Shown: one piece after another, positions 1-62,891 of the stretch
Position numbering within the stretch: position 1 is the first letter of the stretch
Layout: the number at the start of each line of letters is the position of its first letter
Source of the DNA: Planctomycetaceae bacterium
GTDB lineage: Bacteria; Planctomycetota; Planctomycetia; Pirellulales; Pirellulaceae
NCBI GenBank assembly: GCA_947463915.1
Contig: CANHVO010000005.1
Location: 1 to 62,891, forward strand
Length of the DNA stretch: 62,891 bases
Reading direction: 5' to 3'
The notes under the pieces: generated by a model
What the model saw: only the letters and a program-made list of their open reading frames with translations
The model's database searches: none
Told to the model about the DNA's origin: nothing
Position numbers and translations under genes: made by a program

Positions 1-111
1 CAGACTGTATACTCAAGATCGGCCTCCCTGATGTTCCTTAAGTTGCTTCGTAACAACAACTTATACGCAGGAGAGGCCACTTTTGTTTGCGATATGAATG
101 AATAATCCGGG

Positions 112-151
112 TTAAACGAGTATGACTGTGCTTTAAACGAGTATGACTGTG
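112..151. repeat. 21-bp tandem duplication
   Basis: The 19-mer TTAAACGAGTATGACTGTG occurs twice without mismatch, at 112-130 and 133-151, with a period of 21 bp. It lies about 130 bp beyond the stop of the MscS-like gene, in an otherwise non-coding stretch. The adjoining 181-235 contains short GC-rich hairpins such as GCGACATTGTCGC. No function is apparent; a slippage duplication is the simplest reading. Confidence 0.6.
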
Positions 152-279
152 ATAGATGGCTGGTCTTGCTGCACGCTACCTTCGCAGAGCGAAGGGCGAC
201 ATTGTCGCACGTCGCTCCGCGACGATTGCGTACATGCGACCGGGATACTCTCGTTGGATTTTTAAGGTGCGTTTAGCCA

Positions 280-2445
280 TCATCCCGCTTGCCTAAAGCC
301 TCCCGATCGATAACTCGGATTGTTGTCACGAGCCGAACCGTCGTCGTTGGACTTCACATAGACAGACCGCTGTGGATACGGATGCTGAATGCCAAGTTCA
401 CTAAAGCGGTTCTTGATTCGTTTTAACCATTCCTGTTTGACCGTCCCATGTTTGTTCGGAAGTGTCTTGACGGACATCTTCAGGTTCATCGCTGATTCGC
501 CTAGGTTTTCAATGGCGGGGGAACACGGTAGTTCAAGCAATAGGCTTCCAAACGCGGGGTCTTGATGGAGCTCCTGAGAGATGGAGTTCAAGATATCGGT
601 GATTCGATCGAGGCTCTCTTGATGGCCTACGGCGATTTCGCAGACCGCTCTGGACCATCCGTGTGTTTCGTTGCTAACACTGTTGATGGTCCCATTCGGA
701 ATAAAGTGCACCACGCCGTTGGAGTCTCGCAAAACGGTCATTCGCAGAGTGATCCGCTCGACTTGACCGCTAACCCCACCGACCCGAACGAAGTCGTTCA
801 GCATGTACTGGTTTTCCAGCAGCATCACGAAGCCATAAAAGTAGTCCTTGATCAAATTCTGAGCGCCGAAGGCAACGGCCAAACCGATGACGGCAACTCC
901 CCCCATCAAAACAGTAATGTTCGCGCCGGCTTCGTCGAGAACCATCATTGCACCGGCAATAAAGATACCGACGGTCGAGGCGTTTTGGAAAACCCCGACT
1001 AGCGTTTTTGCCCGGTTCTCTCGTTCGGTTTTTGAGCCTCGACCTGAGCTGGTAGTGACGAGGTGGACAGATCGGGACGCAAAAAAGGAAGCGAGCCAAT
1101 TGAAAATGAACATCCCGGCCACGATGGCCAAAATGGGTGGACCGTGCTCAATTACCCATTGCGATATGTTGTGCAATGTAAAAGGGTTGCGAATGGCTGC
1201 GATACGACTCTCAGCCTCGTTGGCCTCTTGGCGCTTCTTTTCTGCCTCGTGTAGTGCAACAATATGTTCCGATTGCAAACTACTTTGTTCGGCGCGGTGA
1301 TCGTTGAGACGCTCGCTGATTTCGGCGACTTCCGATCTGGCTTGAATGAGTCTGTTGCTGGCGTTTGCAATCGACGTTCTCAGTTCGGCTAACTCGGACG
1401 TGTCTGCTTGTTCGGCTGTTCGGCGAGCTAGTTCCTGCGAAAGTGTAAGCTGGGCAGCGCTGGATAAATCGACTTTCTTTCGCGCGAGCGTCAGTTCTTT
1501 CTGTTCCTGAACGACTAGCTTTTGGATGTCGGCCAAACGGGTAGCAATAGAGCGAGTTTCTTCTTGAGCTTCGTCCGCTTCTTTGTCCTTTGCTTCCGCT
1601 TCTTCTACCGCTTTTGCCAGTTCTGGATTCTGTTCGTCGGCATCGGAATCGGAATCGATCTTGGTCTCTTCGGATCGATCGGAGTCCGCATCAGATCGTT
1701 TGTGAAAGTCCCGTTCGTCACGGTGGTCAGATTCATTGTTCGATGCGTTACCGTGTTCGGACGCACTATGAGCATCGCGTTGGCGGGAGTGCTCCGACTT
1801 CGAAGCTTCTTTTGTGGTGTCCTCCTTTTCGGATTTCGTTTCCTCGTTCTCACCGGTGATTGTTGCTAATGCTGCTTTGTCATTTTCGATTTTTCGTTTC
1901 AAGGTAACCTTTTGCTCACGGAGTGTTTTCCGATCTTCGATGGCGAGGTCCAATCGGTCTTCGGCAAGTTTGCGAAGCCGTTGAAGCGATGAATGCTCTT
2001 TTTCTAAATGCTCAACGGCAGATGTGTCGTTGGCTTTGCGGGCGGCTTCCAATTTCTCCGCGATAGATTCCATCTCCTCTTTGGCTGATCGAAATTCCTT
2101 TTCGGCCATGGCATATTCGCTGTTTGGGTTATCCATTTCCTGTTCGAGGGCAAGGAGTTGTTTTTGGTCGTGTTCGAGCGACTCCAGAATCTCACCCATA
2201 CGTTCGGCATCGGAATGCCCTGCATGCTTTTTGTCGTCATCAGATTGTGTCTCCTCGCTGTCCTCCTGAGGAGCTTCTTGGTCAGAACTTTCCTGCTTCG
2301 GGGCGGGCGTTTCGGTCGCCCGAGTTTCCGAAAGTTGGGGCTCATTGGATTGAGGAGAGTTCGCGCTGGCGACAACGGAAAGAAGTGCTATCGCCAAAAT
2401 AAAGCGAAAAGCAAAATTAGAAACGAGACTCGTTCGCGTGCTCAT
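280..2445 (-). CDS. MscS-family mechanosensitive channel with long periplasmic coiled coil
   Basis: Membrane channel of the MscS superfamily, which opens under membrane tension to release solutes. The 721-residue product starts with a hydrophobic signal sequence (about residues 12-28). It continues as a Glu/Lys/Arg/Ala-rich coiled coil to about 430, interrupted near 215-277 by a very acidic, His/Ser/Asp-rich low-complexity segment. The C-terminal third has the family features: transmembrane helices from about 440, a glycine/alanine pore helix containing GLAVAFGAQNLIKDYFYGF, then the beta domain with FIPNG and the C-terminal HPYPQ. It is much longer than E. coli MscS (286 residues), resembling MscK/YbiO-type channels. 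The ATG follows TAAGGA at a good distance. Family call is firm; the physiological role is inferred. Confidence 0.9.
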   Translation of the reverse strand: MSTRTSLVSNFAFRFILAIALLSVVASANSPQSNEPQLSETRATETPAPKQESSDQEAPQEDSEETQSDDDKKHAGHSDAERMGEILESLEHDQKQLLALEQEMDNPNSEYAMAEKEFRSAKEEMESIAEKLEAARKANDTSAVEHLEKEHSSLQRLRKLAEDRLDLAIEDRKTLREQKVTLKRKIENDKAALATITGENEETKSEKEDTTKEASKSEHSRQRDAHSASEHGNASNNESDHRDERDFHKRSDADSDRSEETKIDSDSDADEQNPELAKAVEEAEAKDKEADEAQEETRSIATRLADIQKLVVQEQKELTLARKKVDLSSAAQLTLSQELARRTAEQADTSELAELRTSIANASNRLIQARSEVAEISERLNDHRAEQSSLQSEHIVALHEAEKKRQEANEAESRIAAIRNPFTLHNISQWVIEHGPPILAIVAGMFIFNWLASFFASRSVHLVTTSSGRGSKTERENRAKTLVGVFQNASTVGIFIAGAMMVLDEAGANITVLMGGVAVIGLAVAFGAQNLIKDYFYGFVMLLENQYMLNDFVRVGGVSGQVERITLRMTVLRDSNGVVHFIPNGTINSVSNETHGWSRAVCEIAVGHQESLDRITDILNSISQELHQDPAFGSLLLELPCSPAIENLGESAMNLKMSVKTLPNKHGTVKQEWLKRIKNRFSELGIQHPYPQRSVYVKSNDDGSARDNNPSYRSGGFRQAG

Positions 2446-2599
2446 AACGGTGTCCTTACCCTAAGCGGTTGTCTGATGATCCTTCACCAGACGTCGATCA
2501 TCCGGGATTGTAGCCTGTTCCATGAGCTTGGCAAAGAGAATTCCGGAAACGCCAGGAATACTTGGAAAGCTAGCGAAAACCCCATGCAATTTATTTTTC

Positions 2600-2660
2600 G
2601 GGAGGGTAAGGCTCCTGCCGAACCGTGGCGCCGCAAGCTCGGCAGGAGCCTCGCCCTCCC
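2600..2660. repeat. Palindromic repeat (REP-like hairpin)
   Basis: Two 22-nt arms at 2600-2621 and 2639-2660 pair at 20 of 22 positions (arm core GGCTCCTGCCGA). They can form a long hairpin in the gap between the divergent MscS-like and OPT genes. The type (GGGAGGGT-rich ends with an inner GC stem) resembles the elements at 22609 and 27710. The rest of 2446-2866 shows no gene. Confidence 0.75.
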
Positions 2661-2866
2661 ATAGGATTTCAAAGGAGCCGGCAAAGCAAAGATGTTGAAA
2701 GCAGTGGGCTTCTAGCCTGTGCATGAGCGTTTTCATAGGCTTGAAGCGCTTGAAGCCTATGTCACAGGTAAATTTTGGCATGGTTGCGATCGACTGCAAA
2801 AAGGGTCACAATCTATTCTCGCCATGTACCCGCCAAGTTCGTCTAGCAATCCAGAATTTTGAATTT

Positions 2867-5095
2867 ATGAGCACAAACACTGTTCCTGAGCATAAGCCAT
2901 TTATCGCTGATGAAGCCAACATTCCGGAGTTCACTTGGTTCCCGATCGTTATGGGAGCGTTGCTTGGAATCGTTTTCGGTGCATCATCGATGTATCTGGT
3001 GTTGAAAGTTGGCTTGACGGTATCGGCTTCGATCCCAGTTGCCGTGCTTTCAATCACACTCTTTAGGGCGATTTCTCAGGTTACCGGGGCTCGGAAAACA
3101 ACGATCCTAGAAAACAATATCGTGCAAACGACGGGATCAGCTGGTGAGTCCTTGGCGTTTGCCGTAGGACTGATCATGCCGACTCTCTTGCTTTTGGGAT
3201 TCGACATCGATGTCGTGCGAGTTATGACCGTAAGCGTATTCGGTGGTTTGTTGGGGATTCTATTGATGATTCCGCTTCGTCAAGCCTTCATTGTCAAGCA
3301 GCATGGAATCCTGACTTTTCCCGAGGGCAAAGCATGTGCCGAAGTTTTGCTTGCGGGAGAAAAGGGTGGATCAACTGCAATCATGGTGTTTGCCGGGTTC
3401 GGACTTGGCTTTCTCTACCAGTTTTGTATGCAAGCGTTGCATCTTTGGAAAGACGCAGTTGCATTTGCTCTGTACTATGTTGATGCGGCCGGGAAAGCGG
3501 TTGGACTCAAAGGGGCAACACTCAGTGCAGAGGTGTCCCCGTCGCTCTTGGGGGTTGGATACATTATTGGGCCTCGGATTGCAGGGATCATGTTTGCGGG
3601 AGGAGTGTTAGCATACCTTGTGCTGTGCCCATTGATCGTGTTCTTTGGCGAAGGGTTGGAAGCTCCGCTTGCGCCTGGGACGAAGTTGATCAAGGACATG
3701 AATGAATCGGCAATCCGTTCAAGTTACATTCTGTATATTGGTGCTGGCGCTGTTGCGACAGGTGGCATCATTAGCATGATCAAAGCGCTTCCAACAATCT
3801 TGAGCGCAATCTTGGCTAGCCTCAAAGAATTGTTTGCATCCAAGGATGGATCAAAACAAGGAAATCGCCGAACAGATCGCGATATCCCACTACCGTACGT
3901 CTTGATTGGTAGTCTACTTTTGGTTGTGGGACTAATGGCGGTTCCTCAGTTGGGCCTAGGATTTGGATACACAGGAATGGCAGGGGCTGCCATGATCATT
4001 GTCTTTGGCTTTTTGTTTGTAACCGTTTCCTCGCGATTAACAGGTGAAATTGGTTCCTCATCGAATCCGATTTCTGGGATGACGGTTGCAACGTTGTTGT
4101 TGACATGCCTCATGCTGTTGGGACTGGAGTGGATGGGGGTTGCAACGATCAATAAGGAGATCAAGCTTACTGCGCTGACTATCGCTGGCGTCGTTTGCGT
4201 GGCAGCCTCGAATGGGGGAAGTACCGCTCAAGCGCTCAAGGTTGGTCACATTGTCGGCGCCACGCCACGCGCCCAGCAGTTAAGTATTTTGATCGGCGCG
4301 CTGACATCCGCTTTGGTTGTCGGACTTGTTCTTATAGCGATGAACGAAGCAAACTCGACATACAGCAAAAAAGCTGTGGAGCAGCATGCTAGTGTGGTAG
4401 TCGACGTAAAAGGACTACCTCTGGATCGAGTGCGATCCGGGCCGTATTCAACCGCGGATTCTAAAGACTACTACGTGCTAAACGTAGGGCGAACCGAACG
4501 AGATGCCCCGTTACCGGCTGGTCGCTATCTTTTGGATGATGCAGGTAAGCCGGTATATCTAGTGGATCCAGGCATCAATGGAATCTTGACTGAGGACGAC
4601 GACGGAAAAAGCGTTAAGGCAAGTAAATTTGATGCGCCAAAGACCGTCTTGATGCAACTGATCATCGATGGGATCTTGGATCGGAGGCTTCCGTGGGGGT
4701 TGGTGTTGATTGGGGCACTCATCGCTATAACCCTTGAATTGAGTTGTGTACCAAGTTTACCATTTGCAGTTGGAGTTTATCTGCCTCTCGCAGCATCGAC
4801 GCCCATTTTTTTGGGTGGGATGATTCGCATGGCGGTCGACAAGTGGCAAGGCAACAAAGCGGGAAGTGAAGACGATTCAAGTCCAGCTGTTCTGTTGAGC
4901 TCAGGCTATATAGCCGGCGGAGCTATCGCTGCCGTATTGATCTCATTTATGAACTTCAAAAAAGAATGGCTGGAGATGATCAAGCTAGAGGCATGGGCAC
5001 CTACGACGGAACTGATGTCGCTTTTGCCTTTTGGGATACTGTGTGTTGTCCTGTTGTTCGTTGGAATGAGCAAAAAGCAAATTCCAGCAGAGTAG
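2867..5095 (+). CDS. OPT-family oligopeptide transporter
   Basis: Multi-spanning inner-membrane importer of the oligopeptide transporter (OPT) superfamily, which takes up small peptides or metal chelates with the proton gradient. From the ATG at 2867 the product has 742 residues with about 14-16 hydrophobic helices. Family motifs visible are NNIVQTTGSAGESLAFA near the N-terminus, FPEGKACAEVLLAGE, and SLPFAVGVYLPLA near the C-terminus. A soluble loop of about 100 residues (near 490-590) lies between the last membrane blocks. The reading frame is open 144 nt further upstream, but the residues there are not OPT-like, so the ATG before STNTVPEHKP was chosen. It has no clear ribosome binding site. 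Substrate cannot be told from sequence. Confidence 0.92.
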   Translation: MSTNTVPEHKPFIADEANIPEFTWFPIVMGALLGIVFGASSMYLVLKVGLTVSASIPVAVLSITLFRAISQVTGARKTTILENNIVQTTGSAGESLAFAVGLIMPTLLLLGFDIDVVRVMTVSVFGGLLGILLMIPLRQAFIVKQHGILTFPEGKACAEVLLAGEKGGSTAIMVFAGFGLGFLYQFCMQALHLWKDAVAFALYYVDAAGKAVGLKGATLSAEVSPSLLGVGYIIGPRIAGIMFAGGVLAYLVLCPLIVFFGEGLEAPLAPGTKLIKDMNESAIRSSYILYIGAGAVATGGIISMIKALPTILSAILASLKELFASKDGSKQGNRRTDRDIPLPYVLIGSLLLVVGLMAVPQLGLGFGYTGMAGAAMIIVFGFLFVTVSSRLTGEIGSSSNPISGMTVATLLLTCLMLLGLEWMGVATINKEIKLTALTIAGVVCVAASNGGSTAQALKVGHIVGATPRAQQLSILIGALTSALVVGLVLIAMNEANSTYSKKAVEQHASVVVDVKGLPLDRVRSGPYSTADSKDYYVLNVGRTERDAPLPAGRYLLDDAGKPVYLVDPGINGILTEDDDGKSVKASKFDAPKTVLMQLIIDGILDRRLPWGLVLIGALIAITLELSCVPSLPFAVGVYLPLAASTPIFLGGMIRMAVDKWQGNKAGSEDDSSPAVLLSSGYIAGGAIAAVLISFMNFKKEWLEMIKLEAWAPTTELMSLLPFGILCVVLLFVGMSKKQIPAE

Positions 5096-5241
5096 CATGG
5101 TTTTACAACCGCACCGATTGCACGAATCAACGGTTCGAAATCGGTCGATGTCATCGCGTTCTCAATCCGGCATGTGCCGATAATCATCATTCGCCATTGT
5201 CCAACCCCGATGGGGTAATCGCTGCGAACGGGCGACGGGGC

Positions 5242-5300
5242 CCCAGGGTGCGCGGCAACGCCGCGACCCTGGGCTATGGAATACAACGCCGTTGGCGTAT
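5242..5300. repeat. GC-rich REP palindrome beside transposase remnant
   Basis: CCCAGGGT (5242-5249) pairs with ACCCTGGG (5266-5273), with inner arms CGCGG/CCGCG enclosing CAACG, giving a strong 13-bp stem. The following TACAACGCCGTTGGCGTA (5283-5300) is a second small palindrome. Such units typically accompany RAYT-type transposases. A broken one lies immediately to the right. Confidence 0.65.
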
Positions 5301-5352
5301 CGTGCGGTTGGCGGATTGGATGTCCTTGACATACCGGTGTTGGCCATGTGGT

Positions 5353-5690
5353 CTAGTCCCAGGCATAACGTTCATCAAGTTCTAGTTCGTACTTCTTGCA
5401 GAGCTTTCGAAATTCGTCTTGAAATGTAACCTGCAAATGGTGTTCGCGTTGATGCGCGATATAGGTCTTTACCATTGCTACGTTTGAAGGGCTAATAGAG
5501 AAGGCTCCGTAGCCACCTTGCCAATAGAAGTCGTGGTATGTTTGGCCTTGTGTCTTGATCCATTTCGATGACTCTCGTTTGATCTCCGCAACTAAGTCCT
5601 TTCAAGCGATGTTCTTGGATTGCCGACACAGGACATGTACATGATCTTCAACGCCACCAACGCTCAAATGGAACGCGGTGATGCATGCCA
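5353..5690 (-). pseudogene. Broken IS200/RAYT-like Y1 transposase
   Basis: Reading the minus strand gives VGGVEDHVHVLCRQSKNIA, then a TGA (5604-5602), then in the same frame KDLVAEIKRESSKWIK and onward to a TAG at 5355-5353. Further motifs are FYWQGGYGAFSIS, YIAHQREHH and ERYAWD. These are the core motifs of the Y1_Tnp (IS200/REP-associated tyrosine) transposase family, including the HUH-type DHVHVL and the tyrosine helix. The expected N-terminal third (first strand and its motifs) is not recognisable upstream. With an internal stop and a lost N-terminus the gene is very likely inactive. Stop-codon readthrough is possible but not indicated. Confidence 0.8.
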
Positions 5691-5751
5691 ATAAAAGCAA
5701 GCAAAAGGCTGGGCAGAGAAATGGTGTTAGGTCCAATAGTGTTCGGCACGG

Positions 5752-6103
5752 AAAATGAATGGAAGACCTTTTGGTAGCAATTCTATTCATCGGTGCTCGG
5801 TGGGCCTGGACCTGACCCCTTTCGCGTCTAACGGACGAAGCCTTGAAGTCGAATATTGGTGGCGACCAAACTACCGCGATTCAGCGAACCACGAAATACA
5901 CCAAACACACGAAAAGAAAACACGATGAAAAGTGGAGCAGGACGAAAACTTCCATTGTGCCCGATTGTCGGTACCGCATGGTCTTAAGGGGCTTAAGGTC
6001 TTGCTTTTCGTGTGTTTCGAGTCTTTCGTGGTTAACTCGTTTTGACACACGCGGCAAAATGAATGGAAGACTTTACGGTAGCAATTCTATTCATTGGTGC
6101 TCA
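5752..6103. repeat. 47-bp direct repeats bracketing a hairpin
   Basis: Positions 5752-5798 and 6057-6103 carry the same 47-bp block (beginning AAAATGAATGGAAGAC, ending ATTGGTGCTC or ATCGGTGCTC) with about five differences. Between them, AACCACGAAATACACC near 5889 and its near-complement ending TTTCGTGGTT near 6032 form a long stem. This CACGAAA-type palindrome is common as a dispersed repeat. The whole 5700-6430 stretch has no credible gene and looks like layered repeat insertions. Confidence 0.6.
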
Positions 6104-6435
6104 GTAGTCTTGGTACGAGAATTCTGGTGGGGCCGATTTGCCGTCAACTCGGCTAGTGCCAAAAGTCTTAAGTCCCGTCCCTTTTTTTTGCCGAAAAAAA
6201 CGAAAAAAGGCGAAAGAAAATCAATTATTACTTTCCCCATTCGGTGGTCATGATGGCTATGGACGAAGAGAGTCATTGATCAACATGAACTCGTTTATTC
6301 GAGGGTGTCCTTTTTCGTTTTTTTAAGCTCCTTTGTCTTATCAAAAACGGAACGAACTTCCGGTTTTTAGCACTAGTGTCTCAGGATCACCGGACGACCT
6401 GCGCCGTTCTGCTAACGAAACGATCTCATAAAACG

Positions 6436-6468
6436 AAAAAACCCTCGCTGATTTTGCCAGCGAAGGTT
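6436..6468 (-). terminator. Rho-independent terminator of HTH/receiver gene
   Basis: On the minus strand, 32 nt past the stop at 6500, AACCTTCGCTG pairs with CAGCGAGGGTT (one wobble) across a CAAAAT-type loop and runs into TTTTTTCGTTTT. The stem, loop and U-run are in the correct order for an intrinsic terminator. Confidence 0.8.
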
Positions 6469-6499
6469 TGTTTCGTTTCGGATAAAGGAACTTTGGTGG

Positions 6500-7072
<573 letters not shown>

Positions 7073-7842
7073 ATTTTTGGTCTCCGTTACCTTCCAATAG
7101 TGAGTGAGTCCGGGATAAGCACAATGCGTACTAACCCCATGACGGTACTTGCCCTTGTTGAACCCAAACGTGACCGATTTGCTATCACTCCGAAGAGTCT
7201 TCACAACCGATCCACCGCCGGATGACAACTGGGTCTGGGCATTAACATCATTAGTCCGACTTGTTCGCAGTACGAAACGCAAAGCTCCTTCTCTGCTGCT
7301 TTCGCGGCGAACTCACCTGCTTTTGAACCGACTCGAATCCTTAGCTTGAGCATGTACGAGCAACCGCACCCCTACGACGGAACGCATTTGCTCAACCCAA
7401 ACATTCGAATTCGGCTTACCAGCCAAGAAGACTGGGGACAGAGAATCTGCCTGCACCATGGGTGACGCCTTCAAGCCGTAGCATCTGCGCACCCATAGCT
7501 GCATCCAAGCAAATCAATCTTGGATTGCAAGCACTTTCCCCCCTAATCAACTTGGCAGGCTTTTCAAAAAACTGGACTTGACTCATAAGAGTTGTCCAGC
7601 GCAGATCAAGCCGTCCTGCACCTAGTTTCGTTTCAAAGGGGGGGATTACTTTAGAAAGAATCTTCGGATCGATCGGTATCAGCCAATTCAACCGAAATCG
7701 AAGTCGAACCCACTCTTTTTTAACCTAAATATCAATTTCGAGCGGGTTTCGATCAAGTGATAAAGACGACGCAACCCATGCATTTTGCTTGACTGGTTTA
7801 ACGAAGGCACTCGCCCATGCTGGGCAACGCTGAGAACCACAT
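7073..7842. other. Long intergenic region
   Basis: Non-coding as far as can be judged. Open frames here (for example 7416-7691 minus) have no domain-like composition or ribosome binding sites. The ATG of the HTH/receiver gene has its GGAG at about 7080, so some of this is leader and promoter sequence. Nothing else was recognised until the palindrome at 7843. Confidence 0.5.
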
Positions 7843-7911
7843 GGATCGAAACTCGTCAAGAGTCTCGGTCGTTTAAGTGAGGCAGTCGAAAGTCTTGACG
7901 ACTTTCGCTAC
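7843..7911. repeat. 69-bp inverted repeat, copy 1
   Basis: The most diverged of four 69-bp elements (others at 9227, 27749, 43871). Its arms contain GAAACTCGTCAAGAGTCTC and GAAAGTCTTGACGACTTTC, ending CGCTAC. Each arm is itself self-complementary, so either one long stem or two side-by-side hairpins can form. It lies upstream of the EEP-fold gene. Confidence 0.75.
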
Positions 7912-7992
7912 ACAAAACCCTGATGCGCCATAAACGAAACCACCAACCTTGTGTTGAGCAGCTCCGGGCGGATTGCCGATAACTCCTCTACT

Positions 7993-9150
7993 ATGCTTTC
8001 GTTAAAAAAACGCTACGTGGTGATTGCAGGTATCCTTGGAGGCTTTGCAATCGCCTACCAAGATTCCACTGCGTCAGTTTGGCAACAACTGCAAACCAAA
8101 CTCGCTGCGCTATCCTCTGCATCCCCAAACGCTTCCAGCACGCAATCTTCGACCATACCAACTTTCCACTCGGACTTAGACACTACCTCGAGTCGATTGG
8201 TTTCGAACTCATCCCTCGGGGAACACTTTCGTTCCAACACTTTTTCTGCAGAAAATCTCAATAAAACAGAAACGATCTCCAAGTCCACGCCTGTGTGGCC
8301 TACTGCGTCCAATAGCAATAGCGTGTTGACAAGAGATCCTAACCGCTCTGCCCAACTTCCCACGATACGCATCGCCTCATTTAGCATCGAGGCATTCAAT
8401 GAAACCAAACTGAGAAAAGCAGCCGTCATTGAAACGATTGCTCGGATGATTCGGCAATTCGATGTCATCGCCTTGCAGCACATCCAATCCAAGCAACACA
8501 ACATCGTTCCCGAGTTGCTCGACAAAGTGAATCAAAGCGATCGGCGTTACGACTATTGTATCGGACCACGCGTTGGTACTGAATCCAATCAACAGCAGTT
8601 TGCGTTCTTATTTGACACCGATCGGGTAGAGACAGATCGTCCACAGCTTTACACTGTAGACGACCCGCAAGCCTTAATGGAGTTCGATCCCTTGGTTGGG
8701 TGGTTTCGCTGCAAAGCGGTTCCCAGCGACAAAGCGTTCACATTTACGCTGGTCAATGTACGGCTTGATCCGCTTTCCAACGGCAAAGAACTCAAACTAC
8801 TTCCCGATCTCATTCGAAGCGTACGTCAAGACGGAAGATCCGAAGACGACATTATCCTGCTGGGGAATTTTGGCTACTCAGATAGCGAGATGCAGTCGCT
8901 GCGAAATGCTGGGATGATCTTTGCATTGGAGGGGATACCAACCACCGTAACAGGCGAAGCCATGCTGGACAATCTTGTTTTTCCCGGGCGAGCAACGGAC
9001 GAGTTCACCGGACGGACTGGCGTGGTCGATTTTCTGCGACAACTGAATTTGTCGATCGATCAAGCGTATCAGATTAGCACGCACATGCCCATTTGGGCTG
9101 AGTTCTTTGCCACCGAAGGCGGCAGCCCAGGCTACACAGGCTCGCGATAG
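7993..9150 (+). CDS. Membrane-anchored EEP-fold protein with lost catalytic residues
   Basis: A 385-residue protein with an N-terminal hydrophobic anchor (YVVIAGILGGFAIAYQ), a Ser/Thr-rich linker to about 120, then an endonuclease/exonuclease/phosphatase (DNase I-like) fold. Alignment by motif: LQHI at 161-164 where the family has LQEI (metal Glu replaced by His163); VNVRL where N-x-H is expected (Arg257); LGNFGY where GDxN is expected (Asn292, Gly294); STH where SDH is expected (Thr363, His364 kept). At least four active-site positions are changed, so it is probably not a nuclease. A GTG start at 7951 is possible; the ATG at 7993 begins just before the membrane anchor. Role unknown. Confidence 0.8.
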   Translation: MLSLKKRYVVIAGILGGFAIAYQDSTASVWQQLQTKLAALSSASPNASSTQSSTIPTFHSDLDTTSSRLVSNSSLGEHFRSNTFSAENLNKTETISKSTPVWPTASNSNSVLTRDPNRSAQLPTIRIASFSIEAFNETKLRKAAVIETIARMIRQFDVIALQHIQSKQHNIVPELLDKVNQSDRRYDYCIGPRVGTESNQQQFAFLFDTDRVETDRPQLYTVDDPQALMEFDPLVGWFRCKAVPSDKAFTFTLVNVRLDPLSNGKELKLLPDLIRSVRQDGRSEDDIILLGNFGYSDSEMQSLRNAGMIFALEGIPTTVTGEAMLDNLVFPGRATDEFTGRTGVVDFLRQLNLSIDQAYQISTHMPIWAEFFATEGGSPGYTGSR

Positions 9151-9226
9151 CCGAAGGTGCTAAGCGAATTGGCCCGGACTTGGCAAAGCGGAGAAGCATT
9201 TTCCGCCGCAAAAACCATGCTTTTGT

Positions 9227-9295
9227 GTAGCGAAAGTCGTCAAGACTTTCGGCGGCATTGCATAAACGACCGAAACTCTTGACGAGTTTCGCTAC
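9227..9295. repeat. 69-bp inverted repeat, copy 2
   Basis: Starts GTAGCGAAAGTCGTCAAGAC and ends GAGTTTCGCTAC. The 26-nt arms match at 24 of 26 positions. It is followed by AAAATGCTTCACCGC, which resembles the outer terminal repeat of copy 3. It sits in the gap between the convergent EEP-fold and esterase genes. Confidence 0.85.
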
Positions 9296-9348
9296 AAAAT
9301 GCTTCACCGCATTGCAGTCTTAACGGTTCCGCACGCTCAACTGCACAT

Positions 9349-11562
9349 TCATCGCAGCAACCATGTCACAGCAGCTGATTCCTGTGCTGCTTTATCGCCT
9401 GTGTAAACTTCGAGATCGCTTCGATTGGCTTTCTTGTAGACTTCGCTCACGAGGGCTGGCTCTTTTCCTTCGCCTGCTAACCAGATCGGACTTGGTGACG
9501 CCACTGCCAGCATGCCTGGGATATCGAGATACTTGCTACCGCCTGGAAGGAAATTTGGGGAGCGATAATCGAGTACATTCGCAAACCGAAATCCGGCCGT
9601 ATCGATCGCGGCCTTGTCAATCGATGTTCCGAGTATAGCCCGGGCAGCAGCGGCGATTGGTCCGACGTCTCCCAAGCCTACGAGTGCGACCGAGGATGGA
9701 TTCGGGTGGTCACCTATTTTCGCCGTGCGAAGGAAATGGACCGCGGTCATCACATCATGTGTCCTTTGAGCGAACAACGCATGGTTATAACCGTGTGTGT
9801 AACCTGCAAACTCACGTGGGTTAGCTACTATAGGCGTCTGAGCCAACGGCTTTCCATCCTTCAGAAAGTCACCTTGGAACAGCATGTCGAGCCCGAGCAC
9901 CGTCGCACCAGATTCGACAAGTTTCGCAACGGCAGGTCTTAGCACGCCTTCGGCAGAGTAAAGTCCTGACTTGCCATTGGCATCAAGCCAAACGATGGCC
10001 TTGCCGTTCCATTTCTTTGGGTAAAGCCAAGTAACAGGCAGTTCCTCTTGGTGCGCATTTTTCAGCAGGCCAACCATTTCCACAAAGTTACCACGGTCAT
10101 TTTTGGTCTTGAGATCCCATGTGACGTTTCCGGTTTCAGCGGTCTTTCGTCCGATCAAGACCTCGATTGCACCGCCGATATCTTTGGTCAAAGTGACTGA
10201 TGATTTGGCTGCGTTAAGCATTTGCTTTTCAGCGTCAACGGCAAGCCATTTCAAAAGTTTCTTTTCAAAGTCAGGACCTTTTTCTTTGGGAGCTGGATGT
10301 TCCGTATTCCAAACGGTGAGTTGCTCTCGCGAAAGAGGTTCGAAATCGCGCTCGATCACGGGTTCTTTTTGTCCGAGCTTGAAGTGCTGATTCAGCCAAG
10401 TGTAAAACGCCGAACGCGAGACTGCGTTGTAGTTGTGCGGGAAATGCTCGCCTCGTTGGAGCATGACGTTTTTCGGGGCGCCAAGCAACGAGTATATTTC
10501 CTTCAACTCGGGAAAGCCTTTGGTTGCCATTTCCTTGGTCCAATCGTTCGCGGTCGTCATGCCTTGAGGTTTCGGGGCAAACAACGCGGCGAATTCTATG
10601 TTGCCTGTGTTCACACGTAGGAGTGAAGAGTTCTCGCACGTGCAACCACCTTGCATGGAGGTGCTCACCATCACCGCAGGAAACGACAATTGAATGCGAG
10701 GGTCGATGGCTGCTAAGATCATCGACTGCGTACCTCCACCGCTTGCTCCGGTGATAGCGGTTCGAGTGGGATCCACTTCAGGAATACTGAGCAAGAAGTC
10801 GAGAGATCGCACTGCGTTGAGCGTTTGCAATCCGAGGATGCTTTGCAGATTCGATTCCGCTTGAGGGCTATACAATCCCCAGTCTTTTGTCGTATTCATT
10901 TCAGGTCGTTGTTTGGCAAATGTGTGAACGACTTCACGAGAGAATTGAACCGAGTCGGAATCGCTGAGCATATCCCATTGCCAGACGACACAGCCCATTC
11001 GCGCCAACTGAACGCACATCGATTGAAAACGGCTGTGTCCTCCTTTTTCAAATCGTTCTTCGCCGGTTGCGATCTCGCGAAGAAGGTTCGCTTCGGATTC
11101 GATAGAGAGCCGTGCGTCCTGCCAATGCCCGTGAGCAAACATCACGCCGGGAACTTTCCCACTGACGTTTTTAGGGCGATATAGATTACCGGTAACAAAA
11201 AAGCCAGGAGCGCTTTCGAAGTAGACCTTCTCGATGCTGTATTCAGGTAAATCGATTTTGCCGTGCATGACGGCATTGAGCGGCGATTTGGTCGGCATCG
11301 GCCACAAACCGAGCGATACCAGCATCTGGCGCCGCACATATTCCGAACGGGTATCCCACTCCGCCTTGCTTTTGGGGGGAGTGAAAGGGAAATAACCGTT
11401 CAGGTCTTTCGGCGGCAGAAGCCGTCGATCGTTCGGAGGGGAATTGGGTTCGGCTGCAATCGGGTCCGTTGCATGGGCGATTTTAAGTTGTTGGGGATTT
11501 GAAATTGTTGCTTGGACAGCAAGTAGAAGGAGGGTAAGGGGGAACAAGCGATGTTGTTTCAT
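9349..11562 (-). CDS. Secreted two-domain alpha/beta-hydrolase (acetyl-esterase-like)
   Basis: A 737-residue exported protein. A signal peptide (hydrophobic LFPLTLLLLAVQATI) is followed by an alpha/beta-hydrolase domain of the type annotated as acetyl xylan esterase or dienelactone-hydrolase-like in planctomycetes. Its nucleophile elbow is GASGGG with Ser274; VMFAHGHWQ near 140 fits the oxyanion region, and HFPHNYN near 385 could supply the histidine. A second similar domain (about 480-737) has VALVGLGDVG where GxSxG is expected, so it lacks the serine. Substrate is probably an esterified polysaccharide, but this is inference. The ATG lacks a clear ribosome binding site. Confidence 0.8.
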   Translation of the reverse strand: MKQHRLFPLTLLLLAVQATISNPQQLKIAHATDPIAAEPNSPPNDRRLLPPKDLNGYFPFTPPKSKAEWDTRSEYVRRQMLVSLGLWPMPTKSPLNAVMHGKIDLPEYSIEKVYFESAPGFFVTGNLYRPKNVSGKVPGVMFAHGHWQDARLSIESEANLLREIATGEERFEKGGHSRFQSMCVQLARMGCVVWQWDMLSDSDSVQFSREVVHTFAKQRPEMNTTKDWGLYSPQAESNLQSILGLQTLNAVRSLDFLLSIPEVDPTRTAITGASGGGTQSMILAAIDPRIQLSFPAVMVSTSMQGGCTCENSSLLRVNTGNIEFAALFAPKPQGMTTANDWTKEMATKGFPELKEIYSLLGAPKNVMLQRGEHFPHNYNAVSRSAFYTWLNQHFKLGQKEPVIERDFEPLSREQLTVWNTEHPAPKEKGPDFEKKLLKWLAVDAEKQMLNAAKSSVTLTKDIGGAIEVLIGRKTAETGNVTWDLKTKNDRGNFVEMVGLLKNAHQEELPVTWLYPKKWNGKAIVWLDANGKSGLYSAEGVLRPAVAKLVESGATVLGLDMLFQGDFLKDGKPLAQTPIVANPREFAGYTHGYNHALFAQRTHDVMTAVHFLRTAKIGDHPNPSSVALVGLGDVGPIAAAARAILGTSIDKAAIDTAGFRFANVLDYRSPNFLPGGSKYLDIPGMLAVASPSPIWLAGEGKEPALVSEVYKKANRSDLEVYTGDKAAQESAAVTWLLR

Positions 11563-11851
11563 GGTGAGTGCGTTTAGTAGGGAGGGAGAGAATCGGTAGG
11601 CTTAGACAGTCTCTCAGTATATCAAACTGATCCGCTTGCGATGGAGGTGAGCCCGGGGATGAAAGGATTCTGATTGTAGGAGTCATATCGATAAACACGG
11701 CTCCGAAGTCTGTTTTTTGGCGAGGGTGAGGGTTTTCTGGCAGAGGCTTGTCCCTAGTTGAGCGAGGAAGGGCGCTTTCTATTTGGCCGTGTCACTATAC
11801 GAATCTTTGAGTTCCCCTATCGAGACCTACAGTATTCTCACGAAGATATTC
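11563..11851. other. Divergent intergenic region
   Basis: A 289-nt gap between the minus-strand esterase and the plus-strand LuxR-type gene; it must contain both promoters. No repeat, RNA gene or clear operator was recognised. Confidence 0.5.
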
Positions 11852-12511
11852 ATGATTCCCAAACCTGAGTTTTCCAAAAAGGCTGAAGAAATGCTTACCG
11901 AACAGGTTGGCATCCTGTCGTTGCTAGCAAGCGGCCCTGGCGCGGAGTTTGTTTTCTTCACTTATGACATCGAAGGTACCGTCCGCTATTTGAGTGAGTC
12001 GTCGTGGAAAGTGCTTCAGATAAGACCCGAAAACTGGCAGCGGAAATCATTTCATTCCCGACTGACCGATCATAAATGGAATACAAGCTTCGCCCACTCA
12101 GCTAAGTGCTTTGAAATTGATCGAATTCACCGCTGCAAATGCGAGCTTCGCGATGACTTTCGCGTTGGAATGAAAATTGATCTTTGGCGTCGGCCAGTGC
12201 ATTTGGAGGGCAATGTCATCGGCGTCGTCGGAATGGCCAAACGTTCCATTGACATTGGACTTGATGGCAACACAAATTCATTCGTCGCACCAAATGTCGT
12301 TCGTGAACGCATTGCATCGCTCAGCAGAGCAGAACGAGATGTCATCGAATTGGTAATCGCAGGGGAATTGAACAAATCGATCGCGGTTAAGCTGGACATT
12401 GCGATGCGAACGGTAGAATCGCGACGGTCCAAAGCCATGTCGAAAATGGGTGTCGATCGGCTTGCCGACTTGGTGCGCATCTGGTTCACGGTACAAGAAG
12501 CTAAACCTTGA
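11852..12511 (+). CDS. LuxR-type regulator with PAS-like sensor
   Basis: A 219-residue transcription factor. The C-terminal 60 residues form a LuxR/FixJ helix-turn-helix: LSRAERDVIELVIAGELNKS, then IAMRTVESRRSKAMSKMGV and LADLVRIW. The first 140 residues look like a PAS fold (FVFFTYDIEGTVRYLSESSW, a typical PAS opening), so a small-molecule or redox input is plausible. The ATG at 11852 was chosen over an upstream TTG because the extra residues are not domain-like. It is followed 415 nt later by dabA on the same strand. Regulation of the carbon-uptake genes is suggested by position only. Confidence 0.8.
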   Translation: MIPKPEFSKKAEEMLTEQVGILSLLASGPGAEFVFFTYDIEGTVRYLSESSWKVLQIRPENWQRKSFHSRLTDHKWNTSFAHSAKCFEIDRIHRCKCELRDDFRVGMKIDLWRRPVHLEGNVIGVVGMAKRSIDIGLDGNTNSFVAPNVVRERIASLSRAERDVIELVIAGELNKSIAVKLDIAMRTVESRRSKAMSKMGVDRLADLVRIWFTVQEAKP

Positions 12512-12926
12512 GGGACGGAAAACCATAAACTGCCGATTTCAAAATTGTTCTCTGGGCTCGCGCCGATGCACATCCAAAGCGATTGATCTTTTGCACTCGC
12601 CCATCGGTTTATTGGTCTACAACCTTTTGAACGCGATCCGAATCATTACGGAGCTTCATGAGCGAATTAGCTGCCGCCCCTCGAGCTAAGTCGACGCGAC
12701 CCAAAAATTTCATTCTCCTATTGTTTGGGTTTCTTCCGTTGGCAGCCGCTGTGGGGCCTCCATTGGCGTTTGCGCCAATTCTATCGGCAATTGAGCCAAG
12801 GCTCCGCTTGTCCAAATGCAGAGCTGATTCTGAGCGATAACAGGTTTGTAATCAAAATAGGAGGTTCCTTTTCTGTTTCCAATCTAGTGAGCTGTTGAGG
12901 TTGTAGGATACGATTGGAGGTGGACT
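12512..12926. other. Leader region of dabA
   Basis: A 415-nt gap before dabA. It holds a possible 60-codon reading frame at 12658-12840 (ATG preceded by CGGAG, one hydrophobic stretch FILLLFGFLPLAAAVGPPLA), which I do not recognise. It ends in the strong GGAGGTG ribosome binding site at 12916-12922. No riboswitch was recognised. Confidence 0.35.
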
Positions 12927-15900
12927 TTGAGGGGTGAAGCCTCAGTCCGAAAGTTTGTACTCGATTTCTTTGGAACCATTTTGACCAACCATTCTCACAC
13001 TACGGATTCGCAATCCTCAACGTCCGAGTCCGGCCATTCTGGGGCGTCTGCAGTTTGGGCGAACGCGATTCATCACGCGATTGAGCATGCAATCCATTTT
13101 TTGCCGGCGCAAGGCCCCATCGCAGTTTTCGTTCATCACAATACGCTTCACGCTTTTGAGGACGACCTGTTTGAGGATGCGGTGATCAAGGGACTTGGAA
13201 TCTACCATGCGCAGCCCTATTTGCCGGAGTCACAATACCGGATCGAAGTCGAGCGAGCTCGAATCACTCCAGAGGATCTCGCGGCTGTCATCAAGGAAGA
13301 CTTGGGAGACCGTGAGCATGAATTCATTTTTGGTGAGTCGACGCGTGGCCAATTGAGACGCGTCATGCTGGACCACGTGATTCGAGCCGGAGACGACAAA
13401 GAACTGCAATGGTTTATAGCTGGAACCGATGCGCTTCGAAAATTCCGATCCGACGTACCTGTTACCACTGAAAGAGGAATGGTCGATGCTGTTCGGCATT
13501 GGACCATGCGAGATTTTCCAGCCGCAGCAAAAAACTGTCCTTGTCCCATTGAAGGATTTGTTGACGATTTGTTTGTTGAGTTCAACCGAAATCAAATCGA
13601 AAGTTGGACGGACAGCACATGGGGAAGCTTTACCTTGGGGCTACTGTACCGAGTCTGCCGGCATGGCGCAGAGGTCGCTGGGGATAGCCGAGCAAGCCAG
13701 ATTCCATCTCGACGTCATCGCGATATCGTTTTCGCGGCCACCAAGTACGACTGCGACCAACCGGTTCATGAATTGCTGATTCGGTTCCTGGGTAGTTTTA
13801 CAGACCAGGGGTACGCGCAATGGATTATGCCCCATCGAGACCAAGGAATCTATCGTTGCTTTCTGCGAATGTTCATGGGCAAGTCCCAGGTTACCGACAG
13901 CTGGATGCAAGGTCTCATTCCATTGGTGCGTGAGGAATGGTCCCACGACGATAAGCCAATAGATTCGATTATTCGGTCACTCTCCGCACTTGGTATCGAC
14001 CATGATTCCGTGGATGAATACATCCAAACCGCATTGTTGGCGTTGCCTGGTTGGACCGGCATGGTTTGGCAATTGGAATCCAATGCCGCATGGACGCCTC
14101 AACCGTTACCGAAAGGATCGTTGCTTGAGTTCCTTGCCGTACGATTGTTACTGGATCGATCTGTTCTTGGATATTCCCTCAAGATGCATTTGCCCGAGCA
14201 GACGTGCAAAAAACTGCTGAACAGTAAGTTATCCATTTCGAGCGTATCAGATGCTTTTGGTTTTCATGATCGAAAACCAATCTATCAAAGCGTCCAACGG
14301 CGTGCGATGACCTTATTTCAGATTGCGCAGTTGATGAATTGGTCACCCATTCGGCTCGCTGGATTGCAAGTCAGCCAATGGCAATCACTGATGCGGGAAG
14401 TCAGCGCGTTCCGTTCACTTGAACGCCGTCGCATCTTTCATGCGGCTTATGAGCGAAACTATCGAGTTCAGGCACTTGATGCCATTAGCCAAAATCCAGT
14501 CCCTACGGAATTGCCTTCCTCGACAGTACCACTTTTTCAATTGGTTACCTGTATCGATGATCGGGAAGAGTCGTTGCGTCGTCATCTTGAAGAGGTCGAG
14601 CCTCGAGTTGAGACATTTGGAGCTGCTGGCTTCTTTTCCGTGGCCATGTTTTTCAGGGCCGCTACCGATGCTCATTACATTCCGCTTTGTCCCGTCGTAG
14701 TCAAACCGCAACATTTTGTGGATGAAATTGGTCAGCTGTCCCAGCAAGAGCTGCAGCGTCGCCAAGCCGAAGCACGCAGAGTATTGGGAAAGGCGTCGCA
14801 CCAATTTCACCTTAGCAGTCGCTCCATGGCCGCAGGGACGTTGACCGCGATTATGGGTTCGATTGCCAGTCTACCGATGGTCGCTCGCGTTCTAGCACCG
14901 CGGCTTACCTCAAGAGCCAAGCACTTTGCGAGCAAACTGGTTCGTGCTCCTGCAGCCACCAATCTTTGTATTGAACGTCTGCCTCAAAAGGAGGGCTCAG
15001 ACGCGGCGGACGCAGCACTAAAACAAGGATTCACGCTGGATGAGATGGCCAATATTGTTGAGCGACTGTTGGGGGACATCGGACTCAATCGCTTTTCTCG
15101 CCTAGTGGTAATCCTTGGGCACGGTTCCTCGTCGCTCAACAATCCGCATGAGTCTGCCTACAACTGTGGTGCCTGTGGTGGTGGTCGAGGTGGGCCGAAT
15201 GCCCGCGCATTTGCACTCATGGCAAACGATTTACGCGTTCGGCAGCTCCTTGAATCTCGAGGGTTGGCACTTCCGTCGACTTGTTTTTTCGTGGCTGGTT
15301 ACCATAACACCTGTGATGATGGCATTGAATACCTTGATATCGATCGATTGCCGACCTCCCACCAGGACGACTTTCTTTTCGCGAAAGCCAAACTAGACAC
15401 GGCTCGAGCATTGAATGCTCAAGAGCGATCAAGGCGATTTGAGTTAGCACCTCTTACCATTTCACCTGAAGCTGCATTGCGACATGTCGAAGCAAGGTCA
15501 GAGGATTTGGCTCAAGCGAGACCTGAGTACAATCACGCGACAAATGCAGTCTGCTTCGTGGGACGCAGGCTCCGGACTCGCGGCCTCTTTATGGACCGAC
15601 GGTGCTTCCTTACCTCCTACGATCCAAGCCAAGACGACGCTTCGAGTAAAGTGCTTAACCGGATTCTTCAAGCTGTTATTCCCGTGTGTTCAGGCATAAG
15701 CCTCGAATACTACTTTTCGACCGTCGACAATTCTATTTATGGCTGTGGCTCAAAGTTACCCCACAATATCACTTCTCTTCTTGGCGTGATGGAGGGGGCA
15801 GCCAGCGACCTAAAAACAGGGCTTAGCCAGCAGATGGTCGAGATACACGAACCGCTACGTATCTTGTTCGTTATCGAGTCAACGAAAGAAGCGTTGCTTT

Positions 15901-16121
15901 CCGTCATGCATCGCAATCCAAACATCGATAAACTCATTCGAAACAAGTGGGTTCAAATCGCGATCCTCTCCCCTGAGTCAAACAATATTCAGCGCTTCGT
16001 TGACGGTCAATTTGTCGCCTACCACCCTAGCCCTAACGTGATTCCCACGGTTTCTCGATCTTATGACTGGTATCGTGGATGGCGCAATCATTTAGGCTTT
16101 GCAAAAATAATCAATGAGTGA
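12927..16121 (+). CDS. dabA: DabA-type inorganic carbon transporter subunit (DUF2309)
   Basis: Large soluble subunit of the DAB dissolved-inorganic-carbon uptake complex, thought to act as a vectorial, beta-carbonic-anhydrase-like CO2 hydrating unit coupled to a NuoL-like membrane partner. The 1064-residue length fits the family. HHNTLHAFED (near 70) is the N-terminal signature. The zinc site can be placed: Cys and Asp in VTCIDDREES (near 541-543), and His and Cys in GHGSSSLNNP...SAYNCGACGGG (near 731 and 746). The gene uses a TTG start, supported by GGAGGTG about 5 nt upstream and the lack of a nearby ATG. Followed by two NuoL/M-like genes on the same strand. Family call is firm; transport has not been shown in planctomycetes to my knowledge. 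Confidence 0.92.
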   Translation: MRGEASVRKFVLDFFGTILTNHSHTTDSQSSTSESGHSGASAVWANAIHHAIEHAIHFLPAQGPIAVFVHHNTLHAFEDDLFEDAVIKGLGIYHAQPYLPESQYRIEVERARITPEDLAAVIKEDLGDREHEFIFGESTRGQLRRVMLDHVIRAGDDKELQWFIAGTDALRKFRSDVPVTTERGMVDAVRHWTMRDFPAAAKNCPCPIEGFVDDLFVEFNRNQIESWTDSTWGSFTLGLLYRVCRHGAEVAGDSRASQIPSRRHRDIVFAATKYDCDQPVHELLIRFLGSFTDQGYAQWIMPHRDQGIYRCFLRMFMGKSQVTDSWMQGLIPLVREEWSHDDKPIDSIIRSLSALGIDHDSVDEYIQTALLALPGWTGMVWQLESNAAWTPQPLPKGSLLEFLAVRLLLDRSVLGYSLKMHLPEQTCKKLLNSKLSISSVSDAFGFHDRKPIYQSVQRRAMTLFQIAQLMNWSPIRLAGLQVSQWQSLMREVSAFRSLERRRIFHAAYERNYRVQALDAISQNPVPTELPSSTVPLFQLVTCIDDREESLRRHLEEVEPRVETFGAAGFFSVAMFFRAATDAHYIPLCPVVVKPQHFVDEIGQLSQQELQRRQAEARRVLGKASHQFHLSSRSMAAGTLTAIMGSIASLPMVARVLAPRLTSRAKHFASKLVRAPAATNLCIERLPQKEGSDAADAALKQGFTLDEMANIVERLLGDIGLNRFSRLVVILGHGSSSLNNPHESAYNCGACGGGRGGPNARAFALMANDLRVRQLLESRGLALPSTCFFVAGYHNTCDDGIEYLDIDRLPTSHQDDFLFAKAKLDTARALNAQERSRRFELAPLTISPEAALRHVEARSEDLAQARPEYNHATNAVCFVGRRLRTRGLFMDRRCFLTSYDPSQDDASSKVLNRILQAVIPVCSGISLEYYFSTVDNSIYGCGSKLPHNITSLLGVMEGAASDLKTGLSQQMVEIHEPLRILFVIESTKEALLSVMHRNPNIDKLIRNKWVQIAILSPESNNIQRFVDGQFVAYHPSPNVIPTVSRSYDWYRGWRNHLGFAKIINE

Positions 16122-16191
16122 TTGAGGTCTTTATGGATGCCATTCACAAGCTGTCTTCAAAAAACTCATAAGCATCGATTCGAATAGAAAA

Positions 16192-17550
16192 ATGGTTCAC
16201 TTCCTAGGATTCATCGTAGTTACCTGTCCTATCATCACACTAGCGATTCTCGGCTTGATGGGGCTCTTCGGGAAGCCGCTTGACGAGGCATCGGTTGATC
16301 GACTGACCAAGATCAACGTATTGCTGGGCTTATCGGCTTCATTGACAATTTTGGGTGTAATGCTTTGGACTGGATCGCGATTTGAGAGCATTGAATTTGG
16401 TAATTTTGTGAATCTCAATCAAGAGCATTTTCACTTCAATATCAAGTTTGTATTTGACCGACTGAGCATCCCAATGACGGTGATGTCTTTTGTTCTCGTG
16501 GGGGTAATCGGCTCCTTTGCAAACGTATACTTGCATCGGGACGCGGGCTACCAGCGATTCTTTATCTTCTATTCCATGTTCTTGGTGGGACTACTTTTTG
16601 CATTCTTGGCAGGCACGATCGAAACTCTTTTCTTGGGTTGGGAATTGGTTGGATTGTCCTCAGCCCTTTTGATTGCTTACTTTCACGAACGGCCGGCACC
16701 GGTTCAAAACGGACAACGGGTTTGGGCTATCTATCGAATCGCCGATGCATCGTTTTTAATGGCCGCAATCGTTATGCATCACCTGTCTTATGAGGGCGAA
16801 TTCACCAAGATTACAGGCTCGGCGGCCTGGCCGGATGGTGCTTCATCACTCGAAGGATACAGTGCACTACTTGTTGGGGGCCTTTTGCTTTTTGCAGCTG
16901 CCGGAAAATCGGGACTCATCCCTTTTTCTGGTTGGTTACCGCGTGCGATGGAGGGCCCAACACCGTCAAGCGCTGTTTTTTATGGCGCACTATCGATCCA
17001 CCTAGGGGCATACTTATTGATGCGGATTTCGCCGTTGATGGATGCTTCGCCACTGTTGCGTTGTATGGTGATTACGCTTGGAGTAAGTACTGCGATTTTT
17101 GCTGCGTTTACATCGCGTGTTCAAACAGACGTGAAAAGTTCTTTGGCGTACGCATCTGTCTGTCAGGTCGGAATCATTGTGGCCGAGATTGGCTGTGGAT
17201 TCTTGTATGTCGCCTTAATTCACATGATTGGGCATGCCTGTCTGCGATCGTTGCAATTGTTGCGAGCGCCAACGCTCATGCGAGACTACAAGACTTTGGA
17301 AAACGCAATAGGAGGCCATCTGTCGCATGGCTCGCTTCGGTTCTTTGGTTGGTTGCCACAACGATGGGAATCTCGAATTTACCGGTTTGCCTTGGAACGC
17401 GGCTACATGGACTCGGCCATCAATGAGTATCTGGTCCGGCCATTTCGATCACTTTTCCTTTTTCTTGATCGACTTGAACAGCGTTGGCTTCGTTTTCTTT
17501 CGGGCGAAGCACCGAAAGAAAACGAGTCGAATACAAACGGCGCCGCGTAA
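16192..17550 (+). CDS. dabB: NuoL-like proton-conducting subunit (DabB candidate)
   Basis: A 452-residue polytopic membrane protein of the NuoL/MrpA (proton_antipo_M) family. The two charged residues of the proton path are present: Glu in GWELVG (near 150) and Lys in AAAGKSGLIPFSGWLP (near 237). These are followed by AMEGPTPSSAVFYGA, the usual loop after helix 7. It lies 70 nt after dabA and is the probable membrane partner that energises CO2 hydration. It is shorter than NuoL of respiratory complex I (about 610), as DabB proteins are. No other complex I genes are nearby. A ribosome binding site is not evident, so translation may depend on upstream coupling. Confidence 0.85.
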   Translation: MVHFLGFIVVTCPIITLAILGLMGLFGKPLDEASVDRLTKINVLLGLSASLTILGVMLWTGSRFESIEFGNFVNLNQEHFHFNIKFVFDRLSIPMTVMSFVLVGVIGSFANVYLHRDAGYQRFFIFYSMFLVGLLFAFLAGTIETLFLGWELVGLSSALLIAYFHERPAPVQNGQRVWAIYRIADASFLMAAIVMHHLSYEGEFTKITGSAAWPDGASSLEGYSALLVGGLLLFAAAGKSGLIPFSGWLPRAMEGPTPSSAVFYGALSIHLGAYLLMRISPLMDASPLLRCMVITLGVSTAIFAAFTSRVQTDVKSSLAYASVCQVGIIVAEIGCGFLYVALIHMIGHACLRSLQLLRAPTLMRDYKTLENAIGGHLSHGSLRFFGWLPQRWESRIYRFALERGYMDSAINEYLVRPFRSLFLFLDRLEQRWLRFLSGEAPKENESNTNGAA

Positions 17551-17593
17551 TTTTCTTTTGCGAAATCCACTTATCTTCACACGTTAAAACCTT

Positions 17594-19015
17594 ATGATTG
17601 GTCTTCACTTTCCCTACTTAGAGCTGACTATTTTCCTACCAGCTTTTTGTTGCGCTCTTGTTGTTTTAGCTCGAGATACTCAAGTGGCGCGAGTGCGCTG
17701 CCTATGGGTATCTGGTGCGACCTTGGTTGCAGCAACCGTAAGTTGGCTCGACTTTGCCACGCTACATGTTTTTGAAGCGCACGACGATTGGAGTATGGTA
17801 GAACTGCTCACCGGTAGAGAGCTGATCGTGGTTGATGAGTTTAGCGCGCCATTGCTGCCATTGACAGCCTTAGGTTTTTTCTTGACCCTATTGGCAACGG
17901 TTGGGTTCAAGACAAAGAATTTCTCCTATTCATGGGCATTGATTGCTGAATCCTTAACGCTGTGCACCCTCAGTGCTAAGGAACCGTGGTGGCTTGTACT
18001 TATGTTAACAGCTACCTGCATCCCGATGCTTGCCGAATTAAAATCTCGAAAGCAATCCATTCGACCTTTCCTGATTTATCAACTGCTTTTTGTGGTTTGC
18101 GCTGTTGCAGGAGTTTGGTTGGCAACCAAATCCGAAACCCCTTCTGTGACCCTCAGTTCGGTTTTGCTTGCGATCGCGGTACTGATTCGAAGCGGTACGG
18201 TCCCGGCACACTTTTGGTTGACGGATATGATGGATCGCGCTTCGTTTGGTTCTGCAATGCTCTTTGTCACTCCGATGCTTGGAGCCTATGCGTGTATGCG
18301 TTTGGTCTTGCCGATGTCACCTGACTGGGCGCTGCGAATGATTGGATTGTTATCGCTTGCAACTGCTGTTTATGCGTCGTGTATGGCACTAGTGCAAACT
18401 GATGCTCGACGATTCTTCAGTTTCCTTTTCTTGAGTCACTCTTCGTTGGTTCTCGTTGGACTAGAATTGGTTACTCCTATCGGTTTGACTGGGGCGCTCT
18501 GTCTCTGGATGTCCGTCGGTATTGCATTGACTGGTTTCGGTATAACGCTGCGTTGCATAGAAGCGAGAGTAGGACGCGTTTCACTTGACCAGTACTATGG
18601 ACTGTATAGCCATATGCCGACTATGGCCGCCTTCTTTTTAATGACCGGTTTGGCCAGCGTTGGATTTCCATGCACGATTGGTTTTATTGCAACAGAGTTG
18701 CTCATTGACGGAGCCATTACACTTTCGCCCGTCGTTGGTTGCTTTGTTGTGTTCTCGACAATGCTCAACAGCATCGCGGTGGTACATGCCTATTTCCGGA
18801 TCTTCACGGGTACGAAGCGAACGGGAACAATTCCACTCGCCAGTCAGACGGAAGAACGTGTGGCTGTCATAGTATTAAGTGGGTTGATACTCGGCGGCGG
18901 ACTGTTTCCACAAGCAGGGGTTGAGTCTCGCTATCGGGCTGCCATTGACTTAATGGAGAACCTGCATATCAAGCTCCCTGATCGAGGTCACGTTCACTCA
19001 ACCGCTACAGAATAG
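17594..19015 (+). CDS. Second NuoL/M-like membrane subunit, divergent
   Basis: A 473-residue membrane protein with about 12-14 hydrophobic helices, 43 nt after the DabB candidate. It resembles NuoM/NuoL-like antiporter subunits: an RSGTVPAHFWLTDMMDRASF segment near 198-217 corresponds to the helix 7 loop, and KRRF-type LVQTDARRFFSFLFLSHSS to the following helices. The usual lysine of the proton channel appears as Arg, and no WELVG-like glutamate is visible in the expected helix. It may be a structural or regulatory second subunit of the DAB complex. DAB systems are usually described with one membrane subunit, so this is noteworthy. Function inferred only. Confidence 0.75.
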   Translation: MIGLHFPYLELTIFLPAFCCALVVLARDTQVARVRCLWVSGATLVAATVSWLDFATLHVFEAHDDWSMVELLTGRELIVVDEFSAPLLPLTALGFFLTLLATVGFKTKNFSYSWALIAESLTLCTLSAKEPWWLVLMLTATCIPMLAELKSRKQSIRPFLIYQLLFVVCAVAGVWLATKSETPSVTLSSVLLAIAVLIRSGTVPAHFWLTDMMDRASFGSAMLFVTPMLGAYACMRLVLPMSPDWALRMIGLLSLATAVYASCMALVQTDARRFFSFLFLSHSSLVLVGLELVTPIGLTGALCLWMSVGIALTGFGITLRCIEARVGRVSLDQYYGLYSHMPTMAAFFLMTGLASVGFPCTIGFIATELLIDGAITLSPVVGCFVVFSTMLNSIAVVHAYFRIFTGTKRTGTIPLASQTEERVAVIVLSGLILGGGLFPQAGVESRYRAAIDLMENLHIKLPDRGHVHSTATE

Positions 19016-19160
19016 CGATTGCAATGGGGACATGATCAAATTCAGCGGCACTAGGCAATTCGGCCGTATTTCTAATTTGTCTTGACCGTTGGGGATAATC
19101 CTAGAATTCCCGAATCAAACATCCCTTTCGTTGGATTGGGTTTGCGACGACAATATCGGG

Positions 19161-22100
19161 ATGGCAGAGCAAGAACCAACCCGTGAAACCCACGAAACCG
19201 ATGACTTCCGAGACGACGTCGATCCGTGGGACACGGTTTTATTGCCCTTTGGAATAGAACAATCGTCGCTTCAAATCGGCCGATACCGTCAGATTCGAAA
19301 GCTGGGTGAGGGGCAATTTGGGATCGTGTGGCTAGGGTACGATGAACAACTGCAGCGTCCAGTTGCTATCAAGATCCTGAAGTCCATGCGGATCGATTCC
19401 AAGAGTTTCAGCGTTCCTCAAGCTTGTGGAGTGGAATGGCAGGAAGCGAGAAATGTGGCACTGCTAGATCATCCTAATATTGTGCCAGTATATGATGTCG
19501 GTACAACCCAGGAAGAGCATGTCTATATTGTCTCCAAGTTTATCGATGGAGAGACGCTCGAGGAGTCGATGGCAAATCGACGATGGGGAATCATTGAGTC
19601 TCTGCGGTTTGTGCAGAGCGTTGCTGAAGCACTCGCCCATGCACACGAACATAGTTTAGTACATCGGGACATTAAGCCAGCGAATATTCTGATCGATAGG
19701 CGGAACGGCAAAGCGCACGTAACCGACTTTGGGCTGGCGTTTCGCAATTTAAATGGCTCTGCCTCTGTTGGCTTTGCGGGCACGCCAAACTACATGAGTC
19801 CAGAGCAGGTGCGTGGGGTAATTGAAGAGATCGATGCCCGTAGCGATGTCTTTTCGCTTGGAGTTGTCTTGTACGAAATGCTCTCCCAACGACGACCATT
19901 TCGCAGTAATGAAAGGAGCAAGTTGTTCCAGCAAATTCTTTATTCCGATCCAACTTCCTTGAGAGATTTGGTCGAAAATCTTGATGATGATGTTGTGGCT
20001 ATTTGCTCTCGAGCTCTTCAGAAGTCGCCCGACAAAAGATTTGCGACTGCTACCGAATTTGCTCAAACTATTTCGAACTATCTTGTGCGTGTAGAGCACG
20101 CTAGCCTAAATCCAAACAGCCTAACTCCGGCGGCGCCTTTGGGGCTACTCGGCGAGTATCGGTTGATTGAACTCATCGGTGCCGGGGGATTGGGGGATGT
20201 TTACAAAGCAGAGCATCGCGTCATGCAGCGGATGGTGGCGATCAAATTGCTCCACGAGAAACGCCATTTCCAATCGGAAATGTCGCAACGGTTTTTGCAT
20301 GAGATTCGGTTGATTGCAAAGCTTTCGCATCCCAATATCGTAACTGCATTTGACGCAGGGCGAGAGTCTGACCGCGTGTTCATGGTTATGGAACTCGTCG
20401 ACGGAGAATCACTGGCCGATCGAATTGCGAGGTTGGGGCCGCTTTCGACAGCAGAGGCTATCAGCGTCTTGCGTCAAACAGCGATGGCCCTTGAATATGC
20501 TCATGCGAGGCAAATCATCCATCGAGACATCAAGCCAGGTAATCTCATGGTGGATACTCGTGGGGTTATCAAAGTTCTCGATTTTGGACTCGCAGTGCTC
20601 AATGAGAACCAAGGTGATCCCCAAAACGGAAGGTTTTCAGGCACGCCACAGTACATGGCGCCTGAGCAGAGCCTAGAAGCCGCAGCCATCGACCGTCGCA
20701 CGGATCTGTATTCGCTTGGCGCGACTTTGTATTCACTCCTGACGGGGCATCCTATGTACGACGGAGACCCGGCGTCTATCGCAATAGCGCACCAGCACCA
20801 GGAGATTCCGAATCTGTACGAGCACCGACGAAGTATTGATCTGCGGGTCGATTCTATTTTCAAGCGACTGGTTGCCAAGTCTCCGAACGATCGATTTTCA
20901 TCCGCCAGTGATCTGTTGCAAATCCTGGATGAATTGCGACTGCCTGAAATTCCGATCCGAAAGGTACCAGGTAGTATCTATCTTAAAGGGCTTTACAAAA
21001 GCCAGCCAACGAGCGTCCATGATATCGTCCCGTCATCGGAGACGAAAACCAGTGTGATTGGGATCGATTTAGGTCTTGCCTCCTCAACCGTAGCTTGGTT
21101 TCATCCCGAACATGGTCCGCAACTGGTCGAACAGTCGGAAGGGCAGGGGCCTCAATTGAGAAACATGCTTTGGAGTATCAACGATCATGTAAAGGTAGGC
21201 GAATCGGCGTTGAAAGTCTGGCAAACGCATCCAGCTGGAATTTTTCATAGTCTGCAAAGGTGGATTGGATTGCCCGTCGTAAAAAGACCGTTCGGCGGCA
21301 AGTCCGTGCCGCCGGAGGTACTCATTGCTGCTCTCTTGCATCGCTTGCTTTCTAATGTGCGTCGAAAAGTACCTAGAGCGAGTCAGGCGGTTGTAACCGT
21401 TCCGAGTTGCTACGATCAGGCACATCGCCGCGCCATCCAAGTCGCTTCGCAGATTGCAGGCATCGAAGTTCTACAATTGCTAGACAAGCCACTAGCGATC
21501 GTTTTGGCTTGGCTGGATACACTCGGTAAAGGTCTGGACAGGCAGCAAGTCGAAAATGGCAAAGTCCTCGTTGTTCACTTGGGAGGAACGGGGCTGGAAG
21601 CCAGCATCGTCGAGGTCCACGATCGGCTTGTTCAGTTAAAAGGGACGCACGGAGACTGGAAGAGTGGCTCTCAGCGATGGATTCGCGTGCTTTCTCAGTG
21701 CTTCGTTGACCAACTGCAGCGACTCACCGGTGCTGATATTCGGCAAGATTTGGCGGCAGCCACTCGATTGCAACGCACGGTCGAATTGGTCATCGATCGT
21801 TTGACAGTCAAGCCAAGCGTTGAAATGCGATTTGAGTGGCGTGGTTCGGCAATTGTCGAGCGACTTACTCAAGAAAGAGTATTGGAAATGGCGCCAGCCA
21901 TGCGTTCTGAAGTGAGTAACGCTATCGCAGGCGCATGCGCGGCTGCTCGCATCCAAGTTGCGGAGGTAGAACACATTGTGCTGGCTGGAGTCATGATGCG
22001 ACTAAAGCCGCTACAAAAAATAGTAGAAGCCTGCGTCCCGGGCGCGATCAGTCTCAGTTTGCTCGAGAAAAATGAGCTCGCTCGTGGTGCAGCCATTCAG

Positions 22101-22568
22101 GCATGTAACTTAACTAAGACGACACCCAGAACGAAACAATCGTTCCAAGCAATTCCATGCGCTGTCTATGATATTGCGATTCCAATACTGGCAGCTAGCA
22201 GGGCGGCTTTTGTCCCAAAGCTTTTGTTTGAACGTGGTGCCTGCCTTCCTGCGACACAAACACGTTCTCTTCGATTCGAGGAGAATTTACCTGAAGTCTT
22301 GCAGCTAATCGAAGGCACGCGACACGGACGCGAAGCTTGGCAGCGGCTCGGATCGCTCGATCTACGATCGGCGTTTTCCAATCGATTCGACAAACAGCCG
22401 CTAAGTCTCAAGTTGGATGTCGATCTCTCGGGTATCCTTCAAGTCGAATTGGTTTGTCCAGAATTGGGGGAAAGCATAGCGTTCCCTAGTTCAAGTCGTC
22501 ATCTATCCGCCGTCGAGATCGGAAATTGGAAAGCATGGCTTGAAACGCTTATGCTCTGTTCGAGTTAG
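19161..22568 (+). CDS. Tandem Ser/Thr kinase fused to Hsp70-like domain
   Basis: A 1135-residue cytoplasmic protein with three modules. Kinase 1 (about 41-315): GEGQFGIVW, VAIKIL, HRDIKPANIL (near 168), DFGLA (near 189), GTPNYMSPEQ. Kinase 2 (about 330-590): GAGGLGDVY, VAIKLL, HRDIKPGNLM (near 453), DFGLA (near 473), GTPQYMAPEQ. Both keep all catalytic residues. From about 630 an Hsp70 fold: VIGIDLGLASSTVAW, VTVPSCYDQAHRRA (near 745), LLDKPLAIVLAW where DnaK has INEPTAAALAY, VLVVHLGGTG where DnaK has FDLGGGT, then a short beta-type substrate domain. The Glu-to-Lys and Asp-to-His changes suggest weak or no ATPase activity. Start chosen at the ATG; a TTG at 19089 is possible. It is 145 nt after the DAB genes. 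Confidence 0.9.
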   Translation: MAEQEPTRETHETDDFRDDVDPWDTVLLPFGIEQSSLQIGRYRQIRKLGEGQFGIVWLGYDEQLQRPVAIKILKSMRIDSKSFSVPQACGVEWQEARNVALLDHPNIVPVYDVGTTQEEHVYIVSKFIDGETLEESMANRRWGIIESLRFVQSVAEALAHAHEHSLVHRDIKPANILIDRRNGKAHVTDFGLAFRNLNGSASVGFAGTPNYMSPEQVRGVIEEIDARSDVFSLGVVLYEMLSQRRPFRSNERSKLFQQILYSDPTSLRDLVENLDDDVVAICSRALQKSPDKRFATATEFAQTISNYLVRVEHASLNPNSLTPAAPLGLLGEYRLIELIGAGGLGDVYKAEHRVMQRMVAIKLLHEKRHFQSEMSQRFLHEIRLIAKLSHPNIVTAFDAGRESDRVFMVMELVDGESLADRIARLGPLSTAEAISVLRQTAMALEYAHARQIIHRDIKPGNLMVDTRGVIKVLDFGLAVLNENQGDPQNGRFSGTPQYMAPEQSLEAAAIDRRTDLYSLGATLYSLLTGHPMYDGDPASIAIAHQHQEIPNLYEHRRSIDLRVDSIFKRLVAKSPNDRFSSASDLLQILDELRLPEIPIRKVPGSIYLKGLYKSQPTSVHDIVPSSETKTSVIGIDLGLASSTVAWFHPEHGPQLVEQSEGQGPQLRNMLWSINDHVKVGESALKVWQTHPAGIFHSLQRWIGLPVVKRPFGGKSVPPEVLIAALLHRLLSNVRRKVPRASQAVVTVPSCYDQAHRRAIQVASQIAGIEVLQLLDKPLAIVLAWLDTLGKGLDRQQVENGKVLVVHLGGTGLEASIVEVHDRLVQLKGTHGDWKSGSQRWIRVLSQCFVDQLQRLTGADIRQDLAAATRLQRTVELVIDRLTVKPSVEMRFEWRGSAIVERLTQERVLEMAPAMRSEVSNAIAGACAAARIQVAEVEHIVLAGVMMRLKPLQKIVEACVPGAISLSLLEKNELARGAAIQACNLTKTTPRTKQSFQAIPCAVYDIAIPILAASRAAFVPKLLFERGACLPATQTRSLRFEENLPEVLQLIEGTRHGREAWQRLGSLDLRSAFSNRFDKQPLSLKLDVDLSGILQVELVCPELGESIAFPSSSRHLSAVEIGNWKAWLETLMLCSS

Positions 22569-22608
22569 GAACCTTTTTCGACTGTACCAAACCCGAGCAA
22601 CGCTTAGT

Positions 22609-22724
22609 CACCCTCCCTCGGGGAGGGTCGAGCCTTCGGCCCGGGGAGGGTGAACTGACTTGTGCAATAGTTGTTGGCACTTCACCCTCCCCTCGCTACG
22701 CTCGACCCTCCCAGCGGGAGGGTG
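22609..22724. repeat. Large palindrome of GGGAGGGT type
   Basis: Two inverted arms of about 45 nt (22609-22654 and 22680-22724), each carrying internal ACCCTCCC/GGGAGGGT stems, surround a short spacer. It sits between the convergent kinase and putA genes and could serve as a bidirectional terminator, though there is no U-run. A related element is interrupted by an insertion at 27710-27960. Confidence 0.75.
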
Positions 22725-22802
22725 TCTAGACCGGTCTCTTTATCCTAGAAGATAGCACTCCCCTAGAAGTTAGCGCCCGCGGCTCAGAATGAATAATACT
22801 TG

Positions 22803-25800
22803 CTAGAGCGTGTCCGCCCGCTTCTCGTTGGATCGAGGGCCAAGATTTCCGTAACGATGGTAGTCGAACGAAATGCTTTGCTCCATAACATACCAAAGCA
22901 ATTCAACGCTTCCAACCGTCGATACTTTTTGGTCAGCGATAAACACTTGATTTCGATTTGCTGTGCGACGTATCAATTCAGGAACTCGGCTTGCGGATGC
23001 GTATCGCAATCTTGCCACTTGCCCGTTTTCAATCGACGCGATGAGCTCTGCATCGCTCTCTTCGACGAACTCGATGCGGCCTGCCCACTCGTACGTAAGC
23101 TTCTCTAGAGCCGCAATGGTCGCTTCATGAACTGAGGCAGGGTGACTGAGAATTGCTCGGCAGTTGGAAGCAATGGCGGCCGAGCACCTTGCTGCTATTT
23201 CAAATACGTTATCTTCCTCGTGAAGCCGAATCCTTAGAGGAGATGCTGGCAAGTAACGACGATGATTGTCTTGCCCAACCAATTGGAAATGGTCATGTTC
23301 CACCATGATCTCTTCCCTGGCAAACCGATCGTAAGACAAAATTGCCGACCGAAGTTGCGCTATATGCGTCGTCGTGCATAATGGCAAATCCAACAGCAAT
23401 CGACTTGACCGGTCCAACCGTTCCCAAAAACTCAACAACACTTTCGATTCCGGCTTCTGTCCTGAATCAGGGGGCACGTCTGCGGTTTCCGAGTCTTCGA
23501 ATTTCATGAGAGTAGAAACATAGTTCGGTCCACCCGCTTTGACACCAGGCCCAAACGCACTCTTGCCCATTCCACCGAACGGTTGCCGTAGAACGATCGC
23601 ACCCGTGGTCGGCCGATTGATATAGAGATTGCCCGCCCGTATCGAGTCACGCCAAATCTTTTGTTCGCGATCGTCCAGCGACTCAAGCCCGCTGGTCAAT
23701 CCGAATCCAGTCGCATTGACCATCTGGATCGCTTCACCAAGCCTACGAAATTTCATCACGCCGAGGACGGGGCCGAACAATTCATTCATGTGGGTGAAGT
23801 TGCCAGCTGTCGTGTTCCATTTGACCCCAGGGGTGAATGAACAAGGGTTGTCACCAAGCTGAGTTGGCATCACAGCCCAACTCTCGCCATGTTCCAACTC
23901 CTTTAGGCCCCGCAACAAGTCGCCAGCAGGTGGTCGAATGAGCGGCCCCATCTTCGTTGATAGGTCCCAAGCCGAACCAACTTTTAGGCTCGCGATGGCA
24001 TCTACAAACTGCTCGCGGAACTCAGCGGACTCGAACACTTCTTCTTCGAGCAACAACAGCGACGTCGCACTGCACTTTTGACCTGCATGCGAGAAGGCAC
24101 TGTGAAGTACATTCTTGATGACCAAATCCCGATCGCTAAGTCCGCTAACGATAGTAGCGTTTTTTCCACCCGTTTCGGCCAAGAGGTTCAATGTCGGATT
24201 TTGATCCAAAATGGTCAACGCTGTCTCGGTTCCCCCGGTCAGGATGACGCGGGCGATTTCAGGTCGAGTCAGCATGTGCGTTCCTGCCATCGAACCACTG
24301 CACGGCACGAACTGCAATGCTTCGCGAGGCACACCGGCTCGCCAGAAACACTGGCACATGACATAAGCCGGCAAAACGGTGTCCGAAGCGGGCTTCAGGA
24401 TGGCGGTGTTCCCAGCTGCGAGGGCCGCGGCAATACCTCCACATGGAATTGCGATAGGAAAGTTCCAAGGACTGACAACGACTACGACTCCCGACGGCTT
24501 TGCCTTGAATTTGGTGTCGCGTTGCAGTTCCAATGCGCATCGAGCATAGAATTCAACGAAGTCGATGGCTTCGCTAATTTCGGGATCGCTTTCAAGTATC
24601 GTTTTGCCAGCATCCGCGATGGCGGCCCCAATCAATTCGCCTCGAGCTACGCGAAGCTCTTGAGCAACATTTCGTAGTATTCGATAGCGTTCACCTGGGT
24701 CCATCTCGCCCCATCCGGAAGGATCGCTGCTCGCGCAATCGACAGCGAGCTTGATTTGGCTTTCGTCGGCTTGGTTGTAGATTGCCGCAATCGTTCCTGG
24801 TCGCGATGGATCGATGGATTCAAAACGTTTGCCTTTTCCTTCCAGCTCTTGGTTGCCAATTGAGAGAGGGATATTGGTGGCTCGTCCGTCGCAGAGCGGT
24901 TGCCATTTCTCGACAATGGATTGCGCCCATTGAGCGTTTGCAACCAGCGAAAAGTCGGTGTCGGGTTCGTTTACCAGCGACTGCCAGTTGGCCGGTTTTG
25001 GCGGCATGACAGGTGAAATCCGCCGATCTTGTTGCCGTCTCGGCTGCACCGAAACAGTATCGATGCGTTCGACGGATTCGAGGAAGCCGTTCTCAAGCCG
25101 TTGCCATGTTGACCCGCCTGCCGAAATCTTAAACGCGTGCCTTAAAAAATTATCGGGTCCGGTGTTCTCGTCCATTCGGCGAACGAGATAGCCGATGGCA
25201 TTGATAAACTCCTCGCGCTGGCAAGCAGGTGCATAGAGAAGCACACTGCGACTCAATTCGAACATGGCCCTTCGCTGATGGTTGGCCATCCCCTCTAGCA
25301 TCTCAAATTGAACGCGATCGACTGCATTTTGCGAAGCGGCAAGCATCATTCCATAAGCCAGATCAAAAAGATTGTGCGACGCGATGCCGAGCCTGACTGC
25401 CTCGCTATGCTCGGGTCGCAATCCATATCGCACCATCCGTTTGTAATTGGCATCGGTATCGATCTTCGAACGATACGGGGCTTGAGGCCATCCTCGGATA
25501 GAGGCTTCCACACGCTCCATTTCCATGTTGGCACCTTTGACGATGCGGATCGTAATGGGGGAACCACCGCTTTTGACACGCTCCATTGCCCATTGAGTAA
25601 TGGTTTCTTGAACCAACGACGAGTCGGGGATGTACGCTTGGAGAGCGATTCCGCCTCGCACGTTTTCCATTCCTTTGCGAGATAGGGTGTGCATGAAGAT
25701 CTCGGAGGTCAAATGCAGATCGCGATACTCTTCCATGTCCAGGTAAACGAATTTGGGTATTCGTTGGCCATCGGAACGCAAGAACATTTCTTTGGCAGCG

Positions 25801-26519
25801 GCACGGTACAACAATTCGAGTCGGTCCGACACCATGCGAATCGAGTGTTTGCGAGCGAGCGGCGAGATCTGCGAATACAGGGTCGAAATCTTGATCGAGA
25901 CACATTCAATTTCTGGCAACTGCAAGGCAGCCAAGTAGCGGTCGAGGCGGCGACTGGACTCGCGTTCCCCCAAGATTGCTTCGCCAAGAAAATTGACATT
26001 CATGCGCAAGCCTTCTTTGGAACGCTCTCGCAAGTGGCCGCATAACTTATCGTGTTCTGCTGGAAGGATAACGTTGGCCGTTTCCTTGCGCATTTTGTCT
26101 TTGACCATCGGCACAGCAACACCGGGCAAGTATTCGCCGAACGATTGAAAGCCTTTTAGCAATGCTTGGTCGAAGACGCTGAAGAATCTTGGTACGCCTT
26201 GAACATCGAGGATGTGGACCATTTGATCCACGACCCGGCCAGGAAGCATGCTGCGGAAGCTCTGGTCGGTGATCTGAGTCAGAGTGGATTTGTCCTCGGG
26301 ATGCTGCAGCATCCGGTCTAGTTCGGCTTGCTGGCGACGTTCTTGCGGAGTTTGCAGAAGGCTAGCGCGTTGCTGAAGAATGGTGGCCAAGGCCAACGCG
26401 GATTGCAATACTCTCTTGTCATCGAGGGCCGGATTTTGGTTTTCGCCGACCCCAGCACGATCTAGGAGTGTACGCACGTTTTGAAGACTAAGAGGTCCTA
26501 TTTCAGCAGAGCTTGGCAT
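22803..26519 (-). CDS. putA: Bifunctional proline dehydrogenase/P5C dehydrogenase PutA
   Basis: Converts proline to glutamate in two steps. Residues about 100-450 form the FAD-dependent proline dehydrogenase barrel (FLGEAILGERESSRRLDRYLAAL, then YIPDSSLVQ and RIVKGANMEMERVEA, with LASHN-type motifs). Residues about 560-1020 form the NAD-dependent aldehyde dehydrogenase (SPWNFPIAIP; Glu782 in LAETGGKN; catalytic Cys816 in GQKCSAT; ELFGPVLGVM). The 1238-residue length and absence of an N-terminal ribbon-helix-helix domain indicate a catalytic-only enzyme without transcriptional repressor activity. A C-terminal 180-residue tail matches the ALDH-superfamily tail of long PutA proteins. No proline permease gene is adjacent. 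Confidence 0.95.
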   Translation of the reverse strand: MPSSAEIGPLSLQNVRTLLDRAGVGENQNPALDDKRVLQSALALATILQQRASLLQTPQERRQQAELDRMLQHPEDKSTLTQITDQSFRSMLPGRVVDQMVHILDVQGVPRFFSVFDQALLKGFQSFGEYLPGVAVPMVKDKMRKETANVILPAEHDKLCGHLRERSKEGLRMNVNFLGEAILGERESSRRLDRYLAALQLPEIECVSIKISTLYSQISPLARKHSIRMVSDRLELLYRAAAKEMFLRSDGQRIPKFVYLDMEEYRDLHLTSEIFMHTLSRKGMENVRGGIALQAYIPDSSLVQETITQWAMERVKSGGSPITIRIVKGANMEMERVEASIRGWPQAPYRSKIDTDANYKRMVRYGLRPEHSEAVRLGIASHNLFDLAYGMMLAASQNAVDRVQFEMLEGMANHQRRAMFELSRSVLLYAPACQREEFINAIGYLVRRMDENTGPDNFLRHAFKISAGGSTWQRLENGFLESVERIDTVSVQPRRQQDRRISPVMPPKPANWQSLVNEPDTDFSLVANAQWAQSIVEKWQPLCDGRATNIPLSIGNQELEGKGKRFESIDPSRPGTIAAIYNQADESQIKLAVDCASSDPSGWGEMDPGERYRILRNVAQELRVARGELIGAAIADAGKTILESDPEISEAIDFVEFYARCALELQRDTKFKAKPSGVVVVVSPWNFPIAIPCGGIAAALAAGNTAILKPASDTVLPAYVMCQCFWRAGVPREALQFVPCSGSMAGTHMLTRPEIARVILTGGTETALTILDQNPTLNLLAETGGKNATIVSGLSDRDLVIKNVLHSAFSHAGQKCSATSLLLLEEEVFESAEFREQFVDAIASLKVGSAWDLSTKMGPLIRPPAGDLLRGLKELEHGESWAVMPTQLGDNPCSFTPGVKWNTTAGNFTHMNELFGPVLGVMKFRRLGEAIQMVNATGFGLTSGLESLDDREQKIWRDSIRAGNLYINRPTTGAIVLRQPFGGMGKSAFGPGVKAGGPNYVSTLMKFEDSETADVPPDSGQKPESKVLLSFWERLDRSSRLLLDLPLCTTTHIAQLRSAILSYDRFAREEIMVEHDHFQLVGQDNHRRYLPASPLRIRLHEEDNVFEIAARCSAAIASNCRAILSHPASVHEATIAALEKLTYEWAGRIEFVEESDAELIASIENGQVARLRYASASRVPELIRRTANRNQVFIADQKVSTVGSVELLWYVMEQSISFDYHRYGNLGPRSNEKRADTL

Positions 26520-26559
26520 AGTGAGTTGGATTTGTTGGTGAAGTAAGACGATCGGCGGC

Positions 26560-26653
26560 CTGTTAAACGAAATTCATTTAAAAAAGTATTAAATCAACAA
26601 GCCCGTGAGCGAGAGGCAATTTCGCAGGTCCCTCACTTACGTTTCGGGTTATG
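26560..26653. repeat. Dispersed palindromic element, copy A
   Basis: The stretch CTGTTAAACGAAATTCATTT...GTATTAAATCAACAAG, followed by CCCGTGAGCGAGAGG and CTCACTTACGTTTCGGGTT, recurs in inverted orientation at 52702-52873. The outer CCCGAAGCGTGAGCGAGG-type arms are complementary. It lies just upstream of putA, between putA and the redox-membrane gene. Confidence 0.75.
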
Positions 26654-26684
26654 GTTGGTAGTTTTGACTCTGCCGCTCGCCTAA

Positions 26685-27626
26685 CTATTCGAGCATGCAC
26701 TCAAATGGAACGGGATCGGCGGCATTTTTGGCTGGAAAGGATTTGATGATTCTACCCTTTTCTACCAAGAACGCCCCTCCCAATTGGAATCCATCCCCGA
26801 CAAGTGAGCCGGTTCCGTGCCCTTTGAGAATCGCTGACTGGAAGCCGCGCCACCAGACTTGTGGACCCAATAGTTGCGACAATTGGCCTCGCTTCAGGTC
26901 GTAAGCACGATAGAGATCGGCTTCGGGGTTCGATAACTGCAGCGTATCTCGCAACCCAGCTCGCTCAAGCATTTTTGCACCGTCCTCTGGAGTTCCTAAA
27001 TGGACGACTACTGGCGTGATGTTTTGCACAAGCAAATTTGGAAGCTGGGCTTTGAGTTCAGCCAACGTTTCGCGGCAAAAGGTGCAGCCTGCATGTCGAA
27101 CGAAAATGAGCAGGAGCCGTTTTTCTAGCTCGAGCTCCCATAGGCTCTGGCCGTTGGAAACCATCATGCGTCGACTGACTTGTTCCACATCGCCCGACGG
27201 TGCATCGTGGGGACCTCCATGCTGCGGCGCACTACGGACCTTGAACGCCAAGTAGAGCATCGCCAAAAAAGGGAGCCACCAAACGACATCGTTGGTCAAA
27301 ATGGTTAATCCCCAAGCCCACGGCAAACTCCCTGTTACGGCACTTTGAACAAATCCGATCGGGCCAAGTATCTTCCCAAGCAAGCCGACCAGGATGATCG
27401 GCCAATGCCTCGCAAAGTCCTTGGCAGCAAGCCAGTATCCAACACCATAAACCCCAACAATCATTCCGACGCATTGCCAGATGCCGGGATAATTTGGGCG
27501 TGCAATTCCCGTCAAATCGAACAGATGATTGGGAAACAAAATGACCCAGCCTCCCCAAGCAATGTTGTAAATGCCTGCGAGGCGGAGCACGAGAGCTGGC
27601 CAATGGGGAGTTTTTTCGTTGTTCAC
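26685..27626 (-). CDS. Membrane protein fused to thioredoxin-like (SelL/AhpC-type) domain
   Basis: A 313-residue protein. The first 130 residues hold four hydrophobic helices, like small membrane proteins of unknown function (NIAWGGWVILFPNHLFDLTG, GIWQCVGMIVGVYGVGYWL). The C-terminal 160 residues form a peroxiredoxin-like fold with HAGCTFCRE (Cys181, Cys184), the position where SelL proteins have a U-x-x-U motif, and GHGTGSLVGDGFQLGGAFLV near the end. The GTG at 27626 was chosen because AAAGGA lies 7 nt upstream; longer frames to 27713 run into a repeat. Probable role is membrane-linked thiol redox chemistry. Function is inferred. Confidence 0.75.
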   Translation of the reverse strand: MNNEKTPHWPALVLRLAGIYNIAWGGWVILFPNHLFDLTGIARPNYPGIWQCVGMIVGVYGVGYWLAAKDFARHWPIILVGLLGKILGPIGFVQSAVTGSLPWAWGLTILTNDVVWWLPFLAMLYLAFKVRSAPQHGGPHDAPSGDVEQVSRRMMVSNGQSLWELELEKRLLLIFVRHAGCTFCRETLAELKAQLPNLLVQNITPVVVHLGTPEDGAKMLERAGLRDTLQLSNPEADLYRAYDLKRGQLSQLLGPQVWWRGFQSAILKGHGTGSLVGDGFQLGGAFLVEKGRIIKSFPAKNAADPVPFECMLE

Positions 27627-27709
27627 TCGTTGTCCTTTATGGGGTAGTTTCGATGCCGCAGGAGTTGCATCAATGTAGCAGTTCGCCATTCGGGGATCGT
27701 CCGGCTTTG

Positions 27710-27960
27710 TCACCCTCCCTCTGGGAGGGCCACGCAGTGAAGCATTTTGTAGCGAAACTCGTCGAGAGTTTCGGTGGTTTATGCAATGCAGCCGAAAGTC
27801 TTGACGACTTTCGCTACAGAAAGGCCTTTTCTTACCAGAGGAAAAGGCTTCACAGCGTTGTTGGGAGGGGCGAGCGAAGCGAGGGAAGGGTGAAGTGACA
27901 GTAACAATTGTACAATTCAGTTCACCCTCCCCGGCCTCTGGACGACCCTCCCGGAGGGCG
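27710..27960. repeat. GGGAGGGT-type palindrome, interrupted copy
   Basis: Outer parts match the palindrome at 22609-22724 (CACCCTCCCTCTGGGAGGG, CGAGCGAAGCGAGGG, GGGTGAA, TTCACCCTCCCC). The left hairpin is split by a 132-bp insert at 27730-27861. It separates the divergent 5' ends of the redox-membrane gene and the methyltransferase gene, so their promoters may lie in or next to it. Confidence 0.75.
27730..27861. mobile_element. 132-bp MITE-like insertion with target duplication
   Basis: Bounded by direct copies of TGGGAGGG (27722-27729 and 27862-27869), an apparent 8-bp target-site duplication. Its ends CCACGCAGTGAAGC (27730-27743) and GCTTCACAGCGTTG (27847-27860) are inverted with 12 of 14 matches. 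It contains copy 3 of the 69-bp inverted repeat at 27749-27817. It codes for nothing, so it would need a transposase supplied from elsewhere. Confidence 0.75.
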
Positions 27961-27975
27961 GTTGACTAGGGTACA

Positions 27976-28854
27976 TTGACTCTTGTCATTTTCACACAGC
28001 TTCTTGCCTATTTCCTTGGCTGGATTATCTCATTGAACGCCTCTGACGAACTTGAGCTCGCAACATCGGAACAGCAAAATCAATCAGCTTATGATCGGAT
28101 GGCCAGAATGGGCCATATCTTGGCAAAGACGGTGACTGCTGAAGAGCTGAGTCGACCGCTTGCGATTGTCGATGGCTCTGGTTGGCTTGGTGGTTCTATT
28201 CAAGGCTGGGACGTTTTATGTTTGGCAGCAGCGGGAGGTCGGCATAGTGCGCTGTACCATGCAGCGGGCGCGAATGTAACTGTCTTGGACATCAGCGATG
28301 GAATGCTCGAACTGGATCGTCGCGTTTCACAAGAACTCAAGTTCAACGTCCGCCTCATCCAGGGCTCAATGCTGGACATGCCGATGCTTCGCGATTCCGA
28401 GTTTGATCTGGTGATCCAACCGGTCAGTACTTGTTATGTGCCCGAAGTGGCTCGCGTGTTCGCGGAAGTATCAAGAGTATTGAAACCGAACGGTTTGTAC
28501 GTTTCCCAGCACAAACAACCCATCAATTTACAAGCCTCGCTAAAAACGCAACTTGGTAAATACGCAATCGAGACAGAACTAGGAGCTATCGCGATCGCCG
28601 CCAAGCCCGACGAGCCAAGCCCGCTGCGCGAACCCAGCACGCGCGAGTTTGCTCATAGCCTGGAATCGATCCTGGGCGGTATTTGCAAAAGCGGAATGGT
28701 GATCGAGGATATTGTCGAACCCAACCATGCCAACAAAGATGCCGGCATCGACACGATGGGGCACCGAAGCCGTTTTGTACCGCCCTACATAAGAATCAAA
28801 GCGAGAAAAAAAGTTGGCTCGCAATTGAAAATGAGCGGACTAATCTTGCCTTAG
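27976..28854 (+). CDS. Class I SAM-dependent methyltransferase
   Basis: A protein of up to 292 residues with a Rossmann methyltransferase core. The SAM-binding loop is VLCLAAAGGRHSALYHAAGA, followed by VTVLDISDGMLELD, then QGSMLDMP and LVIQPVSTCYVPEVARVFAEV...VLKPNGLYVSQ. Substrate unknown. The start is uncertain: the frame opens with a TTG at 27976 and an alternative TTG at 28033; no ATG precedes the conserved NQSAYDRMAR region, and no good ribosome binding site is seen. The upstream 250 nt are repeat sequence, so the original start may have been altered by insertion. Confidence 0.75.
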   Translation: MTLVIFTQLLAYFLGWIISLNASDELELATSEQQNQSAYDRMARMGHILAKTVTAEELSRPLAIVDGSGWLGGSIQGWDVLCLAAAGGRHSALYHAAGANVTVLDISDGMLELDRRVSQELKFNVRLIQGSMLDMPMLRDSEFDLVIQPVSTCYVPEVARVFAEVSRVLKPNGLYVSQHKQPINLQASLKTQLGKYAIETELGAIAIAAKPDEPSPLREPSTREFAHSLESILGGICKSGMVIEDIVEPNHANKDAGIDTMGHRSRFVPPYIRIKARKKVGSQLKMSGLILP

Positions 28855-28867
28855 CGGTATACACGAT

Positions 28868-29030
28868 CCGTAGCAGAATTCGTAAGAATTCAGCTCGTTT
28901 CGTACTCAGTTATTGTAGCTGGATTCGCCAGAATTCAGTTTGCTCTGAATCGTGATTTGTAGCTGGATTCGCCAGAATTCAGTTGGTTCCGCCAAGATTC
29001 GTAGCTGAATTCTCACGAATCCAGCTACGG
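28868..29030. repeat. Array of GTAGCTGGATTCG-type palindrome units
   Basis: At least three direct or partial copies of the unit TAGCTGGATTCGCCAGAATT begin near 28869 (diverged), 28915 and 28959. An inverted end follows (GAATCCAGCTACGGTAGTTTT, 29019-29037). The same unit forms a perfect palindrome at 42110-42163. It lies downstream of the convergent methyltransferase and STN-like genes. Confidence 0.75.
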
Positions 29031-29050
29031 TAGTTTTCGTTGAACTGTTT

Positions 29051-29770
29051 TTAGCGGAGCGATGAACGACGAATCGTACTTGACCGAATCTGCGAAATGC
29101 TTGGACGGCCAAACTTGGCGGTTGCGATCGATCGCCTGATGAGTTCTCGATGAGACTCGAATAAATCACAAATCGCTTCATGCGTTTCATCCGGAGCAGT
29201 AACGACCAAGAAAGCGGACTGGGGATTTCTCCATTCGATCATATTCGACGTACCACCGGCATTCACCCAATTATCTGGCACGATGGATTCCTCAATCACA
29301 CGGAAGAGTGCCTCAAAATTGTAGTTTCCTTTGGTGACGCTCACGAATTCTGTAACATCGTAGAGTCGAACTACGTTGGCGGACATTTTCTTTGAGGTAA
29401 TCGTCAAATAGCCTGGCGACTCCAGATAGGTCAGTTGCAAAGGAGAAAGGAGCCACTTCAATTGGTTTCGAATGGTGATGCCGGGAACGACAGGGACTGT
29501 TAAGGGTTCATCCATTGTGATGTTTTCTACTTCAAGCGCTTTTTCGTCTATCAACACAACAATGGGATACATCGACATGAGTTGCTTCAGCGGGATCACT
29601 TCGTCCGAACCGCTTATCGGCGATTGCTGATCCAGCTTGCGGCTGAGTTCCTGAACAAGTTCGCTATCAACTCGGTTGGTGCTTTGGACCCACCGAACAC
29701 GATCTTGGGTTAATCCAATATCTGCCGCGAGCAAGAGACCAACGGTAAGGAAGCAACGGAACAGAACCAT
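29051..29770 (-). CDS. Secreted STN-like (secretin N-domain-like) protein
   Basis: A 239-residue protein with a signal sequence (LFRCFLTVGLLLAADIGL) at the N-terminus. The central part has the STN/secretin short-domain pattern often repeated in planctomycetes: an LKQLMSMYPIVVLIDEKALE strand-helix, the TVPVVPGITIRNQLKWLLSP helix and LTYLESPGYLTITSK. A second half follows, with VRLYDVTEFV and IVPDNWVNAGG, then FLVVTAPDETHEAICDLF. Such proteins resemble the periplasmic N-domains of type II secretion GspD, without the pore domain. The ATG at 29770 has AGGAAA upstream. Role unknown; possibly envelope-associated. Confidence 0.7.
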   Translation of the reverse strand: MVLFRCFLTVGLLLAADIGLTQDRVRWVQSTNRVDSELVQELSRKLDQQSPISGSDEVIPLKQLMSMYPIVVLIDEKALEVENITMDEPLTVPVVPGITIRNQLKWLLSPLQLTYLESPGYLTITSKKMSANVVRLYDVTEFVSVTKGNYNFEALFRVIEESIVPDNWVNAGGTSNMIEWRNPQSAFLVVTAPDETHEAICDLFESHRELIRRSIATAKFGRPSISQIRSSTIRRSSLR

Positions 29771-29980
29771 AAAGTGATTTCCTGTGGGATATCCGTCAGT
29801 GTAGGTAGTTGTAGGAACCACGTGCGATGGACACGCTTCGCCTGTGAGGCTTGTCAGCAGAGCAAATTTTGATCCCATATGCGATATTATTTTGGTTTGG
29901 CATTTCGATTGCGTCTCTTTGGGTACGTGTCAGTAATCCGCTGATTATTGCAACGTAAGAGTTCAAATTCGAGGTTTCGC

Positions 29981-32113
29981 ATGTTCAATAATGCTACGGT
30001 GTGTATCGCCCTGGGGATTTTCCTGATCGGCAAGGAAATTTGTTTTTCGGACGGTACTGCTGCCGAAACCACTAAGGTGGAGAACGGGCCCAAGTTGACA
30101 CGCGTCGAATTGTTTCCTGCAGGACAAGGTGTTTTCGAATACGAATCCACAGAGACGGGCGACGTGGAGCTAATGCTGTCGCTGTCTCGTCACGAATTGG
30201 ATGATCTTCTGAAGTCGCTTGTGCTCAAGGGATTCGATTCCGTGAGAGTCGACTACGAACTGAACGCGGATCGTCATAACATCGTTTCTCAAGTTCTGTC
30301 GTCCGAAAATAGTAAGACGAGGGCAGAGTTGCTTCAAGGCCTCAAGGGGCATGCGATTCAACTAACCGAAAAGTTGAGTTCGATGTCTGGAGTCATTGTG
30401 GCGGTGGAGTTGCAATCGGACCAAGAGCATACAGGGAAAGAAATCGAGGTCATCACATTGCGTACGGAGAAAGGGCTCGAGCAACATGTGCTTTCCACCA
30501 CGACCAAAATCTTGTTTGCCGATAAGTCCGTGCAAACACAATTGGATCAAGCGCTGAGCAACCTAACTAAGCCAATCGCAACGCGTTCGCCAGCAACTCT
30601 GAAACTCAAGAAAAAGGTTCCTGGCCCAGCGGGGCTCGCCTTTCAAACAGAGACAGCGGCTTGGAAATGCTCCTATCGGATTGCCAAGATCGACGGTGAA
30701 TATCAGCTTGTCGTTGCGGCAGTCATCGACAACACGAGCGGCATGGATTGGATCGACGTCGAGCTGGTCTTGATCGTCGATCAGCCGTTAGGTTTCCATG
30801 CACCACTTAGTACAGTGTATCGAGCCCAACGTGCCAACATGCCTATCCCCTCTCCGTTTTCAGCTGCCCCACCGGCATTGGCTGCAGGTCCAAAACGCAA
30901 CATGGGAGAGCTTCTGGCGGATGAGCCGATGGAGAATTCGCGAGGCGGAGCCAAAACAGGATTCGGTGGTGGCGGAATGGGGGGCATGGGAGGAATGGCA
31001 GGAGGCGGCATGGGAGGGATGGCAGGAGGCGGCATGGGAGGGATGGGTGGTTCCATGGGAGGCGCCTTTGGTGGTTATACACCACCGCAAAGTGACGGAA
31101 GTTCAACAGCCCATGATGGCGAAAGCCGTGATGTAGCTTCGCAACTCGGGATGAGTTTTCCTGTTGGCGACTTGTCGCGAGGGATCGCAGGAAAACGCGT
31201 GCATATTCGACTTCCAAATGTCTCGATTCGGGCTGGTACCTCGGAGTCGGTCTTCCTGCCTGCGATTCCGCGAATCATTGACGACGTCCGCGTCTATGTT
31301 GCATCCGTTAGCAAGAAGCATCCTTTGTCCGCTTTCCAAATCACGTTGCAGGATAGTTACCAACTGCCTGGCGGTCCGGGAACGGTCTGGTCCGATAGTG
31401 GATATGCTGGAGACATTATGTTTCCTCGACTAGTTGCCCAGGTACCGCAACTGGTCACCTACGCTCTCGATACATCCTTAGAAATCACGAGCGAAATACA
31501 ACTTGAACATTCGACGAAAACCACGTATCGCATGGATCGCGAAGATACACTCATCGGAACTAAAGTCTCTGAGCGAATTGTCCGATATTCGCTGACCAAC
31601 GAAAGTCAGGCCGCGCAAACTGTTTGGATTGAGCACCAGCCTGCCGATAGAAATTGGACGCCTGAGCGCGATGGAAAACAAGTCCAAAAATCCGAGCCGA
31701 CAAGCTTTCGATACAGTGTCGTAGTGCCAAGCAAATCGACTGCGAACAAGGATGTTTTGGAAACCGAAACAGTCGTTACCAAATGGCCAAAAGATACAAA
31801 CTGGCTTCAGCTTAAACAACTCGTGGACGCAGCAGGTATGCCGCCAGAAATTCGGAAACGAATTGAAGGCCGAGTCAAAAAATTAGAAGAGTACGACGAG
31901 TTAAAAGCTACCGAAACAAAGCTATCCGTCTCTAAAGAAAGCGCGGCCATTGAGCAACGACGGATAAAAGAACTGATGATCGCTTTGAAACGAGATGATG
32001 AATTGCATGCTCGATATTTAAAGAAAATGGCAACCCTCGAAAGCGAAATCGAAAGTGCCTCAGAGGGGCTCCTGTCTGTTCGAAAAGCTCTCGAGGAGTC
32101 CAAAACTCGTTAG
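29981..32113 (+). CDS. DUF4139/MuiA-like secreted protein with Gly-Met-rich segment
   Basis: A 710-residue exported protein. A signal sequence is followed by LTRVELFPAGQGVFEYE and an LSRHELDDLLKSL segment. Then come the DUF4139-type pieces: AAWKCSYRIAKIDGEYQLVVAAVIDNTSGMDW, KRVHIRLPNVSI and WIEHQPADRNW. The C-terminal 110 residues form a coiled coil. Between the two halves (about residues 325-370) lies a repeat of GGMGGMAGG-type units, probably a flexible linker. Homologues are linked to mucoidy or envelope phenotypes, but no activity is established. ATG at 29981 follows GAGG. Divergent from the STN-like gene, 210 nt apart. Confidence 0.7.
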   Translation: MFNNATVCIALGIFLIGKEICFSDGTAAETTKVENGPKLTRVELFPAGQGVFEYESTETGDVELMLSLSRHELDDLLKSLVLKGFDSVRVDYELNADRHNIVSQVLSSENSKTRAELLQGLKGHAIQLTEKLSSMSGVIVAVELQSDQEHTGKEIEVITLRTEKGLEQHVLSTTTKILFADKSVQTQLDQALSNLTKPIATRSPATLKLKKKVPGPAGLAFQTETAAWKCSYRIAKIDGEYQLVVAAVIDNTSGMDWIDVELVLIVDQPLGFHAPLSTVYRAQRANMPIPSPFSAAPPALAAGPKRNMGELLADEPMENSRGGAKTGFGGGGMGGMGGMAGGGMGGMAGGGMGGMGGSMGGAFGGYTPPQSDGSSTAHDGESRDVASQLGMSFPVGDLSRGIAGKRVHIRLPNVSIRAGTSESVFLPAIPRIIDDVRVYVASVSKKHPLSAFQITLQDSYQLPGGPGTVWSDSGYAGDIMFPRLVAQVPQLVTYALDTSLEITSEIQLEHSTKTTYRMDREDTLIGTKVSERIVRYSLTNESQAAQTVWIEHQPADRNWTPERDGKQVQKSEPTSFRYSVVVPSKSTANKDVLETETVVTKWPKDTNWLQLKQLVDAAGMPPEIRKRIEGRVKKLEEYDELKATETKLSVSKESAAIEQRRIKELMIALKRDDELHARYLKKMATLESEIESASEGLLSVRKALEESKTR

Positions 32114-32119
32114 GAGAGA

Positions 32120-32632
32120 TTAAAGGTGCATCCCGACGAATCCGCCGTTGTCGACAACGGCGCGTTCCAATTGTTGCATTCGCTTTTTTGTTTGTTCCGG
32201 ATCGCCGACGCCGATGTAACGATCGAACTCGACGATGACCGCGTGACTCACGGTCTCTTCAAACCACTTGACAACGTGCTGTTCAAGCCATGGGCAAGTT
32301 TCTTTGTCCAACGTTACTTTGAGTGCCGTATGCCGCGCTCGCAAATCGGAGTCATCGGTAAAAACGACTCCCTCGAACTTGAACGCAATCATACCGTTTT
32401 TCGGATCGTTGGTGACGAAAAAGCGACAAGTGGCATTATGCAAGTAATAGGAATTAAAGGTCCCATGTTCCGCGATGGCATTTTTGATTCGCCCGTACTT
32501 GGCGATGAGGCCAGGTGAAGCGTCGAGAGGCGGATCGAGTCGGGCCATGCTTCGTAGCGGAATGCAATCAAAAGAAATGTCGACCGGACGCGTGTCAGCA
32601 GAATTGGCATTTGCGTTTGGGTTGTTGCTCAT
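32120..32632 (-). CDS. Conserved-looking hypothetical protein
   Basis: A 170-residue soluble protein with an Asn-rich N-terminal tail and no signal or membrane segment. I do not recognise the fold. Notable segments are SPGLIAKYGRIKNAIAEHGTF, YYLHNATCRFFVTND, a beta-rich centre (MIAFKFEGVVFTDD) and HAVIVEFDRYIGVGDPEQTKKR. Codon use and composition match a real gene. It is convergent with the DUF4139 gene (6-nt gap). The 37-bp palindrome array lies immediately upstream and may affect its expression. Confidence 0.65.
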   Translation of the reverse strand: MSNNPNANANSADTRPVDISFDCIPLRSMARLDPPLDASPGLIAKYGRIKNAIAEHGTFNSYYLHNATCRFFVTNDPKNGMIAFKFEGVVFTDDSDLRARHTALKVTLDKETCPWLEQHVVKWFEETVSHAVIVEFDRYIGVGDPEQTKKRMQQLERAVVDNGGFVGMHL

Positions 32633-32684
32633 GTCTCGATACCTGTTGCGTTCTGCTTGAATGACGAGTGTCGAACCGAGTGTC

Positions 32685-32809
32685 GAACAATTGTCTCAAT
32701 TGTTCTGTCCAAAAGCGACGATTGGGACAATCGTGCTACCCTCGTTCCAAGTAAACGATTGGGACAATCGTTTTACAATAGTCGTAAAGCAACGATTGAG
32801 ACAATCGTG
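32685..32809. repeat. 37-bp tandem palindrome array
   Basis: Three copies of the 17-bp palindrome ACGATTG(G/A)GACAATCGT stand at 32719-32735, 32756-32772 and 32793-32809, exactly 37 bp apart. The linkers share ACAATA in the last two units. A fourth, weaker palindrome, AATTGTCTCAATT (32689-32701), is in the opposite sense. The array occupies the gap between the sucA stop and the start of the 170-residue gene (both minus strand). It could be a multi-site operator or a structural repeat. Confidence 0.8.
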
Positions 32810-32822
32810 CGACAATAAAACA

Positions 32823-35585
32823 TTAGTTTGCGAAGGCGGCGTTTAACAGTTCGCGTTCCTCGAGCTGGTGGGCTCGCAGCGAACCAGTTGATGGACTTGC
32901 GGACTCAACGCGAGAGATTCTCTCGAGCTTATGTCTAGCCGAGATTTCGTCGCCCCAACGCATCTTAACGTGGGTCCAAGCTCCCATGTTGGTTGGCTCG
33001 TCTTGATACCAGTAAACCGGCGTTCCCGCTGGATACACGCTCAGCGCTTCGACTACCTTGGCAGCTTCGAGCGGATAAAACTGGTCGATGCGAACAAGCG
33101 CCACGTCATTGCGATTCAATTTTGTGCGTTCAGCCAACAAATCATAATAGGCTTTGCCGGTGCTCATGATGATTCGCGAGGTCGGCGTTCCTGTAGGACG
33201 ATTATCTGGAACGATCTTTTGGAAAGAGCCGTTCTCGATATCATCGAGGGTGGAAACACAAGCCTTGTTTCGCAATAGACTCTTGGGAGTCAGAACGATG
33301 AGTGGTTTGCTCCACTTCGATTTGGCTTGTCGACGGAGCAAGTGGAAATACTGAGCTGGCGTGGATGGCTGGGTGACTTGAACGTTGTGTTCCGCGGTCA
33401 ACAATAGGAAACGCTCGAGTCTGGCGCTGCAGTGTTCCGGCCCTTGGCCTTCGAAACCATGTGGCAGCAACATGACCAATCGGCTCAATCGCCGCCATTT
33501 GTCTTCGGCGCTGGTAATGAATTGGTCGACTACGCATTGGGCGACATTCCAAAAGTCGCCGAACTGAGCTTCCCAACAAATGAGCCCTTCGGGGCAGTCC
33601 AAACTATAGCCATACTCGAATCCCAACACGGCAGCTTCCGAGAGTGGACTGTTGATGATTTCGACGCGGGCTTGGTTAGCCGCCAAATGCGCCAATGGCA
33701 TGTACTTTCGATTGTCTTCGACGTCGTGGACCACCGCATGTCGTTGAGAAAACGTTCCACGTTCGCAATCCTGGCCAGAAAGTCGAACGGGATGCCCCTC
33801 GGATAGCAGCGAGGCAAACGCGAGTGACTCGGCTGTCGCCCAATCAAGTGGAATGTTGCCGTTGCCCATCTCTCGACGATCTTCAAACTGGCGAACCAGC
33901 TTCTTATGCAAGTTAAACCCTTGAGGGACAGCACTTGCGGACCTTATCAAATCGCTGGCGATCTGTTTTGGAATCGATGTTGTGACCGGCTGATCAGCGG
34001 GCTCAGGGCCGCCAAAATATCCAGTCCAATATCCGGTTAGGCTTTGAAGGTCATGTACAAATGGTTCGGTCTTGGCCAGCTCGAATTCCCGCGACAGGCG
34101 ATTGTGACGAACTTCTGCAATAGCGTCGGCCTCGAGACGAGTCAGCTCGTTCATTTCCAGGAGATGCTCGAGATAACTTTCTCGCACGTTCTTTCGTTTA
34201 TCAATAGCCGAGTACATCAGCGGCTGAGTGAACCGTGGTTCGTCCCCTTCGTTGTGCCCTAGACGTCGGTAGGCGTACATATCGATGACGACGTCTTTTT
34301 CGAATTCCTTGCGGAAATCCATGGCCAAGTTGACTACTTGTGCGACTGCTTCCGGATCCTCGCCATTGACATGGAAGATTGGGATTTGAAGCATTTTGGC
34401 GATGTCGGTTGCGTAGGTGCAACTTCTCGCTTCGTCCGGCTCGGTGGTGAATCCAATTTGATTGTTGAGAACGATGTGCAGCGTACCACCTGTTCGATAG
34501 CCAGGAAGTTCGCTCAAATTCAAAGTCTCTTGCACAACACCTTCGCCGATAAATGCAGCGTCGCCGTGAATGAGAATCGTCATGCTCTCCGTTCGATGTG
34601 TATCTCCATCGCGATCTTGTTTGGCTCGACAGCGGCCAAGAGCAACTGGATTCACAAACTCAAGGTGGCTCGGATTGAAACAGAGCGAGATGTGGACTTT
34701 TTGTCCTGTGCTGGTGGTCCAATCGTTGCTGTATCCCATGTGGTACTTGACGTCGCCACCACCTCGGAAGAGCTCAGGTTTAGGATCGTCAAACGACCAG
34801 AAAATACTTTGCGCTCTTTTGCCCATGATGTTGGCTAGGACGTTCAATCGACCACGGTGTGCCATGGCCAGTAGAACCCCGTGAACGCCATGTTGTCCTG
34901 CTTTTTCTAGAGCTCTATCCAAAAGTGGGATCAAACTCTCGGCCCCCTCGAGCGAGAACGTTTTGGCGGTCGCGTACTTCTTGCGAACGAACTCCTCAAA
35001 GATGGTCGCATCAGCCAGCTTGGTATAAATCCGCGTTTGGACTTCGTGCGATAGTGTCAAGCGATTTTGTGACGTTTCCATGCGTCGTTGAAGCCAATCG
35101 CGAATATTGCGATTGTCGATGTGCATGAACTGGGCACCAATGCTGCGGCAGTATGTATTACGCAGTTTTTCAATAATGTCGGCGAGCGTGCGTCCGTTGG
35201 AATATTCAAGAGTCGGCGATGTAAACGGGCGTTTTAGATCGTCTTCGGTCAGACCATGCGAACGAGGGTCGAGCTCAGGTGGCCCTTTGCGAGTCAAGCC
35301 GAGTGGATCGATTCGAGCCATCAAGTGCCCGCGCACTCGATACTCGCGAACCAGTTGATCGACCCGTTCTTGCATTCGAGCTAGCCAAAGCACATCCTGA
35401 GTCGGTTCAGTCGACGTGCTCTCCGCCCGCGAGTTCACGTCGCCTTGTTCGGCGAACAGCGCCTCAGACTGAGCGGCTAGGGAGAACTCCTCGAAATAGC
35501 GTTTCCAGACATCGGACACGCTATTAGGATCTTGGATGTAACGTACATATAAGTCGTCGATGTAATCGAGACTGTAAGTGTTCAT
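32823..35585 (-). CDS. sucA: 2-oxoglutarate dehydrogenase E1 component
   Basis: Thiamine-diphosphate-dependent E1 subunit of the 2-oxoglutarate dehydrogenase complex of the TCA cycle. The 920-residue length is typical. Motifs visible are LDYIDDLYVRYIQDP at the N-terminus, GMAHRGRLNVL, GDVKYHMGY, ALGRCRAKQ and HGDAAFIGEGVVQETL (ThDP/Mg site). Further along are INNQIGFTT-like LNNQIGFTTEPDEARS, YRRLGHNEGDEP, and the C-terminal LLPHGFEGQGPEHCSARLERFL. The ATG at 35585 was chosen; the frame runs up to a TTG at 35603. The E2 (sucB) gene is not adjacent in the window. Confidence 0.96.
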   Translation of the reverse strand: MNTYSLDYIDDLYVRYIQDPNSVSDVWKRYFEEFSLAAQSEALFAEQGDVNSRAESTSTEPTQDVLWLARMQERVDQLVREYRVRGHLMARIDPLGLTRKGPPELDPRSHGLTEDDLKRPFTSPTLEYSNGRTLADIIEKLRNTYCRSIGAQFMHIDNRNIRDWLQRRMETSQNRLTLSHEVQTRIYTKLADATIFEEFVRKKYATAKTFSLEGAESLIPLLDRALEKAGQHGVHGVLLAMAHRGRLNVLANIMGKRAQSIFWSFDDPKPELFRGGGDVKYHMGYSNDWTTSTGQKVHISLCFNPSHLEFVNPVALGRCRAKQDRDGDTHRTESMTILIHGDAAFIGEGVVQETLNLSELPGYRTGGTLHIVLNNQIGFTTEPDEARSCTYATDIAKMLQIPIFHVNGEDPEAVAQVVNLAMDFRKEFEKDVVIDMYAYRRLGHNEGDEPRFTQPLMYSAIDKRKNVRESYLEHLLEMNELTRLEADAIAEVRHNRLSREFELAKTEPFVHDLQSLTGYWTGYFGGPEPADQPVTTSIPKQIASDLIRSASAVPQGFNLHKKLVRQFEDRREMGNGNIPLDWATAESLAFASLLSEGHPVRLSGQDCERGTFSQRHAVVHDVEDNRKYMPLAHLAANQARVEIINSPLSEAAVLGFEYGYSLDCPEGLICWEAQFGDFWNVAQCVVDQFITSAEDKWRRLSRLVMLLPHGFEGQGPEHCSARLERFLLLTAEHNVQVTQPSTPAQYFHLLRRQAKSKWSKPLIVLTPKSLLRNKACVSTLDDIENGSFQKIVPDNRPTGTPTSRIIMSTGKAYYDLLAERTKLNRNDVALVRIDQFYPLEAAKVVEALSVYPAGTPVYWYQDEPTNMGAWTHVKMRWGDEISARHKLERISRVESASPSTGSLRAHQLEERELLNAAFAN

Positions 35586-36072
35586 TTCGTTTCGCTTGCT
35601 CAAAAGTTGTAAACCCAGACAACGTTGCGAATTTCCATTCAGACAACGCGAGGGTGTTTGGAGCGGGACGGAATTGCGCTCTTTGGGAGGTTAGTAGGCA
35701 ATTTACGATTCCGTGGCAATGCCAAGGTTGTGAATCGCGACCAAACACCGTGACGAGGCGCTGAAACCTGCCGCTACTTAATGGGGCGAGGATTCTCATA
35801 GTAATTGCCTCAGGTACGAGACAGCCGCATTATAGCCGCGAACGAATTGCAAGGAACCTCGTTTCGCGGAGATATCGCATGAATTCTACGAGAATCGTTC
35901 CCTTATCCAAGCCGCACAATCACTCCGGCAAAGTACTCCCAGTCCGGATTCTCGCTGCAAATTGCCAAAATTCCCAAAAGACCAGGACCCGAGCGGTCGA
36001 TAAACCGATATCCAGAGGTGGAGGCGTGCGCCCTTGCCGCCCTTTTTTGCTCGATCAAGGAGGATCCGGAAA
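35586..36072. other. Divergent intergenic region sucA/WD40
   Basis: A 487-nt gap between sucA (minus) and the WD40 gene (plus). It must hold both promoters. Nothing else recognisable apart from the AAGGAGG ribosome binding site near 36057-36063. Confidence 0.5.
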
Positions 36073-37308
36073 ATGCAAATACGCCGAGTTCACAGTGTGA
36101 ATTCCGCAACTTCTGCGATCCCCTCCTTTTTCAACAGAAGCAAGCGAATTCGCTATTTGCTTGGCCTTTTTGCCATCGCGAATTCGGCGCCATTGCTTGC
36201 CCAAAATTTCGATGTTCCATCTACTTCCATTCCAACCTATACCAATCCCTTTCGCTCGGATGTTTCATCGAGCGACAAGGTAATCGGAGGTGGATTGTCC
36301 GTCGATGTTATTCAACTTGCCAGTTTGCCACCGCTGGTCGAGTCCCCGGTTGTGACCGCAATAAGTGTGTCACCCGACGGAGAATTCATTGCAGCTGCCG
36401 GCGATGACCACGCAATTCGAATTGTCAGTCTGAAGTCAGGAAAGACGACTGCGACGCTGACGGCTCACCTCGACTGGGTCCAGTCCGTCGAATTTTCACC
36501 CAGCGGTATGCAATTGGCTTCGTGTGGAAACGATGGGACATTGCGGATTTGGGCGCTCGGTGAAACTCCCAAATTGATTGCGACGAAGTCGGCTCCACAC
36601 GCCTTGATGACTCTTGCCTATGTGAGCGACGATTGTCTCTTCGTGGCTGGGTTTAGCAACCACATCTATCGACACAATGCGGAGCAGACCGATCTCAAGG
36701 TCGTTCATAGTTGCGACTGTCGCGATATTCGATCTATTGTGACTTCGCCTGACCGAAAGTGGATCGCCTTTGGTGGCCGAGACGGCGTGCTCAGGCTCCG
36801 ACGTATTGATTCGATGGAGCGAGCCCAGGGAGTCGCAATGCACTCTGACGGCATCGATGAGTTTGCTGTTCCATTGCACTCGGAGCGCATACGCTCGATT
36901 GAGTTTTCGAAGGATGGAAATCAAATCGTATCGGTTGGCGAAGATCGACGTATCGTTCACTATGGCTTGGACAATCGACGTATCCTTTTGCAAACCAAAA
37001 TCGAGGGGGGGAAACTCCTCGGGCTTTGTCAGCTGGAACCGCATCTATTCGCGATCGGAAGCAGCGACAATACAATTCGGATCTTCAACGACAAAGACCA
37101 ACAAGTGCAAGCGAAGCTGGTTGGCCATGACGGTTCTGTTGGCATCTTAAAACGCACTCAACACTTTTTAATCTCCGGAAGCTTTGACACAACCATCCGC
37201 ATCTGGGACATCGGTCGTGCGGTTTCGTCTATCGATGGCCAGGGGAAATACGTCCATCCTGTCAGGGCTCAATTCGAAGACTCCGGTGCTGGAGTGGACG
37301 TGAAGTAG
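36073..37308 (+). CDS. Secreted WD40-repeat protein
   Basis: A 411-residue protein with a basic N-terminus and hydrophobic signal (YLLGLFAIANSAPLLAQ), predicted to be exported. From about residue 90 it contains WD40 units: SVSPDGEFIAAAGDDHAIRI, EFSPSGMQLASCGNDGTLRIW, TSPDRKWIAFGGRDGVLRLR, EFSKDGNQIVSVGEDRRIVH, and SSDNTIRIF plus HFLISGSFDTTIRIWD. This is enough for one seven-bladed propeller. A strong AAGGAGG precedes the ATG at 36073. The gene is 86 nt before the giant surface protein on the same strand and is probably co-transcribed. A scaffold or assembly role in the envelope is inferred. Confidence 0.85.
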   Translation: MQIRRVHSVNSATSAIPSFFNRSKRIRYLLGLFAIANSAPLLAQNFDVPSTSIPTYTNPFRSDVSSSDKVIGGGLSVDVIQLASLPPLVESPVVTAISVSPDGEFIAAAGDDHAIRIVSLKSGKTTATLTAHLDWVQSVEFSPSGMQLASCGNDGTLRIWALGETPKLIATKSAPHALMTLAYVSDDCLFVAGFSNHIYRHNAEQTDLKVVHSCDCRDIRSIVTSPDRKWIAFGGRDGVLRLRRIDSMERAQGVAMHSDGIDEFAVPLHSERIRSIEFSKDGNQIVSVGEDRRIVHYGLDNRRILLQTKIEGGKLLGLCQLEPHLFAIGSSDNTIRIFNDKDQQVQAKLVGHDGSVGILKRTQHFLISGSFDTTIRIWDIGRAVSSIDGQGKYVHPVRAQFEDSGAGVDVK

Positions 37309-37394
37309 CAAAACCTAATAGCCATCCAATGCGAGATGGCCTTAACCAATAAACGCACCACCAAAGCCATTGCGATTCGCGGAGTATTGACACT

Positions 37395-40300
37395 GTGTCC
37401 TGGAAACGAAACTTAGATCAATGGGCGAGAAACTTGATCGCAGGTTCGTTGACTTCTGCCAACGCACCGCAACGCCTCTCATCGTCCAGCGACAAAGGCG
37501 GAAAGAACACTATGGCAAAAAACAACTCGGCCAAGAATACTGCAGCACAATCCAGCAATTCCGTCCGTCACTCGATCGTCGAATCGCTTGAGCCTCGCAT
37601 CCTATTCAATGTGGATCCGCTCTGGGTTGGCGGAGTTTATGTCGAAGAAGATAACGGCGGTGACGCGCACGGCGACTCATTCTACGTCACGTTCCGAGGT
37701 GGAGCAGCTGGCACACAACTGACCAAGCTTGTTATCGATACCGATCAAGGATCACCAGGTTTTTCGAGCGGCGACAATCTATTTGACACGGTGGACGGCG
37801 GCCTTGGAGCCGATCACTCCTTTCCATTCAAGATCGAGGCGTTAACGGCTCAATCTTCGAATGCACGTGTGAGCGCCGAAGTCACCGACGGTGGTATGCA
37901 ACTCACGCTGACTTTCGAAAATTTCTTTGCTGGGGATAAAGTCAAGTTCTCGATCGATGTGGATGAACTTCAACGCTTTCGCAATGAGCAGAGTCCAGAG
38001 GCAATCAACCCGAACATCGACCCGATCACTTCCGGTGTCGAGTTTGCCGATTCGAAAATCAAGGCAACTTTCGTTGCTCCTCGCTTCGAAAACGCGTCGA
38101 CCGAAGGAAGCTTTGTCAATCTTTACGATTCCGTCTTGGCTCCGACAGGACTCGATTTGCCTGCAGATAATGACGCGGGACTGCGAGACCGAACCGCTGG
38201 CGCTGCCGCCACCGTGACACAAATTGCCAAGCCGATTCAGCTTTCTGGTACGGTGTTTCTCGACAACAATTTAAGCCTCACACAAGACGCGGGCGAAAAT
38301 GGGATCGCTGGTGTTACGCTCAGTCTGTTCCGGCTTGAGAACGGCAATTACGCCAATACCGGCCTAAGCACGACTACGGATCAGCAGGGCCGCTATCAAT
38401 TTGGACTCGATTTGAAGCTCGTGCCAGGAACGTACCAAGTTCGCGAGGCACAGCCCGCTGGTTATCTCAGCGTTGGAGCAATCCCAGGCTTACTCAATGG
38501 TCAACCAGGCCTTGGAAGGACAGTCTCCGGTGACAAAGACGTATTGACCAATATTCAAATGCTCGATGGCGATGGAAATGGCACACGATTGGATTTTGCG
38601 GAAGCTCAACCGGTCGAGATTAGCGGCTTTGTCTATCGCGACAACAATGACAATGGTCTTCGCGAGTCTGGCGAGTTAGGCATCGGTGGAGTCGATATTC
38701 AAATCGTCTCGCTTGATTCCATTGCTGGTTCGATCAGCCGAACAACCCAAACGCTTTCGGACGGTTCCTATCGTTTTGTTGCTTTACCGCCCGGTCGCTA
38801 TCGTATTTCTGAAGTGACTCAACCCGTCGCTTATTTTGACGGCAAAGACTCACCGGGTACCGTTCGTTCGCAAACTCGAGGGACCAATTCCACCAACGAC
38901 CAAATCACAGAGATTCGTCTCGACGGCAATGACTCGGGCATCGAGTTCAATTTCGGCGAAATCGAGCCTTCTTCTTTGTCCGGTCACGTCTGCGTGGCCA
39001 TGCCAGGCTTCGATTGTTTCTCAACAGAGCCAAATTCGATTGCACCGCTTCCTGGTGTGAAGATCGATTTGGTGAATGCGGCCGGTGTCGTTGTGGCGAC
39101 CACGGAAACGGCGAGCGATGGGAGCTACTACTTTGATCAATTGCCCGCAGGCGTTTATTCCATTGTCGAGACGCAACCGGTCGATCTTCTCGACGGAGTA
39201 TCACGAGCAGGGGCCATCAATGGCGTTTCTGTTGGAAGTGCGAGCAATGGGACGCTCATCGAGCAAATCGTTTTGGGAGGAGGCCAAAATGGTGTCAATT
39301 ACGACTTCTGTGAATTGCCGCCAGCGACTCTTTCCGGTCATGTCTATCGCGACGACAACAACGATGGTGTCCGCCAAGTATCCGAGCCGTTGCTCGCAGG
39401 CGTAACGATTCGGCTGTTCGACAATTCGGGCAACAAGATCGGCGAAGTTGCGACGAATGACGAAGGATACTATCAATTCAAGGGCTTGGGTAAGGGCACC
39501 TACCGCATCGACGAGACCACACCGGCGGGATACCTCGATGGCAAAGAAAGCATCGGGCGCATTGCAGGAAGAATCGTGGGTGAGCTGGATGGAAAGGACA
39601 CCATCAAGTCCATCGTATTGCCATCAGGGATGGACGGAGTCGATTTTGATTTCGGCGAAATACTTCCGGCCAGTATCTCTGGAAATGTATACGAAGATGC
39701 GGACGGTGACTGTATTCGCGATCCTGGCGAAGTGCGGTTGGCTGGCGTGCTGATTGAGCTGATCAATGAACTGGGGCAAGTAGTCGCAACCACACGGACA
39801 GACGGGTTGGGCAACTATGAGTTTGCCGATCTGATTCCGGGCGTTTATACGCTTCGAGAGCAGCAACCAACGGGCTACATTCAAGGTGGTCAGATGGCGG
39901 GTAGCGCGGGCGGCAACGCATCGTTGACCGACATCATTTCCTCGATCGCACTTGGAGCTGGCGTTCAAGCGATCGATTACGACTTCTGTGAACAACGGGT
40001 CGCTTCGCTTGAAGGCACCGTGTTTGCTGACTTGAACGACGACTGCATCTTCGACCCAGACGAATCGCCAATTGCCAATGTTCGGATCGAGCTACGGGAT
40101 GAAAATGGTGTTGTCGTTGCGACGACGCGTACCGATTCTCAAGGTGTCTATCACTTCGTCAACTTAAAGCCTGGTATCTATTCGGTTCATGAAATTCAGC
40201 CAGCTGGCTATTTCCAAGGTGGCCAGATGGCGCCGGATGGGGTTGCAGACACAAGCGTCCCCGATGTGCTTGGGAGCATCTCGCTGGAGTCGGGCGAAAA

Positions 40301-42038
40301 CGTATCGAAGCTCGATTTCTGTGAAGTACCACCGGCCATTATCGCGGGGTTTGTTTTCCAAGATGGTGCACCGATTGAGACCAGCGATGGCCGGCCTCCC
40401 CAGATTCTCAAAGGAATCCGCGACGGGATTCGAAACGCCGGTGATGCACCGATTGGCAACGTGGTGTTGGAGCTTCGAACACGAACAGGACAACGGCTGG
40501 CATCCACGAATGCGATGCCCGGAACTTACAGCGGAGAGACGATTCGAGTCGTAACCGACAGCAACGGGTACTACGAGTTCCGAGGTCTACGTCCAGGTGC
40601 GTACCATGTTTATCAAGTGCAGCCGACCGGGTACTTTGATGGTCGCGACACTGCTGGCTCGGTGGGTGGCTTTGCCATCAATGTCGAAGACGTCGACAAC
40701 GATCCAGACACGCAAGCCATCGTTGAGCAATTGTCTCTTGATCCCGCCACGAGTCCAGGAAATGACGCAATCCTGATGATCAATTTGACGGCGGGGGCTC
40801 GATCGGTTGACAATAACTTTAGCGAAATCGTGGTGTTCACAACACCGATTGTAGACCCACCACCGCCAATTCCACCGAATCCGCCTGCTCCACCGCCACC
40901 TCCACTTCCACCGCCGCCAGCACCGCCGCAGCCGATTGGATTCGTGGATCAACCCTTTGCTCGGATGTTGGTGATACCGCCATTTGAACCTGGCCGGACC
41001 GATGAGCCTGCCGAAGGATACACGGTCGAATACACTTGGCACTTGAGCGTCATCAACGCGGGGGAACCTCGCGGGCACCAAGATGAAAAGACGGTCAGTA
41101 GGGAACGAGTTGCAAGCTCGACCAAGCTGCTTAACTCAAGCCAGTGGACGATCGATACCCTTGATCGTGGTCGATGGGTCATCGTGTCAACGAACAAGAG
41201 CAAGCCGGCGAAACTTTCGCGAGATGCGTTTGACGTTTTCGGTGCGAAGCAACTCGCCGGGGACTTCAATGGGGATGGCAAAGATGAGTTGGCGCTATTC
41301 AAGGATGGCGAATGGCTCTTAGACATCAATGGCAATGGGGTATGGGACCGGGGCGATCTTTGGGCCAAACTCGGCGAAAAAGGGGACTTGCCCGTTGTCG
41401 GAGACTGGGACAATGACGGCAAGGATGACATCGGTATCTTTGGGCCCGAGTGGGAGACGGACGAGAAGGCTTTGGCGAGCGAACCTGGACTGCCTGACCC
41501 AGAGAATCGAATGGTTTCCACACCAAAGAACCTGCCGCCCCGAGAGAAGGTTGCCGGGCGTGAGCGTTTGATGCAACGAAGCATCAGTGGCGATCCGCGT
41601 TCCGATGTGATCGACCATGTCTTCCGTTTTGGTGGAGATACGGATCAGCCGGTGGCTGGCGATTTTAATGGCGACGGTATTTCGACCCTTGGTATTTTTA
41701 ACAATGGAAAATGGCGTATCGACGTCAATGGAGACGGACGTTTCCACGAAGGGGAAGACTCGTTCTTTGACTTTGGGCAGCAAGGGGATATCGCGGTCGT
41801 TGGCGACTTCAATGGCGATGGGCTCGACGAAATTGCGGTCGTACGAGGACGGGACCTCATTGTGGACAGCAATGGCAACGGCCAGTTTGACGCAACGGAC
41901 AAGGTATTTGAAATCGAAGGTGAAGCTGGCCAAGTGGTCGTCGGCGATTTTAATGGCGACGGCGTTGACGAGGCCGCGCTGTACTCCTCGCTGCCAAGTT
42001 CCATCGATCCAGAAGCCCGAACGGCGGTGCGCAAGTAA
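37395..42038 (+). CDS. LEPR-motif SdrD_B surface protein with FG-GAP repeats
   Basis: A 1547-residue giant. After a basic N-terminal tail, VESLEPRILFNVDPLW (near 65-80) is the LEPR-type sorting motif of planctomycete surface proteins. Residues about 275-1130 contain seven SdrD/CNA-B-like units opening with (L/I)SG.V(Y/F).D.N.DG.R and ending FCE or FGE. Then comes a proline-rich hinge, then five GDFNGDG or GDWDNDG calcium-type repeats of the FG-GAP/VCBS kind. The likely location is the outer surface or extracellular matrix, perhaps for adhesion. GTG start, with GGAG upstream; an alternative ATG lies at residue 40. Collagen-binding-B domains in such proteins may carry isopeptide bonds. Confidence 0.88.
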   Translation: MSWKRNLDQWARNLIAGSLTSANAPQRLSSSSDKGGKNTMAKNNSAKNTAAQSSNSVRHSIVESLEPRILFNVDPLWVGGVYVEEDNGGDAHGDSFYVTFRGGAAGTQLTKLVIDTDQGSPGFSSGDNLFDTVDGGLGADHSFPFKIEALTAQSSNARVSAEVTDGGMQLTLTFENFFAGDKVKFSIDVDELQRFRNEQSPEAINPNIDPITSGVEFADSKIKATFVAPRFENASTEGSFVNLYDSVLAPTGLDLPADNDAGLRDRTAGAAATVTQIAKPIQLSGTVFLDNNLSLTQDAGENGIAGVTLSLFRLENGNYANTGLSTTTDQQGRYQFGLDLKLVPGTYQVREAQPAGYLSVGAIPGLLNGQPGLGRTVSGDKDVLTNIQMLDGDGNGTRLDFAEAQPVEISGFVYRDNNDNGLRESGELGIGGVDIQIVSLDSIAGSISRTTQTLSDGSYRFVALPPGRYRISEVTQPVAYFDGKDSPGTVRSQTRGTNSTNDQITEIRLDGNDSGIEFNFGEIEPSSLSGHVCVAMPGFDCFSTEPNSIAPLPGVKIDLVNAAGVVVATTETASDGSYYFDQLPAGVYSIVETQPVDLLDGVSRAGAINGVSVGSASNGTLIEQIVLGGGQNGVNYDFCELPPATLSGHVYRDDNNDGVRQVSEPLLAGVTIRLFDNSGNKIGEVATNDEGYYQFKGLGKGTYRIDETTPAGYLDGKESIGRIAGRIVGELDGKDTIKSIVLPSGMDGVDFDFGEILPASISGNVYEDADGDCIRDPGEVRLAGVLIELINELGQVVATTRTDGLGNYEFADLIPGVYTLREQQPTGYIQGGQMAGSAGGNASLTDIISSIALGAGVQAIDYDFCEQRVASLEGTVFADLNDDCIFDPDESPIANVRIELRDENGVVVATTRTDSQGVYHFVNLKPGIYSVHEIQPAGYFQGGQMAPDGVADTSVPDVLGSISLESGENVSKLDFCEVPPAIIAGFVFQDGAPIETSDGRPPQILKGIRDGIRNAGDAPIGNVVLELRTRTGQRLASTNAMPGTYSGETIRVVTDSNGYYEFRGLRPGAYHVYQVQPTGYFDGRDTAGSVGGFAINVEDVDNDPDTQAIVEQLSLDPATSPGNDAILMINLTAGARSVDNNFSEIVVFTTPIVDPPPPIPPNPPAPPPPPLPPPPAPPQPIGFVDQPFARMLVIPPFEPGRTDEPAEGYTVEYTWHLSVINAGEPRGHQDEKTVSRERVASSTKLLNSSQWTIDTLDRGRWVIVSTNKSKPAKLSRDAFDVFGAKQLAGDFNGDGKDELALFKDGEWLLDINGNGVWDRGDLWAKLGEKGDLPVVGDWDNDGKDDIGIFGPEWETDEKALASEPGLPDPENRMVSTPKNLPPREKVAGRERLMQRSISGDPRSDVIDHVFRFGGDTDQPVAGDFNGDGISTLGIFNNGKWRIDVNGDGRFHEGEDSFFDFGQQGDIAVVGDFNGDGLDEIAVVRGRDLIVDSNGNGQFDATDKVFEIEGEAGQVVVGDFNGDGVDEAALYSSLPSSIDPEARTAVRK

Positions 42039-42041
42039 GCA

Positions 42042-42066
42042 TGTCGCTGGTGTATAGCCTTCAGGC
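42042..42066. repeat. Post-stop short repeat (TGGTGTA family), copy 1
   Basis: GCTGGTGTATAGCCTTCAGG starts a few nt after the stop of the giant gene and resembles GTTGGTGTACCGCCTTTAGG after the stop at 44823. The inner GCCTnnAGGC part is palindromic. It may be a short REP unit. Confidence 0.5.
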
Positions 42067-42109
42067 GAGTGGCCAGAGGCGAGCGGCGGGAGAGAGCATA
42101 CCGCGATTC

Positions 42110-42163
42110 GTAGCTGGATTCGCCAGAATTCAGTACGTCCTGAATTCTGGCGAATCCAGCTAC
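42110..42163. repeat. Perfect 24-bp inverted repeat
   Basis: Left arm 42110-42133 (GTAGCTGGATTCGCCAGAAT plus TCAG) and right arm 42140-42163 are exact reverse complements around TACGTC. CGGTAGTTTT follows, as at 29028. Same family as the array at 28868-29030. It may also act as a terminator-like hairpin after the giant gene. The rest of 42039-42399 is non-coding. Confidence 0.85.
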
Positions 42164-42399
42164 GGTAGTTTTCCACCTGGCGATCGCCTTTGTCCGCTGA
42201 AGCCAGTCCACCACCGCTTCTGTTGCGGAATTAGTCCAAGAGCGTACGCGATACGATCGCTGCGATTGAAGCCTCGACGGACGCCCCGAATCTCGTCCGA
42301 GTCAAGTAGGTCCTGCCCATTATCTAGCGTTTCGCTGTCGAATCGAATATACTTTAAGCTCTTGAAATCTTTCAAATTCTGATTCGACGAGGTTTGGCA

Positions 42400-43779
42400 A
42401 TGCCAATTCTGAAACTCACTTGGCGAGAATCGTGTAAAGAAAGTGCAATTCCTCTTTTCTTGAGCACCCTCTTTCACACTTCTCTCATTCTCGTCCTGGC
42501 TTTGACGATTGCCGTTGAGCACCAACCTGAACGATCTACGTTGTCGGCGACGTTTGCTAGCCAGCCGACAGATGTGGAGGAACTTTGCACAACCGACTTT
42601 GCTAATTCGAAGTTGGCTATGTCCGATGAGCCTGAGCCCTTTGGTGTTCAGGAAGAGATGATCGCCTTGGAGCAGGTTGCTCTGACCGATACCGAATTAA
42701 GTTCGCAGCTCAAATCCGTCGTCAGCGCCGTGGAGGCCCCAAAAACAGCTCGCATCGACCCCGGTTTGAATCCGCAGCCCACGCGACGATCGAAAGTAAC
42801 ACAAGTCTCCACTTCGACAAATGTCGCCTCTGCAAATCAGAAGTCGCTAAGCTTCGGGAAGAAAAACGCCGTGGGAACACGGCAGATTGTTCCAGGTCCG
42901 GGGCCAACGTTGGAAGTGATCGTTCCAGGGCTCGACCCGTTGGGGACGAGCGTACTTAGCCAAGCCAGCAATCTATCGCTAACAGGCGGGGCCATGATGG
43001 TCAGTACCGCTTGGCCGGCACCGGCATTGGCCGGAACTCCGCTTCGCTTCAGCTACGACGCATCGAAGGCGGATGGGCGACGGCTAGTGATTGTTGCGGG
43101 AGCGCAGACGGCAACTTTGCCTATCTACGATTGGGAACTGCTTCCGCTTGCCAAGTTCGTCGACTCAGGCCACAACGGCGCAGTTAGCATTCATATGCTT
43201 GGTAATCATGAAAAAGTGTCGTTGGATGCAGCTTTCGAGCAGACTCTTCTGGGGCTGAGGTTTATTCAAGCCGACATGATGCCGCGCGGCATCATCATGT
43301 CGCAAGAGTTCCTGCCCCAAGACGAAAGTGGAGTCATTGTTGGGCCTGGCGAGCAAGAAAGACTTTCAACCGACGAGCAGGTAGAGTCGGCAGTAAAAGA
43401 GCTAAAGCCGCTTATGGCAAAAACTAGGAATGGAGCTCCGTTCTCGGTATTAACAGACGCGAGCATTCGCTTTGTTTTCGCAATCGAGGGCACAGAGATG
43501 GTTATTACTGGGACTCCCTATTTCTTTTTCTGGGAGCCAGCCAACAAAGGGGATCAAGTTGTTCCTAGGAAAGCACTGAATGATGCCCTCAAGAAGGCTT
43601 GGCCACAAATCAAGCAAGCCAATCCTTTGGTTATCGAATCCATGGAACGCAGTTTTCGGACGGTTGCTCTTTTGCGTTACCAAAAGCAAAAATCGACCGA
43701 TAACTGGAATTCATTTGTTCAGCAAGTTAGCAAAGTGAATCTTGTTCCTGTGGCGACTCCAGCGGTTTTGACCAACTAA
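42400..43779 (+). CDS. Membrane-anchored hypothetical protein
   Basis: A 459-residue protein with one N-terminal transmembrane helix (FLSTLFHTSLILVLALTIAV). An acidic, Ser/Pro-rich linker runs to about residue 160, followed by a compact C-terminal domain of about 290 residues. That domain has RLVIVAGAQTATLPIYDWELLPLAKFVD, then AVSIHMLGN and GLRFIQADMMPRG. It also contains FVFAIEGTEMVITGTPYFFFWEP. The architecture resembles TonB-like or periplasmic anchored proteins, but I do not recognise the family. The ATG at 42400 has GAGG 10 nt upstream. Function unknown. Confidence 0.7.
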   Translation: MPILKLTWRESCKESAIPLFLSTLFHTSLILVLALTIAVEHQPERSTLSATFASQPTDVEELCTTDFANSKLAMSDEPEPFGVQEEMIALEQVALTDTELSSQLKSVVSAVEAPKTARIDPGLNPQPTRRSKVTQVSTSTNVASANQKSLSFGKKNAVGTRQIVPGPGPTLEVIVPGLDPLGTSVLSQASNLSLTGGAMMVSTAWPAPALAGTPLRFSYDASKADGRRLVIVAGAQTATLPIYDWELLPLAKFVDSGHNGAVSIHMLGNHEKVSLDAAFEQTLLGLRFIQADMMPRGIIMSQEFLPQDESGVIVGPGEQERLSTDEQVESAVKELKPLMAKTRNGAPFSVLTDASIRFVFAIEGTEMVITGTPYFFFWEPANKGDQVVPRKALNDALKKAWPQIKQANPLVIESMERSFRTVALLRYQKQKSTDNWNSFVQQVSKVNLVPVATPAVLTN

Positions 43780-43870
43780 GTTTCAAATTGCTAGATTTTT
43801 GTTCCAAGACGGTCGACCGAAAAGGCGAACGCCTATCGCACGACGCGCAAGCTAGTGGATTTCACTTTGT

Positions 43871-43939
43871 GTAGCGAAAGTCGTCAAGACTTTCGGCAGC
43901 ATCGCCTAAACGACCGAAACTCTTGACGCGTTTCGCTAC
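43871..43939. repeat. 69-bp inverted repeat, copy 4
   Basis: Begins GTAGCGAAAGTCGTCAAGAC and ends CGCGTTTCGCTAC; only a few differences from copies 2 and 3. It is followed by GATGCTTCACGGCGTTGGG, matching the right terminal repeat of the 132-bp insert at 27730. It lies in the 306-nt gap before the next gene; nothing else is seen there. Confidence 0.85.
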
Positions 43940-44085
43940 AAGATGCTTCACGGCGTTGGGCGAAGCAAGGGAACGAGTTCAACGCGCTTAGCGCGTCGTG
44001 CTAAATATTGGTACCCGCCGCGCGCCTTACCAAAACGCAATAATGCGAGTTGAAACTAACCCAATAGACAATCAGAGAGTCATTC

Positions 44086-44823
44086 ATGAGCAGTGCAAAT
44101 CAATTCCCGGTCGTTGAACGAAAACGTTTTCCTTGGGGATGCTTGATCGGTGGGTGTTTGACCGTCGTTTTGGTCATGATGATCTGCGTCGGCGCGGTTG
44201 GCTACATGGGGTACAGTTACTACATCGGTCAGGTCAACAAGTACACGTCCGCAGAGCCGGCTGATATTCCAAAGGTGGAAAAGACCAAAGAAGAGGCCGA
44301 CGCGATCAAGAAGAAGATCGATGATTTTAAGTCCGCTTTGGAGCGTGACGAAGCGCAAGAGCCATTTGTCTTGACGGCTGACGATATCAATACAATGATC
44401 AGCACCGAAAACGAGTTCAAAGGCAAGTTGTTCGTAACGATCGCCGATGGCGAGATTTCTGCACAGGCCAGCATACCGACCGACATGATTCCTGGCGGTA
44501 AGGGGCGATACTTCAATGGCAAAGTGTCTTTGAAGGCTTCGTTGGAGAATGGTGTGCTGATCGTGACGCTCGATGACGCAGAAGTGAATGGTGAATCAAT
44601 TCCCACCCAGATTCTGGAGACGATTCGCAAAGAGAACTTGGCCAAAGACGCCTACAAAGATCCAAAGTCCGCTGAGTTCCTGAGGAAATTCGAGAGTCTG
44701 ACTATCGAAAACGACAAGATCATTCTGACGCCCGCACCGGTGAAATCTAAGAAGTCGGATGAATCTGGCGATCCGAGGCCTGAAGCTCCTACGACACCAA
44801 ACTCCGAGCCTGAAAAGAACTAG
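44086..44823 (+). CDS. Membrane-anchored hypothetical protein (YpmS-like layout)
   Basis: A 245-residue protein with one transmembrane helix (GCLIGGCLTVVLVMMICVGA) near the N-terminus, then a charged helical linker (KEEADAIKKKIDDFKSALE). An extracytoplasmic beta-rich domain follows: FVLTADDINTMISTENEFKGKL, VTIADGEISAQASIP, and GKVSLKASLENGVLIVTLDDAEVNG. The tail is Ser/Pro/Glu-rich. The layout resembles the YpmS/DUF2140 type, but this is a loose impression. AGAGAG precedes the ATG. Role unknown. Confidence 0.65.
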   Translation: MSSANQFPVVERKRFPWGCLIGGCLTVVLVMMICVGAVGYMGYSYYIGQVNKYTSAEPADIPKVEKTKEEADAIKKKIDDFKSALERDEAQEPFVLTADDINTMISTENEFKGKLFVTIADGEISAQASIPTDMIPGGKGRYFNGKVSLKASLENGVLIVTLDDAEVNGESIPTQILETIRKENLAKDAYKDPKSAEFLRKFESLTIENDKIILTPAPVKSKKSDESGDPRPEAPTTPNSEPEKN

Positions 44824-44828
44824 TAGTT

Positions 44829-44850
44829 GGTGTACCGCCTTTAGGCGGAC
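44829..44850. repeat. Post-stop short repeat (TGGTGTA family), copy 2
   Basis: TTGGTGTACCGCCTTTAGGC begins 5 nt after the stop of the preceding gene. CCGCC/GGCGG form a small hairpin. Compare the copy at 42042. Confidence 0.5.
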
Positions 44851-44998
44851 TGGCGTTGAAATAGCAGATATTGGAATCTCGCAAGAGTTCCTGAAGTGCC
44901 TCGAACTCCAGGAAGTTTTACAACTTCCTCTACGAGTACAGAGTTGATTCATCGCCACTTGGGGGGCGGCGGACGGCACATGGAATGTGCCTGCTACT

Positions 44999-46951
44999 TT
45001 AGGCTGCTGCTTGCGTCGATGTCGATACGCTCATCGTACCGTCCTTCATATAGTAAACCTGATCCGCGAGAGCGATTAACGCTTCGCGGTGTGTGATGAT
45101 GACGAGGGTCATCTTTCCTTTCATCAACTGTAGCGTTTCGCGAATTCTGATTTCGCTGGTCATATCGATCTGGCTCGTCGATTCGTCCAGGATCAAGATT
45201 TCTGGGTTTCGCAGGATCGCCCGCGCTAGCGCAATTCGCTGCCGCTGGCCGCCACTAAGCTTTTGTCCTGCTTGTCCCACGATAGTATCGTAGCCTTCGC
45301 TGAGTGAGTCCATAATGAATTGATGGGCATGCGCCAACTTGGCCGCCTCGATGGCTTGTTCTCGTGTGCTGTCGGGACTCCCGTACTGGATGTTTTCAAG
45401 CACGGATCGGTTGAAAAGTTCTGTGCTCTGGCTGACCAAAGCAACTCGCTTGCGGAGGTCTTGCAATGACATTTGTCGAACATCGACACCATCCATTTCG
45501 ATGGTTCCGTCGACAGGGTCGTAGTATCGGCACAGCAGTTGAATGAGAGTGGATTTGCCGCTACCGTTTGAGCCAAGGATGGCGACGGTTTTGCCAAATG
45601 GAAGCTCAAGCTCGACGTTCTTTAGAATGGGATGTTCTGGGTTGTAGTGAAAACAAACATTCTTGAGCGATAGCGAGGAGTGTCGTCCATTCAAAGCGAT
45701 GGGACTTACGGCTTGTGGTAGAGCTGGTTTCGAGTGAAGGATGGCGTAGAGGAAATTCGCGGCGATAGCACCGTTGTAGATTGACACGGACACTCCCGAG
45801 AGCTTGCGAAGTGGATCGCTGGCTCCGACTAAGAGCCCAAAGAATATGAGCAAGTCGGTGATGCTCATCGGCTTCTCGCAGATCTGCAAGAAGAAGATGT
45901 GCGTCTGTTTGTTGACAACGAGATAAGCTCCTGCGCAAACGGTGATCGCAACCATTCCGATTCCGATAAGCTCAGTGAATGGCTTGCTTAGTCCGGTGTA
46001 AAAAATCATCTTGAGATTGACTCGTCGCATATCGTCCGTGCATCGACTGAATCGTTCTTTTTCATGCTTCTCCATCGTAAAGGCTTGGACGGTGAAGATG
46101 TTGCTTAACGCTTCCAGCAGGACTTCATGGAAACCGGCATTTCGCCCCATGATGGATGCCGCGATGGAACGGATTTTCTTGTTGAAATAGAGGACGACAA
46201 AAATGAGCAGCGGGGCTAGTACTACCGAAAGCAGCAGCAGTCGCCAACTGATAAAGCAAGCCATGATCAAGCAAGAGGCGACCCGAAGCGGTTCGCGAAT
46301 CGCGGCACCGAATAGACTCATGATCCCTGCCGCCAGTCCGTCAGCCGCGGCCGTGATGGCAGCCAGCAGGCCACTGGTGCCGAAGGTTTGGTACGTTTTA
46401 CGGTCCATGCCAAGTGCCACATCGAAGACATTCATGCGAAGTCCTCGAACGATACTTGTCGACACATGCGCGATGAGCAAGTCGTTTGCCATCATTAGCA
46501 GGTGCTTGATCAGGGTGCTGAAGATCAACACCCCCATGATCATGCAAATGGTTTTAAACGGGTCGCGGGGCAGCAATTCGTTGGCCCAGCCCAGTCCCCA
46601 GGTTTTCCAACCTAGGGCGTATTCCTCGGCAAGGATTTGGGCCTCAATGGTCGACTGCGCCTTGGATTCGGAGACGAAACTCTGCCCGGTGAATCTCTGT
46701 TTGAGTTGCTTGGCTTTGGCGGAAGCGAGAAATTGAGAATCGAGTTGTTCTAACGTCGTAATGCTAGCATCGCTGCTCTTTTCGAGCCAGCTTTGCATCG
46801 AGTCCCCTTTCAGGGTCATATCGATGACTGGATAGAGTGCACCGATGTTCGAACTCCAGAGAATCGCGATGCCGACAGAGCAGATAGTGGCCAGGACAAT
46901 TGTTGGCAAATGTTGAATGGAATCGCGAATCGCCGTCCAAAAGTTTTTCAT
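44999..46951 (-). CDS. MsbA-like ABC exporter, ATPase fused to permease
   Basis: A 650-residue half-transporter of the type I exporter family, which acts as a homodimer. The N-terminal six-helix domain starts with a TM helix (LPTIVLATICSVGIAILW), then a 90-residue extracytoplasmic loop rich in Gln/Lys. The ATPase domain (about 400-640) has Walker A GSNGSGKSTLIQLL, Q-loop VALVSQSTELF, signature LSGGQRQRIALARAIL, Walker B ILILDEST and the switch His in ITHREAL. Lipid, LPS or glycolipid export is likely given the glycan genes that follow on the opposite strand, but the substrate cannot be read from sequence. Confidence 0.92.
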   Translation of the reverse strand: MKNFWTAIRDSIQHLPTIVLATICSVGIAILWSSNIGALYPVIDMTLKGDSMQSWLEKSSDASITTLEQLDSQFLASAKAKQLKQRFTGQSFVSESKAQSTIEAQILAEEYALGWKTWGLGWANELLPRDPFKTICMIMGVLIFSTLIKHLLMMANDLLIAHVSTSIVRGLRMNVFDVALGMDRKTYQTFGTSGLLAAITAAADGLAAGIMSLFGAAIREPLRVASCLIMACFISWRLLLLSVVLAPLLIFVVLYFNKKIRSIAASIMGRNAGFHEVLLEALSNIFTVQAFTMEKHEKERFSRCTDDMRRVNLKMIFYTGLSKPFTELIGIGMVAITVCAGAYLVVNKQTHIFFLQICEKPMSITDLLIFFGLLVGASDPLRKLSGVSVSIYNGAIAANFLYAILHSKPALPQAVSPIALNGRHSSLSLKNVCFHYNPEHPILKNVELELPFGKTVAILGSNGSGKSTLIQLLCRYYDPVDGTIEMDGVDVRQMSLQDLRKRVALVSQSTELFNRSVLENIQYGSPDSTREQAIEAAKLAHAHQFIMDSLSEGYDTIVGQAGQKLSGGQRQRIALARAILRNPEILILDESTSQIDMTSEIRIRETLQLMKGKMTLVIITHREALIALADQVYYMKDGTMSVSTSTQAAA

Positions 46952-47205
46952 CGATTATTCGACGCCCCTGCCTAGTGTTACAAAGAATGGTCCAATCTCG
47001 CTTACCAACCGGATTCGATATCCCAGAAACGACAGGATCCAGTCAATAGCGTTAAGCGAAGATGGGGAGCCGATTTTTGCTGGAGAGAGCGTTGTTTCAG
47101 CAGTCTGATTGCTCTTGACTCAACCAATCGAAATATGACAAGCTTCATCGGAATTATATTCGGAGGCAAGAAAAGATACGATGGCATAGGTATTTCAAGA
47201 CAATC

Positions 47206-48120
47206 ATGTTTGGCTACGCTGGAGAAGAATACGCTAGGTCGCTCACTCAAATCGGCGACGCACTTCCGCTGGCCAAATCGGGTGGCTGGATTCTTACACG
47301 CGGGTTGAATGGAGAACGAGTTCGAGATGCATCGGGTTGTTATCCGTTGTTTAGTTGCAAGGAGTGGAGCCGTTTAGACGACGACTTGCATAATTTACCA
47401 CATGATATCGTTGCCATTTCGTTAGTGGCGGATCCGGCAGCCGAGGTTTCGATTGCTTTGCTTGAAAGGGTTTTTCCAGACGTTTGCTATCACTATAAAG
47501 ATCATTTTTTTGCGGATCTAACCCGACCGCTAACTTCTTTTGTCTCCGACCATCATCAACGCAACGCCAAGCGATCTTCCCAAACGCTTCGAATAGAAAT
47601 GCTTGCCCACCCTGTAGAGCATTTGGCAATCTGGATCGCGTTCTACGATCAGTTGGTTGCTCGACATCAAATCACTGGGCAGGCTGCGTTTTCCAGATGC
47701 TCTTTCGAAAAGCAGTTGCAAGTTCCAGGTATCCGCGCCTACGCTGCCTGGAAAGGGGAGGAAATGGTCGGCATGATCCTTTGGATGGTAACAGCCGAGA
47801 CTGCATACTATCATTTGGCGGCTTACTCCAATGTTGGGTACGAAACCAAGGCGTCGTTCGCTCTTTTCTGGCACTGCTTGGAAGCCTTTGCGGCTGAGGG
47901 AATATCTCGTGCTGCTTTTGGAGGTGGTGCAGGAACGGTCAAATCCAGCGAGGGGCTGAACCGCTTCAAAGCTGGATGGTCCTGTGAGGTTCGTCCTGCC
48001 TACCTTTGTGGGCGAATTTTAGATCGACCGCGTTATCTGGAAATCGTGACGCGATCCGGCCACAACGAGAGTTCCTATTTTCCTGCGTATCGAACACCTC
48101 CTTCTCTCATCGCGGCTTGA
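47206..48120 (+). CDS. FemAB/GNAT-fold acyltransferase
   Basis: A 304-residue soluble protein with the GNAT/FemAB-like layout seen in glycan loci. The N-terminal half contains FADLTRPLTSFVSDHHQRNAKRS, where FemAB-like proteins have an RxxxRK-type segment. The C-terminal half has GIRAYAAWKGEEMVGMILW, then YYHLAAYS and ALFWHCLEAFAAEGISRAAFGG, then SSEGLNRFKAGW. It most likely transfers an acyl or aminoacyl group to a sugar. First gene of the + strand glycan block; the next gene starts 14 nt after its stop. No convincing ribosome binding site. Confidence 0.75.
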   Translation: MFGYAGEEYARSLTQIGDALPLAKSGGWILTRGLNGERVRDASGCYPLFSCKEWSRLDDDLHNLPHDIVAISLVADPAAEVSIALLERVFPDVCYHYKDHFFADLTRPLTSFVSDHHQRNAKRSSQTLRIEMLAHPVEHLAIWIAFYDQLVARHQITGQAAFSRCSFEKQLQVPGIRAYAAWKGEEMVGMILWMVTAETAYYHLAAYSNVGYETKASFALFWHCLEAFAAEGISRAAFGGGAGTVKSSEGLNRFKAGWSCEVRPAYLCGRILDRPRYLEIVTRSGHNESSYFPAYRTPPSLIAA

Positions 48121-48134
48121 ACGTCCTAGAAGTC

Positions 48135-48782
48135 ATGAACGACACCGAAGAATATCTTGAAATTGTAAAGCACTATGAAGCATGCCTCGAGAAATTCGGA
48201 GACACGTTTCGGGGAGTGGATTGGACAAACGAGTTGGATACGGCGACTCGATACCAGGTCATGCTGGATTTAATCAAGCCGAAGCAAGAAAATCGGGAGG
48301 ATATGCCCCCAGTAACACTCCTCGATTTCGGATGTGGCGCGGGGCATTTGTTCGAATACATGCATACAGCGGAACGGAGCGACATCCATTACAGTGGTCT
48401 TGATGCGAGCCCGAAATTTGTCGAACTGTGTCGAAGAAAATTCCCAGAGACGCAATTTCATTGCGTTGATATCCTTCAAAACGACTTGCGGATCAATCAG
48501 GTCGATTACGTCATAATGAATGGTGTTTTTACTGAAAAACGCTCACTCTCCTTCGACGAAATGTTCGCGTACTTTTGTCGCGTCATTCGTCTCGTCTTTC
48601 CTTTGGCTCGTCATGGAATAGCCTTCAATGTGATGTCGAAACATGTCGACTGGGAAAGAGAGGACTTGTTTCATCTGCCTTTCGATACACTAGCTGGATT
48701 TCTAAGAGCAGAGATTAGCCGCAACTATCAGTTCCGCGCTGACTACGGCTTGTACGAATACACCGCGTACGTTTACCGATAG
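48135..48782 (+). CDS. SAM-dependent methyltransferase of glycan locus
   Basis: A 215-residue class I methyltransferase. VTLLDFGCGAGHLFEYM is the SAM-binding loop, followed by HYSGLDASPKFVELCRRKF and FHCVDILQN, with VDYVIMNGVFTEKR at the fourth strand. It probably modifies a nucleotide sugar or nascent glycan. The ATG at 48135 was chosen because the upstream frame overlaps the previous gene. Its stop is 10 nt before the NeuD-like gene, so it is part of the operon. Confidence 0.85.
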   Translation: MNDTEEYLEIVKHYEACLEKFGDTFRGVDWTNELDTATRYQVMLDLIKPKQENREDMPPVTLLDFGCGAGHLFEYMHTAERSDIHYSGLDASPKFVELCRRKFPETQFHCVDILQNDLRINQVDYVIMNGVFTEKRSLSFDEMFAYFCRVIRLVFPLARHGIAFNVMSKHVDWEREDLFHLPFDTLAGFLRAEISRNYQFRADYGLYEYTAYVYR

Positions 48783-48792
48783 GAAGATCGAT

Positions 48793-49455
48793 ATGGCCAA
48801 GGTTGTGATTTTCGGCGTTCGCGATTTTGCGTCGCTTGCGCACTATTATCTGCGGACCGATTCCGAACATGACGTTGTGGCGTTCACGACACACCGTGCT
48901 TTCCTGCCAGAAGTGCCCACATTTGAAGGGTTGCCGGTAGTACCGATGGACGAGCTGAGCAGTCGCTATCCGACAGATCAGTTTTGTGCTTTCGCACCGA
49001 TGTCCCACTCCAAAATGAACAGGGTGCGCGAAGCGGTATACCAAGAACTCAAAAGCATCGGGTACACTCTGATTAGTTACGTGAGCAGTCGAGCAACGTG
49101 TTTAAACGAGGGCGCAATAGGTGACAATTGTTTTATCTTAGAAAACAATACCATCCAACCATTTGTATCCATCGGCAATAATGTGGTTCTTTGGAGCGGC
49201 AACCATATAGGGCATCATAGTTGCATCAAGGATCACTGTTTCTTCACATCCCATGTGGTGCTTTCGGGGCACTGCGTCGTCGAACCTTACTGCTTTCTTG
49301 GCGTGAACGCGACGATCCGAGATCAACTGACGCTCGCAGAAGGCTCATTAATCGGCATGAGCGCCATCATCACGAAGGAGACCGAAGCCTGGTCTGTCTA
49401 CAAAGCGGATGGTTCGCGAGCGTCAAAGGTCTCGAGCAAGGACTTGGATTTCTAA
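48793..49455 (+). CDS. NeuD/PglD-like sugar O- or N-acetyltransferase
   Basis: A 220-residue protein with an N-terminal PglD-like Rossmann half (MAKVVIFGVRDFASLAHYYL, DHDVVAF-like) and a C-terminal left-handed beta-helix of hexapeptide repeats (IGDNCFILENNTIQPFVSIGNNVVLWSGNHIGHHS, then VVEPYCFLGVNATI). The histidine pair in GNHIGHH fits the catalytic base position. It acetylates a sugar from acetyl-CoA, probably an amino sugar made by the neighbouring DegT enzyme. AGGA upstream overlaps the previous stop. Confidence 0.85.
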   Translation: MAKVVIFGVRDFASLAHYYLRTDSEHDVVAFTTHRAFLPEVPTFEGLPVVPMDELSSRYPTDQFCAFAPMSHSKMNRVREAVYQELKSIGYTLISYVSSRATCLNEGAIGDNCFILENNTIQPFVSIGNNVVLWSGNHIGHHSCIKDHCFFTSHVVLSGHCVVEPYCFLGVNATIRDQLTLAEGSLIGMSAIITKETEAWSVYKADGSRASKVSSKDLDF

Positions 49456-49457
49456 CC

Positions 49458-50402
49458 ATGCTGCAAGATTGGAAGAAACATAAGCTTCTCTTTCGACCAA
49501 GTGGCGAACTCGCCTGGATGCGAACCCACGCGCAGGTGCCGACTCCATTTTGGACAATCGATCGAAAACTAAGAATCTATTTCGGTACTCGCGATGCAGA
49601 AAATCGGACGTTGACGGTATTTTTGGAATTGGATTCAGGATCGCCAACTGAAGTATTGCGAGTTCATGATGTTCCCGTGCTTCCGCTTGGGGCGCTTGGC
49701 TGCTTTGACGATGTTGGCGTAATGCCGGGTAGCTTGGTTGCGACCGAAAGCAAGACATACTTTTACTATACTGGTTGGAATACGAGCACGACTGTCCCTT
49801 ATCGGTTGTCGATCGGTCTTGCAATAAGCGATGATGGTGGACAGACCTTTCATCGGCCGTTCGATGGGCCGATTCTCGATCGCACACCGCGTGAGCCGTA
49901 CTTTTGCAGTTCGCCATGCGTACTGAGAGATGGAGGGATGTGGAGGATGTGGTATCACTCAGCGACGGAGTGGCTGCAGGTTCGTGGTCGCGCCGAGCCA
50001 CGATATCTCGTTCGTTATGCTGAATCAAATGACGGTTTCGAGTGGCGACGCTCCGGTGAGATTGCTGTCGGTTATGCGAGTTCAGAAGAAGCGATCGCCC
50101 GTCCATGGGTCGTCAAGGACGATTCTGGATACCGAATGTGGTTTAGCACTCGATCGATTCGAGATTATCGCAGTGTGCAGCAACAAAGTTATAGGATTGG
50201 ATATGCCGAGTCCACCGATGGGATTGCCTGGCAACGAAGGGATGAATGTGCGCAGCTCTCTGTCAGCACGACTGGCTGGGATAGCGAGATGATTGCTTAC
50301 CCCACCGTGTTTGACGTCGAAAATCGTCGCTATGTACTCTACAACGGCAACGGCTTTGGAGCATCAGGATTTGGAATCGCCGAATTAAGGAATGTGGCAT
50401 GA
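49458..50402 (+). CDS. Five-bladed beta-propeller glycosidase-like protein
   Basis: A 314-residue protein with the repeated sandwich of GH43/GH32/GH130-type propellers: WTIDRKLRIYFGTRDAENR, FDDVGVMPGSLVATESKTYFYYTGW, RLSIGLAISDDGGQTFHR, and SSPCVLRDGGMWRMWYHS. Then YRIGYAESTDGIAWQRR and AYPTVFDVENRRYVLYNGNGFG. No signal peptide, so it is probably cytoplasmic. In polysaccharide loci such proteins often resemble glycosidases without being demonstrated to be active. It starts 2 nt after the NeuD-like stop and overlaps the next gene by 4 nt (ATGA), so translation is coupled. Confidence 0.75.
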   Translation: MLQDWKKHKLLFRPSGELAWMRTHAQVPTPFWTIDRKLRIYFGTRDAENRTLTVFLELDSGSPTEVLRVHDVPVLPLGALGCFDDVGVMPGSLVATESKTYFYYTGWNTSTTVPYRLSIGLAISDDGGQTFHRPFDGPILDRTPREPYFCSSPCVLRDGGMWRMWYHSATEWLQVRGRAEPRYLVRYAESNDGFEWRRSGEIAVGYASSEEAIARPWVVKDDSGYRMWFSTRSIRDYRSVQQQSYRIGYAESTDGIAWQRRDECAQLSVSTTGWDSEMIAYPTVFDVENRRYVLYNGNGFGASGFGIAELRNVA

Positions 50403-51640
50403 AAAAAACGAACTACAGTGAGCACAATAGATTGCCGGCTTTTGCCGAACCGTTGCACGTAGGCCGCCCAAACATCGGTGACGTCGCTGAAATACATCGA
50501 CGAATCGATGAGATATTCCAGCGTCGATGGCTTTCCAACGATGGAGTGGTGGTGCAGGAATTCGAACGCGAGGTTGCCTCGACTGTTGGCGTAAAACATT
50601 GTTTGGCAGTATGCAATGCAACGGTCGGGTTGGAAATTGCCTACAAAGCCGCAGGGCTTTCCGGTGAAGTCATCGTTCCTGCGAATACGTTTGTCGCGAC
50701 GGTGCACGCGTTGCAATGGCAAGGCATCACGCCCATCTTTTGCGATATTGATCCGCACACACACAATCTCGATCCAGACCATGTGGAAGAATTGATAACG
50801 GACAAAACGACGGGCATTGTCGGTGTGCATCTTTGGGGACGACCTTGTCAAGTTGCGGCACTGGAAGATATCGCCGACAGATACGATCTGCGGCTAATCT
50901 TTGATGCGGCGCACGCATTCGGTTGTTCTCTAGATGGGCGAATGATCGGCGGATTTGGTACAGCCGAAGTCTTTAGCTTCCATGCCACCAAGTTTGTGAG
51001 TTGTGGAGAAGGTGGGGCGATCGTCACGAACGACGATGACTTTGCGACGCGAGTGCGACAGATGCGCAGTTTTGGCTTCAAAGGTAGCGACAATATTGTC
51101 AGCGTCGGCACCAACGGAAAAATGTGCGAATTCCCGGCTGCCGTTGGTTTGTCATCGCTGAAAGCAATGAACGATTTCGTCAAAACAAACGAATGCAACT
51201 ATCATGCGTACAAGCGGGCTCTATCGCACATTCCAGGAATCAATATTCTGCCCTATGACTTGCTCGAACGGAACAATTTTCAGTATGTCGTGCTGGACAT
51301 TGACGAGAACGAATCGAGGCTAAGCCGCGACCAATGGTTACAAGTCCTGCACGCCGAAAATGTCCTAGCGCGACGTTATTTCTTTCCTGGAGTCCACCGG
51401 ATGGAGCCCTATCGTACGCGAGATCCATTCGCCATCCGTCGGTTGCCGGTAACAGAATCCATTTTAAAGCGAGTTCTCGTGCTGCCGTCTGGAACTGCCG
51501 TCGGAACTGCCGAGATAGAAACCATCGGAGAGATCTTTTCACAAGCAAGTGAATCCGCGGCGAAATTGCGAACGCAATTTCCAGCCATGCTTCCATTGCC
51601 TACGCAACCCCTTGCCCCGCAGAAACGGAAGGCTGCCTAA
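50399..51640 (+). CDS. DegT/DnrJ/EryC1-family sugar aminotransferase
   Basis: PLP-dependent enzyme that puts an amino group on a nucleotide-linked keto sugar. A 413-residue protein with CNATVGLEIAYKAAGL, VPANTFVATVHALQW, the PLP-pyridine Asp in LIFDAAHAFGCSLDG, and the Schiff-base Lys198 in SFHATKFVSCGEGG. It then has MRSFGFKG and EFPAAVGLSSL. With RmlA and NeuD-like genes nearby, a dTDP-acetamido-dideoxyhexose is a reasonable product. AAGGA precedes the ATG. Specific position of amination is unknown. Confidence 0.92.
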   Translation: MKKTNYSEHNRLPAFAEPLHVGRPNIGDVAEIHRRIDEIFQRRWLSNDGVVVQEFEREVASTVGVKHCLAVCNATVGLEIAYKAAGLSGEVIVPANTFVATVHALQWQGITPIFCDIDPHTHNLDPDHVEELITDKTTGIVGVHLWGRPCQVAALEDIADRYDLRLIFDAAHAFGCSLDGRMIGGFGTAEVFSFHATKFVSCGEGGAIVTNDDDFATRVRQMRSFGFKGSDNIVSVGTNGKMCEFPAAVGLSSLKAMNDFVKTNECNYHAYKRALSHIPGINILPYDLLERNNFQYVVLDIDENESRLSRDQWLQVLHAENVLARRYFFPGVHRMEPYRTRDPFAIRRLPVTESILKRVLVLPSGTAVGTAEIETIGEIFSQASESAAKLRTQFPAMLPLPTQPLAPQKRKAA

Positions 51641-52711
51641 ATGGATTCGACTCAAGATGTGATCGCGCCGAAGGTCAGCGTGTTGATGTTGACCTATAAC
51701 CATGAACGCTTTATCGCCCAAGCGGTCGAAAGCGTCCTTGCGCAGGAGACTTCGTTTCCGATCGAGATCGTTGTTGGCGAAGACTGCTCGACCGACCGAA
51801 CGCGAGAGATACTTCTGAAATTGCAACAATCGCATCCCGGAACGATCCGCCTGCTATTTCGAGAGAAAAACTTAGGCCCGCAAAAGAATTATGCGAGCAC
51901 TTTTGCAGCCTGTACCGGCCAGTACATCGCGATGCTCGAAGGGGACGATTACTGGACAAACCCGAAGAAGCTTCAAAAGCAAGTCGATGCACTTGATGCA
52001 CACCCGGAATGGTCTGTTTGCTTTCATATCACGCGACGCGTGTACGATGACGGTTCGAAAGAACCAGAGCTTTACCCAGCGAATTGGACCAAGGAAGTGG
52101 CTACCGTTCACGATCTGTTCCAGGGAAATCTCTTTAACACCTGTTCCCAAGTTTTTCGCAACCGTCTGTTTGGCGCATTGCCTTCTTGGCTTCTAGAAGT
52201 TGAACCTGGTGATTGGATTACGAACATTCTTAATGCCGATTGCGGTCCAGTCGGTTGTATACTCGAAGTTATGGCTGACTACCGAATTCATTCGCAAGGG
52301 CTCTGGTCCTCCAAGGGAAGAGCCTATCAGTTGCGGGAGATCCTTCGCGCACTATCGCGACTCGATCATCACTTCCAAGGGAAATACCGCGAACCTATCG
52401 ATCAATATCGCATCAACCTCGTGAATAGTCTTGTCGCAGAGGTCGAGTCATTAACCAATCATTTGTCGTCGGTAGCTGCAACGAAAAACAACGATTCGCA
52501 AATACCAGATTCAGCACCAACGGCATTGATGATCGACAATGCTATTCCTTCAATCTCAATCGAGACGCCCGACGCAATTGTGACCGTTTTCAAAACTCGT
52601 TCGGCGCTTGCAGAAATCGGTCGCAAAATGATGCGTCCAATGGAGAATTCGGTGCGGCGTGCCCGCCGATTCATCAGCAAATCCGGCCAGCATTCACAAC
52701 CCGAAGCGTGA
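51641..52711 (+). CDS. GT2 glycosyltransferase
   Basis: A 356-residue inverting glycosyltransferase of the GT-A fold. PKVSVLMLTYNHERFIAQAVESVL, then VVGEDCSTDRTREIL, then MLEGDDYWTNPKKLQKQ, with the DD of the metal site. Start follows directly on the previous stop; GGAAGG is upstream. The C-terminal 100 residues are Ser/Ala-rich and less conserved. The last codons (PEA then TGA) lie inside a dispersed repeat that also appears at 26560, so the original end may have been different. Last gene of the block. Confidence 0.9.
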   Translation: MDSTQDVIAPKVSVLMLTYNHERFIAQAVESVLAQETSFPIEIVVGEDCSTDRTREILLKLQQSHPGTIRLLFREKNLGPQKNYASTFAACTGQYIAMLEGDDYWTNPKKLQKQVDALDAHPEWSVCFHITRRVYDDGSKEPELYPANWTKEVATVHDLFQGNLFNTCSQVFRNRLFGALPSWLLEVEPGDWITNILNADCGPVGCILEVMADYRIHSQGLWSSKGRAYQLREILRALSRLDHHFQGKYREPIDQYRINLVNSLVAEVESLTNHLSSVAATKNNDSQIPDSAPTALMIDNAIPSISIETPDAIVTVFKTRSALAEIGRKMMRPMENSVRRARRFISKSGQHSQPEA

Positions 52712-52873
52712 CGGCTTGTTGATTTAATACTTTTCAAATGAATTTCGTTTAACAGTCAGCCGTAAGCGTACTGGCAAAGCCGCCAAATACGCCTTCGACT
52801 GACTGTTAAGCGACGAAATCAACATGCCCGTTATTGAGGGATTTCATGCCCCTCGCTCACGCTTCGGGTTGGG
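52702..52873. repeat. Dispersed palindromic element, copy B
   Basis: CTTGTTGATTTAATACTTTT (52715 onwards) is the complement of the element at 26560. Here it is followed by GTCAGCC...CGACTGACTG hairpin arms and the right outer piece CCCCTCGCTCACGCTTCGGG, ending about 52873. Its left border overlaps the stop of the GT2 gene. No coding sequence in the gap to 52905. Confidence 0.75.
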
Positions 52874-52905
52874 ATGTGCCTTTCGCCCAAGCGAAACGAG
52901 TTAGC

Positions 52906-54021
52906 TCATTCAACGCGTGCGAAAAGAACAGTTTCTTCCGCGTGGATAGTAAAATGCCGCAGGTAGAATCGGTATCCCAGTCCGAGTGATTCAATGTACT
53001 GCGGAATGGTCCAATAGTCTTCGAAATTGTGATAAACCGTGATTGCCAATTTTGGCTTGAATTTTTTCAGTACAGCCTCAGCCCCTCGAAGCGCTTCAAG
53101 TTCCGAGCCCTCTATATCCATTTTGATAAAGTCAACGCGTTCGAAGTCCTGATTCACCACATCATCAATACACATCGTCTCGATGGATGAACCTTTTGGA
53201 CTGTTTGCCGGCAATTCGATAGACGTTCCGGGGGCGACTGACGTTCCCGGACCGCGCTCCGTTACCTCCAGCTTCTCTCCACTTCGAGACCAGACTGCAT
53301 TTCGAAATAAACGTATGCGGTGGGACAGTTCTGGATTGAGTGCAACGTTCTTCTCGAATATTTCCAGATTTGAAGGCAAAAACTCAAACGACGCTACGCG
53401 CCCTTTGGGTCCTGCTAGATGAGCAAAGTACAACGCGGTATCACCCCAGCATCCCCCAGCATCGATTACGTAATCTCCGTCTGTGCACACAATCGATCCA
53501 TTGGACGTCACGCAACGATACTGTTGTTCAATGTAGTCGATAACGACACCTAGCGGAGTAAAGAACATCTTGATTGGGTAACCGATCGAAGAAAAGTCCG
53601 CCTTGGTCAGCTTCCAACCCATGAAGCCAGATTCAATTTGCTCACCACCGACAAACAGTTTTTCCGCGGTCTCAAGCCATTTCCAGTGTTCTGGGCAATT
53701 CGTTGGGAGCTTGATTCTACGATGACCTAATGCACGAAAGGCCGTCAACTGCACAAGAAGATAACGCGATTCGGAGTCCGACAACTTTGAGTGAATCCAC
53801 TCCAATTCTTTCATGTAGGGCTCCGCAAACATCAATGCGGATTGAACTACCTGGCGCGCCTCATCCTTTGAGAAAAACCCAACCTTTGCAAGTAGTTTTG
53901 GAAGAGTTTTTCGGCCCAAATCCTTGGGCTTAGGGCCAAACCTAGCTTCATCGAAATTGTCTTCGAAGTCCGCTTCAATCGCGTTAGCAACGACGCTTAC
54001 GTAGTCTGAAAAAAAACTCAT
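52906..54021 (-). CDS. FkbM-family methyltransferase
   Basis: A 371-residue methyltransferase. The first 130 residues are helical and not recognised. From about 155 on, the FkbM core: GDYVIDAGGCWGDTALYFAHLAG, then GRVASFEFLPSNLEIFEKNVALNP. Then SSIETMCIDDVVN and VDFIKMDIEGSELEALRGAEAVL, then LAITVYHNFEDYWTIPQYIE. FkbM enzymes methylate hydroxyl groups of glycans or other acceptors. It stands alone on the minus strand between repeat B and rfbA. Acceptor unknown. Confidence 0.88.
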   Translation of the reverse strand: MSFFSDYVSVVANAIEADFEDNFDEARFGPKPKDLGRKTLPKLLAKVGFFSKDEARQVVQSALMFAEPYMKELEWIHSKLSDSESRYLLVQLTAFRALGHRRIKLPTNCPEHWKWLETAEKLFVGGEQIESGFMGWKLTKADFSSIGYPIKMFFTPLGVVIDYIEQQYRCVTSNGSIVCTDGDYVIDAGGCWGDTALYFAHLAGPKGRVASFEFLPSNLEIFEKNVALNPELSHRIRLFRNAVWSRSGEKLEVTERGPGTSVAPGTSIELPANSPKGSSIETMCIDDVVNQDFERVDFIKMDIEGSELEALRGAEAVLKKFKPKLAITVYHNFEDYWTIPQYIESLGLGYRFYLRHFTIHAEETVLFARVE

Positions 54022-54199
54022 GCGATCCCGTCCATTTTGGAGTAGCGTCGATCCAATCCACGATTCGGCTTAATTTGCCGCTCACCTGTAGATGCAAGAT
54101 AGGCTGTAACTGATTTGTGATCAATACGTGGCAAAGTCATTCAATTTCGTAACAACTAGTCCCTACCAGAGCGTACCGAACCCAGCCCATCCAGCCCAC

Positions 54200-54218
54200 A
54201 AAAGCGGATCCGCCTTTT
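54200..54218 (-). terminator. Possible terminator after rfbA
   Basis: A near-perfect palindrome, AAAAGCGGATCCGCCTTTT, sits 28 nt past the rfbA stop. Read on the minus strand it has A and T runs at the ends but a minimal loop, so terminator activity is uncertain. Confidence 0.35.
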
Positions 54219-54245
54219 ACGAGAGTTTGCAATCGGTGAGCCGAG

Positions 54246-55103
54246 CTATTCGATCGCACGCAAGTAGTCTCGATACTCGTTGATGTAACATTCCGCCAGT
54301 CGCTGCAACTGGGGCTTGTCGATAAATCCACAAACGTAAGCGATCTCCTCAGGGCAAGCAATTTTCAGACCGTGCCTCTTTTCAATTGCAGCAACGAAGT
54401 TGCATGCGTCCAGCATCGAGTCCTTGGTTCCCGTGTCAAGCCAAGCGAAACCGCGTGAAAACAACTCTACCGACAACTCGCCCCTCACCAAGTAATCTCG
54501 TATGACATCCGTAATCTCCAATTCACCTCGCATAGAAGGTTTCTGCTTGGCCGCGATCTCAACAACTCGATTGTCGAAAAAGTACAAACCCGTCACTGCA
54601 AAATTGGACTTTGGCTCCTTTGGCTTTTCTTCAATTGAGATGACTTTCCCGTTTTCGCCAAACTCCACGACACCATATCGCTCTGGATCGTTCACCCGGT
54701 AGCCAAAGATCGTGGCGCCAGTCTCTTTGCGAGCTGCGTCGTAAAGTGTTTTTCGAAATCCTTGACCGTAAAAAATATTGTCGCCGAGTATCAATGCGAC
54801 CCGATCATCTCCGATAAACTCGCGGCCAATGAGAAACGCTTGTGATAGCCCCTCTGGTTTTGGTTGTTCGGCAAATTGAAAACGCATTCCCCATTGAGTA
54901 CCATCGCCGAGCAATCGTTGAAACGACGGCAAATCATTTGGAGTGGAAATGATTAGGACTTCGCGAATCCCTGCCAGCATCAAGGTTGACAGCGGATAGT
55001 AAATCATCGGCTTATCATAAATCGGCAGCAATTGCTTGCTGACTGCGCGCGTGATGGGGTGCAGTCGCGCGCCGGATCCGCCCGCAAGAACGATTCCTTT
55101 CAT
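54246..55103 (-). CDS. rfbA: Glucose-1-phosphate thymidylyltransferase RmlA
   Basis: Makes dTDP-glucose from glucose-1-phosphate and dTTP, the entry step to dTDP-deoxy and amino sugars. The 285-residue product from the second ATG has [20 protein letters not shown] (nucleotide-binding GxGxR), [65 protein letters not shown] and AWLDTGT. The family N-terminus and GGAA spacing favour the ATG at 55103; one more ATG lies 12 nt upstream. RmlB/C/D were not found in this window, though the DegT and epimerase genes may act downstream of it. Confidence 0.95.
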
Positions 55104-55516
55104 ATTGTTTTCCATCGTGAAATGAGGATGAGAAGTTAAAGACTAGAGTTCTACGTCATGACAAGGACTGCCGTCTAGTCTAGTGCTTGACGCTCGATCG
55201 GAACACAAGGTTGGACTTGCCCTCCAGTCTTTGAGGGAACAACGATTACCGGCATAAGTCAGGCAATCAATCTGTCCTTCTTCAACTGGTTGCAATACGA
55301 TACATCCGAAAGCCAGAGTTGTATAAGGGATTCGAATTCTCGCGGAAAGTTTAGGCATGCGATCGTTGCTTTCATTGACAAACGATCAACTGCGAACTTG
55401 GCTAATATGAGGGGGTAGCGAAATTGAGGTTGACCCCGTGCACGCGTTACCGTTAACTTTGACATGTTTACAATGATGGATTTTTGATCATTTACGACAT
55501 TTACTCCAAGTAGAAT
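55104..55516. other. Divergent intergenic region
   Basis: A 413-nt gap between rfbA (minus) and the GT8-like gene (plus); it must contain both promoters. No repeat or RNA gene recognised. Confidence 0.45.
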
Positions 55517-56725
55517 GTGGAGAGATCGCCCTTGGAAGCACTCGGGAAAAATTCGGAGCCTTTTCCGCAACGTGCAATCCTAACTGTGGTCACCCTGAGC
55601 CACCTGAAATACGCTTTGACTCTGGCTCGAAGCTGCTTGGCTCAGGAACCTCAATGCACCTTCTATATTGCCGTTGTCGATTGCTTGTCGAAATCAGATC
55701 TTCAAGAGAGATCGCGAAATTCAACGAAGAGTCTAGCCTCGATCCGCTGGCTAACCATTGAAGAATTGCACTTGCCAGATTGGCAGCGCATGGCGTTTCA
55801 ATACACTCCTTTCGAGTTCGTTTGTGCATGCAAACCCTTCGCGATGCTAGCTGGGCGGCGACTTGGTCATACCGATTTGGTTTATCTCGATGCGGATATG
55901 TGGCTTTATCAACCGATGGACGAGGTTTGGGAGGAGCTGAAAACCTCGCTGGTGCTCCTGACGCCGCATCTCGTCCAGCCTTTGCCTGACGACGGGGAGT
56001 TCCCTTCCGAATCGGAATACTTACGTTGCGGGACGTTCAACGGAGGTTTCATCGCGATCCACGGAAGTGCGGACGGGGATTCGATGCTGGAATGGTGGTG
56101 TAGGCGAATGGCCAACGACTGCATCGTCGACATCATGGGCGGAATATTTGTCGACCAAAAATGGCTCAATTTGGTGCCAGGCCTTTTCCCAAGCGTCAAG
56201 TCGCTTCGGCATCCAGGGTATAACGCTGGCCACTGGTCCCTCTCTCAATCGTCAATCGAAAAAAGGGTCGATGGTCATTTTTTCATTGGCGATAGTCCGC
56301 TAGTGCTGTTTCACTTTAGTAAATTCCTTCCAGAAGATCCTTACTCCTTTGAGCGTCAACAAAGCCGAGTCAAGCTAAAGAAAATGCCGGCGTTGAAGCC
56401 ACTCATGGAAGGCTATTGGCGCGAACTTGACCAAACAAAGTCCACACCAGTCAGTTCCGGAAGTCGTTTCGATAGACTGAGTTGCGGAACGGTCATCGAA
56501 CCTAGTTGGAGAGAAGCGATTCGACGAGGGCACGCGTCGCTTCGAGATATCGCGGATCCGTTTGATTCAAGTGCCACCCCCAGCCTCGTAGAACGCTATC
56601 GTCAATTGGAAAGCGAGTCTTCCGACTGGCGAGTGGATTGGAAGTATGCAAAAAAACGGTCGAAATGGTCAAAAGCTTGGAAGAAGTTTCGTAGACGCAT
56701 TTTCGATTGGTGGAGTCACCGCTGA
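55517..56725 (+). CDS. GT8-like glycosyltransferase
   Basis: A 402-residue protein with ILTVVTLSHLKYALTLARSC at the N-terminus, then YLDADMWLYQPMDEVW, where DxD is the metal/donor motif. Then GGFIAIHGSADGDSMLEWW, then GIFVDQKWLNLVPGLFPSV and GYNAGHWSLSQ. These fit a retaining GT8-like nucleotide-sugar-binding fold. The C-terminus is basic. The start is uncertain: GTG at 55517, or TTG at 55532 with GGAGAG upstream. It is convergent with the GT4 gene (10-nt gap). Confidence 0.7.
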   Translation: MERSPLEALGKNSEPFPQRAILTVVTLSHLKYALTLARSCLAQEPQCTFYIAVVDCLSKSDLQERSRNSTKSLASIRWLTIEELHLPDWQRMAFQYTPFEFVCACKPFAMLAGRRLGHTDLVYLDADMWLYQPMDEVWEELKTSLVLLTPHLVQPLPDDGEFPSESEYLRCGTFNGGFIAIHGSADGDSMLEWWCRRMANDCIVDIMGGIFVDQKWLNLVPGLFPSVKSLRHPGYNAGHWSLSQSSIEKRVDGHFFIGDSPLVLFHFSKFLPEDPYSFERQQSRVKLKKMPALKPLMEGYWRELDQTKSTPVSSGSRFDRLSCGTVIEPSWREAIRRGHASLRDIADPFDSSATPSLVERYRQLESESSDWRVDWKYAKKRSKWSKAWKKFRRRIFDWWSHR

Positions 56726-56735
56726 GGGGAACCAA

Positions 56736-58238
56736 CTAGCCCTTTTGTCGAGCTAGCTTTCTCAAGAATTTGCCAATTTGTGACCATGGCGTCAATCGGG
56801 GCGTTTCCAAAGCGACTTCCGATTCAGGACCTAACAAGGGGGCGTTTTCCGCAACTGCGAGTTCAAGCGGTTGGACGAGTTCTACATTTTCCGGCTTCAG
56901 TTCTGCGACACGGCATTCCCTTGCCAAAGCGTGCTTGTCTACCTGGCCTTGTAAATAGGAAATATGTCCATGCATCTGCTCGACGATTTTCAATCGCTCT
57001 CTCGCCTCACGTTGGAAATACAGAAAAAGCGGAAGCACATCGCGTGAGATCGACGCAGTGGAGTCCGTCATCGTTTCTCGGAAAATACTGAGTAGCGTGC
57101 GGCCAAACGATTGAAGTCGTTGAGGATTTTCTTGATTTGCCATCCTTTCTGACTCCAAGTCGATTCCGTCTGGAAGCTTGTCCCAAGTTCCGACAATCAA
57201 CTCAGCCAGGGATTCGGAATTCGTTGATTCAAAGAAAAAGCCGCTTTCACTGAGTTGTTCACGGTGTACTGGTATGTCAGAAAGCAGAATGGGTTTTCCA
57301 AGGCAACGTGCTTCTTCGACGGAAGTACTCCATCCTTCAAACAAGGACGGTTGCAAAATGAGTTTTGCTCCTCGGTACAATTGCCATTGATCCTCACGAG
57401 GAACCATTCCTAGAACGCGAACATCATCCGCAATTCCTGCATTCTGTAAGTAATCACTCAATTCGGAGAAATGCTCTGGGGATCGCGAGTCCGTGGTTGC
57501 CCCCGTGCAAACAAGCTGATAGCGATGACCACTCTCACGCATTTTTTTCCATGCTTGAAATACTGTCAGGTGGTTCTTGTGTTTCCAAAATTGGTATGGA
57601 AGGTATGCGTAGGGTTGGCATATTCCTAAGCGTCTCAGTGTGTCATTGACATTAACAACAAGTGCCGCGGGTGGTGGCGAAGTCGTAAATCGCAATACGG
57701 CTCCACGTTCTTTTGCAGCCGGATAAAATCGAGCCAAGTCGTGACGCACTGTTTCGCTGCTACATACAATTCGTGACGAAATTGCGGTCATGAACGAGAA
57801 CAACTGATCTCGGAACGCGATTTCTGCCTCCGAGAAAAACTCTGGGTAGTACTTGTGTTGGTAGTCGGTAATCCAAGCCACCAATTTCCCCGAAAACGTG
57901 ACGCACGGTGGAGAAATGGCAGGAAACAATATCTCGCATTTTTGCGACTCCACGGTTTCCGTTAATCGGGCGAGGCCCGCCGGCGTAGCCACATCGGATT
58001 CAGAAACCGATATCACCTCAATCCAATCGCATTTGGAGAAATCAAATGTTTCACGAAACTTTGGAATCAGATTCTCAGGTACAAACGCAACGACGGTCGG
58101 CCGTTCCTCAATAGGAAGAGTCGATAACGCTTCTAGACAGTGACATACATAGTACAAACCAGCAATCCAGTTTGCCCATTGATGGATACTATCCTGCACG
58201 AGCCAAAATGCGATTCGAATCGAAAGTTCCTTTGGCAT
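56736..58238 (-). CDS. GT4-family glycosyltransferase
   Basis: A 500-residue GT-B glycosyltransferase. The acceptor half contains WITDYQHKYYPEFFSEAE and CSSETVRHDLARFYP. The donor half has YLPYQFWKHKNHLTVFQAW, VRVLGMVPREDQWQLYRGAKL, and ILQPSLFEGWSTSVEEARCLGKPILLSD, with the GT4 E(x7)E pattern around FEGWSTSVEEA. The C-terminal 100 residues are helical. The start at 58238 is a choice; longer frames overlap the upstream epimerase by more. Part of the minus-strand block 61932-56736. Confidence 0.88.
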   Translation of the reverse strand: MPKELSIRIAFWLVQDSIHQWANWIAGLYYVCHCLEALSTLPIEERPTVVAFVPENLIPKFRETFDFSKCDWIEVISVSESDVATPAGLARLTETVESQKCEILFPAISPPCVTFSGKLVAWITDYQHKYYPEFFSEAEIAFRDQLFSFMTAISSRIVCSSETVRHDLARFYPAAKERGAVLRFTTSPPPAALVVNVNDTLRRLGICQPYAYLPYQFWKHKNHLTVFQAWKKMRESGHRYQLVCTGATTDSRSPEHFSELSDYLQNAGIADDVRVLGMVPREDQWQLYRGAKLILQPSLFEGWSTSVEEARCLGKPILLSDIPVHREQLSESGFFFESTNSESLAELIVGTWDKLPDGIDLESERMANQENPQRLQSFGRTLLSIFRETMTDSTASISRDVLPLFLYFQREARERLKIVEQMHGHISYLQGQVDKHALARECRVAELKPENVELVQPLELAVAENAPLLGPESEVALETPRLTPWSQIGKFLRKLARQKG

Positions 58239-59133
58239 CTCGGATCCAGCGAACGTACTCTCGAAGCCCATCTTCGAGGACGAAACAAGGGCGCAACCCC
58301 AACTCGACAAGCTTCGAATTATCAGCTTTCCAAAAACGAGGAGAACCGGGTGATATTGTACCTGAAAAACGAAGTTGCCCGCGATAGCCCAATTCCGAGA
58401 GAAACGCTTTCGCCAATTCGCGAATGGTTACTGATTCCCCCGATGCGACATTGAGTTGGTTTTCGTTCCAACTGGAGTCTCGGATGATGGCCATAACAAG
58501 ATTGGTTAGGTCTCGGATATACACGAAATCTCGGGTTTCTGAACCATTGCCACCCAACGTCACGCAAGGATTGTTGAGCGATTTTTGATAGGTATCCCAA
58601 AGAACTTGCTTCTTTAGTCCAGGGCCATATGCAGAAAAAATTCTGAGATCCGTAATTTGCAGTCCATGATTTTCGCGAAACCACTGCCCGATTTCCTCGC
58701 ACCTCAGTTTATGAATTCCATACGGTGAAATAGGTTTGCATTGTGTTGATTCGGTGATCGGTAATTGCTCTGGTTGGCCATAGACCGCTGCGCTTGACAT
58801 GAACACGACTCGGGTGCTCGGACTAGCAACGGCGATACAAGCGTATAGATTGCGTGTGAGCACGACGTTGCTCGCATAATCTTGGCCTGGGCTGGCGATG
58901 GATGCACCAACGCTCGCTGCCCCAGCGCAATGCACAACGTAGTCCGGTTTTTCGTCCCGAAGATATTGCTGAAAGGCCGGGCCACTCATCTCCCCGCAAT
59001 AAACTCGTACGGCCGCAGCGTGCGGCAGGGCCTTGGAGCGTACACAGGCAATCACGTCATGACCGGTCGCTACCAGCTCTTTCGTGACGGCGTCGCCAAT
59101 GAATCCATTCGCGCCGGTAACGATGACTTTCAT
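58189..59133 (-). CDS. NAD-dependent sugar epimerase/dehydratase
   Basis: A 314-residue extended SDR protein. The NAD-binding GANGFIG motif directly follows the start; then VVHCAGAASVGAS, SSAAVYGQPEQLPITES, and catalytic Tyr and Lys in YGIHKLRCE. Then RIFSAYGPGLKKQVLW and FVYIRDLTNLV. Members epimerise or dehydrate nucleotide sugars such as UDP-glucose or dTDP-4-keto sugars. The ATG at 59133 gives the standard N-terminus; another ATG at 59154 overlaps the preceding stop. Its 3' end overlaps the GT4 start by 50 nt. Confidence 0.9.
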   Translation of the reverse strand: MKVIVTGANGFIGDAVTKELVATGHDVIACVRSKALPHAAAVRVYCGEMSGPAFQQYLRDEKPDYVVHCAGAASVGASIASPGQDYASNVVLTRNLYACIAVASPSTRVVFMSSAAVYGQPEQLPITESTQCKPISPYGIHKLRCEEIGQWFRENHGLQITDLRIFSAYGPGLKKQVLWDTYQKSLNNPCVTLGGNGSETRDFVYIRDLTNLVMAIIRDSSWNENQLNVASGESVTIRELAKAFLSELGYRGQLRFSGTISPGSPRFWKADNSKLVELGLRPCFVLEDGLREYVRWIRDAKGTFDSNRILARAG

Positions 59134-59153
59134 CTTTTGAAGTCCATTTGGCA

Positions 59154-59930
59154 TCACCACTTTCGAACAGCGACTGCGACACCATAGCCAAGGTCAGTGT
59201 ACTTGGCTGCGCTAAATTGTGCGTTGTTGCCTACGAGATCGTCCCATACCTCTTCGAGATACGTATGCTGTGGATGCGTGATGTCGTCCAGTAGCAAGAT
59301 ACCTCCCACGGCCAAATGTGGCAAAACTTGTTGGATGTCCTGTCTAGCGCCCTCTTCGGAATGGTCGCCGTCGACATTGATCATATCGAATTCGATTTCA
59401 GGAAACTCGCGAAAAAACTCCGGCAGTGTTTGATGAGAATCGCCCGAAACCAGTTCGAGACTCCCTGTAAAACCAACTCGCTCCAGTTCCTCTCTTACAA
59501 AATCCGGGCCTGGATTTGGCATTCCTGCATAATTCGGCATCCAAAGATCGAATCCGAAAATACGGCAAGCGGGGCTGCATTGTGCGACGATGGAAAGGCT
59601 TCGCCCTCTTCGAACGCCGATTTCCAAATAGTTACGGGGTTTTAATAGGGAAGCACTTGCATGCAAGAAAGTAAGCAAGTCAGCATAATTCCAGTGCGTC
59701 CCAAATCTCTCTTCTCCAGCTTGATAATAGGCCCTGAGGTAGGTTAGATATTCGTCTTCCGAAAGGATTTCGAGCGTATCCATCACTGCGCGTCGAGTCG
59801 ATTGCGATTGTGCCTTGGAGGCGATAGTCTGGCCTGAAAGCATAACTGGACAGAGCCAGGCCACACCGGGCATTTCAAACACACTATGCAATTCGCATTT
59901 TTCCACAACTTCGCAGACTGGGTTTTGCAT
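59154..59930 (-). CDS. Class I methyltransferase (Methyltransf_24-like)
   Basis: A 258-residue protein with a helical opening (LEILSEDEYLTYLRAYYQ), then NYLEIGVRRGRSLSIVAQCSP (SAM loop), FGFDLWMPNY, LELVSGDSHQTLPEFF, EFDMINVDGDHSEEGARQDI and GGILLLDDITHPQHTYLEE. This is the layout of cephalosporin-hydroxylase-like or glycan methyltransferases. The start at 59930 leaves a 31-nt gap to the upstream gene; starts at 59783 or further upstream cannot be excluded. Confidence 0.82.
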   Translation of the reverse strand: MQNPVCEVVEKCELHSVFEMPGVAWLCPVMLSGQTIASKAQSQSTRRAVMDTLEILSEDEYLTYLRAYYQAGEERFGTHWNYADLLTFLHASASLLKPRNYLEIGVRRGRSLSIVAQCSPACRIFGFDLWMPNYAGMPNPGPDFVREELERVGFTGSLELVSGDSHQTLPEFFREFPEIEFDMINVDGDHSEEGARQDIQQVLPHLAVGGILLLDDITHPQHTYLEEVWDDLVGNNAQFSAAKYTDLGYGVAVAVRKW

Positions 59931-59961
59931 ACTATTCAATGGAGCACCTATGCTTTCGTGG

Positions 59962-61932
59962 TTAAGCCGCTCGCGATACGCAGCTCGAGGAAGGGGATGA
60001 ACTGGAAGGCTTCCAGGCCGTCGTGGCATTCACGCACCGTGTGATGTACGAAGTGAACTTGTGCTTTTGTTCAGCTTGTTTTTGCTTGCTGACGTAATGC
60101 TCCATTCGATGGGCGATTTCGATATCGCTGGGAATGTAACCAAGTTCGCGTTTTCGCAAACGGTTCATGTCCTGTTGACCGACTGAAGCTTGGAGTTGGT
60201 TGGTCTTTTGACTTTCGGTTATCCGGAAAGCTCCAAGGAATCGGGGTAAATGAGCGAAACGTAGACCGTGGCTTCGGAATCGCAAGATCATGTCCCAGTC
60301 CATTGCAAAGTGAAAGGACTCGTCGACTTTTCCGCCGATGGCATCCCATGCGCTTCGTCGCCAAAACATAGTTTCTTGCGGGATGAAATCGGCCCACACG
60401 ATGGCTCCGGCATCGTGCTCCGGAAGAACCCAGTAATTGATAACCCGATCTTCTTCGTCGATCAGCAATCGATCACCGTAAACGACATCCACCTCGGGAT
60501 GTTGTTCGAAGTGATTAACGACGTAGTCCAAACTCCCAGGCAGGAGGATATCGTCTGAGTTCAGGTAGGCCATGATATCGCCGGAGGTTCGTTCAAGTCC
60601 CATATTGATGGCATGCGATTGACCGTGGTCCTTTACCGATTGCCACGAAGAAATTTGCGACTCATATTTCCTGATGACTTCGACACTGTTGTCGCGTGAG
60701 CAACCGTCTTGGACGACATACTCCAGTTTCGGATACTGCTGATCCAAAACACTCGTCAACGTGCGTTCAATGAAAACGCCCTGGTTCAGATTTGGTGTAG
60801 CGATGGAAATCGAAAGCGAACTGGTTGAGCGTTTCTGATAGTAGCTGTTTGGTATCAATAGCGGGGATGGTTCGTTGTATTTCAATTGAAAAATACGGCG
60901 GGACGGACGGTCGACTGACGCAGGTTTGGTGGCAGCCTGAATCTCGAGAGCTTGTTCCGGTTTCGCTTGTGGATCGGGCTCATTGAATCGAAGAAATCGA
61001 GTCGCGAAACGAGGCCGCTTTAGCAAGTGATTGGATTCGATTCTCGCATGCTCGAGGGCCAGGCTCATTGCCGTCGTAAACTTTTGTGAGGAAGTTAAAT
61101 TGCCCGCTAGTCGATAGTTGAATGCGGATTGAAATACGTGACGGTCGAAGGAGATGCTGGAAAGTCGAGTATGGCCAGCAAGATCGGCTTCGATGGCCGC
61201 ACGATGCAGAATCCAACGGTCGGCAGGTTCCAGTTCATGCGATTTCAAAATTTCGATGGCTTCGTTCGTTGCAAATAGCTGTTTGCCCATCTCCTCCGGA
61301 GTGGCTTTTCTACGAACATACGTTACACGATTGCCAATGATCTTGGCTTTGATTTCAGCCACCGGAACTTTTGCCATGGCCAGTCGCAGTGCGAACTCAA
61401 AATCGGCATGAAATTGGCGAGTTGCATCGAATCCGCCGAACTCTTGAAAGAGTCGCCTGTCGTAGATAACGGCATCCTCGACGAGTGAAACTCGCGAGCA
61501 AAGGTTTCTGAGGGAAGGCAGCCTGGGGTTTCGCTCTTTATGCGGTAAATCATTCTGGTCAACTTCAAAGCCTGCACCATAGAGCATTCTTGCGGTTGGA
61601 TTCGAAGCCATCGTTTCCGCCGAGGCCTCAAACCAACTATCCATCAAGATGTTGTCAGGGCTCAACTTCATCACGTAGTCGCTGTTGATAACTGCGCAGC
61701 CCAGATTGAATCCTTCTGCGAGCGAGCAAAACGAATGCGTGACGATTTTCAGAGATTGATTTGGAAACTCGCTTCGAAGTCGACTGGCATCCTCTTCTCG
61801 GTTGACAACAACGACACACTCGACGTTCTGAGAAATCGAATCGGTGGTGTTAGCTGACAGCGCACTGTTGACAGAGCGCAGAACGTAGTCGGTCCATTCG
61901 ACGAGAGGGATGATTACCGCAATCTGCTTCAT
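59962..61932 (-). CDS. Double GT2-domain glycosyltransferase
   Basis: A 656-residue protein with two glycosyltransferase domains. The N-terminal one begins IAVIIPLVEWTDYVLRSVNSAL and has AEGFNLGCAVINSDYVMKLSPDN, where SPDN takes the place of the DxD. The C-terminal one (from about 360) begins SISIATPNLNQGVFIERTLTSVL and has VQDGCSRDNSVEVI and DIMAYLNSDDILLPGSLDYV. Two different linkages may be made by one polypeptide. The ATG at 61932 was chosen over an upstream TTG. First gene of the minus-strand block. Confidence 0.88.
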   Translation of the reverse strand: MKQIAVIIPLVEWTDYVLRSVNSALSANTTDSISQNVECVVVVNREEDASRLRSEFPNQSLKIVTHSFCSLAEGFNLGCAVINSDYVMKLSPDNILMDSWFEASAETMASNPTARMLYGAGFEVDQNDLPHKERNPRLPSLRNLCSRVSLVEDAVIYDRRLFQEFGGFDATRQFHADFEFALRLAMAKVPVAEIKAKIIGNRVTYVRRKATPEEMGKQLFATNEAIEILKSHELEPADRWILHRAAIEADLAGHTRLSSISFDRHVFQSAFNYRLAGNLTSSQKFTTAMSLALEHARIESNHLLKRPRFATRFLRFNEPDPQAKPEQALEIQAATKPASVDRPSRRIFQLKYNEPSPLLIPNSYYQKRSTSSLSISIATPNLNQGVFIERTLTSVLDQQYPKLEYVVQDGCSRDNSVEVIRKYESQISSWQSVKDHGQSHAINMGLERTSGDIMAYLNSDDILLPGSLDYVVNHFEQHPEVDVVYGDRLLIDEEDRVINYWVLPEHDAGAIVWADFIPQETMFWRRSAWDAIGGKVDESFHFAMDWDMILRFRSHGLRFAHLPRFLGAFRITESQKTNQLQASVGQQDMNRLRKRELGYIPSDIEIAHRMEHYVSKQKQAEQKHKFTSYITRCVNATTAWKPSSSSPSSSCVSRAA

Positions 61933-62199
61933 GCTAGTTTGCTCAAGTAAAAGTAAGGGGGGATCAGTCGATTGCACAACGGCCGAAAGCAATCAGAAAC
62001 ATCCTATTTCTGGCTTCTGTGAAACTAGTAATCACAGCTTGCAACGTCAAGACGGATTGGAAATGCTGCAATGAGTCTTGAGAGTAAATGCGAAATTTCT
62101 CAAAGTTTTTCCAAAAAACCTGGTTGTGTTTGGGGACTGGACAGCGGAATGCTAGCTAGTTAGATGGACGCTTCGCTGTACAAGAGGCAAGGTGGTTAG

Positions 62200-62340
62200 C
62201 TAGCAACCTTGCCTATCCTCAATCCAATTCTGAATGTCAGATAACGCCCTAACGATTTCAGGCCAGGATGGGCCGGACTCAAAGCGAACGCGGGCCTCGA
62301 GCCCAAGTTCGCAATAGGCTTGGCGTGCTAAGGACGCCCT
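62200..62340 (-). pseudogene. Short orphan coding remnant
   Basis: About 47 in-frame codons (ending CELGLEARVRFESGPSWPEI ... WIEDRQGC) run between a TAG at 62343-62341 and a TAG at 62202-62200. Composition is protein-like, but the frame is cut at both ends. Possibly the C-terminal stub of a glycosyltransferase-type gene; not recognised with confidence. Confidence 0.25.
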
Positions 62341-62420
62341 CTATCCAGCTACATACATTCCATGAACGACCACGCAGAATCTAATCCTTCTATGTTTACG
62401 GTTACCGGATTGTGATTAGT

Positions 62421-62714
62421 CTACCGTTGGTGTCGCTGTACCGTGTATTGAACACCATCTGGAGTCCCGTAAATTGTGCAGCCAGGCAATCGTTCGCCCA
62501 AGGAATCCATACCTGATCGCGTAACTTTAGTTCCTGGTAGGTGGAGATAGTACATTCGTTTTAAGTGCGTGATTTTTCGAGGACTTTGTCTGAGACGCTG
62601 GTGTTTGAAATATCGACATATCCTAATAATTCAAGATTTTTCAAATAGGCGAGCCTTTTGTCTCTAACCTTCGTGCCTCGCAGCCACAATTGTTCTAGAT
62701 TCACAGCGTTTGCG
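62421..62714 (-). pseudogene. Frameshifted leucine-rich-repeat remnant
   Basis: On the minus strand, LEQLWLRGTKVRDKRLAYLK and LELLGYVDISNTSVSDKVLE read in one frame, then break. ITHLKRMYYLHLPGTKVTRSG and LGERLPGCTIYG continue in another frame to a TAG at 62423-62421. The pattern (LxxLxLxGTKVTDxGL) is the planctomycete LRR type. Adding one A in the A-run complementary to 62573-62577 would restore continuity. A one-base deletion is therefore likely; sequencing error is possible. The 5' part is missing. Confidence 0.7.
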
Positions 62715-62733
62715 GGGGAAAAAGGGGAGGAAG

Positions 62734-62791
62734 AAAAGGAGTCAGGAACCGTTTATTGAACTTGTGTGGAAAACGGTTCCTGACACCTTTT
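62734..62791. repeat. AAAAGGTGTCAGGAACCG-type palindrome
   Basis: Arms at 62734-62754 and 62771-62791 match at 20 of 21 positions around a 16-nt loop. A dispersed repeat of this general type is common in bacterial genomes. It separates the LRR remnant from the IS end. Confidence 0.7.
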
Positions 62792-62803
62792 ACATCCACC
62801 TGG

Positions 62804-62891
62804 TGTCAGTGGGCGCTTTAAAAGGGGCCACTCATGAGCGCTTCAAAAGGGGCCAGTTGTTGATTTTTTGAGTGCTACCTAAGACTTGGCC
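62804..62891. mobile_element. Probable left end of an IS21-family element
   Basis: From TGTCAGTGGGCGC, two 20-mers with two differences stand 25 bp apart: GGGCGCTTTAAAAGGGGCCA (62811-62830) and GAGCGCTTCAAAAGGGGCCA (62836-62855). TGT followed by multiple GCGCTTnAAAAnnGGCCA repeats is characteristic of IS21-family ends, upstream of istA. The transposase genes would lie outside the window. The target duplication cannot be checked here. Confidence 0.55.

Follow-up and report, generated by a model that had tools for sequence, protein, structure and literature searches.

Three repeat layers are nested at one place in the window, the 62,891-nt stretch of DNA analysed here (contig C5 of a Planctomycetaceae assembly of 7.6 Mb in 618 contigs): a palindromic host repeat, an IS4-type MITE within it, and a REPIN carried as cargo within the MITE (Table 1). 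Comparison of copies, ends and orthologous sites makes it quite probable that the whole arose through the action in trans of a DDE transposase of the IS4 family on a non-autonomous 131-bp MITE, which took the REPIN along.

Table 1. Features of the nested insertion and related copies in the window
Feature	Position	Strand	Description or basis
Host palindrome, outer part of one arm, with the left duplication at its end	27709..27729		Inverted repeat with 27946-27966; uninterrupted in congener
Left target duplication, 9 bp, CTGGGAGGG	27721..27729		Flank comparison and empty site
MITE	27730..27860	+	131 bp, non-coding; 131 bp in 28 of 32 two-ended copies
Left terminal inverted repeat, 19 bp	27730..27748	+	Matches the right one at 16/19
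REPIN core, 69 bp	27749..27817		REP hairpins 27749-27774 and 27792-27817, inverted, each GTAG-headed on its own strand
Right terminal inverted repeat, 19 bp	27842..27860	-	Terminal-repeat search and pairing with the left one
Right target duplication, 9 bp, TTGGGAGGG, one base changed	27861..27869		Flank comparison and empty site
Host palindrome, rest	27861..27969		27859-27969 matches the 22600-22735 repeat
Other host-palindrome copy, without MITE	22600..22735		Homology search
Second two-ended MITE copy	9184..9314	-	Same place occupied in congener G146
MITE copy, left end and REPIN, right end unrecognisable	7825..7911	+	Common to congener G146
MITE copy, one end and REPIN, other end unrecognisable	43871..43958	-	Terminal-repeat and core searches

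The sequence-only reading had described a 132-bp insert in another repeat, flanked by an 8-bp duplication. Insertion and duplication both stand, given the constant ends and different flanks of 32 copies, the same ends on a longer element, and an empty site in a related species; the sizes do not. TGGGAGGG does occur twice (27722-27729 and 27862-27869), but with the edges set by the ends of the MITE family the insert has 131 bp and the duplication nine, eight of them identical between the two sides. Likewise, the terminal inverted repeats are longer than the 14 bp first given. Copies with TGGGAGGG within the element and with variable boundaries were looked for among the 32 and not seen. No Rfam family reaches its gathering score in the window.

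The unit is a MITE in being short, non-coding, bounded by terminal inverted repeats and present in many copies. A genome-wide search with 27722-27869 gave at least 42 matches in its own genome (best 40 of 382 candidates scored), and the terminal repeat CAACGCTGTGAAGCATTTT is found 86 times in forward and 83 times in reverse orientation with up to two mismatches; the reversed pattern, searched as a control, is found in neither. In 30 aligned copies the element is conserved and the flanks are unlike. The core is at 88 distinct places in the own-genome sequence examined, 32 of them with both terminal repeats (no more than 4/15 mismatches in each). Over these 32 copies, identity between the two flanks is at its maximum at 9 bp (0.61, vs 0.35 for mismatched pairs), with lower values at 8 bp (0.38 vs 0.29) and 10 bp (0.41 vs 0.34) and a difference of at most 0.05 from the control at 7, 11, and 12 bp. 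The duplication is therefore of constant length, as in MITEs, with a peak at 9 bp, though few are perfect (3/32) and some are of 8 bp (L009) or 10 bp (L002). Duplicated targets tend to CC-N5-GG. When the empty sites are rebuilt, pairing around their centre exceeds that of shuffled flanks (the sum over positions 5-13 was reached by 0/200 shuffles); on average the palindromicity is modest, 6/32 copies having at least 8 of the 12 pairs that could form.

Some less regular arrangements were encountered in these searches. A terminal-repeat spacing of 329 bp was considered as one further MITE and rejected, having turned out to comprise two unlike elements: the first (L051; G000 C3:3690-4018) is an apparent chimera of a REPIN-MITE left half and a different right half with a GGACGG hairpin, with no matching duplication in its flanks, and the second (L052; G000 C161:5790-6118) has the same kind of ends and an unlike interior without REP. 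At L179 ~8960-9040 (minus-strand matches 10962 and 10981) the left terminal repeat is doubled; the place is worn, and from the GTAGCGA head to the right arm most of the core seems to have been lost. The window also contains, at 5449-5664 on the minus strand, a worn fragment of a Y1 (HUH) transposase with an internal TGA (Pfam Y1_Tnp, 50.5 bits).

The interrupted palindrome was correctly recognized in the sequence-only reading as a homolog of the one near 22609-22724: with the ~22600-22735 palindrome as query, the match has an E value of 2e-16. The outer parts of its arms form a 21-nt inverted repeat, 86% complementary. This host palindrome is found at 11 places, 22600-22735 included, in a 1.25-Mb sample of its own genome (the window plus 60 stretches, from contigs picked by size).

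An empty site is available in another species of the same genus (G146), whose contig C119 matches both sides of the insert, at 90 and 89%. There the host arm reads GTCACTCTCCCTCTGGGAGGGTCGAGCGAAGCGAGGGGAGGG without interruption, with a single CTGGGAGGG, no 131-bp element, and no excision footprint. Since the G146 site reads CTGGGAGGG, it is the right copy in the window, TTGGGAGGG, that carries the one change. The presence of the orthologous palindrome in G146 means that the host repeat predates the species split, and on these comparisons the simplest reading is that the MITE would have inserted later than the split; the order of events is thus readable, as had been proposed. The opposite possibility, that the insertion predates the split and the element was lost from the sister species by excision or deletion, draws what support it has from the fact that neither species is an outgroup: no orthologous outgroup site was found, and for the next congener (G136) the matches listed cover just one side. 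It is nevertheless unlikely, as a loss so precise that the site is uninterrupted, with a single CTGGGAGGG and no trace of the element, is less simple than insertion.

The MITE family is accordingly polymorphic for insertion, with this one clean empty site and a second, less clean absence of 140 bases, found when four core-bearing places in L155 1-12000 (contig C15) were compared with G146. In that second case the core at 10997 is within a 140-base stretch absent from G146, and its left end is unrecognisable. Of the other three, the core at 10339, similar to a stand-alone one, is common to both species; the one at 3730-3860 falls within a 715-base difference, not itself a clean insertion; and for the one at 972 no orthologous G146 stretch was found among the matches listed. 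The window copies at 9184-9314 and 7825-7911 are both present at orthologous places in G146, the latter with ~390 extra bases on its left. A separate ~215-bp repeat starting CAACGCTATCAAGCA (L155 10097-10312), found at ~20 places among the G146 matches listed, is missing from the orthologous G146 site.

The host palindrome has been struck by unlike elements in the two species: in G146 the same palindrome contains, 26 bp beyond the empty site, a 159-bp insert. This insert (L214; C119 147993-148151) is a different MITE-like sequence with ends CCACCGCTGTAAACAT.

As would be expected of an IS4-family MITE, the unit shares its ends with a longer element. Five left and four right ends of this element, starting CAACGCTGTGAAGGATT, are found in the assembly; on these nine contigs the first 13 bp are identical to those of the MITE, the ends are located in similar hairpin tips, and contigs C172 and C208 have matching CCTTGAAGG. 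The middle is missing, with contigs ending inside it, and its transposase gene is absent from this assembly. The sequence-only reading had suggested a search for transposase genes with matching terminal repeats. In this assembly the longer element is represented by its ends, which code for MSRKQRAKQ... on the left and ...KLKEIELAAAA on the right, and elsewhere by an intact relative encoding an IS4-like DDE protein. The C-terminal piece of one relative, in G024 of the same family, was matched in 8/396 genomes of the order; the first protein piece, from the end of the G024 open frame, had only sub-threshold Pfam matches and no NCBIfam match, and no relative was found in the plasmids searched. 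A complete relative (L119) was found in another genus (G142). It is 1593 bp long with ends CAACGCCGTGAAG and encodes a 484-aa protein (N-terminus MSQKKSAKQAK) that matches DDE_Tnp_1 (E 4.5e-18) and, below the cut-off of 115 bits, NCBIfam transpos_IS4_1 (1.8e-31, 109.5 bits). Read by eye, its residues fit the IS4-transposase signature, Y-2-R-3-E-6-K. The N- and C-terminal peptides of the longer element agree in part with those of the relatives. No target duplication was found in the flanks of L119; a more distant relative, L115, has CCGAAAGGG at both sides. Another IS4-like element, L117 (G015 C216), has 9-bp flanks CCCGGAGGG and CCCTCCGGG that are reverse complements rather than direct repeats, possibly reflecting an inversion or a symmetric target.

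The inner palindrome was sized correctly from the start, at 69 bp, and is built like a REPIN, with a pair of GTAG-headed REP hairpins in inverted orientation and, between them, a spacer that is less conserved. The MITE query was matched in 54 of 149 genomes of the family (up to five candidates scored per genome). Most rows for other genera among the matches listed align only at query positions ~22-90, which is the core, and full-length or near-full-length MITEs among those matches are limited to G000, G146, G106, and G013. By these alignments the core is dispersed by itself in many genomes of the family, and not only within another repeat. Within the 1.25-Mb own-genome sample, 13 of 40 cores have both MITE arms, 14 the left only, 3 the right only, and 10 neither (1% shuffle threshold; one of the 40 rows, L144, is cut at the locus end); some of the 10 armless cores resemble ones with worn arms. 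Two groups of closely spaced cores, at G013 C2:41049-42096 (partly with the left MITE end) and G006 C1:2468527-2468906, look like tandem REPIN arrays.

REPINs are held to be moved by RAYT transposases. Contig C180 encodes a RAYT-like protein of 225 aa (NF047646, 2e-17, 63.4 bits, below the cut-off of 80), matches to which were found in 47/54 core-bearing and 56/95 other genomes of the family (p 4e-4, from raw counts unadjusted for genome size and kinship), leaving 7/54 core-bearing genomes without one. Of 30 RAYT loci examined, two have this REP nearby, in G000 and G146. The REPIN at the 3' end of the C180 gene is within a MITE copy, which begins on the stop codon in G000 and immediately ahead of that codon in G146, so that the last RAYT codons derive from the MITE terminal repeat (overlap loci G000 C180 7740-8414, L184; G146 C99, L185). 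Because this REPIN is part of a MITE copy it is not independent evidence, and its position adjoining the RAYT gene was dropped as such. The proposal that the 69-bp repeat is mobile therefore has to be divided: at this site it came as MITE cargo, and mobility of its own, suggested by stand-alone copies in related genomes and by its REPIN anatomy, is an inference.

Divergence is uneven within copies. Among 30 MITE copies of 128-134 bp, mean per-site divergence from the consensus is 0.021 and 0.014 for the two REPs, 0.12 and 0.10 for the terminal repeats, 0.145 for the spacer, and 0.179 for the right arm. To avoid selection by core, the sample was also searched with nothing but the terminal repeats. 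There were 83 matches, 32 of them with an adjoining REP, which has no more than 3/26 mismatches in 31 of the 32. Nine of 71 terminal-repeat pairs are clear, with scores of 203-244 (the next is 72; a chance pair at L174 10643, score 67, was left out), and all nine contain the core. Changes in these nine elements fall at 12/468 REP positions and 59/405 positions of spacer and arm, and in one of them, L166, the REPs are more diverged than the rest. The constraint on REPs is not absolute, as the second REP of the shared core at L155 10339 differs between species. In Pseudomonas REPINs too, according to the available part of the report, the spacer is less conserved than the REPs (Bertels and Rainey, PMC3116915).

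More tentatively, the composite could be under two unrelated systems, the REPIN core being spread by a tyrosine (HUH) transposase on the one hand and, as fixed cargo, by a DDE transposase of IS4 type on the other. Selection or homogenisation would then preserve the REP hairpins after insertion, and the body of the MITE would decay. If so, each MITE copy would serve as a yardstick for REP conservation.

Were only the REPIN mobile, a RAYT would repeatedly have inserted the 69-bp core into pre-existing CAACGCTGTGAAG palindromes as its target, in keeping with the REP dimers described at fixed places in larger palindromes (available part of PMC3733652) and with the cores that stand alone in other genomes. 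This is very unlikely, however: 9-bp duplications flank the outer unit itself; the empty site is without outer unit as well as without core; and the clear terminal-repeat pairs of this size in the sample include no unfilled palindrome, with the worn place in L179 as one that may have lost its core. Chance has a negligible likelihood: short G+C palindromes are abundant enough that some matches are expected in such a palindrome-rich region, but a coincidence of duplication and inverted repeats would not yield a blank terminal-repeat control, dispersed copies with different flanks, an empty orthologous site, or the folding z of -8.2 for 27700-27970 as single-stranded DNA (0/200 shuffles as good).

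In the favored explanation, transposition of the MITE in trans, an IS4-family DDE transposase would recognize ends beginning CAACGCTGTGAAG, cut there, and insert the element at sites resembling CC-N5-GG, the cuts staggered by 9 bp and the target often being the tip of a short palindrome rich in G+C. In the present case the MITE would have entered the arm tip of an older palindromic repeat of ~120 bp, after the split from the sister species, with the REPIN core fixed inside it and travelling as cargo. The core was already in the MITE at the time of this insertion, because G146 has the composite too, as does genus g13 at 77-80% identity. The probable order is then entry of the core into the MITE, with the host palindrome at the locus before the split, and afterwards entry of the composite into one arm. 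We infer, rather than read directly from sequence, the transposition mechanism, the RAYT (if any) that moves free cores, and the route by which the core came to be in the MITE.

Insertion of IS4-type elements into palindromes has been published before, as have REP dimers within palindromes. As far as our searches went, a REPIN inside a MITE whose ends match an IS4-type element is new; a REPIN carried by an IS-derived MITE was not found in titles and abstract openings, in a literature coverage that excludes most subscription journals. If the explanation is correct, REPIN numbers in a genome need not mirror RAYT activity, and sites filled or empty between species would let REP turnover be gauged by comparison with equally old MITE sequence alongside. 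The case also shows one palindromic repeat acting as a landing pad for another.

Several known systems are comparable in part. The IS4-family element IS231A reportedly has GGG-N5-CCC targets; it is likened to the present case by this description of its target, not by sequence, and both have symmetric G/C-flanked targets, although here they are CC-N5-GG. The transposase of the relative found here is only distantly related to curated IS4 models. ISRm22 of Sinorhizobium meliloti, which is of the IS4 type, is inserted at the axis of short palindromes, and Tn5/IS50 targets are palindromes whose duplications have GC pairs at both ends (PMC1525189). The present case resembles ISRm22 in having the ends of a probable IS4-type element in palindromes, with 9-bp CC-N5-GG targets, and differs in that what was inserted is a non-coding derivative, 131 bp long, with a REPIN in it, and the targets are other repeats and not REPs. 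Compared with REPIN/RAYT systems, as far as the available text of PMC3116915 describes them, the inverted GTAG-headed REP hairpins, the less conserved spacer, and the RAYT-like gene in the genome are alike; the core in this genome, however, mostly occupies one fixed position in a MITE that has terminal repeats and is flanked by 9-bp duplications, with 10/40 sampled cores having neither arm above threshold. Further parallels are GTAG-15 of Anabaena variabilis and CGTC-1 of Halothiobacillus neapolitanus, REP dimers that occupy a constant position within larger palindromes; the available part of that paper (PMC3733652) records no dimer-less palindromes, gives no IS origin for the outer palindrome, and reports GTAG REPs in the PVC superphylum. 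Here too a REP dimer is fixed in a longer palindrome, with no dimer-less one among nine clear pairs; unlike in those cases, common ends, target duplication, and an empty site connect the outer palindrome with an IS, which offers a candidate mechanism for such fixed REP dimers, namely that the REPIN hitch-hikes in a DDE-transposon MITE.
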